The notes beneath the pieces were generated by a model. The model had not been told where the DNA came from and searched no databases. It saw only the letters and a list, made by a program, of their open reading frames with translations. From assembly GCA_002840645.1 (NCBI GenBank), contig PHBO01000014.1, forward strand, positions 62,001 through 126,000: DNA of 64,000 bases, read 5' to 3'. Numbering within the stretch: position 1 is the stretch's first letter; each line of letters opens with the position of its first letter. Source of the DNA: Candidatus Cloacimonetes bacterium HGW-Cloacimonetes-3. Its GTDB lineage: Bacteria; Cloacimonadota; Cloacimonadia; Cloacimonadales; Cloacimonadaceae. Made by a program: the position numbers and the translations under genes. Of the stretch, positions 1-64,000 are shown in pieces.

Positions 1-56
1 AAGAAGCTAATGAATTGCCGGCGTATCTCTTTGCTTGTAAATATCTTGCTGCTCAT
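1..56 (-). CDS. alaS: Probable alanyl-tRNA synthetase, N-terminal fragment (runs off the window)
   Basis: Reverse strand from the ATG at 56..54 reads MSSKIFTSKEIRRQFISF, which resembles the AlaRS N-terminus (T..EIR..F..FF). It starts 1 nt after the trxB stop. Confidence 0.55.
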   Translation of the reverse strand, partial: MSSKIFTSKEIRRQFISF

Positions 57-57
57 T

Positions 58-990
58 TCAGTCTTCCAGGGAATCATAGTTTTCAATAATCCACTTCTCG
101 GCACTCCATGCAGCTACGGCACCATCGCTGGTGGCTGTAACAACTTGCCTGAGAACGGTATGTCGTATATCCCCGGCTGCATATATGCCCGGGACATTGG
201 TGTGCATGGTTTCATCCGTTAGTACAAAACCGGCACTATCCAGCTCGATACGAGATTCCAGCAATTCATTGTTAGGAAGAATTCCCACATATATAAATAT
301 GCCATCGACGGGTAGATGTGTTATCTGCTTAGTCTTACGGTTAAATATCTCCAGCTCTTTCACTCTGGTATCTCCTACAATTTCCTGAACCACAGTATCC
401 CAAATGAATTCCATCTTGGGGTTCTTAAGGGCACGTTCCTGAATTATCTTCTGTGCCCGTAAGCTATCACGCCGGTGGATTACATACACTTTCTTAGCGA
501 AGCGGGTAAGGAACAGCCCTTCCTCTATGGCAGAATCCCCGCCGCCAACCACTGCTACCACCTTATCACGGTACAAAGCACCATCGCATGTGGCACAATA
601 GGATACTCCCCTTCCCGTAAGCGGCTCTTCTCCGGGTACATTCAGGCGTCTGGGATGTGCTCCGGTGCAAATGATAACGGATTTTGCCCTATAGGTATTT
701 TCTTTTGTTTGGATAATCTTGCACAAACCTTCCAAGCCTATGGCGGTGATCTCTTCATCGTGAAACACAGTACCAAAGCGCTCTGCCTGTTTTCGCATTT
801 TATCGGTTAAATCAAAGCCCGATAGCGGCTCTTCAAAGCCGGGATAGTTCTCCACTTCGTCCGTAACGGTAATCTGCCCGCCAACGAAGGCTTTCTCAAA
901 AACGGCAGTTTTTAATCCACCTCTGGCACTGTAAATTGCTGCGCTCAGCCCGGCAGGTCCGGCTCCAATAATTATTATGTCGTATCTCAT
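58..990 (-). CDS. trxB: Thioredoxin-disulfide reductase
   Basis: 310 aa; GAGPAGLSAAIYSAR FAD motif, CATCDG redox motif, GGGDSAIEEGLFL NADPH motif, C-terminal AAGDI. Confidence 0.96.
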   Translation of the reverse strand: MRYDIIIIGAGPAGLSAAIYSARGGLKTAVFEKAFVGGQITVTDEVENYPGFEEPLSGFDLTDKMRKQAERFGTVFHDEEITAIGLEGLCKIIQTKENTYRAKSVIICTGAHPRRLNVPGEEPLTGRGVSYCATCDGALYRDKVVAVVGGGDSAIEEGLFLTRFAKKVYVIHRRDSLRAQKIIQERALKNPKMEFIWDTVVQEIVGDTRVKELEIFNRKTKQITHLPVDGIFIYVGILPNNELLESRIELDSAGFVLTDETMHTNVPGIYAAGDIRHTVLRQVVTATSDGAVAAWSAEKWIIENYDSLED

Positions 991-1005
991 ATCTCATCCT
1001 TATTC

Positions 1006-1097
1006 AGTAGCTTATGTAGATATTCACATCTTTGCGAAAGCTATGTTTAGTCAAGTGAAAATCGTATCCTACTCAATAGTAGCCACCTCTCAAACCC
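1006..1097. repeat. Dispersed intergenic repeat, copy 1 (92 bp)
   Basis: Ungapped alignment with 5858..5949, about 64/92 identical by hand count; both copies lie upstream of minus-strand genes. Confidence 0.6.
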
Positions 1098-1252
1098 ATT
1101 CTCAATTCTCCATTTTCAATTGTCATTTTCAGCTTCAATGCATAACAACAATGCGGGAATGTAATCTGCATTGGATTTTGGCATTAGCTGTCGGATATCC
1201 TTAAGATAGATTCCTGATACATCCTTTGTAAGGTATTTGTTTTTTTAATCTC

Positions 1253-1287
1253 ACAAAAAAAAAGAAGCCCCACATAAGCGGGGCTTC
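1253..1287 (-). terminator. Rho-independent terminator candidate for the 1324..2928 gene region
   Basis: GAAGCCCC-ACATAAGC-GGGGCTTC stem with an A-run on the + strand (a U-run on the minus-strand transcript). Confidence 0.85.
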
Positions 1288-1323
1288 AATATACTGTAGT
1301 AGCGTTTCAAGAAACGTTAATAA

Positions 1324-2928
1324 TTATTTCACTAATGTCATCTTGTAAAAGGAATTAACACTTCCTGCCTGCATTCTGGCGAAATAGATACCGCTGGCAC
1401 AGTGTTTGCCATTGCTGTCTTTGCCATCCCAGCCGATCTGATAAATGCCGCTTTCTTTAGAGCTATGTAACAACGAACGGATTAGCTGTCCTTTCTGGTT
1501 GTAGATTCCTATGGTAACGTTTGCTGTGTCTCTTAGTTTATAAGCAATTTCCGTGCTGGGGCGGAAGGGATTGGGATAGACATTTACTATTCCCGTCTCG
1601 TATTCAACCGTAGAAGGAACCACTTCACCCTCATTACCGGTAAACACACTAACGGGACCATAGAAATTGTTGCTGTTGTTCATTTCAGCAGATTCCACCC
1701 AATAGTAATAGGTAGCACCTGGCTCAAACTCACTATCTGAGTAGTTGTAGGTGTGTTGAATTGAGCTGTTTGTTCCTTCAATGAAACCCGCGTTAAGCTT
1801 GACGGCATTGGCTATATCGGCATCATCGGAGCGATAAACATTGAAACCAAGGATGTTAGATTCCGATTCTGTTGTCCACTGCAATCTCACAAGTGTTTGG
1901 GAAGTAGCAGTTGCAGTGAAGGAAGACATTGTTACAGGAAGTGTTTCAGCTGGTTGGATTATAACTACAGGTATTGAACCTTTGGCTCCAAAGGGAACGT
2001 CTAACCATGTAACGAAACCGGGATTGAGTGCGTAATCACCTTCATGCCATGCGCCACTATAGTGAGCATAACCGTGCTCACCGACTAGAAGCGGAACCTC
2101 AAGATCGGTGGTACCGGAGTATGTGCATAGATAAGCTGCCTGAATCATACCGGTAGAGATAGCATCTAAGTCACCTATTACAGCAGCGAGAATTGGAGTG
2201 GAATAAAAAGCCGGTTCTATTACAACTCCAATAGCTGCACCAGGATAAGAAACAGAGAAGTTATCCATGTAGGTAACGCGGGCTCCGTCTATCGTTAAAT
2301 ATGGATACACCTTACCGTCCACGTTGCCTATAGTAGTATTATAAAAACTCCAACTTCCTTCCTTAGTTAGTGTCAGTGAAGATCCATCGAAATCTGCAAG
2401 GTACAGCTTATAGTTTAGATCATATATATTCCCAGCCCGAGGTGTGATCGTGAGGACAACTTTGTACCAAGACAAGGCAATATCAGGGAAATAGCTAAAT
2501 AAATGCTGGCTGGTGTTGCTATAAAGATGAGCTCCACTGCTATAAAACTCCATTCCCAAGGCAGGAGTATTTAATACCTGACACACTGCACTGCTGGTAT
2601 TTGTAGGAAGTGAAGAAAGACCCATGCCGGCATATCCTCCGTTACGAAAACTGTAAATGTACGCGCTGACGGTTACCGGTGAATCAAGCTGGCTAAGCTC
2701 AAATCCAGTTTTGTAAGTAAGGGTTCTGGTCTGACCCATTACTATAAAAGGAAATTGCACTGCACCGGTACTGCCAATTCCACCTGAGGTGGAGTTTGCA
2801 AGATCAGTATTAGAGACATTGAAGTACGTGCTTAAATCACTGGTATTATTAAAATCCACTGATTGGGTGACGGCTGCTAAGCTAACTGCGAGCAATAGCA
2901 TAAATAGACTGATTACAGTTGTTTTCAT
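1324..2928 (-). CDS. Secreted protein with C-terminal FlgD-Ig/T9SS-type sorting domain
   Basis: 534 aa; N-terminal signal peptide; C-terminal VYPNPFRPSTEIAYKL...GIYFARMQAG...KMTLVK. Confidence 0.8.
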   Translation of the reverse strand: MKTTVISLFMLLLAVSLAAVTQSVDFNNTSDLSTYFNVSNTDLANSTSGGIGSTGAVQFPFIVMGQTRTLTYKTGFELSQLDSPVTVSAYIYSFRNGGYAGMGLSSLPTNTSSAVCQVLNTPALGMEFYSSGAHLYSNTSQHLFSYFPDIALSWYKVVLTITPRAGNIYDLNYKLYLADFDGSSLTLTKEGSWSFYNTTIGNVDGKVYPYLTIDGARVTYMDNFSVSYPGAAIGVVIEPAFYSTPILAAVIGDLDAISTGMIQAAYLCTYSGTTDLEVPLLVGEHGYAHYSGAWHEGDYALNPGFVTWLDVPFGAKGSIPVVIIQPAETLPVTMSSFTATATSQTLVRLQWTTESESNILGFNVYRSDDADIANAVKLNAGFIEGTNSSIQHTYNYSDSEFEPGATYYYWVESAEMNNSNNFYGPVSVFTGNEGEVVPSTVEYETGIVNVYPNPFRPSTEIAYKLRDTANVTIGIYNQKGQLIRSLLHSSKESGIYQIGWDGKDSNGKHCASGIYFARMQAGSVNSFYKMTLVK

Positions 2929-3152
2929 GGTTTCTCCTTTGTTTTTCCGTTTAGTAATATTTGTCTGCGTTCTTCTGTCAAATCTTCAAGAACCTGCTCA
3001 TAATCTTCAGCAGAAAAGCTACGCATGACGTTATAGAAATTACTCTCACCACAATAGACAGTAAACCCCAGTACATCTCTGCCATCATTATCGATGGTTT
3101 GCACTATCTGGCTTACCGTCTGCTGTTTATTCTTACTCTTTTTGGTTTTCAT
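2925..3152 (-). CDS. Small hypothetical protein (75 aa)
   Basis: Overlaps the next minus-strand gene by 4 bp (ATGA), suggesting translational coupling. Confidence 0.5.
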   Translation of the reverse strand: MKTKKSKNKQQTVSQIVQTIDNDGRDVLGFTVYCGESNFYNVMRSFSAEDYEQVLEDLTEERRQILLNGKTKEKP

Positions 3153-3448
3153 AACACCTATTAATGCCAGCTTTGTTCCATAAGTATATTATCGGGGAAA
3201 CCAGTGTAACTGTATGACCATTATCCAAATGCGTAGTTTTACTGAATTTTGTTATTTGGGATTATTTCAAAATGGTGATTTCAAGTGGTAGTTGTGAAAT
3301 TTCAGGTGAAATGTTTCTAAATGTAGAACTGGCTTAATCTTTCTCTTGTCCAATAGCAGAAGCGCACTCATCAAAGCATCAGTGCTGCATAAGTTAAGCA
3401 ACACATAGGCTTTTTGTTAGCGCAATCAGACAGATATAATTGTTTTTT

Positions 3449-5695
3449 TTAGCTTCTCTTTCCGGCGTACTGTTGCAGCTTATATTTTACTATCCTACGG
3501 GAAAGTGTTGCTTCGGACATATTAAGGAGCATAGCTGCTTCTTTTTGCTTACCCTTCGCCTTAATAAGCGCTTTTACGATTGTATCTTCTTCATCGTAAT
3601 CAGGTTGCTGGTTCAAGCCATCTGCTGCAAAGCTGAAAGGATTGATTTCGCACAATAGCTGAGCATCCCATCGTGTTTTTTTGCTCAAGATATACATGCG
3701 TTCCACAATGTTTTTCAGCTCCCGTACATTTCCCGGGAAAGCATAAGTGTATAGCATATCTAACAACGATCTGTCGATATATGGTATGCTTTTATTCAGT
3801 TCGGTGGCATATAGCCTCATATAATGCGTTAAGATGGGCTCAATATCTTCCTGCCTTTCTCTTAAAGGTGGGATTACTATTTCGATAGTATTAAGCCGGT
3901 GAAACAAATCCAGACGGAATAGATTTTCCGAAAGCTGAGTGCGAATATCCTGGCTGGTGGCAGATATAACCCTGCTATCGTAGGGCGTCTCTTTGCTGCT
4001 GCCAACCGCGGTAACTTTCCTTGTTTCCAAGGCACGTAGCAGCTTGCTTTGCACGGCAAAGGGCATATCCGTGATCTCATCTAAAAAGAGTGTCCCTTTA
4101 TCTGCTTGCAAAAAGAAGCCCTTTGTAGGTGTATCGGCACCTGTATATGCGCCCTTGGTATGCCCAAAAAGCTCACTTTCAACCAGTGAAGAACTTAGTG
4201 CTCCTACATTCACGGGAACAAATGCCTGATTTCTGCGCAGGCTGTTGTTATGGATTATTTGGGCTATTATCTCCTTGCCGGTGCCTGATTCACCCAAGAT
4301 CAAGACGCTGGTATTCTGATGTTGGGCAGCTAACAAGGCAGAATTTATAACTGTGTGATATGCCTTACTACACCCGATAAATCCATGAGACGAATCGACC
4401 TTGCGCTTTGCATAATCAGGAGAAGGGGAATCTGTGGTGGGGGAATCTTGTACTGTAATTTTTGCCACATCCGTCACCACTTCCTGTCTTTGGATTTCAG
4501 CGATGTAATTGTCAGTGATTCTATCCAGTTTCCGCTCTGTTTCATAGCTATTTTTATATTCCTTCTTCAGGAAATATATACGGGATAACGATCTGTACAC
4601 CCATATCAATTGGCGCAAATCCTTGGCTTTATTATAATATTTCACCCCTCTTCTTACAATGACGAGGGCTTCATCATAGTTGCCCATTTCTACCAACAGG
4701 TTTGTTTTATTTACTTCGATTTGTATCAGGTCGCGTTCAAAACCACAGTCACTGGCAATTGCAATAGCTTCGTTAATATAGCTTAAGGACTTTTCTCTAT
4801 CATGCAGTTTCCAGTAACACAAAGAATAGTTATTATAAAGGTCAATTAGCAGCATAGGGGGCTTCTGAGGCACATTCTCCAGAATTTCCATGCACTTGTC
4901 GTAATATGCTATTGCTTCCTTAAACTCTGCCTCTTGTATCTTTAGGTTACCCAGGTTTGAGGTGAAATAGAAAACTTGCTGTCTATGTTCCATTTGTTTT
5001 GCCAGCGCTAAGCCTTGTTGCAGTATCTTCTCTCCTCTGGAAAAGTCTTCTACCCTGCATACCGCCGAACCAAGGTTGTTTAGCAAGCGAAGCTGATAAA
5101 CATCCATTGATAGCAATTGTGCTTGCTCCAAAGCCTGCGTATAGTATTTGATAGCGGTGTCCCACTTTGACATTTCAATGTAAAGTGCTGCTATAGATCC
5201 AAAAGCACTCGCTGTGGTATAGGACGGCGGAACTCGCTTAATCAGTTCTGCAATCCTTAATTCTTGTTTTTGCGCTTGTTCAAATTGAGAGTGATGCCTA
5301 AGGAAAAACATAAAAGCGCAATGTGCGTGGAGCATCAACTCGTAGTCTCCGGATTCCATAGCATGTTCCATAGCTATTTCCAGTAAAGGTCTTATCCTAT
5401 CTTCTGCATCAGTACTGTAATAGGAAGCTGCCTGTAATACGTGGCATTTTACCAGAATATAGAAGTCATCTTCAGCTATGCCATCCCTTATGCACTCCAC
5501 AGCTATCTCTTCGGCTTCTTTGTTCCTATTCATGGTATATAAGGCTTTCCCACGCAAGTACTTCAGCCTAATCCAGTCCTGAGGAGCAAACTCGCTTACC
5601 AAGTAATTGTCTATCAGTTGCAGAACTTCCGGGGGATTGAACTCAGCCTGTATATCTAAATTTTGTATCATGTCTGAAGTAAGCTCAATAAGCAT
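3449..5695 (-). CDS. TPR-containing sigma-54-dependent transcriptional regulator
   Basis: 748 aa; multiple TPR-like helices; AAA+ GESGTGKE Walker A, GAYTGAD (GAFTGA-like loop), Walker B GTLFLDEI; C-terminal Fis-type HTH. Confidence 0.9.
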   Translation of the reverse strand: MLIELTSDMIQNLDIQAEFNPPEVLQLIDNYLVSEFAPQDWIRLKYLRGKALYTMNRNKEAEEIAVECIRDGIAEDDFYILVKCHVLQAASYYSTDAEDRIRPLLEIAMEHAMESGDYELMLHAHCAFMFFLRHHSQFEQAQKQELRIAELIKRVPPSYTTASAFGSIAALYIEMSKWDTAIKYYTQALEQAQLLSMDVYQLRLLNNLGSAVCRVEDFSRGEKILQQGLALAKQMEHRQQVFYFTSNLGNLKIQEAEFKEAIAYYDKCMEILENVPQKPPMLLIDLYNNYSLCYWKLHDREKSLSYINEAIAIASDCGFERDLIQIEVNKTNLLVEMGNYDEALVIVRRGVKYYNKAKDLRQLIWVYRSLSRIYFLKKEYKNSYETERKLDRITDNYIAEIQRQEVVTDVAKITVQDSPTTDSPSPDYAKRKVDSSHGFIGCSKAYHTVINSALLAAQHQNTSVLILGESGTGKEIIAQIIHNNSLRRNQAFVPVNVGALSSSLVESELFGHTKGAYTGADTPTKGFFLQADKGTLFLDEITDMPFAVQSKLLRALETRKVTAVGSSKETPYDSRVISATSQDIRTQLSENLFRLDLFHRLNTIEIVIPPLRERQEDIEPILTHYMRLYATELNKSIPYIDRSLLDMLYTYAFPGNVRELKNIVERMYILSKKTRWDAQLLCEINPFSFAADGLNQQPDYDEEDTIVKALIKAKGKQKEAAMLLNMSEATLSRRIVKYKLQQYAGKRS

Positions 5696-5857
5696 GTTTT
5701 CTTCCTTTTAAGTATCGGATAAATCATGTTATATGTTTCCGGGAAAGTTTGCATATTTACCCAAAACTCTGTGAGCTATGAATAATAATAGTGCTCCATT
5801 GTCAAGAACTTTGTTGCCTAACCTGATATTTATATATATCTTAACTTATCTGCAAAG

Positions 5858-5949
5858 AGTAGCTTATGTAAGTATTATCACCTTTGCGGATGCGATGATT
5901 AGTCATGTAAATATCGCTCGTTCACACTTTGCAGCTACCTCTAAAACTC
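5858..5949. repeat. Dispersed intergenic repeat, copy 2 (92 bp)
   Basis: Aligns with 1006..1097. Confidence 0.6.
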
Positions 5950-5993
5950 TTAACCCTCCCCTACAATTCTAACCTTTCAATTATCAATTGCTT

Positions 5994-6440
5994 TTACAGC
6001 TCAAGCACATAAGTTTCATAATCATAAACAATCGGCAACAAACCCGCTTCCACCGCCTTATTGATGCTAATGCACGGTAGCTCCTGCGCATAGATATCAT
6101 CTCTGGTGAGAGTCTTAAGGTCTATTGTGGAATCTGCTTTCGCCATATTGTACATCATTTTTAGGTATAGTGCACTCCAAGACCGCACCGGTTGCCGATG
6201 GTTTTCCCGCAGGGCATTGTAGCGCACCCGATACAGATACAGGTCATTCTGAAACTCCTTGCTGGGCTTAATAGCAAACAGCGCAGTGGTGATGCTTCCC
6301 ACCCGCACATTTTCTGAAGTAAGCTTGGGGTAGGTATTCCGTCGGGCATACACCCTGCCAAGCTCTTTACTATAGCAATACACCAAGCCATCCGCTTTGC
6401 CGGTATAGCCCGCCAATCCGTATTGAAAGCTAACTTTCAT
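5994..6440 (-). CDS. Hypothetical protein, 148 aa, two-copy family (paralogue of 39110..39556)
   Basis: About 119/148 identical residues to the second copy, same length. Confidence 0.75.
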   Translation of the reverse strand: MKVSFQYGLAGYTGKADGLVYCYSKELGRVYARRNTYPKLTSENVRVGSITTALFAIKPSKEFQNDLYLYRVRYNALRENHRQPVRSWSALYLKMMYNMAKADSTIDLKTLTRDDIYAQELPCISINKAVEAGLLPIVYDYETYVLEL

Positions 6441-6490
6441 GTTTTCACCTTCCTTTTATCGTCTAACGTTTAACCCTTAACTTCTAACGT

Positions 6491-6520
6491 CTATAATACT
6501 ACGGGGGACAAAAACACATA
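6491..6520 (-). promoter_or_regulatory. Conserved motif upstream of the 148-aa ORF (copy A)
   Basis: ctataatactacgggggacaaaaacacata; matched by ctatagtattaagggggacaaaaaccacat at 39611..39640, upstream of the paralogue. Confidence 0.5.
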
Positions 6521-6675
6521 ATTTGCTCACAAACCCCAAATTATTTTTTCTCCTTCCCACTTTTTCACCCTCATCACTTTGTTACTCCATTACCTCATTA
6601 CCTCATCTCTCCCTCATTACATCATCACTTTGTCACTTCTTCATCACTCTCTATAATCCATGGTCTTGCCCAGGA

Positions 6676-6740
6676 GATTCCCTCGTGATTCCCTCGTCCC
6701 ACCTCGGAATCACGAGGGGTTCACAAGGGCATCACGCGGC
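6676..6740. repeat. 65-bp palindromic element, copy A
   Basis: Aligns ungapped with 39759..39823 (about 58/65). Contains a perfect 13-bp stem CCCTCGTGATTCC/GGAATCACGAGGG (6680..6718). Confidence 0.8.
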
Positions 6741-6859
6741 GTTATAGGCATGGATGAGAGATTTATCGCTTATGGTATTTAGCCAAAGCAAGATGTGCTG
6801 TTATTCCTCCCTTGAAATTGGGATGAAATGGATTTTGCCAAGCCATGAATTTGCAACAG

Positions 6860-7145
6860 ATTATAGCCTGGGGTGTGAACCCCGTGGGAAACAATGAAAC
6901 CGGCTTATCCCTTTATGGGCGAATCACCCAAGTAGATAACAAGTTAACAGGTTATTGTTACACCCCCAAGGGGTTTAAATGTTGTTCCCACCCATACCCG
7001 GGGTTTAGCTAACGCTGCACCCCGGGCTAATATCTGTCATCCCTACTGGATTTACATTGGAATCTCAAAGATTAATCCTGACATCCCTGCGGGATTTATT
7101 ATGGGTTCCCACTGCAAACCGCATTCTTGTCTTCGGGATTTATAA
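6860..7145. repeat. Cluster of degenerate GGGGTT/AACCCC and ATCCCTNCNGGATTTA repeats
   Basis: Recurring 'cccc-n-ggggttt', 'cccggggttt', 'caccccggg', then 'catccctactggattta', 'catccctgcgggattta', 'tcttcgggattta'. Confidence 0.45.
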
Positions 7146-7244
7146 TACGTTGCTTAACCCGAAATCCACAAAAAGAAGTTGACCAAAAATCCTATTATTC
7201 AGAACTTACGCAGAGCATAAAAAAATAGAAAATGAGGTTCTGTT

Positions 7245-10200
7245 TTGATCGAAAAGGTGTTATCCACATATCTAAAAGAACTGCAAAGCGTTATTAACCG
7301 CGGTGATGCCAGAGAGGAGAGCTTTTACTCCTGTTTGGCAAACATGTTACAAAGCTATGCGGAGGCATCAGGAAAGACGAAAACCGCCATCACCATCCTG
7401 CCGAAAGCCACTGATGCGGGTAATCCTGACTTTCGTGTTTGGGACGGCAAGAACCACATTACGGGTTATATAGAAGCCAAAGCTCCGCATGTTTATCAGT
7501 TGGAACCTATCTCGGTTAGCGAGCAGCTAAAACGTTATCTGAACACATTCCCAAATCTTATCCTCACCAATTTATACGAATTCCGGTTGTATCAACATGG
7601 ATTGTTTGTTAGCAGTGTAACTATTGCCCGGGCAGCCAATGCCATAAGTTTGGCAAAAACCCCTCCTTTGGAAAAAGCAACAGAAATGCAGGATTTGCTT
7701 GCCCGCTATTTTGCCTTTTCCCTGCCGGCTATAAATGACCCCAAATCCCTGGCACAAGCACTTGCCAAGCGCACCCGCTTCCTGCGGGATGAAGTGCTGA
7801 AATATGAGCTGGAGGATGAGCAAAAGCAAGGCAAGAAGGTGCTGCTGAACTTCTACGACAGCTTCAAGAAGCTGTTGATAAACAACCTTACCCTGGAGCA
7901 ATTTGCCGATCTGTATGCGCAAACCCTTACCTATGGCATCTTTGCGGCGCGCACCCGCAGCGAAGGAGAATTTAACCGTGAGCTTATCTACAAATATATC
8001 CCCAAGACCCTGGGCGTGCTGAAAAGCATCTTTAAGTTTATCTCTTATGAAGAACCACCTAAAGCCCTGGAAGTGCTGATAGATGACATAGCGGAAATCC
8101 TGTATGTAACGGATATCCAAAAGATATTGCACAAATACTATGTGGAGGGCAAGGGGAGCGACCCCATTATCCACTTTTATGAGACTTTCCTAAGAGAATA
8201 CGACCCCAAGCTGCGGGAAAGCCGGGGAGTTTATTACACGCCGGAGCCGGTGGTGCGTTATATCGTGCGCAGTATTCACAGCCTGCTGAAAAGCCACTTT
8301 GATAAAGCGGATGGCTTGGCGTCCTTTGATGTAACCCTGCTGGATCCTGCGGCAGGGACGCTTACCTTCCCTGCGGTGGCGATTCGCACTGCAATTGACG
8401 AGTATAAAGATAAGTATGGCGATGGAAACGTCCATAAGCTGATAAAAGAGCATATCCTGCCCCACTTCTATGCCATTGAACTGATGATGGCGCCATACAC
8501 GGTCGGGCACCTGAAAATAGGCTACCTGTTGGCGGAAATGAAATATGATATGAGCGAAGATGAACGCTTTAAGCTGTATCTTTCCAATACTCTGGAGCCG
8601 GATGTCCCTGCCCAGTTGGACACCATCTATACCCACGAGATAACCGAAGAATGCGAGTATGCCAATGTGATAAAGAAACAGGAACCTGTATTGGTGATAA
8701 TGGGGAATCCGCCCTATAGCGGAGCAAGTGAAAATACCAATGACTGGACAGAGAAGCTGATGAAAACCGCTCTGGACGGTGCGCAAGATTATTATACTCT
8801 GGATGGCAAACCTCTTGGTGAGAAAAACCCCAAATGGCTACAGGACGACTATGTGAAGTTCCTGCGCTTTGCCCAATGGAAGATACATAAAGCCGGAAAG
8901 GGCATTGTAGGGATGATTACCAATCACGGTTATCTGGATAACCCAACCTTCCGGGGTATGCGACAAAGCCTGATGCATACCTTTGATGAAATCTATATCC
9001 TTGATCTGCATGGAAACAGCAAAAAGAAAGAAAAGTGTGCAGATGGCAGTAAAGACGAGAATGTATTTGATATCCAGCAAGGCACAGCTATTGTGCTAAT
9101 GGTGAAAGTAGGGGCGAATGGCTGTTCGCCCAAATCATGTATCCCAAAGGGCGTTCAGCCGAACGCCCCTACGGTATCAAATTCGGATATTACAACCTCC
9201 AAAGTGTATCATCATGAGCTGTTTGGTTTGCGTAAAGACAAGTATGATTGGCTGGAGATGACAGAGTTTGTGGCTGAGAACTACCATGCAGTAAACCCTA
9301 CCTCTCCTTTCTACCTCTTCCATCCCGAAGCAACAGGTAATGAACACTATCTTAAATGGCTTGGCTTGCCGGATATCTTTCCTGTGAATAGTGTGGGCAT
9401 AGTAACAGCAAGAGATGATCTTACAATACAGCCAACACAAGACAAATTGCGCAGAACGGTACATCATTTCGCTTCGCTTGATCCCGAAACTGCCCGTATA
9501 TCGTATAAATTGGGCAAAGATGCAAGAGATTGGAAGGTTGATTTTGCGCAAAAGGATTTAAAGGATAGTGGGCTGAAAGACACATATATCCAAAAAGTAC
9601 TATATCGCCCCTTTGATATCCGCTACACTTACTATACTGGTAAAAGCCGAGGGTTCCATTGTATGCCAAGAAATGAAGTTATGAAACACATGCTTCAAGT
9701 GAATGTGGCATTAATTACAAATAAACGAGAAGAATTGGACTTACCCTGGGGGCATGCATGGATATCAGAGGAAACATCAGAGCATGGAGCATTGTCTTCG
9801 AAGTCAACGAGTTATCACTTCCCTCTCTATCTCTATCCCGATGAGCATAAAGATGATATCTTTTCTACTTCAGAGAGAACATACAACATTGATCCGGCTT
9901 TGCTTGCACAAATGACCAAGCTCTGGGGAGAGCGTTTCCAGCCGGAACAGCTATTCTACTATATCTATGCCGTGTTATACAGCAATATCTACCGCCAGCG
10001 TTATGCGCAGTATCTAAGGATGGACTTTCCGCGTATTCCTTTCACGGAGGATTATGAGCTGTTCAGTGCTATGGCTGCCCTGGGCTTGCAGCTTAGCGAA
10101 TTGCACCTGATGACCAGCCCCCTGCTGAAAAACCCCATAGCAAAGTATCAGGGCAAAGGCAATAGCGACATGGTTACGGAAGTAAGCTTTGATCCCATAC

Positions 10201-10451
10201 AGCAGACAGTTAGAATAAACCCCGATAAGTATTTTGAGGGGATAAGCCAAGAGCTTTGGGATTATCATATTGGCGGATATCAGGTTTTACACAAATACCT
10301 GAAAGACCGCAAAGGCAAAACCCTGGAAGACCCCATCCACTATTGCCGGATAGTTACCGCCCTTGCCAACACGATAGAGATACAGAAAGAGATAGATGGG
10401 GTGTATGAGAAAGTTGATAACCCTATTAATGACAAGAATAACGATAGATAG
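7245..10451 (+). CDS. Single-polypeptide restriction-modification enzyme (type IIG-like; PD-(D/E)XK plus N6-adenine methyltransferase)
   Basis: 1068 aa; N-terminal NPDFRVW...GYIEAKAP (PD..ExK); GVYYTPEPVVRYIV; motif I DPAAGTLTFPA; motif IV NPPYSG. No separate helicase or specificity subunit nearby. Confidence 0.85.
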   Translation: MIEKVLSTYLKELQSVINRGDAREESFYSCLANMLQSYAEASGKTKTAITILPKATDAGNPDFRVWDGKNHITGYIEAKAPHVYQLEPISVSEQLKRYLNTFPNLILTNLYEFRLYQHGLFVSSVTIARAANAISLAKTPPLEKATEMQDLLARYFAFSLPAINDPKSLAQALAKRTRFLRDEVLKYELEDEQKQGKKVLLNFYDSFKKLLINNLTLEQFADLYAQTLTYGIFAARTRSEGEFNRELIYKYIPKTLGVLKSIFKFISYEEPPKALEVLIDDIAEILYVTDIQKILHKYYVEGKGSDPIIHFYETFLREYDPKLRESRGVYYTPEPVVRYIVRSIHSLLKSHFDKADGLASFDVTLLDPAAGTLTFPAVAIRTAIDEYKDKYGDGNVHKLIKEHILPHFYAIELMMAPYTVGHLKIGYLLAEMKYDMSEDERFKLYLSNTLEPDVPAQLDTIYTHEITEECEYANVIKKQEPVLVIMGNPPYSGASENTNDWTEKLMKTALDGAQDYYTLDGKPLGEKNPKWLQDDYVKFLRFAQWKIHKAGKGIVGMITNHGYLDNPTFRGMRQSLMHTFDEIYILDLHGNSKKKEKCADGSKDENVFDIQQGTAIVLMVKVGANGCSPKSCIPKGVQPNAPTVSNSDITTSKVYHHELFGLRKDKYDWLEMTEFVAENYHAVNPTSPFYLFHPEATGNEHYLKWLGLPDIFPVNSVGIVTARDDLTIQPTQDKLRRTVHHFASLDPETARISYKLGKDARDWKVDFAQKDLKDSGLKDTYIQKVLYRPFDIRYTYYTGKSRGFHCMPRNEVMKHMLQVNVALITNKREELDLPWGHAWISEETSEHGALSSKSTSYHFPLYLYPDEHKDDIFSTSERTYNIDPALLAQMTKLWGERFQPEQLFYYIYAVLYSNIYRQRYAQYLRMDFPRIPFTEDYELFSAMAALGLQLSELHLMTSPLLKNPIAKYQGKGNSDMVTEVSFDPIQQTVRINPDKYFEGISQELWDYHIGGYQVLHKYLKDRKGKTLEDPIHYCRIVTALANTIEIQKEIDGVYEKVDNPINDKNNDR
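9108..9172. repeat. Inverted-repeat element inserted in frame in the restriction enzyme CDS
   Basis: gtaggggcgaatggctgttcgccc ... gggcgttcagccgaacgcccctac; arms about 19/24 complementary; translated VGANGCSPKSCIPKGVQPNAPT. Confidence 0.75.
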
Positions 10452-10535
10452 GTAGAATTATCAGTTATCAAAGTGATTCTCAGATGGTGCAAGAAAACAA
10501 TACAACTGAAAAAACAATATGAGGGAGGGGGGTAG

Positions 10536-11573
10536 GTGATAGTTCGATTCAAGTATAGGCGGGCTGTCTTGAGTATGTCATGGCATCGTCACAGCATCAT
10601 GAGACAGATTAAGGTTTATGAGACATCTGGATCATTCTTTTTGAAGTACATAGCAGCAATCTATCTCAAGGTATATATCGCGTTGTTTAAGGGGATAATT
10701 CAATTTCATAAAGTGAAAAGCAGATTGAGGTGGTTGGCTTTAGTCCTCTTCCTTCCAGTTATGTCTCTATGTCTTATTCTGCTTGCTACATTCACTTTCT
10801 GCGCTGTGTCATTTCTCTTTGTTCGAACAATTGCATCTATATCTAAGCAAACACTTGATTTCATTCTCAGCCACAGGATTGCCATAATACTCAGGCGATT
10901 ATTTGTCGCTCTACTCACTTTGTGCATTTCGTTCTTAGTTTCACTTTATTTCGGTATAGTATTCTCAAGGTTCATTGTCTTGTTTCACCAACAATGGAGT
11001 GGACGCTATATACTTGAACCAATGATAGTAATGGGTTCCTTTTTTCTTTGTAGTACGTTTATCATGTTCTATAAACAGATTAGAAAGGAGTATGGGTCAT
11101 TCAAGAAGCTGTTTCAAAGTATTGAAGAGGGCGATTCGGATTTAATGGCATTGAAATCATCAGTAAATCTACCTCGCCTACTAAAATGGCTGTTTCATCC
11201 TTATAGATTGATGATGGGGTATTATTTCATTGGATGCGTTATGTTTAATCTATTGGGATGGCTCATAACAACATGCAGGTTAAGATACCCACATAGCTTC
11301 TTCATTGTAAATGTGGGCAAGAACAAATTTGGAGAGGTGATTGAGTCTTATAGATTCCTGATTAAACAGGCAATAGATGTAGTTCCACTATCATTAGTAG
11401 ATTTGTTTATAGATTATGGCAGGGGGATGACAATAATTAAACCATGGGGGAACATCCTACAAATATGTGTTCAGGCTGTGCTGATAATTATATTTATTGC
11501 CTTTGGATTCGGATTGTTTTACTATACAAGGCACTGGAAATATAAAGAAGAAGACACCAATATTGTTTGTTAA
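10536..11573 (+). CDS. Multi-pass membrane protein, unknown function
   Basis: 345 aa with several hydrophobic segments; 84 bp after the restriction enzyme, same strand. The GTG start is uncertain (ATG at about 10575 possible). Confidence 0.6.
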   Translation: MIVRFKYRRAVLSMSWHRHSIMRQIKVYETSGSFFLKYIAAIYLKVYIALFKGIIQFHKVKSRLRWLALVLFLPVMSLCLILLATFTFCAVSFLFVRTIASISKQTLDFILSHRIAIILRRLFVALLTLCISFLVSLYFGIVFSRFIVLFHQQWSGRYILEPMIVMGSFFLCSTFIMFYKQIRKEYGSFKKLFQSIEEGDSDLMALKSSVNLPRLLKWLFHPYRLMMGYYFIGCVMFNLLGWLITTCRLRYPHSFFIVNVGKNKFGEVIESYRFLIKQAIDVVPLSLVDLFIDYGRGMTIIKPWGNILQICVQAVLIIIFIAFGFGLFYYTRHWKYKEEDTNIVC

Positions 11574-11582
11574 GATGTATAA

Positions 11583-11618
11583 AACACCCCCGCATCAGGT
11601 AACCGATACGGGGGTGTT
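11583..11618. terminator. Hairpin between convergent ORFs, likely bidirectional terminator
   Basis: AACACCCCCGCATC-aggtaacc-GATACGGGGGTGTT, near-perfect stem. Confidence 0.7.
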
Positions 11619-11630
11619 ATGGCTTACAGA

Positions 11631-11834
11631 TTATGCTACTTTGGGCTTATTCTTCCACTTGCGGGGTTCTTCGCTCCAGTAGCAGGGATTGCCGATTACT
11701 ACATGCTCCGATAGGTATTGGGCAAGTTGCGGATCAGTTTTGGCTACTTTCTCTATGTAATACACTACAGACATGTGTATCACCGCAATGCTTTTACGTG
11801 TGCACGATAGGTTGCTCATGATTTCGATTAACAC
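11631..11834 (-). CDS. Small hypothetical protein (67 aa)
   Basis: ORF bracketed by two hairpins; no homology recognised. Confidence 0.35.
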   Translation of the reverse strand: MLIEIMSNLSCTRKSIAVIHMSVVYYIEKVAKTDPQLAQYLSEHVVIGNPCYWSEEPRKWKNKPKVA

Positions 11835-11893
11835 CGTTTATACGTCCTATACCCATCCGATAGTTGTAACTCCATAAGTTACGATAATATAAA

Positions 11894-11925
11894 ATCGGGT
11901 GCAGAATAGGAGTTCTGCACCCGAT
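11894..11925 (-). terminator. Rho-independent terminator candidate for the mutL-miaA-ppiC cluster
   Basis: Perfect stem ATCGGGTGCAGAA-taggag-TTCTGCACCCGAT, followed on the minus strand by a T/A-rich tail. Confidence 0.85.
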
Positions 11926-11970
11926 TAATATATTATACATGTACTATGTTTTGTATTCCCTGCCTTCGCT

Positions 11971-12813
11971 TTAAGCGATGATATCCATATTTAGAATTGA
12001 TATTTTATCGGCAAATTGCTCTCTCAGCTCTGCAATGTGTTTGCTTAAAACAAACTCTTTTTCTATAAGCATAAGGCGCTCATACAGGCTTTCTTTTATA
12101 TCGTCAAAGGGAATGTGGGATGCTTCTCTTCTATCATTTAGCATGAGAATATGGTATCCGTAGGAGGATTTGAATGGCAAACTGATTTCACCAATTTCGA
12201 GGGAGAAAGCAACTTCATCTATCTCACTTATCATTTTGCCTTTGTGAAACCAGCCTAAATCGCCGCAAGCAGCATGGCTGGGACAATCTGAGCAAGAAAT
12301 GCTGATATGGTTGAAATCATCGGCATTCTTAATCTGTGATCGGATCTCCTGTATTCTCTGCTCGGCGTTATTGCCGTGTCTGATCAAAATATGGGAACAA
12401 CGAACACATTTACTCCGCATGAAGATATCCTTCTGTTCATCGTAAAATTCGCGAAGCTTTTGTGAGGTAACATGCTCGTGATCTGAACTAATAGATTGCA
12501 TGTATTTCCTGATAATAAGCAGGCGTTTCAGCAGATACTCAAGCTCATCAGCACTCAAATCCTGGATAGCCTCACTGGTTAAGCCAAGTGGCTCGTCCTG
12601 ATCGAGCAGATCAAGTAAGGCATTGTCATATTCGGCATCGCTAACATCAAAGCCGGATTCTTTAGCATTAGCATAAATTAAGCATCTGTCAATAAGGCGT
12701 TCCAAAGCCAGATGCAAGCTTTCTTTGTTAATGTCCGTCTTCATCCGCAAACATTCTCGTTCCACGTCTCTCATGCTAATCTCAATATCAAATACTTTAG
12801 CTACGATTTGCAT
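11971..12813 (-). CDS. Parvulin/PpiC-type peptidylprolyl isomerase
   Basis: 280 aa; CSHILI, GDLGWFHKGKMISEIDEVAFSLEIGEISLPFKSSYGYHILML rotamase pattern. Confidence 0.85.
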   Translation of the reverse strand: MQIVAKVFDIEISMRDVERECLRMKTDINKESLHLALERLIDRCLIYANAKESGFDVSDAEYDNALLDLLDQDEPLGLTSEAIQDLSADELEYLLKRLLIIRKYMQSISSDHEHVTSQKLREFYDEQKDIFMRSKCVRCSHILIRHGNNAEQRIQEIRSQIKNADDFNHISISCSDCPSHAACGDLGWFHKGKMISEIDEVAFSLEIGEISLPFKSSYGYHILMLNDRREASHIPFDDIKESLYERLMLIEKEFVLSKHIAELREQFADKISILNMDIIA

Positions 12814-13735
12814 TGTTATCCCCTGTTAGTGCGATCTCAATTCGATTCACTACTTCAGATATTTTAACTTGGGAATCCATCAATGTCAAATCATATTTAC
12901 ACTTTCGATACCATGTTGCCTGACGCTTGGCATAGTTTCTATGATGTTGAGCTGCCAGTACTGTACTTTCTTCTATGCTGCTATGTCCTTGTAGGTAGGG
13001 AATATACTCTTTGTAGCCAAGGCTGTTTAGTCCCGGAGAAAGTTCATTGTAGCCCATCATAAATAAGTGCTTAATTTCTTCAATCAAGCCCTCTGATAAC
13101 ATTTCATGCAGCCGGGAATTTATCCTTTTGTATAGTATCTCTCGTGGTAGGTCTATCAAAATGCGGTAAACCAGATATGTGCTACCCTTTGTTTGATTTT
13201 GCCAATGTCTGCTTATGGGAATACCAGTTCCCAATGCCACTTCCAAGCCTCTTAGAATTCTTTGGCTGTCTTTGCTGCTGATTTTGGCGGCGTATTCGGG
13301 ATCTAATGCCATTAGCTGTGAGTACATTGCTTCCAAACCAACAGATGCTGATTGCTCTTTCAGACTATCCCTGATCTGGCTCGAGATCTCCGGAAGTTTG
13401 CAAAGCCCATCCAGTAGACTGCGAACATATAAGCCTGTTCCGCCGCAGATTATGGGAATCATTTCTCTCGTATGCAGTTCTCTGATTTTTGCTGCGGCAC
13501 ATTTTGTGAATTCACCAGCATTGAAAACCTCATCCGGAGTAATAATATCAATCAGATGATGGGGGATTTGCTTTCTCTGTTCGGCACTAACTTTAGCGGT
13601 ACCGATATCCATATATTTGTAAACTTGGCGGGAATCTGCAGAGATAATCTCAGTTTTCAGTGCTTCTGCAAGCTTTATGGCAAGGTTAGATTTCCCAGAT
13701 GCTGTTGCACCCTCAATCACGAGTATGGGTATCAT
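12797..13735 (-). CDS. miaA: tRNA dimethylallyltransferase
   Basis: IEGATASGKSNLAIKLA, ISADSRQVYKYMDIGTAK, HHLIDI, CGGTGLYV. Start reassigned from 13807 to MIPILVIEG, which overlaps the mutL stop. Confidence 0.95.
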   Translation of the reverse strand: MIPILVIEGATASGKSNLAIKLAEALKTEIISADSRQVYKYMDIGTAKVSAEQRKQIPHHLIDIITPDEVFNAGEFTKCAAAKIRELHTREMIPIICGGTGLYVRSLLDGLCKLPEISSQIRDSLKEQSASVGLEAMYSQLMALDPEYAAKISSKDSQRILRGLEVALGTGIPISRHWQNQTKGSTYLVYRILIDLPREILYKRINSRLHEMLSEGLIEEIKHLFMMGYNELSPGLNSLGYKEYIPYLQGHSSIEESTVLAAQHHRNYAKRQATWYRKCKYDLTLMDSQVKISEVVNRIEIALTGDNNANRS

Positions 13736-15621
13736 AGAATGCGTTTGAACTTTTTCTCGAAATCGCCAATGGGCATCTTTATTATTAATGGACGCCCGTG
13801 GGGGCAAAAGTATGGTACATGGCAGGCAAAGAGGTCATTGATCAGGTTCAGCATCTCTTTTCTGGATAGTTTGTGGTTTGCTTTGATAGCCGCTTTGCAG
13901 GCGATGGATTTAGCCAGGCTATCCCGGAAATCTGTATTCACTTCCAGTTCTTGTTCCAAGGTTTTAAGTATCTCGATAAATACCTGACCACCCTGAAAAT
14001 CACCCAGCTCTGCCGGGATTTCTTCTATCACCAGAGAATCTCCGCTGAACTTCTTTAGTACAAAGCCGATCTTTTCCAATAGTTCAAGATTAGCTTCGAT
14101 AAGTTCACTTGTCTGTGAGGCAATGTAAGGGGGGATATCTATCACCAGAGGGATAATCAGTTTCTGGCGGGTAGCCGGTGTGCCGGTAGTACGGTGGATC
14201 AGTTTTTCGTAGATAATACGTTCATGGGCTGCATGCTGATCTATGATAACCAAGCCATCTTCCACCTGGATGAAGATGTAAGTGTTATGAAGCTGCCACG
14301 GATTAATGTAATCCTCTTCGTTTTTTAGCAGAATACTATAAGGCAACTTGTCATTAGGTTGGTCGCTGAATATCTCGGGAGCTTCTTCATCCACTTTGTT
14401 GGGATTGTAAATGGGAATGCTCTGCTCTTTCTTTTGTTGCTCCCCTCTGAACAGATCATCCTGATACAGATTTGCATGCTCTTTCTTATATTCGGAGTAA
14501 CGGGGAACATCCACATTCTTAAGAAATATATCCCGCTCCAGCGGGGTTGTTGGCTGAGGGGCAGAAAACGCCTGAAACCGTGACTTGGCAGAGGCAAACT
14601 TATCTTCTTCATACCCGCGCAGAGCAAGAGTAAGTGTTTCAAAGATAAGCCCGTGCACCAGGTTATTTTCCCTGAAGCGTACCTCAAGTTTGGCAGGATG
14701 CACATTCACATCTATTTGCTCGGGCGGGACAGTTAAGAAAAGAATATATGGGGGTGTGCTTCCCTTTTGCCATGCTCTGGTTTTAAGGATAAAGGGTTCG
14801 TAAGCTGCCTTTATGCTATGTTTCACTGTTTTGTCGCTTATAAAGCGTCCATTGATAAAAGCGTACTGAGCATCTATCAATTTGCTGCTTCGGTCTTCTA
14901 AACCAAATATGTATCCTGATAGTGCATAACCGCCATTAGCTCCTGAAACTGATATAATATCGTCGCTAAAGAAAGCAGATCCAAAGACCTCGCTCATGCG
15001 GTGGTTTCTGTCTTCGGTTCCAATGTAGGATAGCTTTTCACGCCCGTCTATTACCAGTTTGAAACTTACATTGGGGTACAGGATAGCCTGGTAGTGAATG
15101 TACTTCAGCACATAGCGGGTTTCCACTGGTGCACTTCTTAAAAACTTACGCCTTGCCGGCAGGGTTTTGAATAAACCCCTCACCGTGATGGCAGTTCCGA
15201 GGTTAGCCGAGGTCTTGCTAACATTTGTAAGTTTACCGGCGTGAAACTCTATAACCGTTGCCATATCATCATCTTTGCTTCGGGTAACCAGGCTAAGGCT
15301 GGAAACAGATGCTATGGAAGGTAACGCCTCTCCCCGGAAACCCAGAGAACCAATGTGTATAATATCATCTACTGTCTTAATCTTGCTTGTTGCATGCCGC
15401 TCAAAAGCCAGTAGCGCATCGTCACTGCCCATACCGGAACCATTGTCCAGAATACGGATCAGGTCTTTTCCGCCGTTCTCTATAACTACTATTATGCTAT
15501 CGGCACCGGCATCAATGGAGTTTTCCACCAGCTCTTTTACCACCGAAGCGGGTCTCTCGATCACCTCTCCGGCAGCGATTTTATTACGAACATCTTCAGA
15601 CAGGATGTTTATTAGTTTCAT
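13732..15621 (-). CDS. mutL: DNA mismatch repair protein MutL
   Basis: 629 aa; IAAGEVIERPASVVKELVENSIDAG, GFRGEALPSIASV, C-terminal QHAAHERI and CPHGRP. Confidence 0.97.
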   Translation of the reverse strand: MKLINILSEDVRNKIAAGEVIERPASVVKELVENSIDAGADSIIVVIENGGKDLIRILDNGSGMGSDDALLAFERHATSKIKTVDDIIHIGSLGFRGEALPSIASVSSLSLVTRSKDDDMATVIEFHAGKLTNVSKTSANLGTAITVRGLFKTLPARRKFLRSAPVETRYVLKYIHYQAILYPNVSFKLVIDGREKLSYIGTEDRNHRMSEVFGSAFFSDDIISVSGANGGYALSGYIFGLEDRSSKLIDAQYAFINGRFISDKTVKHSIKAAYEPFILKTRAWQKGSTPPYILFLTVPPEQIDVNVHPAKLEVRFRENNLVHGLIFETLTLALRGYEEDKFASAKSRFQAFSAPQPTTPLERDIFLKNVDVPRYSEYKKEHANLYQDDLFRGEQQKKEQSIPIYNPNKVDEEAPEIFSDQPNDKLPYSILLKNEEDYINPWQLHNTYIFIQVEDGLVIIDQHAAHERIIYEKLIHRTTGTPATRQKLIIPLVIDIPPYIASQTSELIEANLELLEKIGFVLKKFSGDSLVIEEIPAELGDFQGGQVFIEILKTLEQELEVNTDFRDSLAKSIACKAAIKANHKLSRKEMLNLINDLFACHVPYFCPHGRPLIIKMPIGDFEKKFKRIL

Positions 15622-15627
15622 GCTTTC

Positions 15628-17289
15628 CTAATAGCTGAAGATGCTTCCATTGGTAAACTCTCGGATAATGGAATTATATGGCACCAATGCATCAGAAATG
15701 TCCTTGCTATGCGAGATAAGGTACAGAAGACGGTTCGCTTCCATATATGCAGACGAGCTGGGCGGAACATTCTTTAGCAATCTCCATGCATGCTTGCGTA
15801 ATATCCCCAGTTCGTAGGTCAGGCTACTGTTAAACATATAGTCTGCATTCTCCTGAAAGGGGAAGATGTTCTTTTCTTCGCCTTCACGCACATCACGCCA
15901 GCGGATAATGGTTTCCTCTGCACTATATCCACGATACTGATGATCGCGAATTATGCGCCTTAGCAAACGGCAATCTGTGGTGGGGATACGGTTATGGTTA
16001 TCTATATTCAATTGATTGAGTGCGCTTATGTATATCTTAGCTTTTCTGTTTGCAGGTATGGATTCTGTTAAGGTGTCGTTCAAACCGTGTATGCCTTCCA
16101 TAATAACCACGTTATCTTTACCAAGTTTCACGTAGTTATTGCTTCTCCGGCGTACTCCGCGGGTGAAATCATAGTGTGGCAATTCTATCTGATCACCATT
16201 TAAGAGCTGGGTAAGCTGCATGTTCAAAAATTCTAAATCCATCGCATAAATAGATTCAAAATCAAAATCTCCATTTTCTTTGCGCGCTGTTTTATCCCGG
16301 TTTATAAAGTAATCATCCATGCCAACCACTATCGGCTTGGCTTTACATGCCTGCAACTGCACACTAAGTCTTTTAGCAAAGGTAGTCTTCCCCGAAGAAG
16401 AAGGTCCGGCTATCAGAATAAGCTTCACTTCTTTCTTGGTAATGATATCAGCAGCTATCTCTGCAATCTTCTTTTCGTGCAGAGCTTCCTCTACCAGGAT
16501 AAACTGCGATATCTCGTATTTGTCGTTTAGCTCGTTGATATCCAGAATATTGTGCACCCGTAGAATATCCAGCCACTTATCATGTTCCTGGTGTAGGGCA
16601 AATACCTTCTTGGGGAGGTTAAAACTGTTCATTTCACCGTGTTTATCAGACGTGGGAAATCTAAGTATAAACCCCGGGGCATGATACACGATATCAAAGC
16701 TGCGGATCATGCTGGTGCGGTCGGCAAGAGTGCGGATAAAGCGATCATAGAATTTGCCACATCGGTAAATATGGACGCTTTCCTGATAGCTATACTTCAG
16801 GTTTTTCAACACATCCTTTCGCGCCATGGCACTAAAGATATCAATTGCTTCCTCGGTTTTAACCTCGATGCGGTCGATTGGGATGTCCGCTTCCACAATC
16901 CTGATCATTTCTTCTTTGATGCGGGCACAATCCTGCTCCGTGAATCGCTCTGTATTAAATACTTCGCAGAATATCCCGTCACCGATGGAATGTTCCACAA
17001 CCATAGAGTGCTCGTTACCCATCAAAGTATGCAGTGCTTTCGCCATAATAAATATAGCCGAATCCTGGTATATCCTGTTTCCTTCCGGGTGATTATAGGT
17101 AATGCAGTTTACCAGGGTCTCCCTATCCGGGACGTAATCTTCATTGACATATTCTCTATGGTTAATTTTATAGGACAGAACAAGGTTACGGTCTATATCT
17201 GTGCCTTTTAGTATTTGAGCAATGGAACGGGGGTTTTCCTGTTCGATTAAGCTATGCTTTATGCCGTCTAATCTGATGTCTATAATCAT
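15628..17289 (-). CDS. Nucleoside (uridine) kinase with N-terminal TGS/ThrRS-like region
   Basis: 553 aa; N-terminal TGS/SAD-like region plus GPSSSGKTTFAKRL and GMDDYFINRDKT kinase motifs. Confidence 0.88.
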   Translation of the reverse strand: MIIDIRLDGIKHSLIEQENPRSIAQILKGTDIDRNLVLSYKINHREYVNEDYVPDRETLVNCITYNHPEGNRIYQDSAIFIMAKALHTLMGNEHSMVVEHSIGDGIFCEVFNTERFTEQDCARIKEEMIRIVEADIPIDRIEVKTEEAIDIFSAMARKDVLKNLKYSYQESVHIYRCGKFYDRFIRTLADRTSMIRSFDIVYHAPGFILRFPTSDKHGEMNSFNLPKKVFALHQEHDKWLDILRVHNILDINELNDKYEISQFILVEEALHEKKIAEIAADIITKKEVKLILIAGPSSSGKTTFAKRLSVQLQACKAKPIVVGMDDYFINRDKTARKENGDFDFESIYAMDLEFLNMQLTQLLNGDQIELPHYDFTRGVRRRSNNYVKLGKDNVVIMEGIHGLNDTLTESIPANRKAKIYISALNQLNIDNHNRIPTTDCRLLRRIIRDHQYRGYSAEETIIRWRDVREGEEKNIFPFQENADYMFNSSLTYELGILRKHAWRLLKNVPPSSSAYMEANRLLYLISHSKDISDALVPYNSIIREFTNGSIFSY

Positions 17290-17403
17290 ACCTAAATTCC
17301 TTTCTTTTCTAAGAGAGTCAGGAAAATTGACACAGGGTTTTAGTCAAGCTAATAGGATGTGATTCCTATTATGTAATTCACGTAAGATATAAGGAAATCT
17401 ATC

Positions 17404-18360
17404 ATGAAGAAGCTAAGTAAAAAACAGCGTTTACAAAGAGATATCGGGCATTTTGCAGGGATCATCTTCGCATCTGTGTTTTTTGCCATTGGATACTCCT
17501 GGTTTCTACTGCCTTATAACATGGCACCCGGGGGAGTTGGCGGTTTATCTCAGATATTAAACCATTTCTTTGGCATCCCGAATGGATTGTCCATGATAGC
17601 CATAAACATCCCCCTCTTCATCATTAGCTTTATATTCATCGGCAAATCCTTCGGCACTAAAAGCCTTTATGGTATGCTTGTCAGTGCCTTCATGACCGAT
17701 CTTATCAGCCTTCCCATGCTACATCGGCTTGGATTAATCGCTGATCTGGCTCCTTATACCCATATCTCAGGTGGACGTACCATCTATGCCATGCTTGGTC
17801 CGGAGGATTTATTCCTGAGTGCCATTGCCGGAAGCGTAATGCTGGGAATTGGACTGGGATTAATCTTCAGGTTTCGTGGTTCAACAGGTGGAACGGACAT
17901 TCCCGTTGCGCTTATCAAGCAAAAAGCCAATATCTCCATTGGGATGGGCTATTACATAGTGGAAACAGGCATAATACTATTGGTAGCTTTTGTCTTGGGT
18001 GATCTTAAGCTGCTCATCTGGGGTTATCTGAACCTGTTTATCACCACCAAAATCACCGATCTTGCCAGTGAGGGTCTCCCCTACATCAAGGGAGTTTATA
18101 TAATATCGGACGATGTGGATGAAATCCGCAACGATATCTATGAGAAACTGGATAGGGGTGTTACCTATTTTAAAGGAACACGAGGTTTTAATCAGAGAGA
18201 TACAAATGTGCTCTTCTGTGTGCTGAACAGACGCCAGGTACCCATCCTTACGGATATTGTGAAAGAAATTGATCCCGATGCCTTTATGATCCTTACCGAC
18301 GTGTATGATGTGCTGGGCTACGGCTTCAAATCCCGCAAGCTGAACTTAAGCGATAATTAA
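17404..18360 (+). CDS. YitT family membrane protein
   Basis: 318 aa; LLPYNMAPGGVGGLSQIL, RFRGSTGGTDI, C-terminal DUF2179-like domain. Confidence 0.9.
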   Translation: MKKLSKKQRLQRDIGHFAGIIFASVFFAIGYSWFLLPYNMAPGGVGGLSQILNHFFGIPNGLSMIAINIPLFIISFIFIGKSFGTKSLYGMLVSAFMTDLISLPMLHRLGLIADLAPYTHISGGRTIYAMLGPEDLFLSAIAGSVMLGIGLGLIFRFRGSTGGTDIPVALIKQKANISIGMGYYIVETGIILLVAFVLGDLKLLIWGYLNLFITTKITDLASEGLPYIKGVYIISDDVDEIRNDIYEKLDRGVTYFKGTRGFNQRDTNVLFCVLNRRQVPILTDIVKEIDPDAFMILTDVYDVLGYGFKSRKLNLSDN

Positions 18361-18523
18361 CTGCTTCGCATTGTCCATATAATAGTGTATTCCGTACACT
18401 TCTGAATCGTATTTAACAAAGAGTAAAAGAGGAAAAAGAGAGGGATTAGGTACTTGGTTCCATGTTTTGGTGCGAAGTCGTCTAACTTCTAACGTCAAAC
18501 GTTAAACCTAACCCGCTAACCCA

Positions 18524-20746
18524 CTACTTTACAACCATCAGCTTACCCGTCTGGCTATGATTACCTTGTTTCAGCCTCACAAAATACACTCCGCTACCAA
18601 GCACACGCCCGGCACTGTCCCTGGTATCCATTCTCAGCAAATTCAATCCTTCTTTCGTGTAACTATAAGTCTTGGCAAAAACCTTCTGCCCACGCAAGTT
18701 ATAGAGTTCCAATTCTGTCTCGCCATCCGCAGGGAGTTTGCAGATAATGTTTATCCTGCCCTTACCGGGATTGGGAAAAATACTTAGCTTCTGATCTGCC
18801 TCGGGTGTATTTACATGCGTGAAAGTAATCGCCGTGCTTGCATCCAAAACCTGCAGGCTTTTCCCTCGCCCCACATATATGCGGTCACCATTAACCGCAT
18901 ACGAGGTTACAATAAATCCCGTAGTGCCCACCACGACCCGTTCAATATCCCGATAGGCGACTTCTTTCAGGTTCTCAGGATCTTGGATGTTATACACAGA
19001 TAGCCCGTCACAACTACCAATCAACAATCCCGCCCCCAATTTGGATATATCGGTACATGTGGAATATCTGGTTTGATATATATTCATCTCATCTGCTCCA
19101 TCATATCCCAGCTTGATGCGGACAAGATAGCCACCAAAGGTGATGGCATACAGGTAATTTTCAATCTTTAACATCCGATAGGGACGGATGAAAGGAGTTT
19201 GCATATAGAGGGGTATTTCATACAGAAAGACCGGTGTAATAGACTGGCGGGCATCGTAACAACGTATTGAGTAGCCCGAACCCACCCAGAGCATCCCACC
19301 CTTGGCAACAGCACACTGGTACTCAACGTTTTCTTGCAGAAAGCATAGCAATGCGGGCTGTTCGATATTGCTTATATCCACAACAAAAAGCCCCTCATCT
19401 TTGTTGCATATATAAGCTATATCTCCATCCAGAGTAATCTCACCGCCCCATTCGCTGGATCCAAGCTCCAGAACAGCTTTCTGAGTTCTGCTTGGCAGAT
19501 CGAACAGAACCAGGTAACAAGTCGGCAATCCATTCTGATATGGCTCTGCGAGGGTTGTGTATAGCAGTGTGTCGTTATGAATATTCATATAGCTGAAGTT
19601 GTTTGCACTTAAGTTATACAGCGGATAAGCCGTCTCATCGGCGTTAAAACCCAGTATCTGGATAAAGTTATTCGAGTTTATCCCTATCGTCCAATCCCCC
19701 TGGGATACTATGCCGTAGATGCTATCCAGTGGGTAGCTAAGGTCAAAACTCGGCATACTGTCGCCATCAAGCACAGAAAACTGGATGAATTGCGCGTTTT
19801 GATTTGTCCGCAATGTCATTAGTCTTGCATCCATATTGAAGCGAAACATACCATTAGCGTTGTAGGTTTGCGAGAAACATATCTGTGGGGAATCCAGGTT
19901 GCTGATATCTACTCCTAATATACCGCTACCGTCATCATAAGTAGTAAACTTACACCAAAAGCGGTTGTTATGGATATAGCCTTTATTCTCACTCACCTGA
20001 GCTCCCAGAGACAAAGTAGCTCTTAAGATTGGCTCCTGGCTAAAATCATACACGCTAGCAAAATACCCGCAACCAACCACCAAGTTGTTGCCGCTAAACG
20101 TAAAAGCAGCCGTGTTGATATATTCTAAGCCACTGATAAAGTGTAGCTCGCTGCTTATCTGCAGATTGGCGGGATCTGTGGTGTTAACCACATCAACAAC
20201 TGAAGAGCCACAAACCAGCCAGCCATCGCCACAGGCTATACTCTGGGGATAGTTATTTACCCGCAGGGAATCCAACAGTTGGGGAGCCAGGGGATTGCTT
20301 AGTGAGTAAGCATATAAGTAACTAACCTCATCATATTTGGTGATGTATAAGATATCATCGTGAATGCTTTGGCTAACAATTCCGTCCCATTCTAACCTGG
20401 CGTACAACTGCGGAGCCAGGGGGTTGCTAAGCGAGATAATGGCAATGCAATCAGAGAAAAAGAGATAGGCATATTGCCTATTTATATTGATCCATTTACA
20501 GGTACCACTAACCTCGGGAGCGTCATAACTTGCCACTAAGCGCGGATGTTGTGCATCACTGAAATCCATTATCTGCAGGTGGTGCTCACCGCCTATGAAA
20601 ACAGCATAATCGCCATACATGGCAAAGCTTTCCACATCTCCCAATGCGTGCATGGATTCGGATAGCAAGGGGATGTTGTCTGCCAGCAGCAAAGAGCCAC
20701 AGCAATATAACAACAAAACTATAAAGGAAACAATTACATTACGCAT
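18524..20746 (-). CDS. Secreted beta-propeller (LVIVD-like) protein with C-terminal sorting domain
   Basis: 740 aa; signal peptide; repeated 'VVDISNIEQPALL'-type blades; C-terminal IFPNPGKGRINI...GVYFVRLKQG. Confidence 0.82.
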   Translation of the reverse strand: MRNVIVSFIVLLLYCCGSLLLADNIPLLSESMHALGDVESFAMYGDYAVFIGGEHHLQIMDFSDAQHPRLVASYDAPEVSGTCKWININRQYAYLFFSDCIAIISLSNPLAPQLYARLEWDGIVSQSIHDDILYITKYDEVSYLYAYSLSNPLAPQLLDSLRVNNYPQSIACGDGWLVCGSSVVDVVNTTDPANLQISSELHFISGLEYINTAAFTFSGNNLVVGCGYFASVYDFSQEPILRATLSLGAQVSENKGYIHNNRFWCKFTTYDDGSGILGVDISNLDSPQICFSQTYNANGMFRFNMDARLMTLRTNQNAQFIQFSVLDGDSMPSFDLSYPLDSIYGIVSQGDWTIGINSNNFIQILGFNADETAYPLYNLSANNFSYMNIHNDTLLYTTLAEPYQNGLPTCYLVLFDLPSRTQKAVLELGSSEWGGEITLDGDIAYICNKDEGLFVVDISNIEQPALLCFLQENVEYQCAVAKGGMLWVGSGYSIRCYDARQSITPVFLYEIPLYMQTPFIRPYRMLKIENYLYAITFGGYLVRIKLGYDGADEMNIYQTRYSTCTDISKLGAGLLIGSCDGLSVYNIQDPENLKEVAYRDIERVVVGTTGFIVTSYAVNGDRIYVGRGKSLQVLDASTAITFTHVNTPEADQKLSIFPNPGKGRINIICKLPADGETELELYNLRGQKVFAKTYSYTKEGLNLLRMDTRDSAGRVLGSGVYFVRLKQGNHSQTGKLMVVK

Positions 20747-20937
20747 ATAACCTCTGATTCGCGTATAAATGAAGTTATATTATTGTCAAGTACAATTGGT
20801 GATGCTGGGAGAAACCACCGCTTTTGGTAATTGCTTCATGGTGTTTATGTGTATGCATACATGTCAACATATTTCTGGAGTTTCAGTGGCAATGCTCATT
20901 TTCTGCGCTTAAAAGTTGGCTTAGCACAATCATCTTC

Positions 20938-21013
20938 CTTGCTTGCATTACTTATGCATTACGCATGAACTACGGATGGGATGCGTATTTCATGCGTAAT
21001 TCTATAGTAATTC
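20938..21013. repeat. 76-bp dispersed palindromic repeat, copy 1
   Basis: About 66/76 identical to 31286..31361; stem ACGCATGAA...TTCATGCGT. Confidence 0.8.
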
Positions 21014-21050
21014 CTGATGGGAAGCATCAACAAAAGGCTATTGAATAATC

Positions 21051-21165
21051 TGGAACACCGAATTCATTCGGTTGGATCGCCGAATTTATTCGGTAGGTTA
21101 TGTCTGTTTCCGGCTTAAAAACCGGATAAATCCGGTTGTACCAACCGGCTAAAGCCGGTGTTCCA
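21051..21165. repeat. 115-bp composite palindromic element
   Basis: Ends TGGAACACCG/CGGTGTTCCA; contains four 14-bp palindromes (CCGAAT-tc-ATTCGG, CCGAAT-tt-ATTCGG, CCGGAT-aa-ATCCGG, CCGGCT-aa-AGCCGG). Confidence 0.8.
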
Positions 21166-21212
21166 ATCATGTGCTACGGTATTTGCATCTTAATATTATC
21201 AATAAGCGGGCT

Positions 21213-22043
21213 TTATATACTTGTGGTGGATGCCAAAGTTACCAGAGCCATGATGGCTTCAAAGATGATGCCATAATCATCATCGGTATATTCCACGGTT
21301 CTGCCGTCCAGTCTTTTGGTGTAGGGCATCAGGCAGGCTACATCAGCCATGGCAGTGGAATGAAACTCTATTTTAAGGGTAATGGGCTTGTTAAAGGTGT
21401 AAAGGGGGATGTTCTGCTTGGCAAGGCTGTTCTGCACAGCTTTTTCCACCAGGGGCTTTACGGCAGCGGAGGAATAGTTCTTGGCGGCAAACTTGGCAAC
21501 TGCTTCTTTGGTGCACACGTATTCCAGCCAGGGCATGGGCTCCTGCATCTCCTGCTGTAGTGCCTTGTCGCCACTGATCAGGGCTACGGGAACGCCGTGA
21601 TATCCGGCAAAGGCAGCGTTTATCAGAGCTTCATTCATGCGGATTCCGTTTATCCAGATCTTCTGGATACGGCTGTTGGAATAGGTATGATCCATGTTAC
21701 CTTTAAGGGTGCCGGTGCCTGCATGGTAACCCAGAAAGAACACCATGCTATAGGAGCTGTCGAACCCAGGCATCATATAAGCCGGGCGCGGTCCACCGCT
21801 TATTAAGGACATGCGGGCATCCATTGCGATGATGCTATAATCCAGATTATCTCCCCCGGAGTGTGAATCGGCGATTACGATTTCATCTATCTGGCTGTTT
21901 TCAGGGCTGTTAAGAATAGCTTCTATGGCGTCACATACATGTTGCTGCATATTGCGGCGCACTGCTGCGCGGTCTGTTTTTTCCTGATCCCAGTTAAAAG
22001 TTCCGGGCATTCCTTCCATATCTATGGAGATATAGATTTTCAT
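21213..22043 (-). CDS. M55 family metallopeptidase (D-aminopeptidase, DppA-like)
   Basis: 276 aa; MKIYISIDMEGMPG, IADSHSGGDN, FFLGYHAGTGTLKGNMDHTY. Confidence 0.92.
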   Translation of the reverse strand: MKIYISIDMEGMPGTFNWDQEKTDRAAVRRNMQQHVCDAIEAILNSPENSQIDEIVIADSHSGGDNLDYSIIAMDARMSLISGGPRPAYMMPGFDSSYSMVFFLGYHAGTGTLKGNMDHTYSNSRIQKIWINGIRMNEALINAAFAGYHGVPVALISGDKALQQEMQEPMPWLEYVCTKEAVAKFAAKNYSSAAVKPLVEKAVQNSLAKQNIPLYTFNKPITLKIEFHSTAMADVACLMPYTKRLDGRTVEYTDDDYGIIFEAIMALVTLASTTSI

Positions 22044-22972
22044 GCTAACTCCTTTGCGACTATTGCGCCAACCTTAACATTATTCATAAGTAGAGATAGG
22101 TTTGTGGTAACCGATACTCCTTTGGTGGATTCGGATAAGTAAGCAAGAAGATAAGGTGTAAGTTCTTTGCCGTGAATACCCTTTTGTTTGGCACTGGCGA
22201 TGGCATTGTCTATATGTGCGGCAATTACAGTGCAGGGGATTTCATCTTCCCGGGGAACAGGATTAGCTAATAGTATTCCGCTTGGCTGGGGATCAAGGGC
22301 TATCATGCTGCGATATATATCGGCAAGTTCTGTGGCATTATCCACCCTATCTATGCTTATGCCCGAGGAACGGGAGTAGAAAGCGGGAAAATCAGAGGTT
22401 TGCCATCCTAATATAGAAACGCCCAAGCTCTCCATGTATTCCATCGTTGCGGGTATATCCAGAATTGCTTTGCATCCTGCCGAGACAACAATAACGGGAA
22501 TCTGAGACAGTGCTTTGAGGTCACTGGAGATATCAAGCGTATTCTCCCAGCCACGATGCACACCACCGATACCGCCGGTGGCGAATACTTTAATCCCTGC
22601 ATGATAAGCAAGCAACATGGTAGCGGATACTGTTGTACCGCCGCTTAAACCTTTTACCATAGCTGTGGGGAGTTCGCGGCGTCCAAATTTATGCAATTCA
22701 GCATGATTATGCATTTTTTCTTTCAAATTGCTAATATCAGCATCTTCCATGCCAATGTGTGCCACGCCATCAAGTATTATTATAGTTGCCGGCTCAGCTC
22801 CGCAGTCTTTGCAAAGCTGCTCCAGCTCGGATAATACCTCAAAATTGCGGGGATATGGTAAGCCATGGGTAAGCACAGTGGATTCCATTGCCAGCACGGC
22901 AGTGCCCTCCACCAACGCTTTCTGTACCCTGTGTGATACTTTTATGGGTAAAAGCTTGGTTGTTTCTTTCAT
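22040..22972 (-). CDS. psuG: Pseudouridine-5'-phosphate glycosidase
   Basis: 310 aa; AMESTVLTHGLPYP, FATGGIGGVHRG, VSAGCKAILDIPATMEYMESLGV. Confidence 0.95.
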   Translation of the reverse strand: MKETTKLLPIKVSHRVQKALVEGTAVLAMESTVLTHGLPYPRNFEVLSELEQLCKDCGAEPATIIILDGVAHIGMEDADISNLKEKMHNHAELHKFGRRELPTAMVKGLSGGTTVSATMLLAYHAGIKVFATGGIGGVHRGWENTLDISSDLKALSQIPVIVVSAGCKAILDIPATMEYMESLGVSILGWQTSDFPAFYSRSSGISIDRVDNATELADIYRSMIALDPQPSGILLANPVPREDEIPCTVIAAHIDNAIASAKQKGIHGKELTPYLLAYLSESTKGVSVTTNLSLLMNNVKVGAIVAKELA

Positions 22973-23020
22973 GATACCTATCTTTATTCAGCCAGTCCTG
23001 TGAATAAGGGTGGATATCAG

Positions 23021-23515
23021 TTATCTGTGGGCTAAGCTTGGTTCTACACTTTCCTCTGTGATATAATTGACTTCCACAGGGACAACTCCTGCTCGCAACA
23101 TGCCAATCTCTTTGGCTGCTGCATAGGATAAATCTAAATCTCTGCCACGTGTGAAAGGACCGCGATCATTTACGCGAACGGTTACGGATTGGCCGGTCTT
23201 GGGGTTTGTTACCTTGAGGAGGGTTTGGAAGGGGAGGTTTTTGTGAGCACAGGTTAAGGCATAGTGGTCATAAGGTTCGCCACTTGCTGTTTTACGTCCA
23301 TGGAAGCGTTTCGAATAATACGTAGCCACCATGGTTTCTCCTGGTGGAGCTCCCGGAGGCTCTTGGGTATGTAGCGAATCTATCACCAGCTCGCTTTGCG
23401 AGGTTGGTTCGAAGTCGCTGTTTGGGCTCGACACTGATTCTGCGATTATAGGTGCTACTAATAGCAACTGAAACCCCAAAAAAAGGGCGAGCAATTTCTT
23501 GCTTTGTTTTTTCAT
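23021..23515 (-). CDS. Septal ring lytic transglycosylase RlpA family protein
   Basis: 164 aa; signal peptide; ATYYSKRFHGRKTASGEPYD, ALTCAHKNLPFQTLLKVTN, VRVNDRGPF, RDLDLSYAAAKEIG. Confidence 0.92.
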   Translation of the reverse strand: MKKQSKKLLALFLGFQLLLVAPIIAESVSSPNSDFEPTSQSELVIDSLHTQEPPGAPPGETMVATYYSKRFHGRKTASGEPYDHYALTCAHKNLPFQTLLKVTNPKTGQSVTVRVNDRGPFTRGRDLDLSYAAAKEIGMLRAGVVPVEVNYITEESVEPSLAHR

Positions 23516-23822
23516 AATTTCCCTGTCTTAATTGATGGGGTCACGCTGTTTCCCACAGAGGTATCTGTCAAGCAAAAAAACAATGAAAACCACGTAATCA
23601 GTTGATATGCTATCAAGTAGGCACAGCTGGCTAACCACGCTAAAAGTGATTTCTCGTATAGTGTTTTAGAGTTAAGAAAGTAAAATAGTGGGTACCGAGG
23701 AAAACATGTAAGAATTCACAGCCGATTTTAGGCTTGCAGGGGGGAGTTTGGGAAATATCTTGACTAAACTGTGGGATTGCATTGGAGTGCGCTATTAACT
23801 TATCATAATCAAGGGAGAACTT

Positions 23823-26726
23823 ATGGAGACTAACCATGGTTTGTTTTTGATCACTGATGTTGGTAGCACCACCACCAAAGCAATTTTAGTTGATAACACA
23901 AGCGAAAGCCCGACAATATTGGGCATCAATCATGCAAATACCACAGTGGAAGCTCCTCTAAACGATGTACGTTATGGTGTGTTTCAGGCAGTAAGTAACT
24001 TGCAGAAGCAGATAAATAAAGCTATTCTCAGTCCTTCAGCAACTGCGGAGAATCTGATTTTTATGGATGATATCAGCTACCTCACCACCAGCAGTGCAGG
24101 TGGAGGTTTACAGATACTTGTTATCGGCTTAACTTTGTTCGATAGTGCCTCAAGCGCGCGCCGTGCCGCTTACGGTGCAGGGGGGATAATCCTGGACGTG
24201 TTTGCCATAGATGATAAACGAAAAGCCTCGGAACAAATGCTGGCTATGCGTAACCTTCACCCGGACATGATATTGCTATGTGGCGGTACAGATGGGGGAG
24301 CATTATCAGGAGTTCTTAGATTAGCGGAGATATTGCGCATTGCCAAGCCCCTGCCGAAGTTCGCCACGAAAGTAAAGATACCTACTATCTACGCGGGTAA
24401 CACAGACGCATCAGAAATGGTTAAGCGAATGATAGGCAACGATTTTGATCTTGTTGTACTCCCCAATCTACGCCCCAATATGGAAGAAGAAAACCTGAAG
24501 CCTACCCAAGAAATGATTCAGAAACTGTTTATGGAAAATGTGATGGAGCGCGCACCGGGCTATGCTGAACTGAAAGAGAGGGTTAATGCCGAAATCCTCC
24601 CAACTCCCATGGGAGTGCTAAGAAGCCTGATATCCGCCACCGAGGACGACAAACGCAATTTCTTCGCCTTTGATGTTGGTGGGGCGACCACGGATGTGTT
24701 CTCCTATATCAAGGGGCATTATCAGCGCACAGTGAGCGCGAATCTGGGAATGAGTTACAGCGCATCAAACGTTTTGGCTGAAGCAGGTATTGAGGCTTTG
24801 CTGACCCAACTGCCACCGGAATTGAATGAGACAGAAGTTCGTAACTACATCGGCAACAAAACACTATATCCAACCTATAATCCCACCAGTAAAAGAGAAT
24901 ACCGGATTGAACATGCCTTAGCAGTATTAGCTATCCGCAAAGCACTTCTTCAGCATCAGGAAATGCACTACAATGGAAAGAAAGTGGGCTATCTGGATAA
25001 GTTAAAGCAAAGTGAAATTGATGCTTATGAAGAGAAGTTTGAATATCAGGAAAATGAAGATAAATACTATTTCTATCCCAGTGAAATTGATGTTTTAATC
25101 GGAGCAGGCGGAGTTTTTGCTCATGCCAAAAACACTTGCCAATGCGTGATGATGCTTATCGACAGCTTTGATGCTTTCGGTATCACGGAGATATGGCTGG
25201 ATGTGGATTTCATTACTCCTCATCTGGGTGTGCTTAGCGAAGTGGACAATAGCCTTGCTAAAAAGCTACTGAGCAGTTCGTGTATGAAGAAAATGGCAGT
25301 GCACGTTCGCCCCCATTTCCCCGATAAAACTAAGAAAGAAGTATTACAAATAAGCTATACTGAGAATGGTATAGATAAGCTACTTAAGGTGTTACCTGAT
25401 AGTTTTGTGGTTCTGCCCGCTCAAGCACAGCGAAAGATGAGCTTTACTCCTTTGGGTAAATGCATTCTGCATGACAAAAGCGAGCCAATAACTTTGGAAA
25501 CAGAGCTGATGGTGATTGTTGATACAAGGTATGATACAAAGGTATTCAGAGCTGATATCGAGCGCGAAATGAAACTGTACAGTGAAGAGGCGGATACTGA
25601 GCCCAATGCAAACGCATTCTGCAATGAGACGGTGGAAGAAACAGGCAGTTTCAGCAAAGTGGTGTCGCTACCCTATAAAGGTGAAGTTACTAAGCTGGTT
25701 GGGGATATAGTTAGCCCGGATGATGTGGTGGCAAGCAATCAGTTCAATCCACCCAGGCTGTTCATTGTGAATCCGTACCTTAACTTCAAGGATATTACTG
25801 AAGCTGAGGTTAGGGAAACCTTATTGGTTTCGCAAGGCGATATAATAGAGTTTGACATGCTGCTCAGGCATATGGCGGAAAAGCCTAAACACCCATTTGT
25901 TGGACAGAGTTTCTACTCCCCTGTACGCGGTAAATTAGAAATTATTGATTATCAGAGCGGCATCCTTGTGCTATCGGAAATGCAGGACTTTAGCAAACAT
26001 CCGGTGTATATAAACCTTGCGGATCGAATGAGTACTACCCCCAGACTTGCGATGCGATATCTAAAAAAGAAACTGGGTGATTTTGTGTATCAGGGTGATT
26101 TGTTAGCCCAGAGACTTATGTCCACCGGCAAAGGTGAAGAACCTTGCTTTGTACGCGTACCTTCTACCGGTGAAATAACCGAGATAGATCATGCCAAGGC
26201 AATCGTGACCATCCAATATAAGATAAACCCCACAAATTACCTGTCGCATGTTCACGGCGTTGTGGAAGAAGTTCAGGAAGGCACCTCTATAACGATCGGA
26301 TTCAAGGGTACTAAACTGGAAGGAAAGCTGGGGCTGGGCAGCAGAACGCATGGGAACTTTGTATATGCTGCCAATATGCGTGAGTTAGAGCTTAAGACAC
26401 TAAAGGATACGGTTGTGGGGATAGACTTTCGCGCAGACATGAACCTAATTAACCAGATTGTTACAGCAGGAGCTAAAGGATTGGTTTGCCCGGGAATTGA
26501 TGAAGGTGAATTGGTTACATTTAAAAAGGGCGAGCTTGGAGTAATAAACACAGGAAATGAAAGCACTTCGCTGTGCTTAATTATCACTGAATGCTTTGGC
26601 GCTGAAAGGCTTAGCACGGCTTTCAGAAATGGCTTTATAAAGTTTGACGGAGCTTTGTGCCACCTCGAGCCACATACCAGAATTCGCGCAGGAGTTGCAA
26701 GACCCTATGTGTGTTTTATGAAGTGA
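23823..26726 (+). CDS. GlmL/MutL-type (methylaspartate mutase accessory-like) ATPase with long C-terminal extension
   Basis: 967 aa; ITDVGSTTTKAILVD, CGGTDGG, FFAFDVGGATTDVFSY, GAGGVFAH. Confidence 0.75.
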   Translation: METNHGLFLITDVGSTTTKAILVDNTSESPTILGINHANTTVEAPLNDVRYGVFQAVSNLQKQINKAILSPSATAENLIFMDDISYLTTSSAGGGLQILVIGLTLFDSASSARRAAYGAGGIILDVFAIDDKRKASEQMLAMRNLHPDMILLCGGTDGGALSGVLRLAEILRIAKPLPKFATKVKIPTIYAGNTDASEMVKRMIGNDFDLVVLPNLRPNMEEENLKPTQEMIQKLFMENVMERAPGYAELKERVNAEILPTPMGVLRSLISATEDDKRNFFAFDVGGATTDVFSYIKGHYQRTVSANLGMSYSASNVLAEAGIEALLTQLPPELNETEVRNYIGNKTLYPTYNPTSKREYRIEHALAVLAIRKALLQHQEMHYNGKKVGYLDKLKQSEIDAYEEKFEYQENEDKYYFYPSEIDVLIGAGGVFAHAKNTCQCVMMLIDSFDAFGITEIWLDVDFITPHLGVLSEVDNSLAKKLLSSSCMKKMAVHVRPHFPDKTKKEVLQISYTENGIDKLLKVLPDSFVVLPAQAQRKMSFTPLGKCILHDKSEPITLETELMVIVDTRYDTKVFRADIEREMKLYSEEADTEPNANAFCNETVEETGSFSKVVSLPYKGEVTKLVGDIVSPDDVVASNQFNPPRLFIVNPYLNFKDITEAEVRETLLVSQGDIIEFDMLLRHMAEKPKHPFVGQSFYSPVRGKLEIIDYQSGILVLSEMQDFSKHPVYINLADRMSTTPRLAMRYLKKKLGDFVYQGDLLAQRLMSTGKGEEPCFVRVPSTGEITEIDHAKAIVTIQYKINPTNYLSHVHGVVEEVQEGTSITIGFKGTKLEGKLGLGSRTHGNFVYAANMRELELKTLKDTVVGIDFRADMNLINQIVTAGAKGLVCPGIDEGELVTFKKGELGVINTGNESTSLCLIITECFGAERLSTAFRNGFIKFDGALCHLEPHTRIRAGVARPYVCFMK

Positions 26727-26780
26727 GAACTTTGTAGGTGAGAACTTCGTAAGTGAGAGCGGAGCAAGTGAGATATTCAC
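26723..26780. repeat. 15-bp tandem repeat, about 3-4 degenerate units
   Basis: gtgagaactttgtag / gtgagaacttcgtaa / gtgagagcggagcaa / gtgagatattcac; overlaps the stop codon of the upstream gene. Confidence 0.6.
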
Positions 26781-26812
26781 CAACCGCAAGCTCTCACCCA
26801 AAGGAATAAAAC

Positions 26813-27904
26813 ATGAAAGACAAAATGAAAGTAGCAGTTGGAATCAGCGGTGGAGTAGATTCCGCCATGGCTGCACTAATATTGCAAAATAAAGGCTACG
26901 AAGTAATCGGATTAACGATGGCGATATGGGATGACAGCATACCGATAAGCCAATCTACCAAAAGCGGATGCTTTGGACCCGGCGAGAAAGATGACCTCGC
27001 CGCAGCTGCCGAGATAAGCAGGAAACTTGGCATTGAACACCATATAATCAAGCTTAAAGATGAGTATCGTGAGAATGTTCTATCCTACTTTTGTAACACC
27101 TACACCAAGGGAAAAACACCAAACCCATGTTTGGTATGCAATCAGCGTATGAAGTTTGGTTTATTGCCCGCTAAAGCAAAAGAAGCCGGTATAGAATTCG
27201 ATTACTTTGCCACCGGGCATTATGTGCGGATAAACTATGATAACGAACTAAAAAGGAATCAGTTACTACGAGCTGTTGATCTAAGTAAAGATCAGTCCTA
27301 TTTCCTGGCATTTTTAGCACAATCACAGCTTCAGCACTTGCTATTTCCTCTGGGAGAACTATCTAAGCAAGAGATAAAAAACTTTGCCATCAAGATGGGC
27401 TATTCTGAACTTGCCAAGAAACAGGAAAGTCAGGATTTTCTTGAATCAGATGATATAAGCGTTTTGTTTGATAAAGATGACTATAGAAGCGGGGATGTTG
27501 TAGATCACCATGGTAAGTTGTTGGGGCAGCACAAAGGGATAATAAACTTTACTATTGGTCAGCGCAGGAATATTGGAATCGCCGGTTTTCCAGAGCCATA
27601 CTACGTTATAGAAATTGATGGTGCTAACAATAGAGTGGTTCTCGGACCCAAGAGTTATCTGTATAGAAGTGTTTGCACAGCTACCAATATAAACTGGTTA
27701 TCCATTCCCAACCCGAAGAAAGTTTTTACTGCCAAAGCAAAAATACGGCTTCAACACGAACCGGCGGAGTGCATTGTAACTGCTATTGAAGATAATAAAC
27801 TAAAAGTAGAGTTTACTGAAGCTCAGCTATCGATAACTCCCGGGCAGGGCATAGTATTCTATGATGGTGATATTGTTTTGGCAGGTGGCTTTATAGATGC
27901 ATGA
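26813..27904 (+). CDS. mnmA: tRNA 2-thiouridine(34) synthase MnmA
   Basis: 363 aa; GISGGVDSAMAALIL PP-loop, GKTPNPCLVCNQRMKFG, DQSYFL, FTIGQRRNIGI. Confidence 0.95.
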   Translation: MKDKMKVAVGISGGVDSAMAALILQNKGYEVIGLTMAIWDDSIPISQSTKSGCFGPGEKDDLAAAAEISRKLGIEHHIIKLKDEYRENVLSYFCNTYTKGKTPNPCLVCNQRMKFGLLPAKAKEAGIEFDYFATGHYVRINYDNELKRNQLLRAVDLSKDQSYFLAFLAQSQLQHLLFPLGELSKQEIKNFAIKMGYSELAKKQESQDFLESDDISVLFDKDDYRSGDVVDHHGKLLGQHKGIINFTIGQRRNIGIAGFPEPYYVIEIDGANNRVVLGPKSYLYRSVCTATNINWLSIPNPKKVFTAKAKIRLQHEPAECIVTAIEDNKLKVEFTEAQLSITPGQGIVFYDGDIVLAGGFIDA

Positions 27905-28086
27905 AGAGGGAGCTAAAATCTCTAAACGATATCTCGATGCCTTCCCTTAATATTTCCCATCTAACTCATTCAATCACTCAAATAATGAATATTTTTGATG
28001 TGCTATGAAAAAAACCCTTGTCCAAATTGACAGGCTTAAAAATATGACTTTCATTAAAAGAAATTGACCCAACGTGGAGGATAGAA

Positions 28087-29871
28087 ATGCTCGAACAACT
28101 TAGAAAGAAGCAGAAAATAGTGATCTACTTTGTAGCCATAATTTTCATTCTCGGAATGGGAGCCGTGGGATTAGTAGAACTACTTACACCCAAACCCTAC
28201 CTTGGTAAAGTGAATGGAAAGAAGATCACTGTGGAGATGTATCAGCAGAAGATACAGCAGATGTATGACCGCTATGCAGAGATGTATAAAAACCAGCCCT
28301 TGGACGAAAACACCCGTAAAAGCCTGGAAGGTCAAGCCTGGCAGTCTCTGGTTGATGATATCCTTTGGGAAGAAATGATTAAAAAGAACAAGATCAAGAT
28401 AAAAGATGATGATATCTTAACCGAAATGCAGAACAATCCACCTCAAGAGCTTATGCAGAACGAATCTCTTCAGACTAATGGGAGATTTGATAAATCTAAG
28501 TATCTTGCTGCCCTGAAGAATAATCCGGAGTTCTTTGTGATGATGGAAGACTATGTTCGTGGCTATCTACCGCGTCAGAAGCTTCAGGAAAAGATCAAAG
28601 CCAAAGCAGCTATCACTCTCGACAGTTTGAAAACCGAATATGCAAAAGAAAATGACACAGTTACCGGTAAAGTGATTTGGTTTGATCACAATCTTTCTGA
28701 ACCCGTCACCATCAGTGATGCAGAGATTAAAGCCTATTACGATAAGAACAAAGAAACTGAATTTAAAAAAGGGCCGGCTTCCCGCATGAAGTATATCGCT
28801 TTTGAAGATAAGCCCTCCGACAAAGACTTTGCAGATGTCAAGAAAACCGCTGATCAAATTTATGGACGAGTATCTCGCGGGGAAAACTTTGCTGCCTTGG
28901 CAAACGAATTCTCTGATGATCCCGGTTCCCAAGCCAATGGTGGGTCATTAGGCGTTTTTGGTAAGGGACAAATGGTTCCTGAATTTGAAGCAGCCGCTTT
29001 TGCCTTGCCGGTTGGCGGAATATCTAAACCGGTTAAAACCAGTTTTGGTTGGCACATTATTCGCTGCGACAGCATCGCAACAGCAAGCCCGGAAGGACCC
29101 AAGATTAAAGCAAGCCACATTCTATTGAAGGTGGAAACTTCGGATGCCACTAAAGAGGAATTAGCAGTCAATGCAGAAAAAGCCAAGAAGCTGATTAAAA
29201 AGCAGGGTATTGAAAAAGCTGCTAAAGAGCTCAAAATGGAAGTATCAGATAGCGATTGGGTTGAGCATGATCAGGATTACATACCTGGTATCGGAAGTTT
29301 ACCTGCACTAACTCAGTTCATGCGCGACGAAAAGAAAAATGCTATATCCGACCTTGTAAAAGATCAACAAAACCGCATGATTATAGCCCAACTCACCGAC
29401 AATGAAAAAGTGTATTATGAAGACTTTGAGAAAGTGAAGCTACGCATTAAGTACCAATTGGAAAAAGAGAAGAAGATTGCCAATGTGAAAGTGAAAGCAG
29501 CTGAGTTTGTGGCAAAGTATCCTTCCTCTGAGTATTTCAGTGCCGCGGTTAAAGAAGGCTGGAAAGTTCTTGATCTTAATCAATTTAAAAAGGGATCTAA
29601 CATTCCTGAGGTTGGAGTTTCCGAAGAATTTACCGTTGCTGCCTTAAAGATGAAGGCTGGTGAAACATCCGGGTTGCTGAACACTAAGGAAGGCAGCTTC
29701 ATTATTACAGCTAACGAACGTAATGTCCCCGATTTTAACGCATTCAGCAAAGACAAAGATAATCAGGAAACGATACGTAAACGTTTGGAAGATGCAGCCT
29801 GGAACCGCTGGTATGACGCATATAAAAAAGCAGCTAAGATAATAGACAATCGTGCTAAGTTTGGAATGTAA
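28087..29871 (+). CDS. SurA/PpiD-like peptidylprolyl isomerase
   Basis: 594 aa; N-terminal TM segment, SurA_N-like region, rotamase GGSLGVFGKGQMVPEFEAAAFALPVGGIS...FGWHII. Confidence 0.9.
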   Translation: MLEQLRKKQKIVIYFVAIIFILGMGAVGLVELLTPKPYLGKVNGKKITVEMYQQKIQQMYDRYAEMYKNQPLDENTRKSLEGQAWQSLVDDILWEEMIKKNKIKIKDDDILTEMQNNPPQELMQNESLQTNGRFDKSKYLAALKNNPEFFVMMEDYVRGYLPRQKLQEKIKAKAAITLDSLKTEYAKENDTVTGKVIWFDHNLSEPVTISDAEIKAYYDKNKETEFKKGPASRMKYIAFEDKPSDKDFADVKKTADQIYGRVSRGENFAALANEFSDDPGSQANGGSLGVFGKGQMVPEFEAAAFALPVGGISKPVKTSFGWHIIRCDSIATASPEGPKIKASHILLKVETSDATKEELAVNAEKAKKLIKKQGIEKAAKELKMEVSDSDWVEHDQDYIPGIGSLPALTQFMRDEKKNAISDLVKDQQNRMIIAQLTDNEKVYYEDFEKVKLRIKYQLEKEKKIANVKVKAAEFVAKYPSSEYFSAAVKEGWKVLDLNQFKKGSNIPEVGVSEEFTVAALKMKAGETSGLLNTKEGSFIITANERNVPDFNAFSKDKDNQETIRKRLEDAAWNRWYDAYKKAAKIIDNRAKFGM

Positions 29872-29877
29872 TAAGCT

Positions 29878-31251
29878 ATGAGCAAGCTAATGACAGGCGT
29901 TAGCGGTGTTAGGGGTGTCTTTGCAGACACCCTTAACCCTTTTATAGTGCAAAAATATGTAGCTCGTTTTGCAGGCTTTCAACGTTGCAACTATCCTAAT
30001 GAAGTTCCCTGCATAATAGTGGGGCGTGATTCCCGCACTACCGGTGTGGCAATGCTGCATAGTATCGTGGCTGTGTTAATAAGCATGGGCTTCGAGGTTG
30101 TGGATTTGGGTATTGTCTCTACCCCTACAGTACTACTTGCAGTGGAAGACTCCAATGCGATTGGCGGTATATGCATAACCGCCTCTCACAATCCCCCGCA
30201 GTGGAACGCCATGAAATTTGTAGATGCCGATGGCATGTTTCTATCTGCAGAGAAAGCAACAGAATTCTTAGCCGGGGTTGAAGAACCTATTAACTGGAAT
30301 GCCTGGGATAGCATGGGCAGCTTGAGAAGAGACAACGAGGCAATACAACGACACATTGCTAAGGTCTTAGCAATTCCTTATATTAATGTGGAACTGATAA
30401 AGAGCAAGCACATCAAGGTTGTTCTTGATTCCGTGAATGGAGCAGGCGGGCTGATTACACCTCATTTACTCAAACAGCTTGGCTGCACTTTGTATGAGAT
30501 TAATGGCGAAGCCACAGGTGTGTTTGCCCATCCCGCAGAACCGCTGAACGAAAACCTTAGCCAGCTTGAGGAAGCCGTTAAATTTTATGGAGCAGACGTA
30601 GGATTTGCTACCGACCCTGATGTGGATAGACTTTCCATTGTATCTGAACAAGGAAAGTGTATTGGAGAAGAGCTTAGCATTGCCTTAGCCGAATTGTTCG
30701 TCCTCCCTAAAAAGCCCGGAGATGTGGTGGTGAACCTAAGTTCATCCATGATTTCCGATGATATCGCCGGCAAATATGGGGTAAATGTGCATCGCACCAA
30801 GATTGGTGAGATTAACGTAGGCAAGAAGATGCAGGAACTGCTCTCCCCCATCGGTGGTGAAGGTAATGGTGGCGTTATCTGTCCTGAAGTTCATTACACC
30901 CGTGATGCACTTGCAGGAATCGCCTTGATCCTCGGTTTGATGTCCGAAAGTGGTAATAGCATTTCAGAACTTGTGAGCAGCTTACCGAAGTATTACTTTG
31001 CCAAGGATAAAGCAACCTTTGATGCTTCCAAGATGGACACCGTAATGAATTCCGTCCCTGGTTTATTTTCAGGATATGCTCTTGATACGCGTGATGGAGT
31101 TAAAGCCACAGGTGACAAACACTGGATTCATGTCCGCAAATCTGGAACAGAGCCTATCATTCGTATTTATGTGGAAAGTGATAGAGCAGAAAGATCGCGT
31201 CAGTTATGCGATGACGTAATAGCCAAACTGAATACTGTCGCTAATAGCTAA
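29878..31251 (+). CDS. glmM: Phosphoglucosamine mutase (phosphohexomutase family)
   Basis: 457 aa; GVSGVRG, ITASHNPPQWNAMKF, DPDVDRL, RKSGTEPIIRIYVE. Confidence 0.88.
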   Translation: MSKLMTGVSGVRGVFADTLNPFIVQKYVARFAGFQRCNYPNEVPCIIVGRDSRTTGVAMLHSIVAVLISMGFEVVDLGIVSTPTVLLAVEDSNAIGGICITASHNPPQWNAMKFVDADGMFLSAEKATEFLAGVEEPINWNAWDSMGSLRRDNEAIQRHIAKVLAIPYINVELIKSKHIKVVLDSVNGAGGLITPHLLKQLGCTLYEINGEATGVFAHPAEPLNENLSQLEEAVKFYGADVGFATDPDVDRLSIVSEQGKCIGEELSIALAELFVLPKKPGDVVVNLSSSMISDDIAGKYGVNVHRTKIGEINVGKKMQELLSPIGGEGNGGVICPEVHYTRDALAGIALILGLMSESGNSISELVSSLPKYYFAKDKATFDASKMDTVMNSVPGLFSGYALDTRDGVKATGDKHWIHVRKSGTEPIIRIYVESDRAERSRQLCDDVIAKLNTVANS

Positions 31252-31285
31252 ACTGGTAATTCCCTTTTCTTAACTATGCAATACA

Positions 31286-31361
31286 CTTGCTTGAATTACT
31301 TAAGAATTACGCATGAATTACGCATCGCATCCGTATTTCATGCGTAGTTCTATAGTTATTC
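31286..31361. repeat. 76-bp dispersed palindromic repeat, copy 2
   Basis: Aligns with 20938..21013 without gaps; central 17 bp is nearly the reverse complement of the copy 1 core. Confidence 0.8.
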
Positions 31362-31479
31362 GGTAAAGTAACACTTACCTTCTTCGGTTGGTTGTGGCGT
31401 GATAGATTAACTAAAACTGATTGACAAAAATACAGGATATATTCCCTTGAACCTAAAGTGATAATACTGGAGAAATGAT

Positions 31480-32085
31480 ATGAGCGACCAGTTACAAGAC
31501 CTTTTAAAACGTGTGTATGACGAAGGTGTTGCCAAAGCTAACGCAGAGGCTGAATCAATTCTATCAGAGGCAAAATCCAAAGCTGAAGAAATCATCAACA
31601 AAGCAACTCTTGAAGCTGAAAACAGCTTAAAAATTGCAGCAAAGGAATCAGCTGACCTGAAAAAGAATACAGATTCAGACTTACAAATGGCTGCAAATCA
31701 TAGCCTGAGTGCATTAAAGCAAAAAGCGATTGAGCTTATCCTCGATAAAGCCATCTCAGAGAAGCTGAACAACACATTCAATGATATAGAGTTTATGCAA
31801 AAGCTTATCATTGAAACGCTTAGCGCATGGAAAGCAAATGCGGGAACCGGGAACATCGTAATAAGTGAATCCATGAAACCCCAATTGGACGAATTCTTTA
31901 TCAAGTCCCTGAAGGACATTTTTAAAGGTGAGCTTAATGTGGATTTTAGTCCCTTAATGAAGCAAGGTTTTCAGATATCCCCTGCTGATGGTTCATATAG
32001 GCTTAGCTTCACTGATGAGGACTTTGCTAATTTGTTTAAAAGCTATCTGCGCCCTCGTTCCAAAGAGATTCTCTTTGGCAATTAG
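31480..32085 (+). CDS. V/A-type ATP synthase subunit E
   Basis: 201 aa; Ala/Glu/Lys-rich coiled coil at the head of a V-ATPase operon. Confidence 0.85.
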   Translation: MSDQLQDLLKRVYDEGVAKANAEAESILSEAKSKAEEIINKATLEAENSLKIAAKESADLKKNTDSDLQMAANHSLSALKQKAIELILDKAISEKLNNTFNDIEFMQKLIIETLSAWKANAGTGNIVISESMKPQLDEFFIKSLKDIFKGELNVDFSPLMKQGFQISPADGSYRLSFTDEDFANLFKSYLRPRSKEILFGN

Positions 32086-32088
32086 CTT

Positions 32089-32973
32089 ATGAATCAGGAA
32101 TACTTCTATTTCATTTCCGGACTGCCAAATCTTGCTTTTGAGGATACTAAACTCAGCTATTCTATGGAGCAATTCAGAACAGATGCTAAGGCACAGCTAA
32201 GTGCATCCGACTATGAATGTCTGGAATTATTGCACCTGACAGCAGAACTTGATACCATTCTGAACACAGTTTATAATAACGAAAAGGGTGCACACTCTGA
32301 AGGCTTGTATCCGCAGGAGTATTGGGTTGAATATCTTGATTTTCTGCGAAACAAAACAGAAAATAATAGTTTAGCCACTCCAGATATATTTAAGCATATC
32401 CCTGATTTTATCTCTACCATCATAGCTAATGTTTTGGTTCAAGAAGAGATACAGCCATTTCTTAAGACTGAAAGCGAACTTTTGAATGCTTTCTATCAAT
32501 GGGCATTAACTCATAACAATGATTTTATCAGTAAGTGGTTTGCTTATGACGCACATATGCGGAGCATCCTTTCGGCAATCAATGGAAGGAAGTTTGAACT
32601 ACCCTATGCTCCGTATCTTATCGGTAACATTGATTTGGTTGATACTCTTGCTAAAAGCCACGCTGCAGATTTTGGGCTGGGGAAAGAAGATGAATTGTTC
32701 GAAAGCCTGAATCGCGTATATGAGCAAAACAACCTCCTTTATAGAGAACGTGGTTATGATATTTTACGCTGGAAATGGATTGATAACTATAACTTTTTCA
32801 ATTACTTCAATATAAACAGGGTGCTTGGATACTACTGTAAGTTGCGTATCCTGAACAGATGGATGAAAGCTGATCCCAATATTGGCAAAGAAGTGTTTAA
32901 TGATACGCTTACTGCTATGGAGAACAGCTTTAGCTTCCCGGAAGAATTTAATATTAAAAGCGTTAGAAAATAA
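32089..32973 (+). CDS. V-ATPase-operon DUF2764-like protein (probable stalk component, subunit C position)
   Basis: 294 aa; MNQEYFYFISGLPNLAFED; sits between subunits E and A. Confidence 0.75.
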   Translation: MNQEYFYFISGLPNLAFEDTKLSYSMEQFRTDAKAQLSASDYECLELLHLTAELDTILNTVYNNEKGAHSEGLYPQEYWVEYLDFLRNKTENNSLATPDIFKHIPDFISTIIANVLVQEEIQPFLKTESELLNAFYQWALTHNNDFISKWFAYDAHMRSILSAINGRKFELPYAPYLIGNIDLVDTLAKSHAADFGLGKEDELFESLNRVYEQNNLLYRERGYDILRWKWIDNYNFFNYFNINRVLGYYCKLRILNRWMKADPNIGKEVFNDTLTAMENSFSFPEEFNIKSVRK

Positions 32974-32988
32974 CAGAAGGTAATAGAT

Positions 32989-34743
32989 ATGACCAAAGGT
33001 ATTGTAAAAGGAATCATCGCTAACCTGGTTCAGGTGGAAGTTTCCGGTCCTGTTTCCCAAAATGAGATTTGCTATATTAATCTTGGGGGAGTAAAACTGA
33101 TGGCAGAGGTTATCAAAGTGCTTGGTAATGTCGCTTATACACAAGTATTTGAGAGCACCCGCGGACTTAGACCCGGCGATACGGTAGAATTTACTGAACA
33201 CATGTTGGAAGTGAAACTTGGTCCCGGTATGCTATCCAAGAACTATGACGGACTTCAGAATGACCTGAACAAAATGGAAGGCGTGTTTCTTACCAGAGGA
33301 GAATACACTGATCCTCTTGATGAGGAATCTACCTGGAAGTTTAGCCCAATTGCAAAAGCAGGTGATAAAGTTAACGGTGGTGACTGGCTGGGCAGTGTTC
33401 CCGAAAGCTGGATAAGCCACAAGATCATGGTGCCATTTGCTCTTGAAGATGAATATACCGTGAAGAGTATTGTTACCGAAGGTGATTATAAGATCAATGA
33501 TACTGTAGCTATTATTACCGATAAAGCAGGCAAGGATGTTCCGATAAACATGATCCAAAGATGGCCTGTAAAAGTTCCCATCAAGGCTTTCAAAGAGAAA
33601 CCAAGACCCTTCAAACTTTTGGAAACTGGTGTGCGCACCATGGATACTCTAAATCCAATGGTTGAGGGTGGCACAGGTTTTATCCCCGGTCCCTTTGGTG
33701 CAGGAAAAACTGTATTGCAACACGCCATCTCCAAGAATGCGGATGCAGACCTCATCATAGTAGCTGCTTGTGGTGAACGTGCCAATGAAGTTGTGGAGCT
33801 TTTTGTTGAGTTTCCAGAACTTGATGATCCCCGCACCGGACGCAAGCTGATGGAACGTACCATTATTATCTGTAACACCTCAAATATGCCCGTAGCTTCT
33901 CGTGAAGCTTCTGTTTATACTGCTATGACCATTGCTGAATACTATCGTAATATGGGCTTGAAGGTTCTATTGCTGGCTGATTCCACTTCACGTTGGGCAC
34001 AAGCACTGCGGGAAATGAGTAATCGTATGGAAGAATTGCCGGGACCAGATGCGTTCCCCATGGACTTACCCGCAATTGTATCAAGTTTTTATGCACGTGC
34101 CGGTTTTGTATATCTAAACAACGAAACCAGCGGATCGATAACATTCATTGGCACTGTCTCCCCTGCCGGCGGTAACTTAAAAGAGCCCGTCACTGAATCC
34201 ACTAAGAAAGCTGCAAGATGCTTCTACGCACTTTCTCAAGCCAGAGCGGACAGCAAACGATATCCGGCGGTGGATCCCATTGATTCTTATAGTAAATATC
34301 TGGAATACCCGGAAGTAATTGCTTATCTTAATGCCAACGTAAGCCCGCACTGGGTTGATGATGTGAACTTGGCGAAGAACATCCTGCTGCGTGGGAAAGA
34401 AGCTCAGGAACAGATAAACATCCTCGGCGATGACGGTGTTCCGCTTGCATATCATGACAAACAATGGAAAAGCGAACTAATCGATAAGATCATTCTTCAG
34501 CAAGATGGTTTTGATAAGGTTGACCAATCTACTCCTATGATCAGGCAGAAGTATATGCTGGAACTCATACTGGGTATCTGTGCTAAGGATTTCGTGTTCG
34601 ATTCCTATGATGTAGTAATGCCTTATTATGTTAAGATGATCAATCTCTGCAAACAAATGAACTTCCTCGAGATGGATAACCCAGAGTTTAAAAGGTATGA
34701 AGCTGAACTTAATGACGTAGTTGAAGAAAGGAGAGCTAAATAA
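32989..34743 (+). CDS. V-type ATP synthase subunit A
   Basis: 584 aa; GPFGAGKTVLQHAISK P-loop, ACGERANEVVE, LADSTSRWAQALREMSNRMEELPG. Confidence 0.97.
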   Translation: MTKGIVKGIIANLVQVEVSGPVSQNEICYINLGGVKLMAEVIKVLGNVAYTQVFESTRGLRPGDTVEFTEHMLEVKLGPGMLSKNYDGLQNDLNKMEGVFLTRGEYTDPLDEESTWKFSPIAKAGDKVNGGDWLGSVPESWISHKIMVPFALEDEYTVKSIVTEGDYKINDTVAIITDKAGKDVPINMIQRWPVKVPIKAFKEKPRPFKLLETGVRTMDTLNPMVEGGTGFIPGPFGAGKTVLQHAISKNADADLIIVAACGERANEVVELFVEFPELDDPRTGRKLMERTIIICNTSNMPVASREASVYTAMTIAEYYRNMGLKVLLLADSTSRWAQALREMSNRMEELPGPDAFPMDLPAIVSSFYARAGFVYLNNETSGSITFIGTVSPAGGNLKEPVTESTKKAARCFYALSQARADSKRYPAVDPIDSYSKYLEYPEVIAYLNANVSPHWVDDVNLAKNILLRGKEAQEQINILGDDGVPLAYHDKQWKSELIDKIILQQDGFDKVDQSTPMIRQKYMLELILGICAKDFVFDSYDVVMPYYVKMINLCKQMNFLEMDNPEFKRYEAELNDVVEERRAK

Positions 34744-36065
34744 TGGCAACACAAGCTTTTCAAAAGATATATACTAAGCTGAATCAGATTACCAAAGCTA
34801 CATGCTCCATTAATGCAAGTGGCGTAGGGAACGAAGAACTGGCAACTGTTTCCGGTCGCCTTGCGCAGGTAGTTAAAATCCTTGGTGAAAATGTCACGTT
34901 ACAGATATTCGCCGGCACAGAAGGCATTGGGACCGATGCAGAAGTTGTATTCTTTGGTAAGCCACCCACGCTGAAAGTTAGCGATCAATTGGGTGGAAGA
35001 TTCTTTAACGCTTATGGCGTTCCAATTGATGGCGGACCAGAAATTGAAGGAACGGAAGTAGAGATTGGCGGTCCTTCCGTGAACCCTGTTCGTCGCAAAC
35101 AGCCATCAGAACTCATCGCCACCGGTATTGCAGGTATTGACCTGAATAATACTCTGGTTACCGGGCAGAAGATACCTTTCTTTGCTGATCCTGATCAACC
35201 TTACAACGAAGTTATGGCAATGGTGGCATTAAGAGCACAAAGCGACAAGATAATCTTGGGCGGTATGGGTCTATCCAACGATGACTACCTGCTTTACAAG
35301 AACACATTTGAAAACGCCGGGGTGATAGACCGCATTATCTCCTTTGTTAATACTACCGAAGACCCCACTGTTGAACGCCTTTTGGTGCCAAACATGGCGT
35401 TAACTGCAGCAGAGTATTTTGCCCTTGAGAAGAATGAGAAGGTACTTGTTCTTCTTACCGATATGACTCTTTATTGCGATGCACTCAGCATCGTTTCTAA
35501 CCGTATGGATCAGATTCCCTCTAAGGATAGTATGCCCGGTTCACTATATAGTGATCTTGCTAAGCTGTATGAAAAGGCTGTGCAGTTCCCGGGTGGTGGG
35601 TCGATAACCATCATAGCCGTTACCACCTTGTCCGGTGGTGATATCACTCATGCTATTCCGGACAACACAGGTTATATCACTGAGGGGCAGCTATTCCTGA
35701 AACGCGACACCGATATTGCTAAAGTTATTGTCGATCCATTCCGTTCACTTTCGCGTTTAAAACAGCTGGTTATCGGGACAAAGACCCGCGCTGACCATCC
35801 GCAAGTGATGAATACAGCTGTACGCCTATATGCCGATGCCGCAAACGCTAAGACCAAGCTGGAGAATGGCTTTGATCTTTCCGATTATGACGAGCGCGTG
35901 TTGCAATTCGCAAAAGAATACGCAGAACATATCCTTGCTATAGATGTTAACGTTACTACCGATGCCATGTTAGATATAACATGGGACATGTTCAGACGCT
36001 ATTTCAACCGTGCTGAAGTAGGGATTAAAGATGAATTCATGAATATCCATTGGAAGAAGGCATGA
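34743..36065 (+). CDS. V-type ATP synthase subunit B
   Basis: 440 aa; VLVLLTDMTLYCDALSIVSNRMDQIPSKDSMPGSLYSDLAKLYEKA. Confidence 0.96.
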   Translation: MATQAFQKIYTKLNQITKATCSINASGVGNEELATVSGRLAQVVKILGENVTLQIFAGTEGIGTDAEVVFFGKPPTLKVSDQLGGRFFNAYGVPIDGGPEIEGTEVEIGGPSVNPVRRKQPSELIATGIAGIDLNNTLVTGQKIPFFADPDQPYNEVMAMVALRAQSDKIILGGMGLSNDDYLLYKNTFENAGVIDRIISFVNTTEDPTVERLLVPNMALTAAEYFALEKNEKVLVLLTDMTLYCDALSIVSNRMDQIPSKDSMPGSLYSDLAKLYEKAVQFPGGGSITIIAVTTLSGGDITHAIPDNTGYITEGQLFLKRDTDIAKVIVDPFRSLSRLKQLVIGTKTRADHPQVMNTAVRLYADAANAKTKLENGFDLSDYDERVLQFAKEYAEHILAIDVNVTTDAMLDITWDMFRRYFNRAEVGIKDEFMNIHWKKA

Positions 36066-36664
36066 ACCTGAATATTCAGTATAACAAGATATCTCAATTA
36101 CAGCTTATTAAGCAATTGGGGATACGCCAAAAGGCTTTACCCACGCTTAAGAATAAGGAATCTGCCCTCCGGCTGGAAGTAAAAAAAGCTCGTGATAAGG
36201 CTTCAGAACTTGATAATCAGGTTCGGGAACGCACTTTGGAGCTGGAAGCATTCATGAAACTGTGGGTGGAATTCGATCCCAGCTTGCTGAAGATTAAAAA
36301 TGTTGAGATAAGCACGCGTAAAATAGCTGGTGTAAAAACCCCGCTACTGGGTGAAATTGAATATGATGTACCCGATTTTAACCTTTTCAAAGCCCCATCC
36401 TGGTATCCTGAGGGCATAACCCTGCTGCAGGAGCTATCCCGCTTACAGATAGAGCGGGAGTTCTTTGTGCGTAAAATGCATATACTTGAACAAGTGCGTA
36501 AGAAAACCACTCAGAAAGTTAATCTATATGAGAAGGTTCAGATTCCCGCTTTCGAAGAAGCTATCTTAAGAATCAAACGCTTTCTTGAGGATGAAGAAAA
36601 CCTCTCCAAGGCAGGACAAAAGATACTTAAGAATCGTATGAACAGGGAGGCTGAGCATGATTGA
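36050..36664 (+). CDS. V-type ATP synthase subunit D
   Basis: 204 aa; coiled coil; C-terminal ILEQVRKKTTQKVNLYEKVQIPAFEEAILRIKRFLEDEE. Confidence 0.93.
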   Translation: MEEGMNLNIQYNKISQLQLIKQLGIRQKALPTLKNKESALRLEVKKARDKASELDNQVRERTLELEAFMKLWVEFDPSLLKIKNVEISTRKIAGVKTPLLGEIEYDVPDFNLFKAPSWYPEGITLLQELSRLQIEREFFVRKMHILEQVRKKTTQKVNLYEKVQIPAFEEAILRIKRFLEDEENLSKAGQKILKNRMNREAEHD

Positions 36665-38441
36665 AAAGATGCGTAAATACTCCTTCGTCCTCTATCATCT
36701 GGATTATGAATCTTTCCTTACTGATCTGCAAAGGCTTGGGCTTGTACATATCATTCGCAGTAGCGAGCATAAATCACCCGCTCAGAATAAGGATATGGAA
36801 CTAATAAAAGTTTACTCTGAGTGTTCAAAGTTCCTCGCAAAACTTAATTCCGAATCCCCCAGACAAGCCAATCCCTTACCCACTAAAGCACTATTCAATA
36901 AGATAATGCATGCCAGAGAAGAAAAGGATAATCTAACCCGCCACCTTGATCAAGTTCGCAAGCAGATAAAAGACCTGGAACCCTGGGGGCACTTCGATTA
37001 TGCTCTACTGAGAGAACTTCGTGAGTATGGCTTAAACCTGGACTTTCATACATGCCAGAAAAACCACTTTAAGCAAGAGTGGGAAGAGATGTATCCCATC
37101 CATGTTATCGGTGAGCGAAGCGGTATTCTATATTTTGTAGTGTTAACCACCGATGGCAGCCCAGCCTTGGAAGCAGATACTTTTAGTTTCCACCATCACA
37201 CCTTACAAGAGTTTGAGGCAGATTATGCATCAACTGAAGCTAAGATAGCAGATATAGACACTTATCTAAGGGACATCTCCCCCACTGCAATCGAGGCTTT
37301 TACAGAAGAGATAAAGCAGCTTAGTGCATCCTATGATTATGAGGATGCTACCCACCAGGGGATCAGTGAAGCTGATGATCACTTAAAGATTCTAAGCGGT
37401 TGGATTCCCGTTAGTCTGGAAGCCGCACTTAAAGAGCATCTTACCAAGCAGAATGTTATCCATTTTAGTGAAGCGGGAAAAGTGGAAGATAATCCCCCTA
37501 TAAAGCTTCATAACAATTGGTTTGTTCGCCTTTTCGAGCCTATCAGCAAGATGTATATGCTCCCCAATTACAACGAGTTTGATCTCACTCCCTTCTTTGC
37601 GCCTTTCTTCATGTTCTTCTTTGGCTTTTGCAATGCTGATATTGGCTATGGAATTGTCATTATCTTGCTCGCACTCTTTTTAAAGCACAGAGCTAAGAAT
37701 GAAGCCATGAAAAGCATGATGACTCTTGTAATGATCTTCGGCGGAGCTTCAATTATAATGGGCTGGATAATGGGCAGTGCCCTGGGTTATGACCTTAAGA
37801 GCGTGGCTGCGATTGGCGATAAGATCATTATCCGTAATAATGAGCAAATCTTTAATTTTGCCCTTCTTTTAGGGGTCATCCAGATACTCTTCGGCATTCT
37901 TATCACAACTGTGAAGCAAATTAAACAATCCGGATATGTACATGGAATTGCATCTATTGGAACATTCTTGCTAATAGCTTCCTTATCTGTTTTGGGTGCA
38001 TCGCAATTAGGCGCAGATATTAGCACTGTGCAGCCATATCTTAAATTTCCCATGTATGCTGGTTTAGCTCTGATTTTGCTTTTCAACAGCCCGGGACGCA
38101 ACCCAGTATTCAATATTTTGAACGGATTGTGGTTGCTGTATGGAATCGTAACCGGTTTCTTCGGCGATATTCTTTCTTACATCCGTCTCTTTGCATTGGG
38201 CGTATCCAGTGCCATTTTGGGGTTTGTGGTAAACTCCATAGGTGCTCAGATGGCAGGCACACCCATTATTGGTCCGGTCATCTTTTTAATCTTTATGTTG
38301 TTTGGTCACTCATTAAACATCGCCTTAGGGGGGCTCAGCGGTTTCGTTCACCCCTTGCGTCTAACTTTTGTAGAGTTTTATAAAAACGCCACCTTCGCAG
38401 GTCCCGGCGTAGCTTATAAACCATTTTCCAAAAATGAATAG
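36657..38441 (+). CDS. V-type ATP synthase subunit I
   Basis: 594 aa; soluble N-terminal region plus multi-TM C-terminal region; GFFGDILSYIRLFALGVSSAILGFVVN. Confidence 0.95.
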   Translation: MIEKMRKYSFVLYHLDYESFLTDLQRLGLVHIIRSSEHKSPAQNKDMELIKVYSECSKFLAKLNSESPRQANPLPTKALFNKIMHAREEKDNLTRHLDQVRKQIKDLEPWGHFDYALLRELREYGLNLDFHTCQKNHFKQEWEEMYPIHVIGERSGILYFVVLTTDGSPALEADTFSFHHHTLQEFEADYASTEAKIADIDTYLRDISPTAIEAFTEEIKQLSASYDYEDATHQGISEADDHLKILSGWIPVSLEAALKEHLTKQNVIHFSEAGKVEDNPPIKLHNNWFVRLFEPISKMYMLPNYNEFDLTPFFAPFFMFFFGFCNADIGYGIVIILLALFLKHRAKNEAMKSMMTLVMIFGGASIIMGWIMGSALGYDLKSVAAIGDKIIIRNNEQIFNFALLLGVIQILFGILITTVKQIKQSGYVHGIASIGTFLLIASLSVLGASQLGADISTVQPYLKFPMYAGLALILLFNSPGRNPVFNILNGLWLLYGIVTGFFGDILSYIRLFALGVSSAILGFVVNSIGAQMAGTPIIGPVIFLIFMLFGHSLNIALGGLSGFVHPLRLTFVEFYKNATFAGPGVAYKPFSKNE

Positions 38442-38459
38442 GAACCTATAGGAGGTTAC

Positions 38460-38978
38460 ATGAACCCAGATTCCTTAAACACAGTAGCACAACCCATAGT
38501 CGCAGCCATGGCGGGCGGAAATTTGGCATATTTCCTTGCCTGGATCGGAATATTCCTGATGGTAGCTCTTGCCGGAATCGGCAGCGCCTGGGGAACAGTT
38601 ATCGGTGGCAGCGCATCAGTGGGCGCCATGAAAAAGAGGGATGATATATTCCCCAGTTGTATGATTCTTTCGGCTTTGCCCGGAACACAAGGATTGTATG
38701 GTTTTGGTGCATTCTTCATCCTGAAAGGTCACATCACTCCCGCCATAAACATGATGCAAGCTTGCGCTATTCTTGGCGCTGGCATGATCATGGGTGTAGT
38801 GGGGCTTATCTCTGCTTACCAACAATCCCGCATTGTTGCAAACGGTGTCGAAAGCATGGGAGCCGGTAACAACGTCTTTTCTCAAACCCTTATTCTTGGC
38901 GTGTTTCCAGAGCTTTATGCCATTGTTGCCTTCGCAACTTGCTTCCTGATTAGCGGAGCAATCCCCGGTCTGGCATAA
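38460..38978 (+). CDS. V-type ATP synthase subunit K (proteolipid, duplicated hairpin)
   Basis: 172 aa; LPGTQGLYGFG and VFPELYAIVAF. Confidence 0.95.
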   Translation: MNPDSLNTVAQPIVAAMAGGNLAYFLAWIGIFLMVALAGIGSAWGTVIGGSASVGAMKKRDDIFPSCMILSALPGTQGLYGFGAFFILKGHITPAINMMQACAILGAGMIMGVVGLISAYQQSRIVANGVESMGAGNNVFSQTLILGVFPELYAIVAFATCFLISGAIPGLA

Positions 38979-39003
38979 TTTACTAACTATCAATTTTGCA
39001 CAT

Positions 39004-39034
39004 GGAGGTTGGTTTATCCAGCCTCCTTTTTTTT
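39004..39034 (+). terminator. Rho-independent terminator of the V-ATPase operon
   Basis: GGAGGTTGG-tttat-CCAGCCTCC followed by T8. Confidence 0.9.
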
Positions 39035-39109
39035 AGCTATCACTTTCCTGTCCCGTCCAAATGATGGCGATTAACTATTTATCTTGCTCCTACTGTCAAC
39101 CAGCTAAGT

Positions 39110-39556
39110 TCATATCTCATTACTGTAAGCCTCATACATGTAAACCTCCGGTAATATGCCTGCCTCTACTGCCTTTTTCACGCTGATGCATGGCAAATCA
39201 TGCATATAGATATATTCACGGGTAAGTGTCTTAAGATCAATGCCGGGATCTGCCTTCGCCATATTATACATCAATTTCAGGTAAAGCGCAGACCATGAAC
39301 GTACAGGATGATTTTGATTTTCCCGCAGAGCATTATAGCGAGTCCTGTATAAATACAAGTCATTCTGAAACGCCTTACTTGGCTTTATTGAGAATATAGC
39401 AGAGGTGATACTTCCCACCCGCTCGTTTTCTGCTGTAAGCTTGGGGTAGGTATTCCTCCGGGCATACACCCTGCCAAGCTCTTTGCTGTAGCAATACACC
39501 AGACCATCCACCTTGCCGGTATAGCCTGCCAATCCGTATTGAAAGGTAACTTTCAT
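39110..39556 (-). CDS. Hypothetical protein, 148 aa, two-copy family (paralogue of 5994..6440)
   Basis: About 80% identical and the same length as the first copy. Confidence 0.75.
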   Translation of the reverse strand: MKVTFQYGLAGYTGKVDGLVYCYSKELGRVYARRNTYPKLTAENERVGSITSAIFSIKPSKAFQNDLYLYRTRYNALRENQNHPVRSWSALYLKLMYNMAKADPGIDLKTLTREYIYMHDLPCISVKKAVEAGILPEVYMYEAYSNEI

Positions 39557-39610
39557 CTTTGTCTCCCTTTTGTTTGTGTCTAACTCTTAGAGGCTAACAT
39601 TTCACTGCCT

Positions 39611-39640
39611 CTATAGTATTAAGGGGGACAAAAACCACAT
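39611..39640 (-). promoter_or_regulatory. Conserved motif upstream of the 148-aa ORF (copy B)
   Basis: ctatagtattaagggggacaaaaaccacat; see 6491..6520. Confidence 0.5.
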
Positions 39641-39758
39641 TTCGGGACAGATTTCGGGAAAATCTTCAATTTCCAATTATTTTTTCCATCCATCTACTTC
39701 TATCATTTCCGTACTTCACCAACACATCACCTGCTATACTCCGTCATCATCCGGAGGC

Positions 39759-39823
39759 GATTCCCTCGTGAACCCCTCGTCCCACCCGGGGATCACGAGG
39801 GGTTTACAAGGGCATCACGTGGC
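39759..39823. repeat. 65-bp palindromic element, copy B
   Basis: Aligns with 6676..6740; stem CCCTCGTGAACCCC/GGGGATCACGAGGG (39763..39801), 13/14 paired. Confidence 0.8.
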
Positions 39824-39949
39824 ATTAAACACAGGAAGGAGAGGTGGGAATGATTAGTAGCGTTTAATATCAGAGCAGTATCAAGTCAGTCAAAACAGGG
39901 ATGCGAAAGTTACTCTTGACACGCATAGCCCTTCCATAGAATACACACC

Positions 39950-42040
39950 ATGAATTCAAAATATATGATATTTAGTGTTTTAACTGCATTGATAATTGTC
40001 GGCATTTATCAGATATTTGCCGTAGGCAGATTCAATTACCCTGAGTTTCGCTTAAAAGCAGGGCAGGTATCTGAAGCAGAGGTTATTGCACCGTTTGATT
40101 TTCCTGTGCTAAAGCCTGAAGCCGAATTAGCTGATGATCAGGAAAAGGCACTCTCCAAGCTTCGCAAACCGCACAATATCTCTGATGAGATAATGTTTGA
40201 TGCCTTATCAGCTTTGGATGCAATCTTTGGAGTTATCGCAGTTAATGAAGGGACAAATGATCCACAACAGATCAGTTCAGACCTGAAGAAAGCCGGGTGG
40301 AATGTAAATCCGGAAGCACTGGATTTTGCCTCCAGGGTTTCGATACGGGAAAAGATTTACAACAAATCTCGTCATCTGTTAACTGAGCTTTACCGGCAGG
40401 GTATTTATGATAAAGCAATTGGTGACAGCATCTCCATTATTAAAGATGACGTGCTAAACGTTGAAAACAGCAGTTTGTTTTTGAGTTTGGACAATGCAAT
40501 ATCCGCCTTTGTAGATGCTCTTCCAGAAGCTAAGGCTTTTGCAGGCGAAATTGCTCCACAAATTGTGAAACCAAATCTGATAGTGAACGCAGACAAATAC
40601 AACGAGCAAAGCATGAAGAGCCTTGGCTCTGTACCACAAAGCGAAGGGGTGGTGTTACAAAACGAAGTTATCGTGCGCAAAAACACCCGCATATCCCCGG
40701 ATGAGATAAGAAAACTGGAATCTCTACAGGAAGCTTATCGCAACCGAAATGTCCGCAAATCTCCGTTCCAGGAATTGTTTTTAACTGTCGGACTTTTGAT
40801 GTTCATCTTTATGGTAGTAAGCTTGGCAAATCATTACTTCGGCGTACAAAGTAAATCAGAGCGTATTCTTGTGGCAGATTTTCTCCCCCTTAATCTGGGA
40901 TTTGTGCTGCTGGTTCTATTCGCAACCATCAATAACTATGTGCTTGGCTACAGTAATCTGTTAGTTCCTTTTGCCATGATGGCTATATGTGCCACGATTC
41001 TTGTCAGCTTCGAATATGGTGTTCTCTACAGCATATGTAGCTTGTTGATAATAAGTCCTTTTATGAACTGGGAGACCTTCACCCCTATCGTGCTGATTCT
41101 ATCCACCCTTATTACTCTGATACTGATACGCAGACAAAATGCTTATCACGAATATACCATGATTGGCTTATACCTTGTAGTTTCTACCCTGTTGTCCATA
41201 GGCAGCATAGCAATCTATAAAAGCGATTCATTAGTTAACACCATGAGATCATTGGGATTCGGGCTTGCATCCAGTGTGCTTAGCATTGGAGGGATAATAC
41301 TGATAGTTCCATATTATGAGCGCAAATGGAATAGAGCAACTAAACAAACCTTGCTTGAGCTTTTAGATTTTAACCATCCCTTGCTGAAAGAATTGGCTAC
41401 AAATGCTGTTGGCACGTATCATCACAGCCTGATAGTAGGCAATCTTAGCGAGCGGGCAGCGGAAGCAATTGGTGCCAATCCGCTTTTAGCACGTGTAGGA
41501 AGCTATTACCACGATGTTGGGAAGATTGTAAATACGGATATCTTCACCGAGAATAATGAGGATTCGGCTGAAATTCACAATGGGCTAAGTTATGAGGAAA
41601 GTGCCGGAATGATACGCAATCATGTTAGCGAAGGCATCTTGCTGGCAAAAAAATACCGCATCCCTCAACCGGTGATTGATATTATCATGCAGCATCATGG
41701 CAATTCCCTTATTCGCTACTTTTACGAGAAAGCTAAACAGGAAAACCCTGATTTTGACAAACTCAATTTCGAGTACACAGGTCCACGCCCTCAGAGCAAA
41801 GAAGCTGTGTTAGTGATGCTTGCAGATATTGTGGAATCCACCACCAAATCTAAGAACAGCGTTAGCGAAGCTGATATCAGCAAGATTATCGATGATACCA
41901 TAGACCGTCTCATCAATGAGGGTCAATTAGATGAAGCACCAATAACTATTAAGGACTTACATACAGCGAAGGAATCCATGCTTCCGGTGTTAGAAAGCAT
42001 TTATCGCAAAAGACTGGATTACCCAGACCCCAAAGAATAA
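39950..42040 (+). CDS. HD-domain phosphohydrolase with 7TM region (PgpH/7TMR-HD family)
   Basis: 696 aa; multi-TM; TYHHSLIVGNLSERAAEAIG, YYHDVGKI, IMQHHG. Confidence 0.92.
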   Translation: MNSKYMIFSVLTALIIVGIYQIFAVGRFNYPEFRLKAGQVSEAEVIAPFDFPVLKPEAELADDQEKALSKLRKPHNISDEIMFDALSALDAIFGVIAVNEGTNDPQQISSDLKKAGWNVNPEALDFASRVSIREKIYNKSRHLLTELYRQGIYDKAIGDSISIIKDDVLNVENSSLFLSLDNAISAFVDALPEAKAFAGEIAPQIVKPNLIVNADKYNEQSMKSLGSVPQSEGVVLQNEVIVRKNTRISPDEIRKLESLQEAYRNRNVRKSPFQELFLTVGLLMFIFMVVSLANHYFGVQSKSERILVADFLPLNLGFVLLVLFATINNYVLGYSNLLVPFAMMAICATILVSFEYGVLYSICSLLIISPFMNWETFTPIVLILSTLITLILIRRQNAYHEYTMIGLYLVVSTLLSIGSIAIYKSDSLVNTMRSLGFGLASSVLSIGGIILIVPYYERKWNRATKQTLLELLDFNHPLLKELATNAVGTYHHSLIVGNLSERAAEAIGANPLLARVGSYYHDVGKIVNTDIFTENNEDSAEIHNGLSYEESAGMIRNHVSEGILLAKKYRIPQPVIDIIMQHHGNSLIRYFYEKAKQENPDFDKLNFEYTGPRPQSKEAVLVMLADIVESTTKSKNSVSEADISKIIDDTIDRLINEGQLDEAPITIKDLHTAKESMLPVLESIYRKRLDYPDPKE

Positions 42041-42507
42041 TGACAGAATTAGAAGTGATTGGCGAAACAACAGTGCCTGAACACCTTATTGGAGAGATAG
42101 CCAAGCTGATTTGTGATGCAGAAGATCCCGAAAGCGATTATCACATATGTATCAAGATAGTAGAAAGCGAGGAAATGAAGCAGCTCAACAGAGTGTACAG
42201 AGGTGTAGATAAAGCTACCGATGTGCTTAGTTTCGTAACAAATACGGGTGCTATGCCGCTTAATAATGTGCATAGCCATAAATCTCTTCCTTTAAAAGTA
42301 TGCGATATTATCATTGACATAAAACAGCTTGCGCTACAAAAGGTAAATAAGACATTAGAAGAAGAGTTTTGCATTGTATTGATTCATGGCTTACTACACA
42401 TAGTAGGCTATGATCACATACGCAAGCACGATGCTTGCGAGATGGAAACTAAAGAGAATTATTACCAAAGAACAACACAAGGTGAAAGAATAAGTGGACG
42501 ACGGTAA
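42040..42507 (+). CDS. ybeY: rRNA maturation RNase YbeY
   Basis: 155 aa; LNRVYRGVDKATDVLSF, VLIHGLLHIVGYDH. Confidence 0.95.
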   Translation: MTELEVIGETTVPEHLIGEIAKLICDAEDPESDYHICIKIVESEEMKQLNRVYRGVDKATDVLSFVTNTGAMPLNNVHSHKSLPLKVCDIIIDIKQLALQKVNKTLEEEFCIVLIHGLLHIVGYDHIRKHDACEMETKENYYQRTTQGERISGRR

Positions 42508-43753
42508 GGCGTTTATAATCATCGTTCTGTTTGCGTTATCAGCCTTTTTTTCGGCATCTGAGACCGCTCTTTTCTCGCTATCCAGAGTATATCTGAAAAA
42601 GCTTGAGAACAGCGATGGCAGCAACGCAAAGAGGATATTGAAACTGCTACGAAGACCCAGACATTTGTTAATAACTATGCTACTGGGAAATACTTTTGTA
42701 AATATGGCGATTTCCTCCTTTGGGGCATTTCTGGCTTTAACTATAGCACGTGATTATAATTACAGCCAGACATCTGTAATTGCCGTGCAAATTGCTATCA
42801 CCACAATACTGATATTGTTTTTGGGGGAGATCATTCCAAAGCTGATTGCCCTGGCAACAGCGGATGTATTGAGCGGTTTAATAAGCTTCCCCATGATGAT
42901 AATCCAATATATTTTATACCCTATGGTGTGGCTCTTGGAGAAGTTTAGTGCCCTGATATCCAAAAAACAAGCTTTTGACCATCATTTGGGTTTGCACTTC
43001 ACGCATGAAGAGTTTCATAATCTAATCCAATCGGAAAGCAGTAGCCGAAGCTTGGAAGAGCACGAAAAGAAAATGCTGGTTGGATTGTTCCGTTTCAGAG
43101 AAGCAGAAATTAAAGAAATCTATGTTCCCAGAGTTAAGATAACCGCTATCGAAGAATCTCAAAGCGTTGAAGAGCTAAAGGATATAATCGTTGCCAGCGG
43201 TTATTCCCGCATACCTGTTTACCGCGAAAACATCGATGATATAGTTGGAATAATATATGTGAAAGACCTTCTACTGTATCCAGAGAAGAAGACTATCCAA
43301 GAGTTTTTGCGTCCTGTTTGGTTTGTTACAGAAAACATGAAAGTTCAAAGCCTGCTGAATCAGTTTAAACAAAAGAAACTACAAGTAGCTGTAGTTGTTG
43401 ATGAATATGGTGGTACAAGCGGGATAATATCACTGGAAGATATTCTGGAAGAAATCGTGGGCGATATCCGTGATGAATACGATAAAGATGAAATTCCTGA
43501 GCTGATAAAAAAAGACGAACATACCTATGTTCTAAGTGGTATGTACAGTGTTAGGCAGTTTAATCAGGAATTCTCCTCGGAGATTTCTGTAGAAGATTAC
43601 GATAATTTAGCAGAGTATCTGCTGGCGCATTTTAATCATGTACCCTCTGTGGGAGAAAGTCTGAAAATTGACGACCACATATTGCTGACTGTTATGGACA
43701 GTGACGAAAAAAGTATTAAGCAAATACAACTTGAGCTTCTGAAGGGCGAGTAA
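42494..43753 (+). CDS. Hemolysin/CorC-family protein (DUF21 plus CBS domains)
   Basis: 419 aa; SASETALFSLSRVYLKKL, VPRVKITAIEE, VVVDEYGGTSGIISLEDILEEIVGDI. Confidence 0.95.
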   Translation: MDDGKAFIIIVLFALSAFFSASETALFSLSRVYLKKLENSDGSNAKRILKLLRRPRHLLITMLLGNTFVNMAISSFGAFLALTIARDYNYSQTSVIAVQIAITTILILFLGEIIPKLIALATADVLSGLISFPMMIIQYILYPMVWLLEKFSALISKKQAFDHHLGLHFTHEEFHNLIQSESSSRSLEEHEKKMLVGLFRFREAEIKEIYVPRVKITAIEESQSVEELKDIIVASGYSRIPVYRENIDDIVGIIYVKDLLLYPEKKTIQEFLRPVWFVTENMKVQSLLNQFKQKKLQVAVVVDEYGGTSGIISLEDILEEIVGDIRDEYDKDEIPELIKKDEHTYVLSGMYSVRQFNQEFSSEISVEDYDNLAEYLLAHFNHVPSVGESLKIDDHILLTVMDSDEKSIKQIQLELLKGE

Positions 43754-43778
43754 GCTGAAATACTTTTTCACATTCCTA

Positions 43779-44453
43779 ATGCTATGTGCAGTTTCAATAC
43801 ACTGTATAACAGCAGAATACAATGTAAATGCCTTGGGGATGAAGGTAGCGTTCATCAGCTTTACCCGAAGTAAAACACAGCTGCATGTCGAAACACATTC
43901 ATTAAGGTCAAATGCGATCTTTCCCTCAATAGATAATGAGTACATAATCGATGTAGATTCTCAGCTGCGCCCCCTTAAATACACTCGCTTATTGAAACAG
44001 AAGAAACTACAGGATAAGGTGTTAGTAGATTACGATTATTCCCAACTCAAGGCAACTATGTTTCGGCAATCAGATAATAGCATTAGTACCTATGCTGTGC
44101 AAGATGATAGCCGGGATGTGTTTAGCTTTATCGCCCTGTTATCAACAGGTGACTCCATAAAGAGGCAATATCTTATTGATGCTAATGGCTGTCCATGGCA
44201 GGCTAATGTTAGCCTTCCTACGAAAGAAGTACTCAGTACTAATATAGGCAAAATATCAACCGTACGATATGAAGTGAGGTTTAAGCCACTATCTCAAAAA
44301 GCAACTCCTTATGTTGATATGATTACGTTTAACTTTGTGAATGAAAACACTAAGCTAAATATATGGGTATCTGATAATAAGATTCCCATAAAAGCAGTGG
44401 CGAGGAAAAAAGCTGTCTCTATGAGCTGGGAAATAATCGGTATCAAGCCATGA
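43779..44453 (+). CDS. DUF3108-like protein, probably exported
   Basis: 224 aa; RPLKYTRLLKQKK... and VRYEVRFKPL...ITFNFVNENTKLNIWVSDNKIPIKAVAR. The true start may lie slightly upstream (CTG/alternative). Confidence 0.6.
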   Translation: MLCAVSIHCITAEYNVNALGMKVAFISFTRSKTQLHVETHSLRSNAIFPSIDNEYIIDVDSQLRPLKYTRLLKQKKLQDKVLVDYDYSQLKATMFRQSDNSISTYAVQDDSRDVFSFIALLSTGDSIKRQYLIDANGCPWQANVSLPTKEVLSTNIGKISTVRYEVRFKPLSQKATPYVDMITFNFVNENTKLNIWVSDNKIPIKAVARKKAVSMSWEIIGIKP

Positions 44454-44806
44454 AAATTCACCGCTCGATGTACCCCTGGTTGGCTTGGTTATGCCTTATC
44501 TGGATTCTGTCGTCACTCCCATCCCAAGATTTACCGTCAATCAAAGTTATCGGCATAGATAAAGTTGCCCATATCGCTATATATGCTATCCTTGGCTTAT
44601 TAATCATTCCTTGGTTGAAGCAGATGAAGATTTCGGGTAAAAGCAGCCTCTATGTTTATGTTGCATTAATGCTCCTTGCTGCCTTTGATGAAATGCATCA
44701 GACTTTTATTCCGGGACGTTCCGTGAGTATATTCGATTGGTTTGCAAACAGCATAGGTCTTAGCTTAGCTTATCTTGTATTTCGTTTAAAACATGATAGA
44801 AGTTAA
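44450..44806 (+). CDS. VanZ-like family protein
   Basis: 118 aa; IDKVAHIAIYAILGLL, FDEMHQTFIPGRSVSIFDWFANSIG. Confidence 0.88.
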   Translation: MKIHRSMYPWLAWLCLIWILSSLPSQDLPSIKVIGIDKVAHIAIYAILGLLIIPWLKQMKISGKSSLYVYVALMLLAAFDEMHQTFIPGRSVSIFDWFANSIGLSLAYLVFRLKHDRS

Positions 44807-45512
44807 AGATCTTTGTTATAGCTTTGCTGATAAGCAGGTGCTTAAAAACATCAGTTTCAAATTGGAGAACAAGGAGAATCTGGTAATCTTGGGGCGCAGT
44901 GGAAGCGGAAAGACGGTTTTGATAAAAACTCTATTAGGCATTTACACACCTGATTTAGGGACTGTATTGATAGACGGTTTGGATGTTCACCATTGCGACG
45001 CAAAGATTCAACAGGAGATAAAGAAACGTTTTGCGATGGTGTTTCAAAATGCTGCCTTGCTGGATTCTTTTACAGTACGTCAGAATATCGCTCTCCCCTT
45101 GTATGAACGAGGAGAAACAGACAGCAATGTTATCTTAGATAAGGTAAAAGCATGCCTATCACTTATTGGGCTTGAAAACACTATTAATTTATACCCTTCG
45201 GAATTGAGCGGAGGAATGAGAAAACGTATCGGGATTGCCAGAGCACTCGTTTACAATCCTGAGTACATAATCTTCGATGAACCCGTTTCAGGGCTTGATC
45301 CTATTACTGCTGATGAGATTCTGTTCTACATCTCCAGAATTATAGGCACAGCCGAAGCAACCCTTATTACAATAACTCATCAAATCGAAAGCATTAGCAG
45401 AGTGGGAGATCAGGTGTTGTTTATTGATAATGGGGAAGTAATATATTCCGGCTCGGTGAACGCTTTGTTTAGAACTGATAATGAATTCATTAAGCGGTAT
45501 GTAGCTTCTTGA
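44793..45512 (+). CDS. ABC transporter ATP-binding protein (MlaF-like)
   Basis: 239 aa; GRSGSGKTVLIKTLLG, LSGGMRKRIGIARALVYNPEYIIFDEPVSGLDP. Confidence 0.9.
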   Translation: MIEVKDLCYSFADKQVLKNISFKLENKENLVILGRSGSGKTVLIKTLLGIYTPDLGTVLIDGLDVHHCDAKIQQEIKKRFAMVFQNAALLDSFTVRQNIALPLYERGETDSNVILDKVKACLSLIGLENTINLYPSELSGGMRKRIGIARALVYNPEYIIFDEPVSGLDPITADEILFYISRIIGTAEATLITITHQIESISRVGDQVLFIDNGEVIYSGSVNALFRTDNEFIKRYVAS

Positions 45513-46024
45513 ACACCAAAAAAGAGAACAAGCTACTTCTCCTTGCGTTGCTGACAGCTGCTGCTGCATCCATACATATTGTGGAAAGCCTGCTTATGCG
45601 TATGTTTCCCCTTCCTTTCCTGCGCATCGGACTCTCGAACGTAATTGTATTGTATCTTGTTTGGAAACGAAGGGCATTAAGTGCTATTGTCGTGAACATT
45701 GCAAAAGCAATAATTGGCGGTTTGATTACTCTTACTTTGCTAAGCCCATCTACTTTGCTTTCTCTCTGTGGAGGGTTTGCTGCCATCATGGCCATGCTTC
45801 TTGCACAAAACATTCGCTTGGGCTTCAGTGTATATGGTATCAGCATTGTGGGTGCTGTAACACACAATCTCACTCAGTTACTAATTGTTCGACAGTTCAT
45901 AATTCATAGTGATCGAGTTTTTATGTTGACACCTTTACTGCTCTCAATTGGTTTGATTAGCGGGTGCGTTATCGCGTACATAACTCTTTATGCAGATGCG
46001 AAGTTAAAGCTACCCGGATTGTGA
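45509..46024 (+). CDS. Gx transporter family protein (heptaprenyl diphosphate synthase component I-like)
   Basis: 171 aa; IVESLLMRMFPLPFLRIGLSNVIVLYLVWKR. Confidence 0.85.
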   Translation: MNTKKENKLLLLALLTAAAASIHIVESLLMRMFPLPFLRIGLSNVIVLYLVWKRRALSAIVVNIAKAIIGGLITLTLLSPSTLLSLCGGFAAIMAMLLAQNIRLGFSVYGISIVGAVTHNLTQLLIVRQFIIHSDRVFMLTPLLLSIGLISGCVIAYITLYADAKLKLPGL

Positions 46025-46028
46025 GAAA

Positions 46029-48095
46029 ATGAAGCGCTTGAATAAAGAAAAAACTTACAAAATCGCCATGTTTCTGGGAATTGCCTCTTGTATTCTGATT
46101 GGGGCTTTTGTGGGAGCATTATGGTTCTATCGTGATGGATTGCCTCCTACGAGCGAGTTGCGTAATTTTACATTACGCTCGGGATCTGAAGTTTATGACC
46201 AGAATGGCAAAATGGTGTATTTATTCGCTTTCGAAAAGAGAAAGCTTGTTTCCCTGAAAGAACTTCCACCATATCTGGTAGATGCTCTTATTGTAGCAGA
46301 GGATAAACACTTCTATCATCATTTTGGAATAGACATCCTGGGAAACATCCGGGCGGTACTTATTGATGTAATCAGGATGGATTTCTCTCAGGGTGCCAGC
46401 ACAATTACCCAACAAATGGCAAGAAATATGTTTCTGACCCTGGATAAACAAGTTTCCAGGAAGATGAAAGAAGTTATTTTAGCTCTCCAAATAGAAAGAG
46501 AGTTCACTAAGGACGAGATACTTGAGATATACTTTAACAAGATTTTCTGGGGTGGACAGATACATGGCGTAGAAACAGCCGCTCTCTACTATTTCGGAAA
46601 ACATGCAAGAGATCTTAGTATTGCAGAATCGGCTTCATTAGTGGCGATGATCCAGCGCCCGAACTACTATAACCCTGTTAAACACCCGGATCGATTGCTT
46701 GAGAGGAGAAATTCTCTTTTAAAAAGAATGCTTAAAGCTCGTAAAATTACGGAAGAAGATTATGAAATAGCCTTGGCTTCACAAATCACCAGTGAACGCA
46801 CTTCTATGCGCCAATTTGCCTCAGACTATTTTATTGAGTATATCCGGCTCTATCTGGAACGTAAATATGGCACAGAAAAGCTGTTTGAGGGCGGGCTTCG
46901 TATATACACGACTCTTGATCAGGAACTGACTGTTTATGCTGATTCTATCCTCAATCAATACCTCTCCGGTATTGAAAAAGGTTACAATTCCGCTATGCGT
47001 TTTAGCAGTGTAAGCCCTTCCAGTGTGGATATAAATACCCGTTACTTACAGGGTGGTTTAGTTTTAATGGAAAATGATACTGGTTATGTCCGAGCTATGA
47101 TTGGGGGTAGAAGCTTTGCTCACAGTAAATTCAATAGAATGACCCAAGCTAAAAGACAACCAGGTAGTTCGATAAAACCCATTTACTACACAGCTGCGGT
47201 TGAACGAGGTTATTCTCCCGCAACCGTGATTAAGGACGGTCCACTGAAACTTACCGGAGGTAATGGTGAGAATTGGACGCCTCAGAATTTCAGCAGGAAA
47301 TACTATGGGTTTACACGAATGAGAACTGCATTAACCCACTCATACAATTTATGGGCGGTGAAGACAGTTATGGATATTGGGCTTGATTCTGTGAACGATG
47401 CATTCCGGAGATTTGGAATCAATGCAAAAGCGGAAGATTTATCCGCAGCTTTGGGAGCTTATGAAGTTACGCCGATCAACCTGATTTCAGCATACACGAC
47501 ATTTCCTAATAATGGCTTTCGGACAACACCTATTTTTGTAACGCGAGTAGAGGATATGAAAGGCAAGGTACTTGAGCGCAATTCCAGCCCAAAGATAAAG
47601 GTCTGCACTCCTGAAGTAGCTTTTATTATGACTTCGATGCTACAATCTGTGGTTTCTTCAGGTACCGGCGGAGCTGCAAGAAATAACTATATGTGGCAAG
47701 TAGCCGGGAAAACCGGTACTTCCAATGACAGCCGTGATGCGTGGTTCATTGGCTTCAATAAGGAATTCACTTTGGGAATCTGGAATGGCTTCGATAACAA
47801 TTCTGCAATATCTGCAAGTGCGGTGTGCGCACCCATTTGGGGAAGAATAATGACTAAGGCTATCCGCCTGCAAAATAAGGGTAGGACACCACGTGCTGAT
47901 GATCCACGATATAGTTTCGTTATGCCCTCCGGTATTGTAAAGCGTTTTATCAATCCTACTTCCGGATTTGCTTCCAACGGCGGGATTGAAGAGTATTTCA
48001 TTGAGAATAATGTTCCGCCTGTTGTGGCTGATACCTTGCGTTTCAATTTTTATCCCACTCGTTGGGGCTATCGTGATGAACTGGAAACTCAATAA
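46029..48095 (+). CDS. Penicillin-binding protein 1A (transglycosylase/transpeptidase)
   Basis: 688 aa; VAEDKHFYHHFGID, GASTITQQMARN, KRQPGSSIKPIYYTAA, AGKTGTSND. Confidence 0.96.
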   Translation: MKRLNKEKTYKIAMFLGIASCILIGAFVGALWFYRDGLPPTSELRNFTLRSGSEVYDQNGKMVYLFAFEKRKLVSLKELPPYLVDALIVAEDKHFYHHFGIDILGNIRAVLIDVIRMDFSQGASTITQQMARNMFLTLDKQVSRKMKEVILALQIEREFTKDEILEIYFNKIFWGGQIHGVETAALYYFGKHARDLSIAESASLVAMIQRPNYYNPVKHPDRLLERRNSLLKRMLKARKITEEDYEIALASQITSERTSMRQFASDYFIEYIRLYLERKYGTEKLFEGGLRIYTTLDQELTVYADSILNQYLSGIEKGYNSAMRFSSVSPSSVDINTRYLQGGLVLMENDTGYVRAMIGGRSFAHSKFNRMTQAKRQPGSSIKPIYYTAAVERGYSPATVIKDGPLKLTGGNGENWTPQNFSRKYYGFTRMRTALTHSYNLWAVKTVMDIGLDSVNDAFRRFGINAKAEDLSAALGAYEVTPINLISAYTTFPNNGFRTTPIFVTRVEDMKGKVLERNSSPKIKVCTPEVAFIMTSMLQSVVSSGTGGAARNNYMWQVAGKTGTSNDSRDAWFIGFNKEFTLGIWNGFDNNSAISASAVCAPIWGRIMTKAIRLQNKGRTPRADDPRYSFVMPSGIVKRFINPTSGFASNGGIEEYFIENNVPPVVADTLRFNFYPTRWGYRDELETQ

Positions 48096-48104
48096 TGAGC
48101 TATA

Positions 48105-49268
48105 ATGGATAAAATCCTTTTCTACTCCTTATGTTTTATGATTGCTACTGGTTTTATTACCTATATCAGTTTCTGCATTCGCTTTTGGTTTGGGTATCGG
48201 CACCACAAGCCAGTTATAACCTACAAGAAACGTACAGTAAGTGTGGTTATAGTAGCCCGGAATGAGGCTAAGAACTTAAGTGCTTTATTCTTATGTCTCC
48301 AAAACCAAGATTACCCCAAAGAGCTATTCGAAGTGATTTTAGCTGATGATGATTCTGAAGACAACACCGGAGAAGTAGCTGAAAGATTTATCGCAGCAGG
48401 TATGAACCTTAACTACTTACGCGTAAAAGGCAGAGAATCCGTTACTTCTCCCAAGAAACATGCCATGGAAAAGGCAATTTCCAAAGCCAAGGGAGAAATA
48501 CTCCTCACTACTGATGCAGATTGTATCCTTCCCAAGACTTGGGTTAGCTCTATGATTTCCCTTTTTACCGAAGACGTGTCCATGGTTGCAGGATACTCAC
48601 GGACTTTTATACCCAATTGGAGCAAAGCAAGTATCCTTCATAAGTATGAACATTTGGATTTTGCTCTTACCTACATGGTATTAGCCGGTGGTTATACACT
48701 GGGTAAAAGCTGGGCATGCATCGGACAAAACCTTGCCTATAGGAAATCTGCCTTTGAAGATGTGGGAGGATTCGATAAAATACGCCATCTTATATCCGGT
48801 GATGATGTTAACTTGATGCAGCTTATGCGTCGTAAAGGGCATAAAATTGTATTTAACTTCTTACCCTCCAGCTTTGTATATACACATCCAGTAAAATCCT
48901 GGCATCAGTTGGTTAATCAGCGTAGTAGATGGGCATCTAATATGAAGTATCAGCTTAAGTTTAATCCAGAATTCTTCTTCATCTTACTTACGATGGCTTT
49001 CATTTATTGGGGCGGACTGGTTATGATGCTTTTCAGTTTTAAACTGGGACTGTTTATCTTTGCTTTCCGCATTCTAATCGAGAATATCATGGCAAGCTAT
49101 GCACGCTCCAGTTTTGGGGTAAGCAGCAGGATGATGCTTTTCTACCCTATTTGGCTTGTTATTCAAACCTTTTTCCTTGTTTTTACCATGGTCTTGGGGC
49201 AATTCAATATCTTTGTTTGGCATGGGAAACGCCCATATAAGAGGAACAATGCAAGTAATAATATTTGA
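48105..49268 (+). CDS. Glycosyltransferase family 2 membrane protein
   Basis: 387 aa; VSVVIVARNEAKNL, TTDADC, SGDDVNLMQLM, QRSRWASNMK. Confidence 0.92.
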   Translation: MDKILFYSLCFMIATGFITYISFCIRFWFGYRHHKPVITYKKRTVSVVIVARNEAKNLSALFLCLQNQDYPKELFEVILADDDSEDNTGEVAERFIAAGMNLNYLRVKGRESVTSPKKHAMEKAISKAKGEILLTTDADCILPKTWVSSMISLFTEDVSMVAGYSRTFIPNWSKASILHKYEHLDFALTYMVLAGGYTLGKSWACIGQNLAYRKSAFEDVGGFDKIRHLISGDDVNLMQLMRRKGHKIVFNFLPSSFVYTHPVKSWHQLVNQRSRWASNMKYQLKFNPEFFFILLTMAFIYWGGLVMMLFSFKLGLFIFAFRILIENIMASYARSSFGVSSRMMLFYPIWLVIQTFFLVFTMVLGQFNIFVWHGKRPYKRNNASNNI

Positions 49269-50460
49269 CGATCATAAGCGTTCTGCTTTCTATCCCATTA
49301 CTCTCAGCCGCAGTACCGGAGACTTACGTTGTGGCATCTTAAAACTGCGCCAGAGGCTGGAGAAATGCTTTAGTAATGAGGAAAGCACTACAATTAACAT
49401 AAATCAGATTTTGTTACCTTTATACCATGAGAGGCATCCTGATTGGCAAATCAATCAAACTGTGGATGGCAACAAGCTATATTTAAACTCACGCATTAAG
49501 GTATCAGGTGATTTGATCAAGCAGATTAAAGCTTTAAAGAGTAACTGTGCTCTTGTGAGTGCGGATGTTGTTATTGCCGCAAACCTTGACACAGCTGAGA
49601 TCAATGTAACCGATACAAGTGTTGTGTTGCCCTCCAATACTGCTTTAATCTCTTCAGAACTTGATCTATATGAAAGCATTAGTGATATAATCCACGATAA
49701 TGCCCGTATGCTTGTATGGGATTTTGACCATTACTTCTATGATCAGGACAATTTTTTCGAGACAGAACCCGGGGTAACAGTGCTGCACCCATATAATGTT
49801 TGGATATCGGAAGGAGTTACTCTTAGCCCTGGAGTAGTACTTGATGCTTCAGAGGGTCCAATCATACTTGATGAAGGGGTAAAGGTAATGCCCAATGCAG
49901 TATTATGCGGACCACTATATATTGGCAAGAAAACTCTAATCAAAATTGGGGCTAAGATATACGGCAATACCTCAATCGGTCCCATCTGTAAAATAGGTGG
50001 AGAGATAGAAGGCAGCATTATTCAAGCTTATTCTAATAAGCAGCATGATGGTTTCCTGGGGCATGCATATATTGGAGAGTGGGTAAATCTTGGGGCTGAT
50101 ACTAATAACAGTGATCTAAAAAACACTTACAAGAACGTGGCTTTTTATTCCTATCCTCATATGGGGAAAATAGATTCCGGCTCTCAATTCTTAGGCTGTA
50201 TTATTGGTGACCATAGCAAAACAGGTATCAACTGCAGTATAAACACAGGAACGGTCATTGGGATCGGGTGCAATTTATGGGGTCAGGGCTTAATAAGCGA
50301 TTTTGTACCGGACTTTTCTTGGGGAGAATCCGGCAAGTTAAGCCCATATCGTTTACAGGCTTTTTGTGAAACAGCGCGTACGGTTAAACAGAGACGCAGT
50401 CTTTGTTTCAGCGTGACAGAAACAGAGTTATATCATAACATATATTCAATGGAGAAATAA
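49249..50460 (+). CDS. Putative sugar nucleotidyltransferase (GlmU-like, left-handed beta-helix)
   Basis: Start reassigned to MQVIIFDDHKRSAFYPITLSRSTGDLRCGI; C-terminal hexapeptide-like repeats. Confidence 0.85.
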   Translation: MQVIIFDDHKRSAFYPITLSRSTGDLRCGILKLRQRLEKCFSNEESTTININQILLPLYHERHPDWQINQTVDGNKLYLNSRIKVSGDLIKQIKALKSNCALVSADVVIAANLDTAEINVTDTSVVLPSNTALISSELDLYESISDIIHDNARMLVWDFDHYFYDQDNFFETEPGVTVLHPYNVWISEGVTLSPGVVLDASEGPIILDEGVKVMPNAVLCGPLYIGKKTLIKIGAKIYGNTSIGPICKIGGEIEGSIIQAYSNKQHDGFLGHAYIGEWVNLGADTNNSDLKNTYKNVAFYSYPHMGKIDSGSQFLGCIIGDHSKTGINCSINTGTVIGIGCNLWGQGLISDFVPDFSWGESGKLSPYRLQAFCETARTVKQRRSLCFSVTETELYHNIYSMEK

Positions 50461-51300
50461 GTGCAAGATTACATAGAAGTAGAATTCCGCACAGGGCGTT
50501 TAGGATACTATAAAAACTCAAATGAACTAAGTATCCAACCGGAAGAGCTGATAATAGTTGAGGTAGAAAGAGGGGATGACGTTGCTCAGGTAGTTCATTT
50601 AAGCGTTAGCGATGAAGATATGGATATTGAAGCCCAGGGTGCGAAAACATACAGTATTCGTCGTATCGCTAATGAAGATGATTTAAGCAAACTAAAGAAC
50701 ATCGGCTTTGAAGAAGAGAAAGCTTCAAACACCTTCCAGTCCATATTAGAGCGATATCCATTCGATATGAAACTAATAGAAACTGTCTATCAGTACGATG
50801 GAAACAAGCTAACATTCTTTTTCACCGCAGAAGGTAGGATTGATTTCAGAACATTTGTACGGGAACTCGCAACAGTATTCAAAACACGCATTGAGTTACA
50901 CCAAACCACCGGAAGAGATGAAGCCAAACGTTTGGGTGGTTTTGGTATGTGCGGTAACCAATACTGCTGTGGTAGTTTCTTAAAAAAGTTCAATCAGGTT
51001 ACGATTAAAATGGCTAAAGATCAGAACCTCGCAGGCAATCTATCCAAGATTTCCGGTCCCTGTGGCAGGCTTCTTTGTTGTTTGAATTTCGAGGAAGACT
51101 TTTATGTGGAAGAGGCAAAAGACTTTCCGATCGTGGGCACTTGTGTGATTTATAAGGAAAAGCGAATGCTTGTTTATAGAATTGACGTAATCTCCAAACA
51201 CATATATCTCTCGGGTGAAGAAAGCGGTATTGTTGAGCTTGATTTAGAGCAATTCAGTAAACTTGAAATTGTTAGCATCCCGGATATTGAACCATGTTAA
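50461..51300 (+). CDS. PSP1 domain protein (RicT/YaaT-like)
   Basis: 279 aa; GRDEAKRLGGFGMCGNQYCCGSFLKKF, KISGPCGRLLCCLNFE. Confidence 0.93.
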   Translation: MQDYIEVEFRTGRLGYYKNSNELSIQPEELIIVEVERGDDVAQVVHLSVSDEDMDIEAQGAKTYSIRRIANEDDLSKLKNIGFEEEKASNTFQSILERYPFDMKLIETVYQYDGNKLTFFFTAEGRIDFRTFVRELATVFKTRIELHQTTGRDEAKRLGGFGMCGNQYCCGSFLKKFNQVTIKMAKDQNLAGNLSKISGPCGRLLCCLNFEEDFYVEEAKDFPIVGTCVIYKEKRMLVYRIDVISKHIYLSGEESGIVELDLEQFSKLEIVSIPDIEPC

Positions 51301-52376
51301 CTAATATCTTTAGTCTTCTTCCCGATGAGCTTAGCAACAAGCTTACTGAATCATTCCCCAAATATCGTAGTAAACAATTGCTGGATTGGATATATAAGCA
51401 TCTTGTGTTTGCACCGGAGCAAATGACTAATTTACCTTCTGATTTTAAAGCATTTCTTGCTGAGAATTACAGCTTTGCCATGCCTGAAACGGTTAGTAAA
51501 CTTGTATCTAAAGATGGCTCTGCCAAATACCGGCATCGCCTTTATGATGGGGAATTAGTAGAAAGCGTGTTAATTCCGGAAGGGAATAAAAACACTCTCT
51601 GCATATCTTCTCAGGTTGGCTGTTCACGCAAATGCAGTTTCTGTGCCACCGGTAAAATGGGACTAACCCGCAATCTAAGCACTGATGAGATAGTAACCCA
51701 GATTTTGATTGGCAGTCATGAGTGTACCTCTGCATCGACGTCTCAACAAACCAATAAAGATAATCACTTAACGACAGGATCAAGATTAACCAATTTGGTG
51801 TTTATGGGCATGGGTGAGCCATTGGACAATCTGGATAATTTGATTGAGACTCTTAAAATCATACAAGCTGATAACTCACTTACCTTCAGCCCGAGACGGA
51901 CTACCGTGTCAACCTGCGGTGTTGTCCCCGGGATTGTTAAGTTTGCAGACAGTGGAGTTAGAGCTAAACTCGCAATATCTTTAAACTCTGCAATAGATGC
52001 TAAAAGAGATGCGTTGATGCCAATAAACCGTCAATATCCGCTACATGAGCTGAAACAAGCCTTACTGTACTATCTTAGGAAAAGTAGTTTTCGGGTAACG
52101 ATTGAATATGTATTAATAGCTGGTGAAAACATGGGTCGAGAAGACCTGAATGCATTGCGTAAGTTTGTGGGTGATATCTCTTGCAAAATAAACTTTATCC
52201 CCTTCAATCCGGGTACCGGTGCAACCGGATTGCAAGCTCCAGACAAACAACAAGTGGATGAATTCATGCGTGCTGCGGCAACGCTACCTCAAGCCATAAT
52301 GCTTCGTAAAAGCCGTGGTGCGGATGTGTTTGGGGCGTGCGGTCAGCTTAGGATTAACAAAACATTGGAGAAATAA
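51294..52376 (+). CDS. rlmN: 23S rRNA/tRNA adenine C2-methyltransferase RlmN
   Basis: 360 aa; CISSQVGCSRKCSFCATGKMGLTRNLS, NLVFMGMGEPLDN, RRTTVSTCGVVPGI. Confidence 0.96.
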   Translation: MLTNIFSLLPDELSNKLTESFPKYRSKQLLDWIYKHLVFAPEQMTNLPSDFKAFLAENYSFAMPETVSKLVSKDGSAKYRHRLYDGELVESVLIPEGNKNTLCISSQVGCSRKCSFCATGKMGLTRNLSTDEIVTQILIGSHECTSASTSQQTNKDNHLTTGSRLTNLVFMGMGEPLDNLDNLIETLKIIQADNSLTFSPRRTTVSTCGVVPGIVKFADSGVRAKLAISLNSAIDAKRDALMPINRQYPLHELKQALLYYLRKSSFRVTIEYVLIAGENMGREDLNALRKFVGDISCKINFIPFNPGTGATGLQAPDKQQVDEFMRAAATLPQAIMLRKSRGADVFGACGQLRINKTLEK

Positions 52377-53143
52377 TGAATACAATACCTGAAATAGCAA
52401 TCCGACTCTATGGTGACAATGAGCCATGCCGTTGCGGAGGAGCACACCAAGTATGCCTTCATTGCTATAAATGCCGTGCAGATGGTGAAGATCAAACAGA
52501 AGTCCCAAATATTGCAGAAATCATTGATGCAACCGTCTTGAAAGCTACCGCTAATGAGGCTGAAGTTATCGATCTTTGTAGTATGGCTAACGAGTATAAT
52601 ACTGCATCAGTATGCATAAACTCTCAGTTTATACCTCTCATAATCAAAACTCTTAACCCAAAAGTAAAAAGCTGCACTGTAATAAACTTTCCTTTAGGTG
52701 CTTCTTCTGCTGAAGTGATTGCAGCAGAAACTCAAGCCGTGCTTTCTGCCGGAGTGAAAGAAGTTGATATGGTGCAAAACCTTAGCTCAATGTTGTCTGG
52801 TGATTATGATACCGCATACATCAGTATAAATGGTTCGGCAAAGCTATGCTTATCTGCCGGAGCACTGTTGAAAGTTATACTTGAAACGTGTTACCTTTCC
52901 GAGGAACAGATAATTATCTCGTGCCTGATAGCAAAAAAAGCAGGAGCTCACTTCGTAAAAACTTCTACCGGATTTGGAACTGCCGGTGCCACTGCAGAAA
53001 ACATTGCCCTAATGCGCAGTGTGGTTGGACCCAAATTGGGAGTTAAAGCTTCCGGAGGCATCCGCAATCGTGAACAAGCTTTGGCAATGGTTGCAGCAGG
53101 AGCAAACCGGATAGGTGCTTCAAGCGTAAAAGCCTTATTGTAA
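52376..53143 (+). CDS. deoC: Deoxyribose-phosphate aldolase with Cys-rich N-terminus
   Basis: 255 aa; INFPLGASS, KEVDMVQNLSSMLSGDYD, HFVKTSTGFGTAGATAENIALMR, VKASGGIRN. Confidence 0.93.
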   Translation: MNTIPEIAIRLYGDNEPCRCGGAHQVCLHCYKCRADGEDQTEVPNIAEIIDATVLKATANEAEVIDLCSMANEYNTASVCINSQFIPLIIKTLNPKVKSCTVINFPLGASSAEVIAAETQAVLSAGVKEVDMVQNLSSMLSGDYDTAYISINGSAKLCLSAGALLKVILETCYLSEEQIIISCLIAKKAGAHFVKTSTGFGTAGATAENIALMRSVVGPKLGVKASGGIRNREQALAMVAAGANRIGASSVKALL

Positions 53144-53162
53144 AAAATACAGGGGCTTTTTT

Positions 53163-54578
53163 ATGAAACTCATTATCGCCGGCTATAATATTGATAAATC
53201 CCTCATAGACAGTCTGAATACCGAGACAGCCACCCCGGAAGTTATCTCCGCAGCCTATGCCAGAATCAGCAGAAGCAGCAAAGATATTGACTTTCTGAGG
53301 GATGAAGCAATCTCCGAAATCAGCAAAGCACGCGCCTCTAACACTAATATCATCTTTGATATGGGTCATAGCTCTGTGGCAGAGCATGCAGTATTTAATC
53401 TGGATTTAATTGGTGTTTCCCGCTTATTAACAGATACAATTCAGCGCAGCCGCTTAGCTTCTTTCACCGAGAAATCCCAACGCTACGTTACATTTTCCAA
53501 GGATTACATAGTTCCTGAAGAACTGAACAAATACCCGAAGTACAAAAAACAATATAAGCAACTTATGGATCAGCTATTTTCGGAGTATGAGACCAGCTTC
53601 AATGCACTAAACGAATATTATAAGACAGCCAAACCAAAGCTGAAACCCCGTGACCGGGAAGCTTTAGCAAAAGAGGATGCGCGTTATATCCTGCCTCTCT
53701 CCACAAAAACCCAAATGGGTATCACCATCAATGCCCGTAGCCTGGAAAACCTCCTGCGCAGGCTGGCAAAAAGCCCATTAGCCGAGGCTAAAGAACTGCA
53801 TCATGAGCTCTACTCCCAGGTGTCCGCAATTGCTCCTTCACTCATCCGTTACACAGAGGATGATGGCTATATGGGTAAGATTGATCTTGAAAAAGTTGGA
53901 TATACCGGATTCCTGCAACAAGAACTGCCCTGGATGGAAGAGCTGGATATGGAAAACAAGCTGAAAGTTCTGACAAGCCCATCTAATCCTGATGATAGCG
54001 TTTTGACTGCGATAATCTATCAGCAAGGAGAGCTTAACTGGAGCGACACAAACGAGACTGTTTCCCGTTTACCGCGTTTAGTTAAACAACAGCTTTGGAA
54101 TCAGGTTTATCACAATTTAAAAGCCTGGCACAAAGTTCCACGTGCTTTTGAAACCATAGATTTCAGCTTCGAGCTTACTTTCAGCGAAAGCTGCTGGGCG
54201 CAATTCAAGCGCCACCGTTTCTGCACGATGTTGCGCAAGGGCGGTAACTCCGCTATTTGCAAGTTCCCTGATAGCATAGCTACAATCGGTAGGACACAGA
54301 TGTGGGAAAGCCTTGCCTCCTCTGTTTCTAATTTTGCCTTTAATCTCCCTTCGCAACTTAGAGTTATTGCTCCATATTGCCGGTTAAATTCATCCTTACT
54401 GTTTGTGTACGCAAAAATGAACTTAAGGGAGATATATCATTTTATCCGCCTCCGCAGCGATGAACATGCTCAGTGGGAAATCAAGGAAATATCGCACCTG
54501 ATGGCAAATAGAATCATAAAAATAGCTCCTAAATCTGCTGAATACCTCTGTGGAAAAAGCGAGTTTTGTCGCCATTAA
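53163..54578 (+). CDS. FAD-dependent thymidylate synthase-like protein (apparent tandem ThyX-like domains)
   Basis: 471 aa; MGHSSVAEHAVFNLDL, QRSRLASFTEKSQRYV, then FKRHRFCTMLRKGGNSAI in the C-terminal half. Confidence 0.82.
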   Translation: MKLIIAGYNIDKSLIDSLNTETATPEVISAAYARISRSSKDIDFLRDEAISEISKARASNTNIIFDMGHSSVAEHAVFNLDLIGVSRLLTDTIQRSRLASFTEKSQRYVTFSKDYIVPEELNKYPKYKKQYKQLMDQLFSEYETSFNALNEYYKTAKPKLKPRDREALAKEDARYILPLSTKTQMGITINARSLENLLRRLAKSPLAEAKELHHELYSQVSAIAPSLIRYTEDDGYMGKIDLEKVGYTGFLQQELPWMEELDMENKLKVLTSPSNPDDSVLTAIIYQQGELNWSDTNETVSRLPRLVKQQLWNQVYHNLKAWHKVPRAFETIDFSFELTFSESCWAQFKRHRFCTMLRKGGNSAICKFPDSIATIGRTQMWESLASSVSNFAFNLPSQLRVIAPYCRLNSSLLFVYAKMNLREIYHFIRLRSDEHAQWEIKEISHLMANRIIKIAPKSAEYLCGKSEFCRH

Positions 54579-54736
54579 CAAATCTATCGCCTCCTGAAGA
54601 TACTTCGCTTATCAACAGCCAGCACGGTGATGTTTTCTTTTAAATCGCTTGCAGAAATGAAGCTATGTCTTCTTGACATAACGCTTTCAGCCTTTAATCA
54701 TGGATTCATTATGCTAAATCCATACTTGTAAGCTTT

Positions 54737-54795
54737 GCATAACTATCCCATAACCCTCCCATATCGGATACGGGAGGGTTATGGGATAGTTATGC
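54737..54795. repeat. Perfect 24-bp inverted repeat with 11-nt loop
   Basis: GCATAACTATCCCATAACCCTCCC-atatcggatac-GGGAGGGTTATGGGATAGTTATGC. Confidence 0.9.
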
Positions 54796-55017
54796 GCTGC
54801 AGGCAAGGTAGAAGACTGGGCAGTGAGCTATAGTACCAAGTTTTTTGGAATAGCAGCGTTGTTAAGCTACATGAAGTAGCTGAATCTGGGACATAGTTAA
54901 TTCTCGTTTATCGCATGTACACATCTTTCTTGACAATTTATAGCATGTTTCACATTTATGATTTGCAAGGTGTTTTGCTTGCAATACTGTCAAATTAGAA
55001 CGTATCTAAGGAGCTTT

Positions 55018-56253
55018 ATGCAAACTGACAGACCTGTTTTCGGCACGAGATGGACAGTTGTACTTGGAGGATTTCTGGTGAGTATGATGGGAGGGCTATC
55101 CTACTCTTGGGGTGTTTTTGTGGAACCTCTTGGAAAACACTTCGGATGGTCTAAATCCTATTCAATGCTACCTATGTCCGTGTTCATGGTAGTTTTTTCA
55201 ATAACTATGATTCCCGCAGGTAGAATACAGGAAAAGTACGGAACTCGGTGGATGATAACTCTTGGTGCATTCTTGTTCCTTATCGCTAATTCTTTAAGTG
55301 CTATGCTTAGAATTGTAGCATTTAGGGGGTGGTTAGTTTTAACTTATGGGGTGATTGGGGGCTTGGCTTGTGGCATAACCTATTCCTGCGTAGCTCCTTC
55401 GATAAGGCGGTGGTTTCCTGATTATCCGGGATTAGCTGTTTCGTTGGGTGTGATGGGGTTTGGCTTGGCATCTTTTATCTTTGCTCCCTTGAAAGCTCAA
55501 GTCATTATCCCCAAGTTTGGGTTGGATGGCACTTTCGTTGTAATTGCCCTCATTACATTTGTCATTACTCTTATAGCTTCCCGTTTAGTGGTGTTTCCAA
55601 CAGATCAATGGCATATGCACATTTATGGTGCAATGCACCTGCCGGATAGGACAGGTATGGTAAGATCGAATATTCCTCCTGGACAGATGCTGCGCAAGTC
55701 CTTATTTTGGCTCATATGGAGCTCTTTTTTACTCTCTGTATATGGTTCTCTATTAATCATAGGCATCCTGCCTTCCTATGGGTTCGAAGTGGTGAAGCTT
55801 AGTGGTGGCAAAGCTGCGATTCCGATTTCTTTGTTTGCATTATCTAATGGACTTTGCAGACCCATAGCTGGTTTTTTGAGTGATAAGGTTGGCATTCTGA
55901 ATGTGTTAAGCGTAGTATTCCTGTTACAAGCAGCCACTTTCATTCTGTTTCCCTTTCTTATCACGAGCTTCCCTGCATTATTAGTAGCTGCAATAGTCCT
56001 GGGTTTAGGGATAGGAGCATCACTCGCTCTATATCCTGTTCTAACCTCGGAGTGCTTCGGTGTAGAGCACTTGGGTGTAAACTATGGCTTAGTCTTTTCA
56101 GCCTATGGTTTCGGAGCTATTGCCATTCAGGGAGGTGCATACTTGCGTGATAGAAGTGGTAGTTACACTATTTCTTTGATTCTGGCAGGTGTACTTACAC
56201 TTATTAGCATTGCCATCCTGTACCGTATTAGAGTTATTTACAAGTTAGGATAG
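55018..56253 (+). CDS. MFS transporter (OFA, oxalate/formate antiporter-like)
   Basis: 12-TM pattern; SYSWGVFVEPLGKHFGWS, GGLACGITYSCVAPSIRRWFPDYPGLAVSLGVMGFG. Start placed at MQTDRP after an AAGGAG SD rather than at 54958. Confidence 0.9.
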   Translation: MQTDRPVFGTRWTVVLGGFLVSMMGGLSYSWGVFVEPLGKHFGWSKSYSMLPMSVFMVVFSITMIPAGRIQEKYGTRWMITLGAFLFLIANSLSAMLRIVAFRGWLVLTYGVIGGLACGITYSCVAPSIRRWFPDYPGLAVSLGVMGFGLASFIFAPLKAQVIIPKFGLDGTFVVIALITFVITLIASRLVVFPTDQWHMHIYGAMHLPDRTGMVRSNIPPGQMLRKSLFWLIWSSFLLSVYGSLLIIGILPSYGFEVVKLSGGKAAIPISLFALSNGLCRPIAGFLSDKVGILNVLSVVFLLQAATFILFPFLITSFPALLVAAIVLGLGIGASLALYPVLTSECFGVEHLGVNYGLVFSAYGFGAIAIQGGAYLRDRSGSYTISLILAGVLTLISIAILYRIRVIYKLG

Positions 56254-56462
56254 AGAGTATATTGCCTCGCCGTGTTTGCTTTCTTGTTAGTCCATTATTT
56301 ATAAGATATTAGCTTCCTTCGTATCAGTTTTCTTTGTACCGATTACCGGTATAATAGACACATCATATCTCTTGCGTATAAAATAATAAATCACACAGTA
56401 GACGCAAAATGGCTGTTGACAGAAAGCACTGCTTCAAATTACAAGTTCTCAATCTTAATTGC

Positions 56463-56536
56463 GTCCCTGTAGCTCAGCTGGATAGAGTGGCACCCTCCGA
56501 AGGTGAAGGTCAGGCGTTCGAATCGCCTCAGGGACG
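56463..56536 (+). tRNA. tRNA-Arg(CCG), no encoded CCA
   Basis: Acceptor GTCCCTG/CAGGGAC, D-arm GCTC..GAGT, anticodon loop CTCCGAA (CCG), T-arm AGGCG-TTCGAAT-CGCCT, discriminator G. Confidence 0.93.
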
Positions 56537-56569
56537 CTACGTGATGCAAAATAAACTACCGCAAAGAAA

Positions 56570-58345
56570 ATGATAAATGAAGTAATTCTCACCTTGGAAG
56601 ATATCTCCTGCCTTTATGGCGACAGGACAATCATCAAAGATGTGTCCTTTGGCATTCACGCCACAGAGAAAATAGGGATTGTTGGCTTAAACGGTTGCGG
56701 CAAAACAACTTTGTTAAAGATAATCAGCGGAACCAAATCTCCCAATACCGGAAAGATAACTACTCGAAAAGATTTGAAAATAGGCTATCTGGAGCAGGAT
56801 GTTGAATTCTTGCCAAACATTTCTGTGTTACAACACACGATCCCCGCTGAAGGCGAAATCCACGAGGAATACTTCTATAAAGCGTTGTTAAGCCGCCTTG
56901 GGATTACAGATTACACGCAGTTGGTAGGCACATTATCCGGTGGACAGCGTCGTAAAGCTGATCTTGCCAGAGTGTTGGCACTGGAACCGGATTTACTTGT
57001 GCTGGATGAACCTACAAACCACCTGGATTTGGATACGATAGAGTGGTTGCAAAATTTTCTTGCTACTACCAACAAAGCTGTGCTGTTTGTAACTCACGAC
57101 CGCTACTTCCTGGATGCAGTAAGCACCAAGATAATCGAGATTGAACACTCCCTTCTGTACTACTTCGAGGGTAACTACAGTGATTTTGTGCGCGGTAAGC
57201 TGATACGTGCTACTGATGTCCAGCGCAAAGAAACCAGACGTAATGCTCAGCTAAAGAAAGAGCTGGATTGGCTGTCACGCGGAGCTAAAGCAAGAACCAG
57301 CAAACCTAAAAACCATGTGGATAGAGTAAAGGAACTACTTTCGAAAAGTTACCTGATCTCAAATCAAGAACTGGAAATCTCCTTTAAGATAGACAGACTT
57401 GGCAAAACCATCCTGGAATTGCACCAGCTTAGCAAATCATATGCCAGCAGAGCATTGTTTGAAGGGATAGACCACAACTTCCAATCCATGGAAAGAATCG
57501 GCATAATAGGCACAAATGGCTGCGGAAAGACAACCCTGCTAAGAATGATCACCGGAGAAGTAGAACCTGATATCGGAGCGATCAAAGTTGGCGTTAATAC
57601 TCATTTCTCTTATTATAAACAAGACGAGGACAGCTTTGACCCCAATAAAACCGTATATGAATATATCGCCCAATACGCAGAAACGATAAAAAACGGTGCA
57701 GGTGCAAAGATCAGTGCCACCGAAATGCTGCAACGCTTCCTTTTTGATGGTAAAATGCAGCAGACAAAGCTGAGTGCTTTATCGGGAGGAGAACGTAAAC
57801 GTCTCTATCTGCTAAAGTCTTTGATGTTCGGTGCCAACTTCATCATTATGGACGAACCGACAAATGATCTTGATATCCGTAGCCTTGAAGTTCTGGAAGA
57901 TTATCTTGATGCCTTTAGAGGCTGTTTGTTAGTTGTATCTCATGATCGTTACTTTCTGGATCGGACTGTTGACTACCTGTTCATCTTTGAACATGGGAAG
58001 CTACGTAAGTTTGCGGGGAATTACTCTGACTACCTGTTAGTGAAACGTTTTGAACAAGAAGAGATCAGTGAAGCAGCCGCACCAGTAATAATGAGACCCA
58101 AACGTATAAGCAAAGGATTGAACTTCAATGAACAACGAGAATTCGCAAACCTGGAAACCGAAATTGATTCCATTGAACTCAGGCTTATGGAATTGGAAAC
58201 AAGCTTGAGCGTAGGCACTATGAACTTTGGTCCGAATGACTATCACCAAATTAGCAACGAGCTGACTGAATTGAATGAGCGGCACCAACAACTGCTGGAC
58301 AGATGGTTGGAATTAAGCGACAAAGAGAAAGACAAACCATTATAG
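56570..58345 (+). CDS. ABC-F family ATPase
   Basis: 591 aa; two ABC cassettes (GLNGCGKTTLL, GTNGCGKTTLL), LSGGQRRK and LSGGERKR signatures, no TM segments. Confidence 0.95.
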   Translation: MINEVILTLEDISCLYGDRTIIKDVSFGIHATEKIGIVGLNGCGKTTLLKIISGTKSPNTGKITTRKDLKIGYLEQDVEFLPNISVLQHTIPAEGEIHEEYFYKALLSRLGITDYTQLVGTLSGGQRRKADLARVLALEPDLLVLDEPTNHLDLDTIEWLQNFLATTNKAVLFVTHDRYFLDAVSTKIIEIEHSLLYYFEGNYSDFVRGKLIRATDVQRKETRRNAQLKKELDWLSRGAKARTSKPKNHVDRVKELLSKSYLISNQELEISFKIDRLGKTILELHQLSKSYASRALFEGIDHNFQSMERIGIIGTNGCGKTTLLRMITGEVEPDIGAIKVGVNTHFSYYKQDEDSFDPNKTVYEYIAQYAETIKNGAGAKISATEMLQRFLFDGKMQQTKLSALSGGERKRLYLLKSLMFGANFIIMDEPTNDLDIRSLEVLEDYLDAFRGCLLVVSHDRYFLDRTVDYLFIFEHGKLRKFAGNYSDYLLVKRFEQEEISEAAAPVIMRPKRISKGLNFNEQREFANLETEIDSIELRLMELETSLSVGTMNFGPNDYHQISNELTELNERHQQLLDRWLELSDKEKDKPL

Positions 58346-58370
58346 GGGTTAGGCAACAAGTTTACTAATA

Positions 58371-58402
58371 CAAAAATAGCAGGCTAATGCCTGCTATTTT
58401 TG
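58371..58402. terminator. Bidirectional terminator between convergent genes
   Basis: CAAAAATAGCAGG-ctaatg-CCTGCTATTTTTG, perfect stem with T-runs on both strands. Confidence 0.92.
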
Positions 58403-58420
58403 TATTTGGGCATAGATTTG

Positions 58421-61400
58421 CTATTTCATTAGGATGGCTCGTTTGGTTTGGCTGTATCCCTTGCTTTCAAGGCGGTATAAATATATTCCGGAAGCAACAC
58501 GCTGATTTGCAGCGTCACGCCCATTCCATACTATTTGATGTGTTCCCGCAGGCATATCCTGATCCACAAGCCTTTTCACAAGTTGCCCTTTCAAGTTATA
58601 TATACTTAAGCGGGTTGGTGAAGATTCCTTCAGCGAGAACCTGAAAGTGGTTTCAGGATTGAAGGGATTAGGATAATTGTTCATCAAGCGGGTAACTACT
58701 GCACTGCTGTTGTTTTCGTCCTCAATCCCTACCGTGGGTGGATACTCCACGCTATTGGTAGCAAGACTATTACCCAGCAAATAGTTGCAAACCACATAAT
58801 ATGTGTAAGTGCTGTGTATATCAATTTGTTCGCTGTAGGTGGTTTCGCTAACAGTAGCACATAACTCAAATCTGTCAGCATTAATCTTCCGATAAACACT
58901 ATACCCGGTTATCTGATACTCTGGTGCATCTGGGGCAATCCAGCTAAGGTTTATGGAACCTGTAGCAATTGTGTAGCTGAGGTTTGTGGGTGAATTAAAA
59001 TAGCCCAGGTAGAAATCCTGCATAGCTGATGGAGTAGCAGTTGAAAGAGTTATACCTGAATAACTATTTGTATAATAACCCGGACTGGAAGCTTCCAATT
59101 GATGAGTTCCCATCGGCAAATATAATGTATATGCACCCTCCGTATCAGGATATCCACACCATTTCTGATTGTTTCGTACAAGCACCTTAGCGAAGTTTAT
59201 ATCAGGGTTAGAACTGGTAACTGATCCATATACCTTACCTGCAAACTCCACATAACCGGTAGTTCTTACATCATCAATAAACCAGCCTTCTCCTTCCACT
59301 CCTCCGTCACTTTTAAAGATGAAGCGAAATCTGGCATTTTGGTTTTCATAGGCAGCTAAGTTGAAGCTGGCAGGAATCCAACCACCACTATTTCCGTCAT
59401 AACCGGCTCCTGCTAATGCTGATATCGAGGCAGCAGGGTAACCGCCAACAGGATTCATTAGTGTCCAGGTGCTGGAGTTGTTTAGCGATATTCTCACCTG
59501 ACCACCATCATAGGTGCTCTCGGTTGAATACTTATGCCAAAACTCTAACATGTAATTATGACCTATTAACATGCTTGGGGTGGTTAATGTATAATTAGCA
59601 TTAGCTGCATATTGTGTGTTTAGCCTTGTTCCCCATACTTTGGTTCCAGACTGTGCTCCCTGAGTGGAAGTACCCCATTCCCATCCATTTGGAATAGGAC
59701 TGGCAATATAAGCACCGTCGTCGGATTCAAAGTTCTCATACATACCGCTTGCGCCAATTCCAATGCTTACCTGCTCATTCTGAATGGGTATCATATCCCC
59801 CCAAAAGGCAAGATTGAAGTTAATAATAGTGCCATCGGGCAAATCTGGAGCTATCTCCAAATGGTACACTGCCTGGCAAATGCTTTCAGTTGGCACTCCT
59901 GAAAGATGTATGATAGAATTCAGGATGTTTACAGAAGTTGATTCGCTGCTCAAATTAGTAATAATATTCTTAGCTTCTAAACTTGTGTTGTTTGCCATAT
60001 TAATCACAAGTTCTATCGTTTCACCCGCTTCAATCAATCCATTGTTATTACCAGCACTGTCATTTACATACACTGCGCCAACTGTTATTGATGGCTTGCG
60101 TACAACTATACTAAGCTGATATTGCCAGCTATTGCCAGCAATGGTTACAATACAGGTTATTGGTATTGTTGCTTCATTGGGGCAATCCGGGCTTACTTGC
60201 AGCAGCAAAGGAGTTCTGTTTATTCCGATACTTGATCCTGGGATATCCTCATAATTACTCTCAGCAAGGGTAAAAGAGGCGTAACTGCTAATTGTAGAAG
60301 CGGTGAGTTGCACTTGTTGGGCTGCATTAATACCCACATTTACAAGCTTAATACCAAGCTCCAGAGCTTCTCCAGGTTCAGCTATACCATTATTATTCAC
60401 ATCATTAACAATTAGCTCGTGAATTGATAAATGTGCGCTTTGATGCAGCACAGGCATCGTGGTAATCAACAACGCCTTGTTATTACCTAATGGTGCTGCT
60501 GCATGAGAATATGTGTTATTGTAAGAATACTCTAATCCACGTGTATTAGTGTGATCTTTTATCCCAATCGATGCATAGTTTCCATGGCGGGGAGTGTAAC
60601 TACCACCACCAACATCAACATTATTGAAATCCTTGTACTGAATCTTTACCATTCCATCTCCCATGGAAGTGGGATAAAACATGGGATCATAGAATATGAT
60701 CTGGAAGGTTTCAAGGCTTGTACGATTGTAGCCGTTACGCATCTTATTATACTGTATTATGTAGCTATGTGAGGCAGAATCGTAATATTGATATATTCCC
60801 GCATCTGAAATCAGAATAAGATCATCCCAGAAGGCAGCAATCATGGGCGAGGGTCCATAACCACCGGGAAGGTGATAATTTCTGAATTCTCCATTTCCTG
60901 TTACACCCATGGCAATAAAACCATTTACACAAACGGTAATTTGATTGTAAGTCTCTCCGTAAAAAGAAAATGGAAACGGGAGATCAAGTACTTTTAATGT
61001 TATTGCACTGTTTTGATCACCTTCATCACTCGTATCACCTGCATCATTAAACCCGTTTATCAAAGTGCCTGAGCCTCCCAAAGCCGGAGTAATTTCTATC
61101 CATTCATAGTTCGGGCAATCTGCATAGGCTGTATCAGTGTTATCATAGATGAAATAACCATAAGCATCAGGTCCAAGAGGAGTGTATGAGAAAACACGAC
61201 CAATAGAGATGTTGAAATCCACATATTGTTCAAAACCTACATCATTAAATACCCTTAGTCGCATTGGTATTTGCATTCCCGGGATTAGCTGAACTCGTGC
61301 AAATAGTTCAAAGCCATCGACACTAACACCTATCATACCTGCACTAATCGCACCAATGTACGATGTTGAATCGTTTACTACAAGAAGATCGTTAAGAGAT

Positions 61401-63868
61401 GTAAGCTCTGCATTCAGATCAAAGACCATGGACACAGAAGAGTTCTTTAGCCAAACTTGCAGAGATCCGCTTTCACCCGGATCAAGTGTGGAATCAGCCC
61501 CGCCAGTAACTACATAGTTATCTACCAGCAACCTGGCATTGTAAGTAGCAACATGAAAAACTACGCTATATGTTGCATTCATCCCATCTGTTACTTGCAT
61601 AGTAAATCTTACATCATGTTCCGGCGGGATGTTGTTCGTTGGTGATATAAGGAAAGGTGCATTCCCAAACATAACCTGTCCGGCATTCATTGTACTAAAT
61701 CCAATTTGATTAGATATGATGTTAATATACGGATCGTCGCAACTTATTATTGCTGTCATGTCGGCTATGGGGTTAGCCGTAGTATTCTTCAATTCGACAT
61801 TAATCGCTATAGTCTCACCCGCATTTGCAAAACTGTCTCCATTCCCTATGCTCCCTAAAGTGCCATTATCTATGATCTGCTTGCTATAGTAAACAAGGGA
61901 ACCATTATTATCAACACTTAATGTTTGCTGAACGGGCTTACACTCATGCGCTGAAGCAGTAAGAATAACTTGGTTCTGTAACCCTCCTGAAAAGTTAAGA
62001 GTAGCAAAACCCATGTTATTAGTAAAACCCTTGCCTATCACTGCATCAAATGAACTGCTATAAGCCGTTACACACACATTCTCAACCGGTGAACCCAATG
62101 CATCCAAAACCTGTATATCTAATACATTTGTCCCTAAAGGTAAAGCTTGAGGTGCTATCATAGACAGTGTCTTGGGTATCCCCGTGAATACTTCCACTGT
62201 GGGGTCGCCCATTAAATTGCACCAGTGAGAAAAATAATTAGCTTGGGTATCATGCGTAGCCCCATAGATTTGTTTTATGTACAGTTTCCCATTCAGGGAT
62301 GCCTCTCCCATTGTCCTCATTCCATGTGTGAATATTCCATCGTAAATGCCCGCATTTAGGCAGTTGTTGAACATCGTATGAGTTCCACTTGTTGCCATAC
62401 CAATCGCCGTAACCGAGCCAGCCGGTACGGCTGAAGTGCCAAGCCTCAATAACGTTTCAGTTGTTGAAGTACCATTTGCATAGGTACCGGTATCGCAGGT
62501 AAGTATTGTGGCATGGTTTAGCTTATATCCATTAGTCAAGTTACTTGCAGAAGGAGACCAACTGCTCATGTTTATATATCCACGATAGTTAAAGAATCCT
62601 ACTCCCTGAGTTATCCCGGAATTCATAGTTGTGCCAAACCCGGTGCTGTAGTTTTCGATAAAAGTATAGCTGGGATTGTGCACCAATGCCAGTTCTTTTA
62701 TGTATTTATTTACATACTGAGTGGAAATACCACTATGGGTAGGATCGCCAATTAACAGAATTTTATTCAGCCAGCTTGCAGCTAATCCAGCCGTATTGAT
62801 ATTTTTCTCCACTGTGTATATCTTATTTATGATCACGTCCAGTTCGCCGACATTAGTAGCGGATATTCTTCCGATGAACACATCACCCAAGAGATCTGAA
62901 CCGGCAAGATGAGTGTATGGGTAATCGCCGCAACCTGCATAAGATGACATGTTTTCTGTCCACGCAGGAATAGGAAAGCTGCCATCAGTATCACCCATCA
63001 AAATAATGAAATCCGGACGGGTAGATAGATTATCATACTGATTCTGGATGTAGTTTTTAATCCCTGTATTTGAAGTGCTGCCGATAAGCGCTGTTCCTGC
63101 AACATTAACTTCAAAACCTTTCTGCCTTTTCCATTTCACAAACTCGCTGAGCTTTGTAAGGAAAACAGTATCAGTGCTATTGCCATGGATTAGTAGTATG
63201 CGTGGGTTTGCAGGAGCCATGGCAGGATCTCTGTACATAGAAAAATTAGTGATAAGAGATTCATAGATATTGCTGAATGCAGGAGAATACCCGCTGTATG
63301 TACTTAATTCGTTATCTCCGGGAGTGTCGTTCATTGTGATCTCCACCGAAATATCTCGGCAAACTTGTATCTCTTTATTGGCTGCGGTATATTTCACGGG
63401 GAAAAGTGACAATTGCACAACTCTGAAATCCCGAAGTATCTGCGCTTCACTATGCCCATAAGTGGAAGACGGATATACGCTTCTGCTTGCATAGGCTTCT
63501 GCATTATATGTTTTTAACAGCTCCTCATTATCGGTGCTATACACTGGCTTGGGCACCACATTGCTCTTTGTGTAGTAAGCACCCTCTTGCACTGATATAG
63601 TGAAACTACCCCTTGCCGGTATTGCTACAAAAGTAGAATACATCGGCAACTCGGGATAGCCTGCCTCTGCCATTGGCTGTGCCCCTTCCATGCCTATACT
63701 CTTAAACTCGCTGCCATCAATGCCCTTGATGTCTATAGATGGGGTAGTAAGCTTCAGACTGATATGCCTACTATCTTGATAAATAACCTTTAGCGGAGTT
63801 ACTTTCTCCGCAGCCAAAATACTGATCACACACATCAGTACTAAAACCACAACACACTTTGTTTTCAT
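58421..63868 (-). CDS. Giant secreted C25 (gingipain)-like protein with MAM-like and sorting domains
   Basis: 1815 aa; signal peptide; ILLIHGNSTDTVFLTKLSEFVKWKRQKGFEV...DFIILMGDTDG...DVFIGRISATN; C-terminal NYPNPFNPETTFRFSLKE...GIYLYRLESKG. Confidence 0.88.
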   Translation of the reverse strand: MKTKCVVVLVLMCVISILAAEKVTPLKVIYQDSRHISLKLTTPSIDIKGIDGSEFKSIGMEGAQPMAEAGYPELPMYSTFVAIPARGSFTISVQEGAYYTKSNVVPKPVYSTDNEELLKTYNAEAYASRSVYPSSTYGHSEAQILRDFRVVQLSLFPVKYTAANKEIQVCRDISVEITMNDTPGDNELSTYSGYSPAFSNIYESLITNFSMYRDPAMAPANPRILLIHGNSTDTVFLTKLSEFVKWKRQKGFEVNVAGTALIGSTSNTGIKNYIQNQYDNLSTRPDFIILMGDTDGSFPIPAWTENMSSYAGCGDYPYTHLAGSDLLGDVFIGRISATNVGELDVIINKIYTVEKNINTAGLAASWLNKILLIGDPTHSGISTQYVNKYIKELALVHNPSYTFIENYSTGFGTTMNSGITQGVGFFNYRGYINMSSWSPSASNLTNGYKLNHATILTCDTGTYANGTSTTETLLRLGTSAVPAGSVTAIGMATSGTHTMFNNCLNAGIYDGIFTHGMRTMGEASLNGKLYIKQIYGATHDTQANYFSHWCNLMGDPTVEVFTGIPKTLSMIAPQALPLGTNVLDIQVLDALGSPVENVCVTAYSSSFDAVIGKGFTNNMGFATLNFSGGLQNQVILTASAHECKPVQQTLSVDNNGSLVYYSKQIIDNGTLGSIGNGDSFANAGETIAINVELKNTTANPIADMTAIISCDDPYINIISNQIGFSTMNAGQVMFGNAPFLISPTNNIPPEHDVRFTMQVTDGMNATYSVVFHVATYNARLLVDNYVVTGGADSTLDPGESGSLQVWLKNSSVSMVFDLNAELTSLNDLLVVNDSTSYIGAISAGMIGVSVDGFELFARVQLIPGMQIPMRLRVFNDVGFEQYVDFNISIGRVFSYTPLGPDAYGYFIYDNTDTAYADCPNYEWIEITPALGGSGTLINGFNDAGDTSDEGDQNSAITLKVLDLPFPFSFYGETYNQITVCVNGFIAMGVTGNGEFRNYHLPGGYGPSPMIAAFWDDLILISDAGIYQYYDSASHSYIIQYNKMRNGYNRTSLETFQIIFYDPMFYPTSMGDGMVKIQYKDFNNVDVGGGSYTPRHGNYASIGIKDHTNTRGLEYSYNNTYSHAAAPLGNNKALLITTMPVLHQSAHLSIHELIVNDVNNNGIAEPGEALELGIKLVNVGINAAQQVQLTASTISSYASFTLAESNYEDIPGSSIGINRTPLLLQVSPDCPNEATIPITCIVTIAGNSWQYQLSIVVRKPSITVGAVYVNDSAGNNNGLIEAGETIELVINMANNTSLEAKNIITNLSSESTSVNILNSIIHLSGVPTESICQAVYHLEIAPDLPDGTIINFNLAFWGDMIPIQNEQVSIGIGASGMYENFESDDGAYIASPIPNGWEWGTSTQGAQSGTKVWGTRLNTQYAANANYTLTTPSMLIGHNYMLEFWHKYSTESTYDGGQVRISLNNSSTWTLMNPVGGYPAASISALAGAGYDGNSGGWIPASFNLAAYENQNARFRFIFKSDGGVEGEGWFIDDVRTTGYVEFAGKVYGSVTSSNPDINFAKVLVRNNQKWCGYPDTEGAYTLYLPMGTHQLEASSPGYYTNSYSGITLSTATPSAMQDFYLGYFNSPTNLSYTIATGSINLSWIAPDAPEYQITGYSVYRKINADRFELCATVSETTYSEQIDIHSTYTYYVVCNYLLGNSLATNSVEYPPTVGIEDENNSSAVVTRLMNNYPNPFNPETTFRFSLKESSPTRLSIYNLKGQLVKRLVDQDMPAGTHQIVWNGRDAANQRVASGIYLYRLESKGYSQTKRAILMK

Positions 63869-64000
63869 TGCTTGCTTCCTTTATGAATCTAAGTTAAAGA
63901 GTCTGATACACAGACTCTTTACAAATAAGTTCTTGATATTGGATTTGTTTCTCATTTTATACTGTAAATCAGGATACCCTGATCTCTGCCGGCAACAAGT

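Follow-up and report, generated by a model that had tools for sequence, protein, structure and literature searches.

Genes for a family of small basic proteins in Cloacimonadota are linked to phased palindromic arrays dispersed through the same genomes

The 64,000-nucleotide stretch of DNA analysed here (the window) carries two distant copies of a gene for a 148-aa protein, each preceded by a short promoter-like motif and, further upstream, by a palindrome, and the locus raises the question of which of these three parts belong together and what links them. The source is a 2.68 Mb Cloacimonadota assembly (G000). Copy A of the gene lies at 5994..6440 on the minus strand, with its motif at 6492..6515 on the same strand (coding strand GTTTTTGTCCCCC-GTAG-TATTATA) and its palindrome, an array of 11-bp units (GATTCCCTCGT), at 6642..6760 (core 6676-6741). 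Copy B has the same arrangement, with the gene at 39110..39556 and the motif at 39612..39635, both on the minus strand, a second TGTCC repeat further upstream of the motif, and the array at 39725..39843 (core 39759-39824). All of the parts described by the first-pass annotation are therefore present at both places, and its observation that the open reading frame (about 80% aa identity), motif and palindrome are retained while the spacer has diverged is borne out: the two proteins are 80–81% identical, and the DNA aligns in two blocks, one spanning the ORF and motif (500 columns, 77%) and the other covering the palindrome (119 bp, 78%); the spacer between the two blocks does not align. The copies differ by a dS of 1.11 and a dN of 0.14 (dN/dS about 0.13), indicating that the 148-aa protein is under purifying selection. 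The array of copy A has four BLAST places in G000, three of which adjoin family genes. The gene is not limited to the two copies first recognised, and there are 26 matches to the family protein in G000.

The motif can be set apart from the other two components. A pattern of TGTCC-N13..15-TGTCC followed by a TA-containing stretch is found at 29 sites in G000 and at none with a reversed-pattern control, and only a minority of these sites precede family genes; most are upstream of other genes, among which, from their sequences, we recognise htpG, mreB, gcvPA, an epimerase, purS and tilS. The GGGGGACAAAAAC motif is thus a genome-wide promoter-like element that is not specific to the gene-palindrome unit, and the motif of copy A is related to this TGTCC-repeat class. 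Because it precedes many unrelated genes it is not a third member of the unit, which rules out a three-part cassette; what stands of the proposed three-way linkage is the association of ORF and palindrome, which exceeds chance and in which the two co-vary across about 50 genomes. The element AAATCTGTCCCAAAA-N-TTCTGTCCCCCACACTACTATGAAGG, present before housekeeping genes (29 G000 sites, e.g. L195, L202, L205, L216 and L219), is a candidate promoter class of the Cloacimonadota phylum.

The palindromes share a distinctive architecture, in which direct copies of an 11-bp unit are followed by inverted copies in the same register, extending over about 65–125 bp. Their sequences vary from one family gene to the next, and there are many array sequence families per genome, so that the palindrome is conserved in its architecture but not, as the first-pass annotation might suggest, in its sequence. 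With a detector whose settings were chosen on these data, and whose thresholds were loosened after the first scan, 400 kb of G000 contains 24 period-11 arrays with inverted copies versus 2–5 at each of six other periods, and there are none in 100 kb of shuffled sequence; the palindrome is therefore not a chance occurrence. The same detector finds 18 period-11 arrays versus 3–15 at other periods (the 15 at period 9) in G001, a genome of the same genus in a single contig of 2,246,820 bp that we presume to be Ca. Cloacimonas acidaminovorans, and no period-11 excess in the sample genomes G082 and G106. The arrays are nearly all intergenic, with five inside predicted ORFs in 1.14 Mb, and part of the array families have an end motif, with CTTCCTTGC on the left and the inverse of it on the right; CTTCCTTGC/GCAAGGAAG ends are enriched in part of the families, with hardly any enrichment in G001. 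There is no Rfam match at the arrays, which rules out a known RNA element, and we found no description of such arrays in the open-access literature, where absence is no proof.

Many arrays lie away from any family gene. Within the window these include an array at 20934..21024 with three direct and three inverted copies of the unit ATTACGCATGA and the end motif CTTCCTTGC, the best match of which is the array upstream of the paralog L037, and a second at 31284..31366 belonging to the same sequence family. Variation among the G000 arrays of the ATTACGCATGA unit occurs at three positions as mostly A-T or G-C swaps, and folding these arrays, without standardising element orientation, leaves mismatches at some fixed positions in the majority of copies; conserved mismatches like those of REP hairpins were rejected as a general feature, being found within one array family and not in common among families. 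At L049 1500-1790 (contig C11 of G000), two close arrays of different sequence families lie between methyltransferase and ABC transporter genes with no family ORF nearby.

The dispersed arrays correspond to those beside the paralogs of their own genome. Relative to a null of equal-sized array sets from other genomes, matches to own-genome paralog arrays are seen for 23 of 29 dispersed arrays in G000 (null mean 5.1; the 23 include matches to the array of paralog L030, added by hand once seen to be missing, and the count is 18 of 29 without it), 14 of 17 in G001 (null 0.12), 6 of 7 in G010 (null 0.74) and 2 of 8 in G044 (null 0.11). The palindrome is thus scattered genome-wide without the ORF, as a generic repeat would be, yet the dispersed families match the paralog-upstream arrays of the same genome and so represent the other half of the pairing rather than an unrelated generic repeat. 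Copy number follows the gene as well: core sites of the L042 array average 29.5 in genomes with the L042 subfamily versus 3.4 in those without (Mann-Whitney p 0.00016), although 8 of 27 genomes lacking the subfamily at the threshold used still have the array core (41 sites in G004), most genomes being draft assemblies in which the absence of a gene may be a gap. In G032 and G033, members of the taxonomic family of G000 with one family copy each, there are no arrays in 257 kb, where the rate seen in G000 would predict 17.7.

Several observations tie the gene to the palindrome. An array lies no more than 700 bp upstream of 48 of the 110 family members with enough upstream sequence and downstream of only 1 of 118, and control periods give an upstream array for just 1–6 of the 110. 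As background, among genes preceded by 200 bp or more of intergenic DNA, 38 of 199 have an array there (19%; Fisher p 9e-6 against the family), and for about half of the family genes no array is called upstream. Across about 50 genomes protein identity correlates with array similarity (Mantel r 0.605, 0/2000 permutations), and does so with the largest subfamily removed (r 0.392, 0/2000 permutations). In that largest subfamily, L042, the neighbouring genes differ between genomes and the array family is kept (as seen at the 12 of its 20 loci that could be read), and the vertical retention of flanking DNA is therefore rejected as the cause of matching arrays in this subfamily. Divergent members elsewhere in the order are mostly without arrays, L246 being one likely exception.

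The protein itself is matched in all but one of the 50 genomes (49 of 50) from the taxonomic family of G000, and its profile matches 65 of 125 genomes in a sample of the phylum. When a small alignment was scanned against 85,462 species, only Cloacimonadota were recovered, and its public-genome relatives are titled Candidatus Cloacimonetes or Cloacimonadota. There are no homologues in Pfam, NCBIfam, PHROGs, PADLOC or PDB beyond scattered noise: copy A has no Pfam, PHROGs or NCBIfam match, a profile search of PDB gave nothing credible, the PHROGs matches are scattered and weak, and no structural or sequence homologue with a DNA-binding fold was found. A search for phage or plasmid relatives gave no match, and an origin from either was rejected on that ground; a defence-gene identity was also rejected, the PADLOC matches being scattered, weak and to single members. 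Two AlphaFold predictions are of low confidence (pLDDT 47.5 and 40). The family is basic (median pI 9.52, net charge +8), has an invariant Tyr70 without an HxH motif, and gives a dN/dS of about 0.04–0.23 in tested close pairs with finite dS. There are two subtypes, assigned by motif pattern; type II proteins are about 150–160 aa, and upstream arrays accompany 2 of 14 type II versus 46 of 96 type I genes. Near the type II paralogs L038, L039 and L044 is a short ORF beginning MNTxLIKxLAKELATxxNKLVNIPLV..., possibly a partner gene.

Of the systems already described, the closest is that of the RAYT (REP-associated tyrosine transposase) genes and their REP/REPIN repeats, in which repeats and protein co-vary and the number of repeats correlates with whether the cognate gene is there (PMC2817692, PMC3116915). 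Here too a genome encodes several paralogs, and each of them has palindromic repeats dispersed between genes as well as one copy next to its own gene; the dispersed repeats match that copy; repeat and protein co-vary in the Mantel tests; and array copy number correlates with cognate gene presence. There are also differences. By published description a RAYT gene always has two inverted REPs around it (PMC2817692), whereas the arrays are on one side only. A RAYT is marked by an HUH (HxH) motif with a catalytic tyrosine and by the Y1_Tnp domain, whereas the 148-aa family has no conserved histidine column (maximum 27%), and for the 74 members whose Pfam matches were listed PF01797 (Y1_Tnp) is not one of them. 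The repeat consists of 11-bp units, unlike a REPIN, and the family is under strong purifying selection, unlike rayt genes, which are described as fast-evolving. The protein paired with the arrays is thus apparently unrelated to RAYT. The arrays resemble MITEs in length (about 65–125 bp), inverted structure, intergenic location and multiple copies, and in the end motif shared by part of their families, but no parent transposon with the array ends was found, and the interior of the arrays consists of 11-bp units. In type III toxin-antitoxin systems (ToxN/ToxI) a small protein gene also lies behind a repeat array, but there the repeats are long tandem direct repeats rather than palindromic 11-bp units, and the repeat RNA shares a transcript with the toxin gene; moreover, a promoter-like motif stands between array and gene in copies A and B, there are dozens of solitary arrays per genome, and the PADLOC results give no more than the weak matches noted above. 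MatP/matS and ParB/parS each pair one chromosome-organising protein with many short intergenic sites, as here; they differ in that here a genome has many paralogs with a separate site family for each, and in that the array sequence turns over rapidly between species.

We therefore consider it rather probable that the type-I members are small basic proteins that recognise cognate arrays, the pair behaving like a RAYT and its REPINs without being one. Each type-I protein would be dedicated to one array family, with roughly three 11-bp units in direct and three in inverted orientation, spaced by one helical turn, and would bind its cognate units cooperatively on a single face of the helix. Within that family, the array preceding the protein's own gene would act both as operator and as master copy, and those dispersed among other genes would be further sites for the protein; protein and array sequences would change together, and the arrays would multiply within a genome. 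We infer the DNA binding, the autoregulation, and a spread driven by the protein and not by a helper enzyme.

As another reading, which seems unlikely to us, Y1 (IS200/RAYT) transposases from other places in the genome might move the arrays as REPIN-like elements, the 148-aa gene being an accessory or a passenger. PF01797 genes are present in 7 of 8 genomes checked, and 5 of 25 such genes have a family gene within about 2.5 kb, against 0.66 expected (p 0.0006, at a distance chosen after the matches had been seen); in G047, array, family gene and Y1 gene stand in a row at both L299 2483-4081 and L300 2250-3825, loci with 75–80% DNA identity, and an array accompanies a Y1 gene without a family gene at a third locus (L298). 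However, G044 has no PF01797 match and still has dispersed arrays, some of which match its paralog; in G001 no array is found within 1 kb of any of the three Y1 genes, two of which are interrupted by in-frame stops, whereas the array families there correspond to three 148-aa paralogs; and none of the six Y1 genes in G000 has an array within 2 kb. A division of labour between the family protein and Y1 transposases is possible.

We judge it quite improbable that the gene inserts together with its array as a single mobile cassette, of which the dispersed arrays would be decayed or deleted remains. Such a cassette would fit the finding of the same subfamily and array family at different loci in different genomes, the two G047 loci with array, family gene and Y1 gene, and a position of conserved synteny, flanked by a carbamoyltransferase gene and a TolC-like operon, where G001 has array and gene and G000 has the array alone. 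But an array downstream of only 1 of 118 genes means that such a cassette has no paired ends, several families have far more dispersed arrays than genes, and no target-site duplications were apparent by eye in the array flanks inspected. A simple accumulation of generic repeats in long intergenic regions where family genes happen to sit, with no functional link, is already disfavoured and in our estimate also quite improbable: the arrays are indeed intergenic, near many unrelated genes, and the background is 19%, but such accumulation accounts neither for the upstream/downstream asymmetry, nor for the correspondence of array sequence with paralogs, nor for the lack of arrays in the low-copy genomes.

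A broader reading may be entertained tentatively: that proteins with no relation to HUH transposases arrived independently at recognising and propagating helically phased palindromic repeats of their own, converging on a REPIN-RAYT lifestyle with about ten or more paralog-array pairs per genome. The proposed pairing of type-I proteins with cognate arrays would add a second kind of gene family that has dispersed repeats of its own, and what keeps REPINs and their partners together would become testable in an independent case. The many natural candidate binding sites per paralog would provide a large natural set for studying a protein-DNA recognition code. For the Cloacimonadota, a phylum frequently found in anaerobic digesters, it would give a testable function to an unannotated protein family that is present throughout one of its families.
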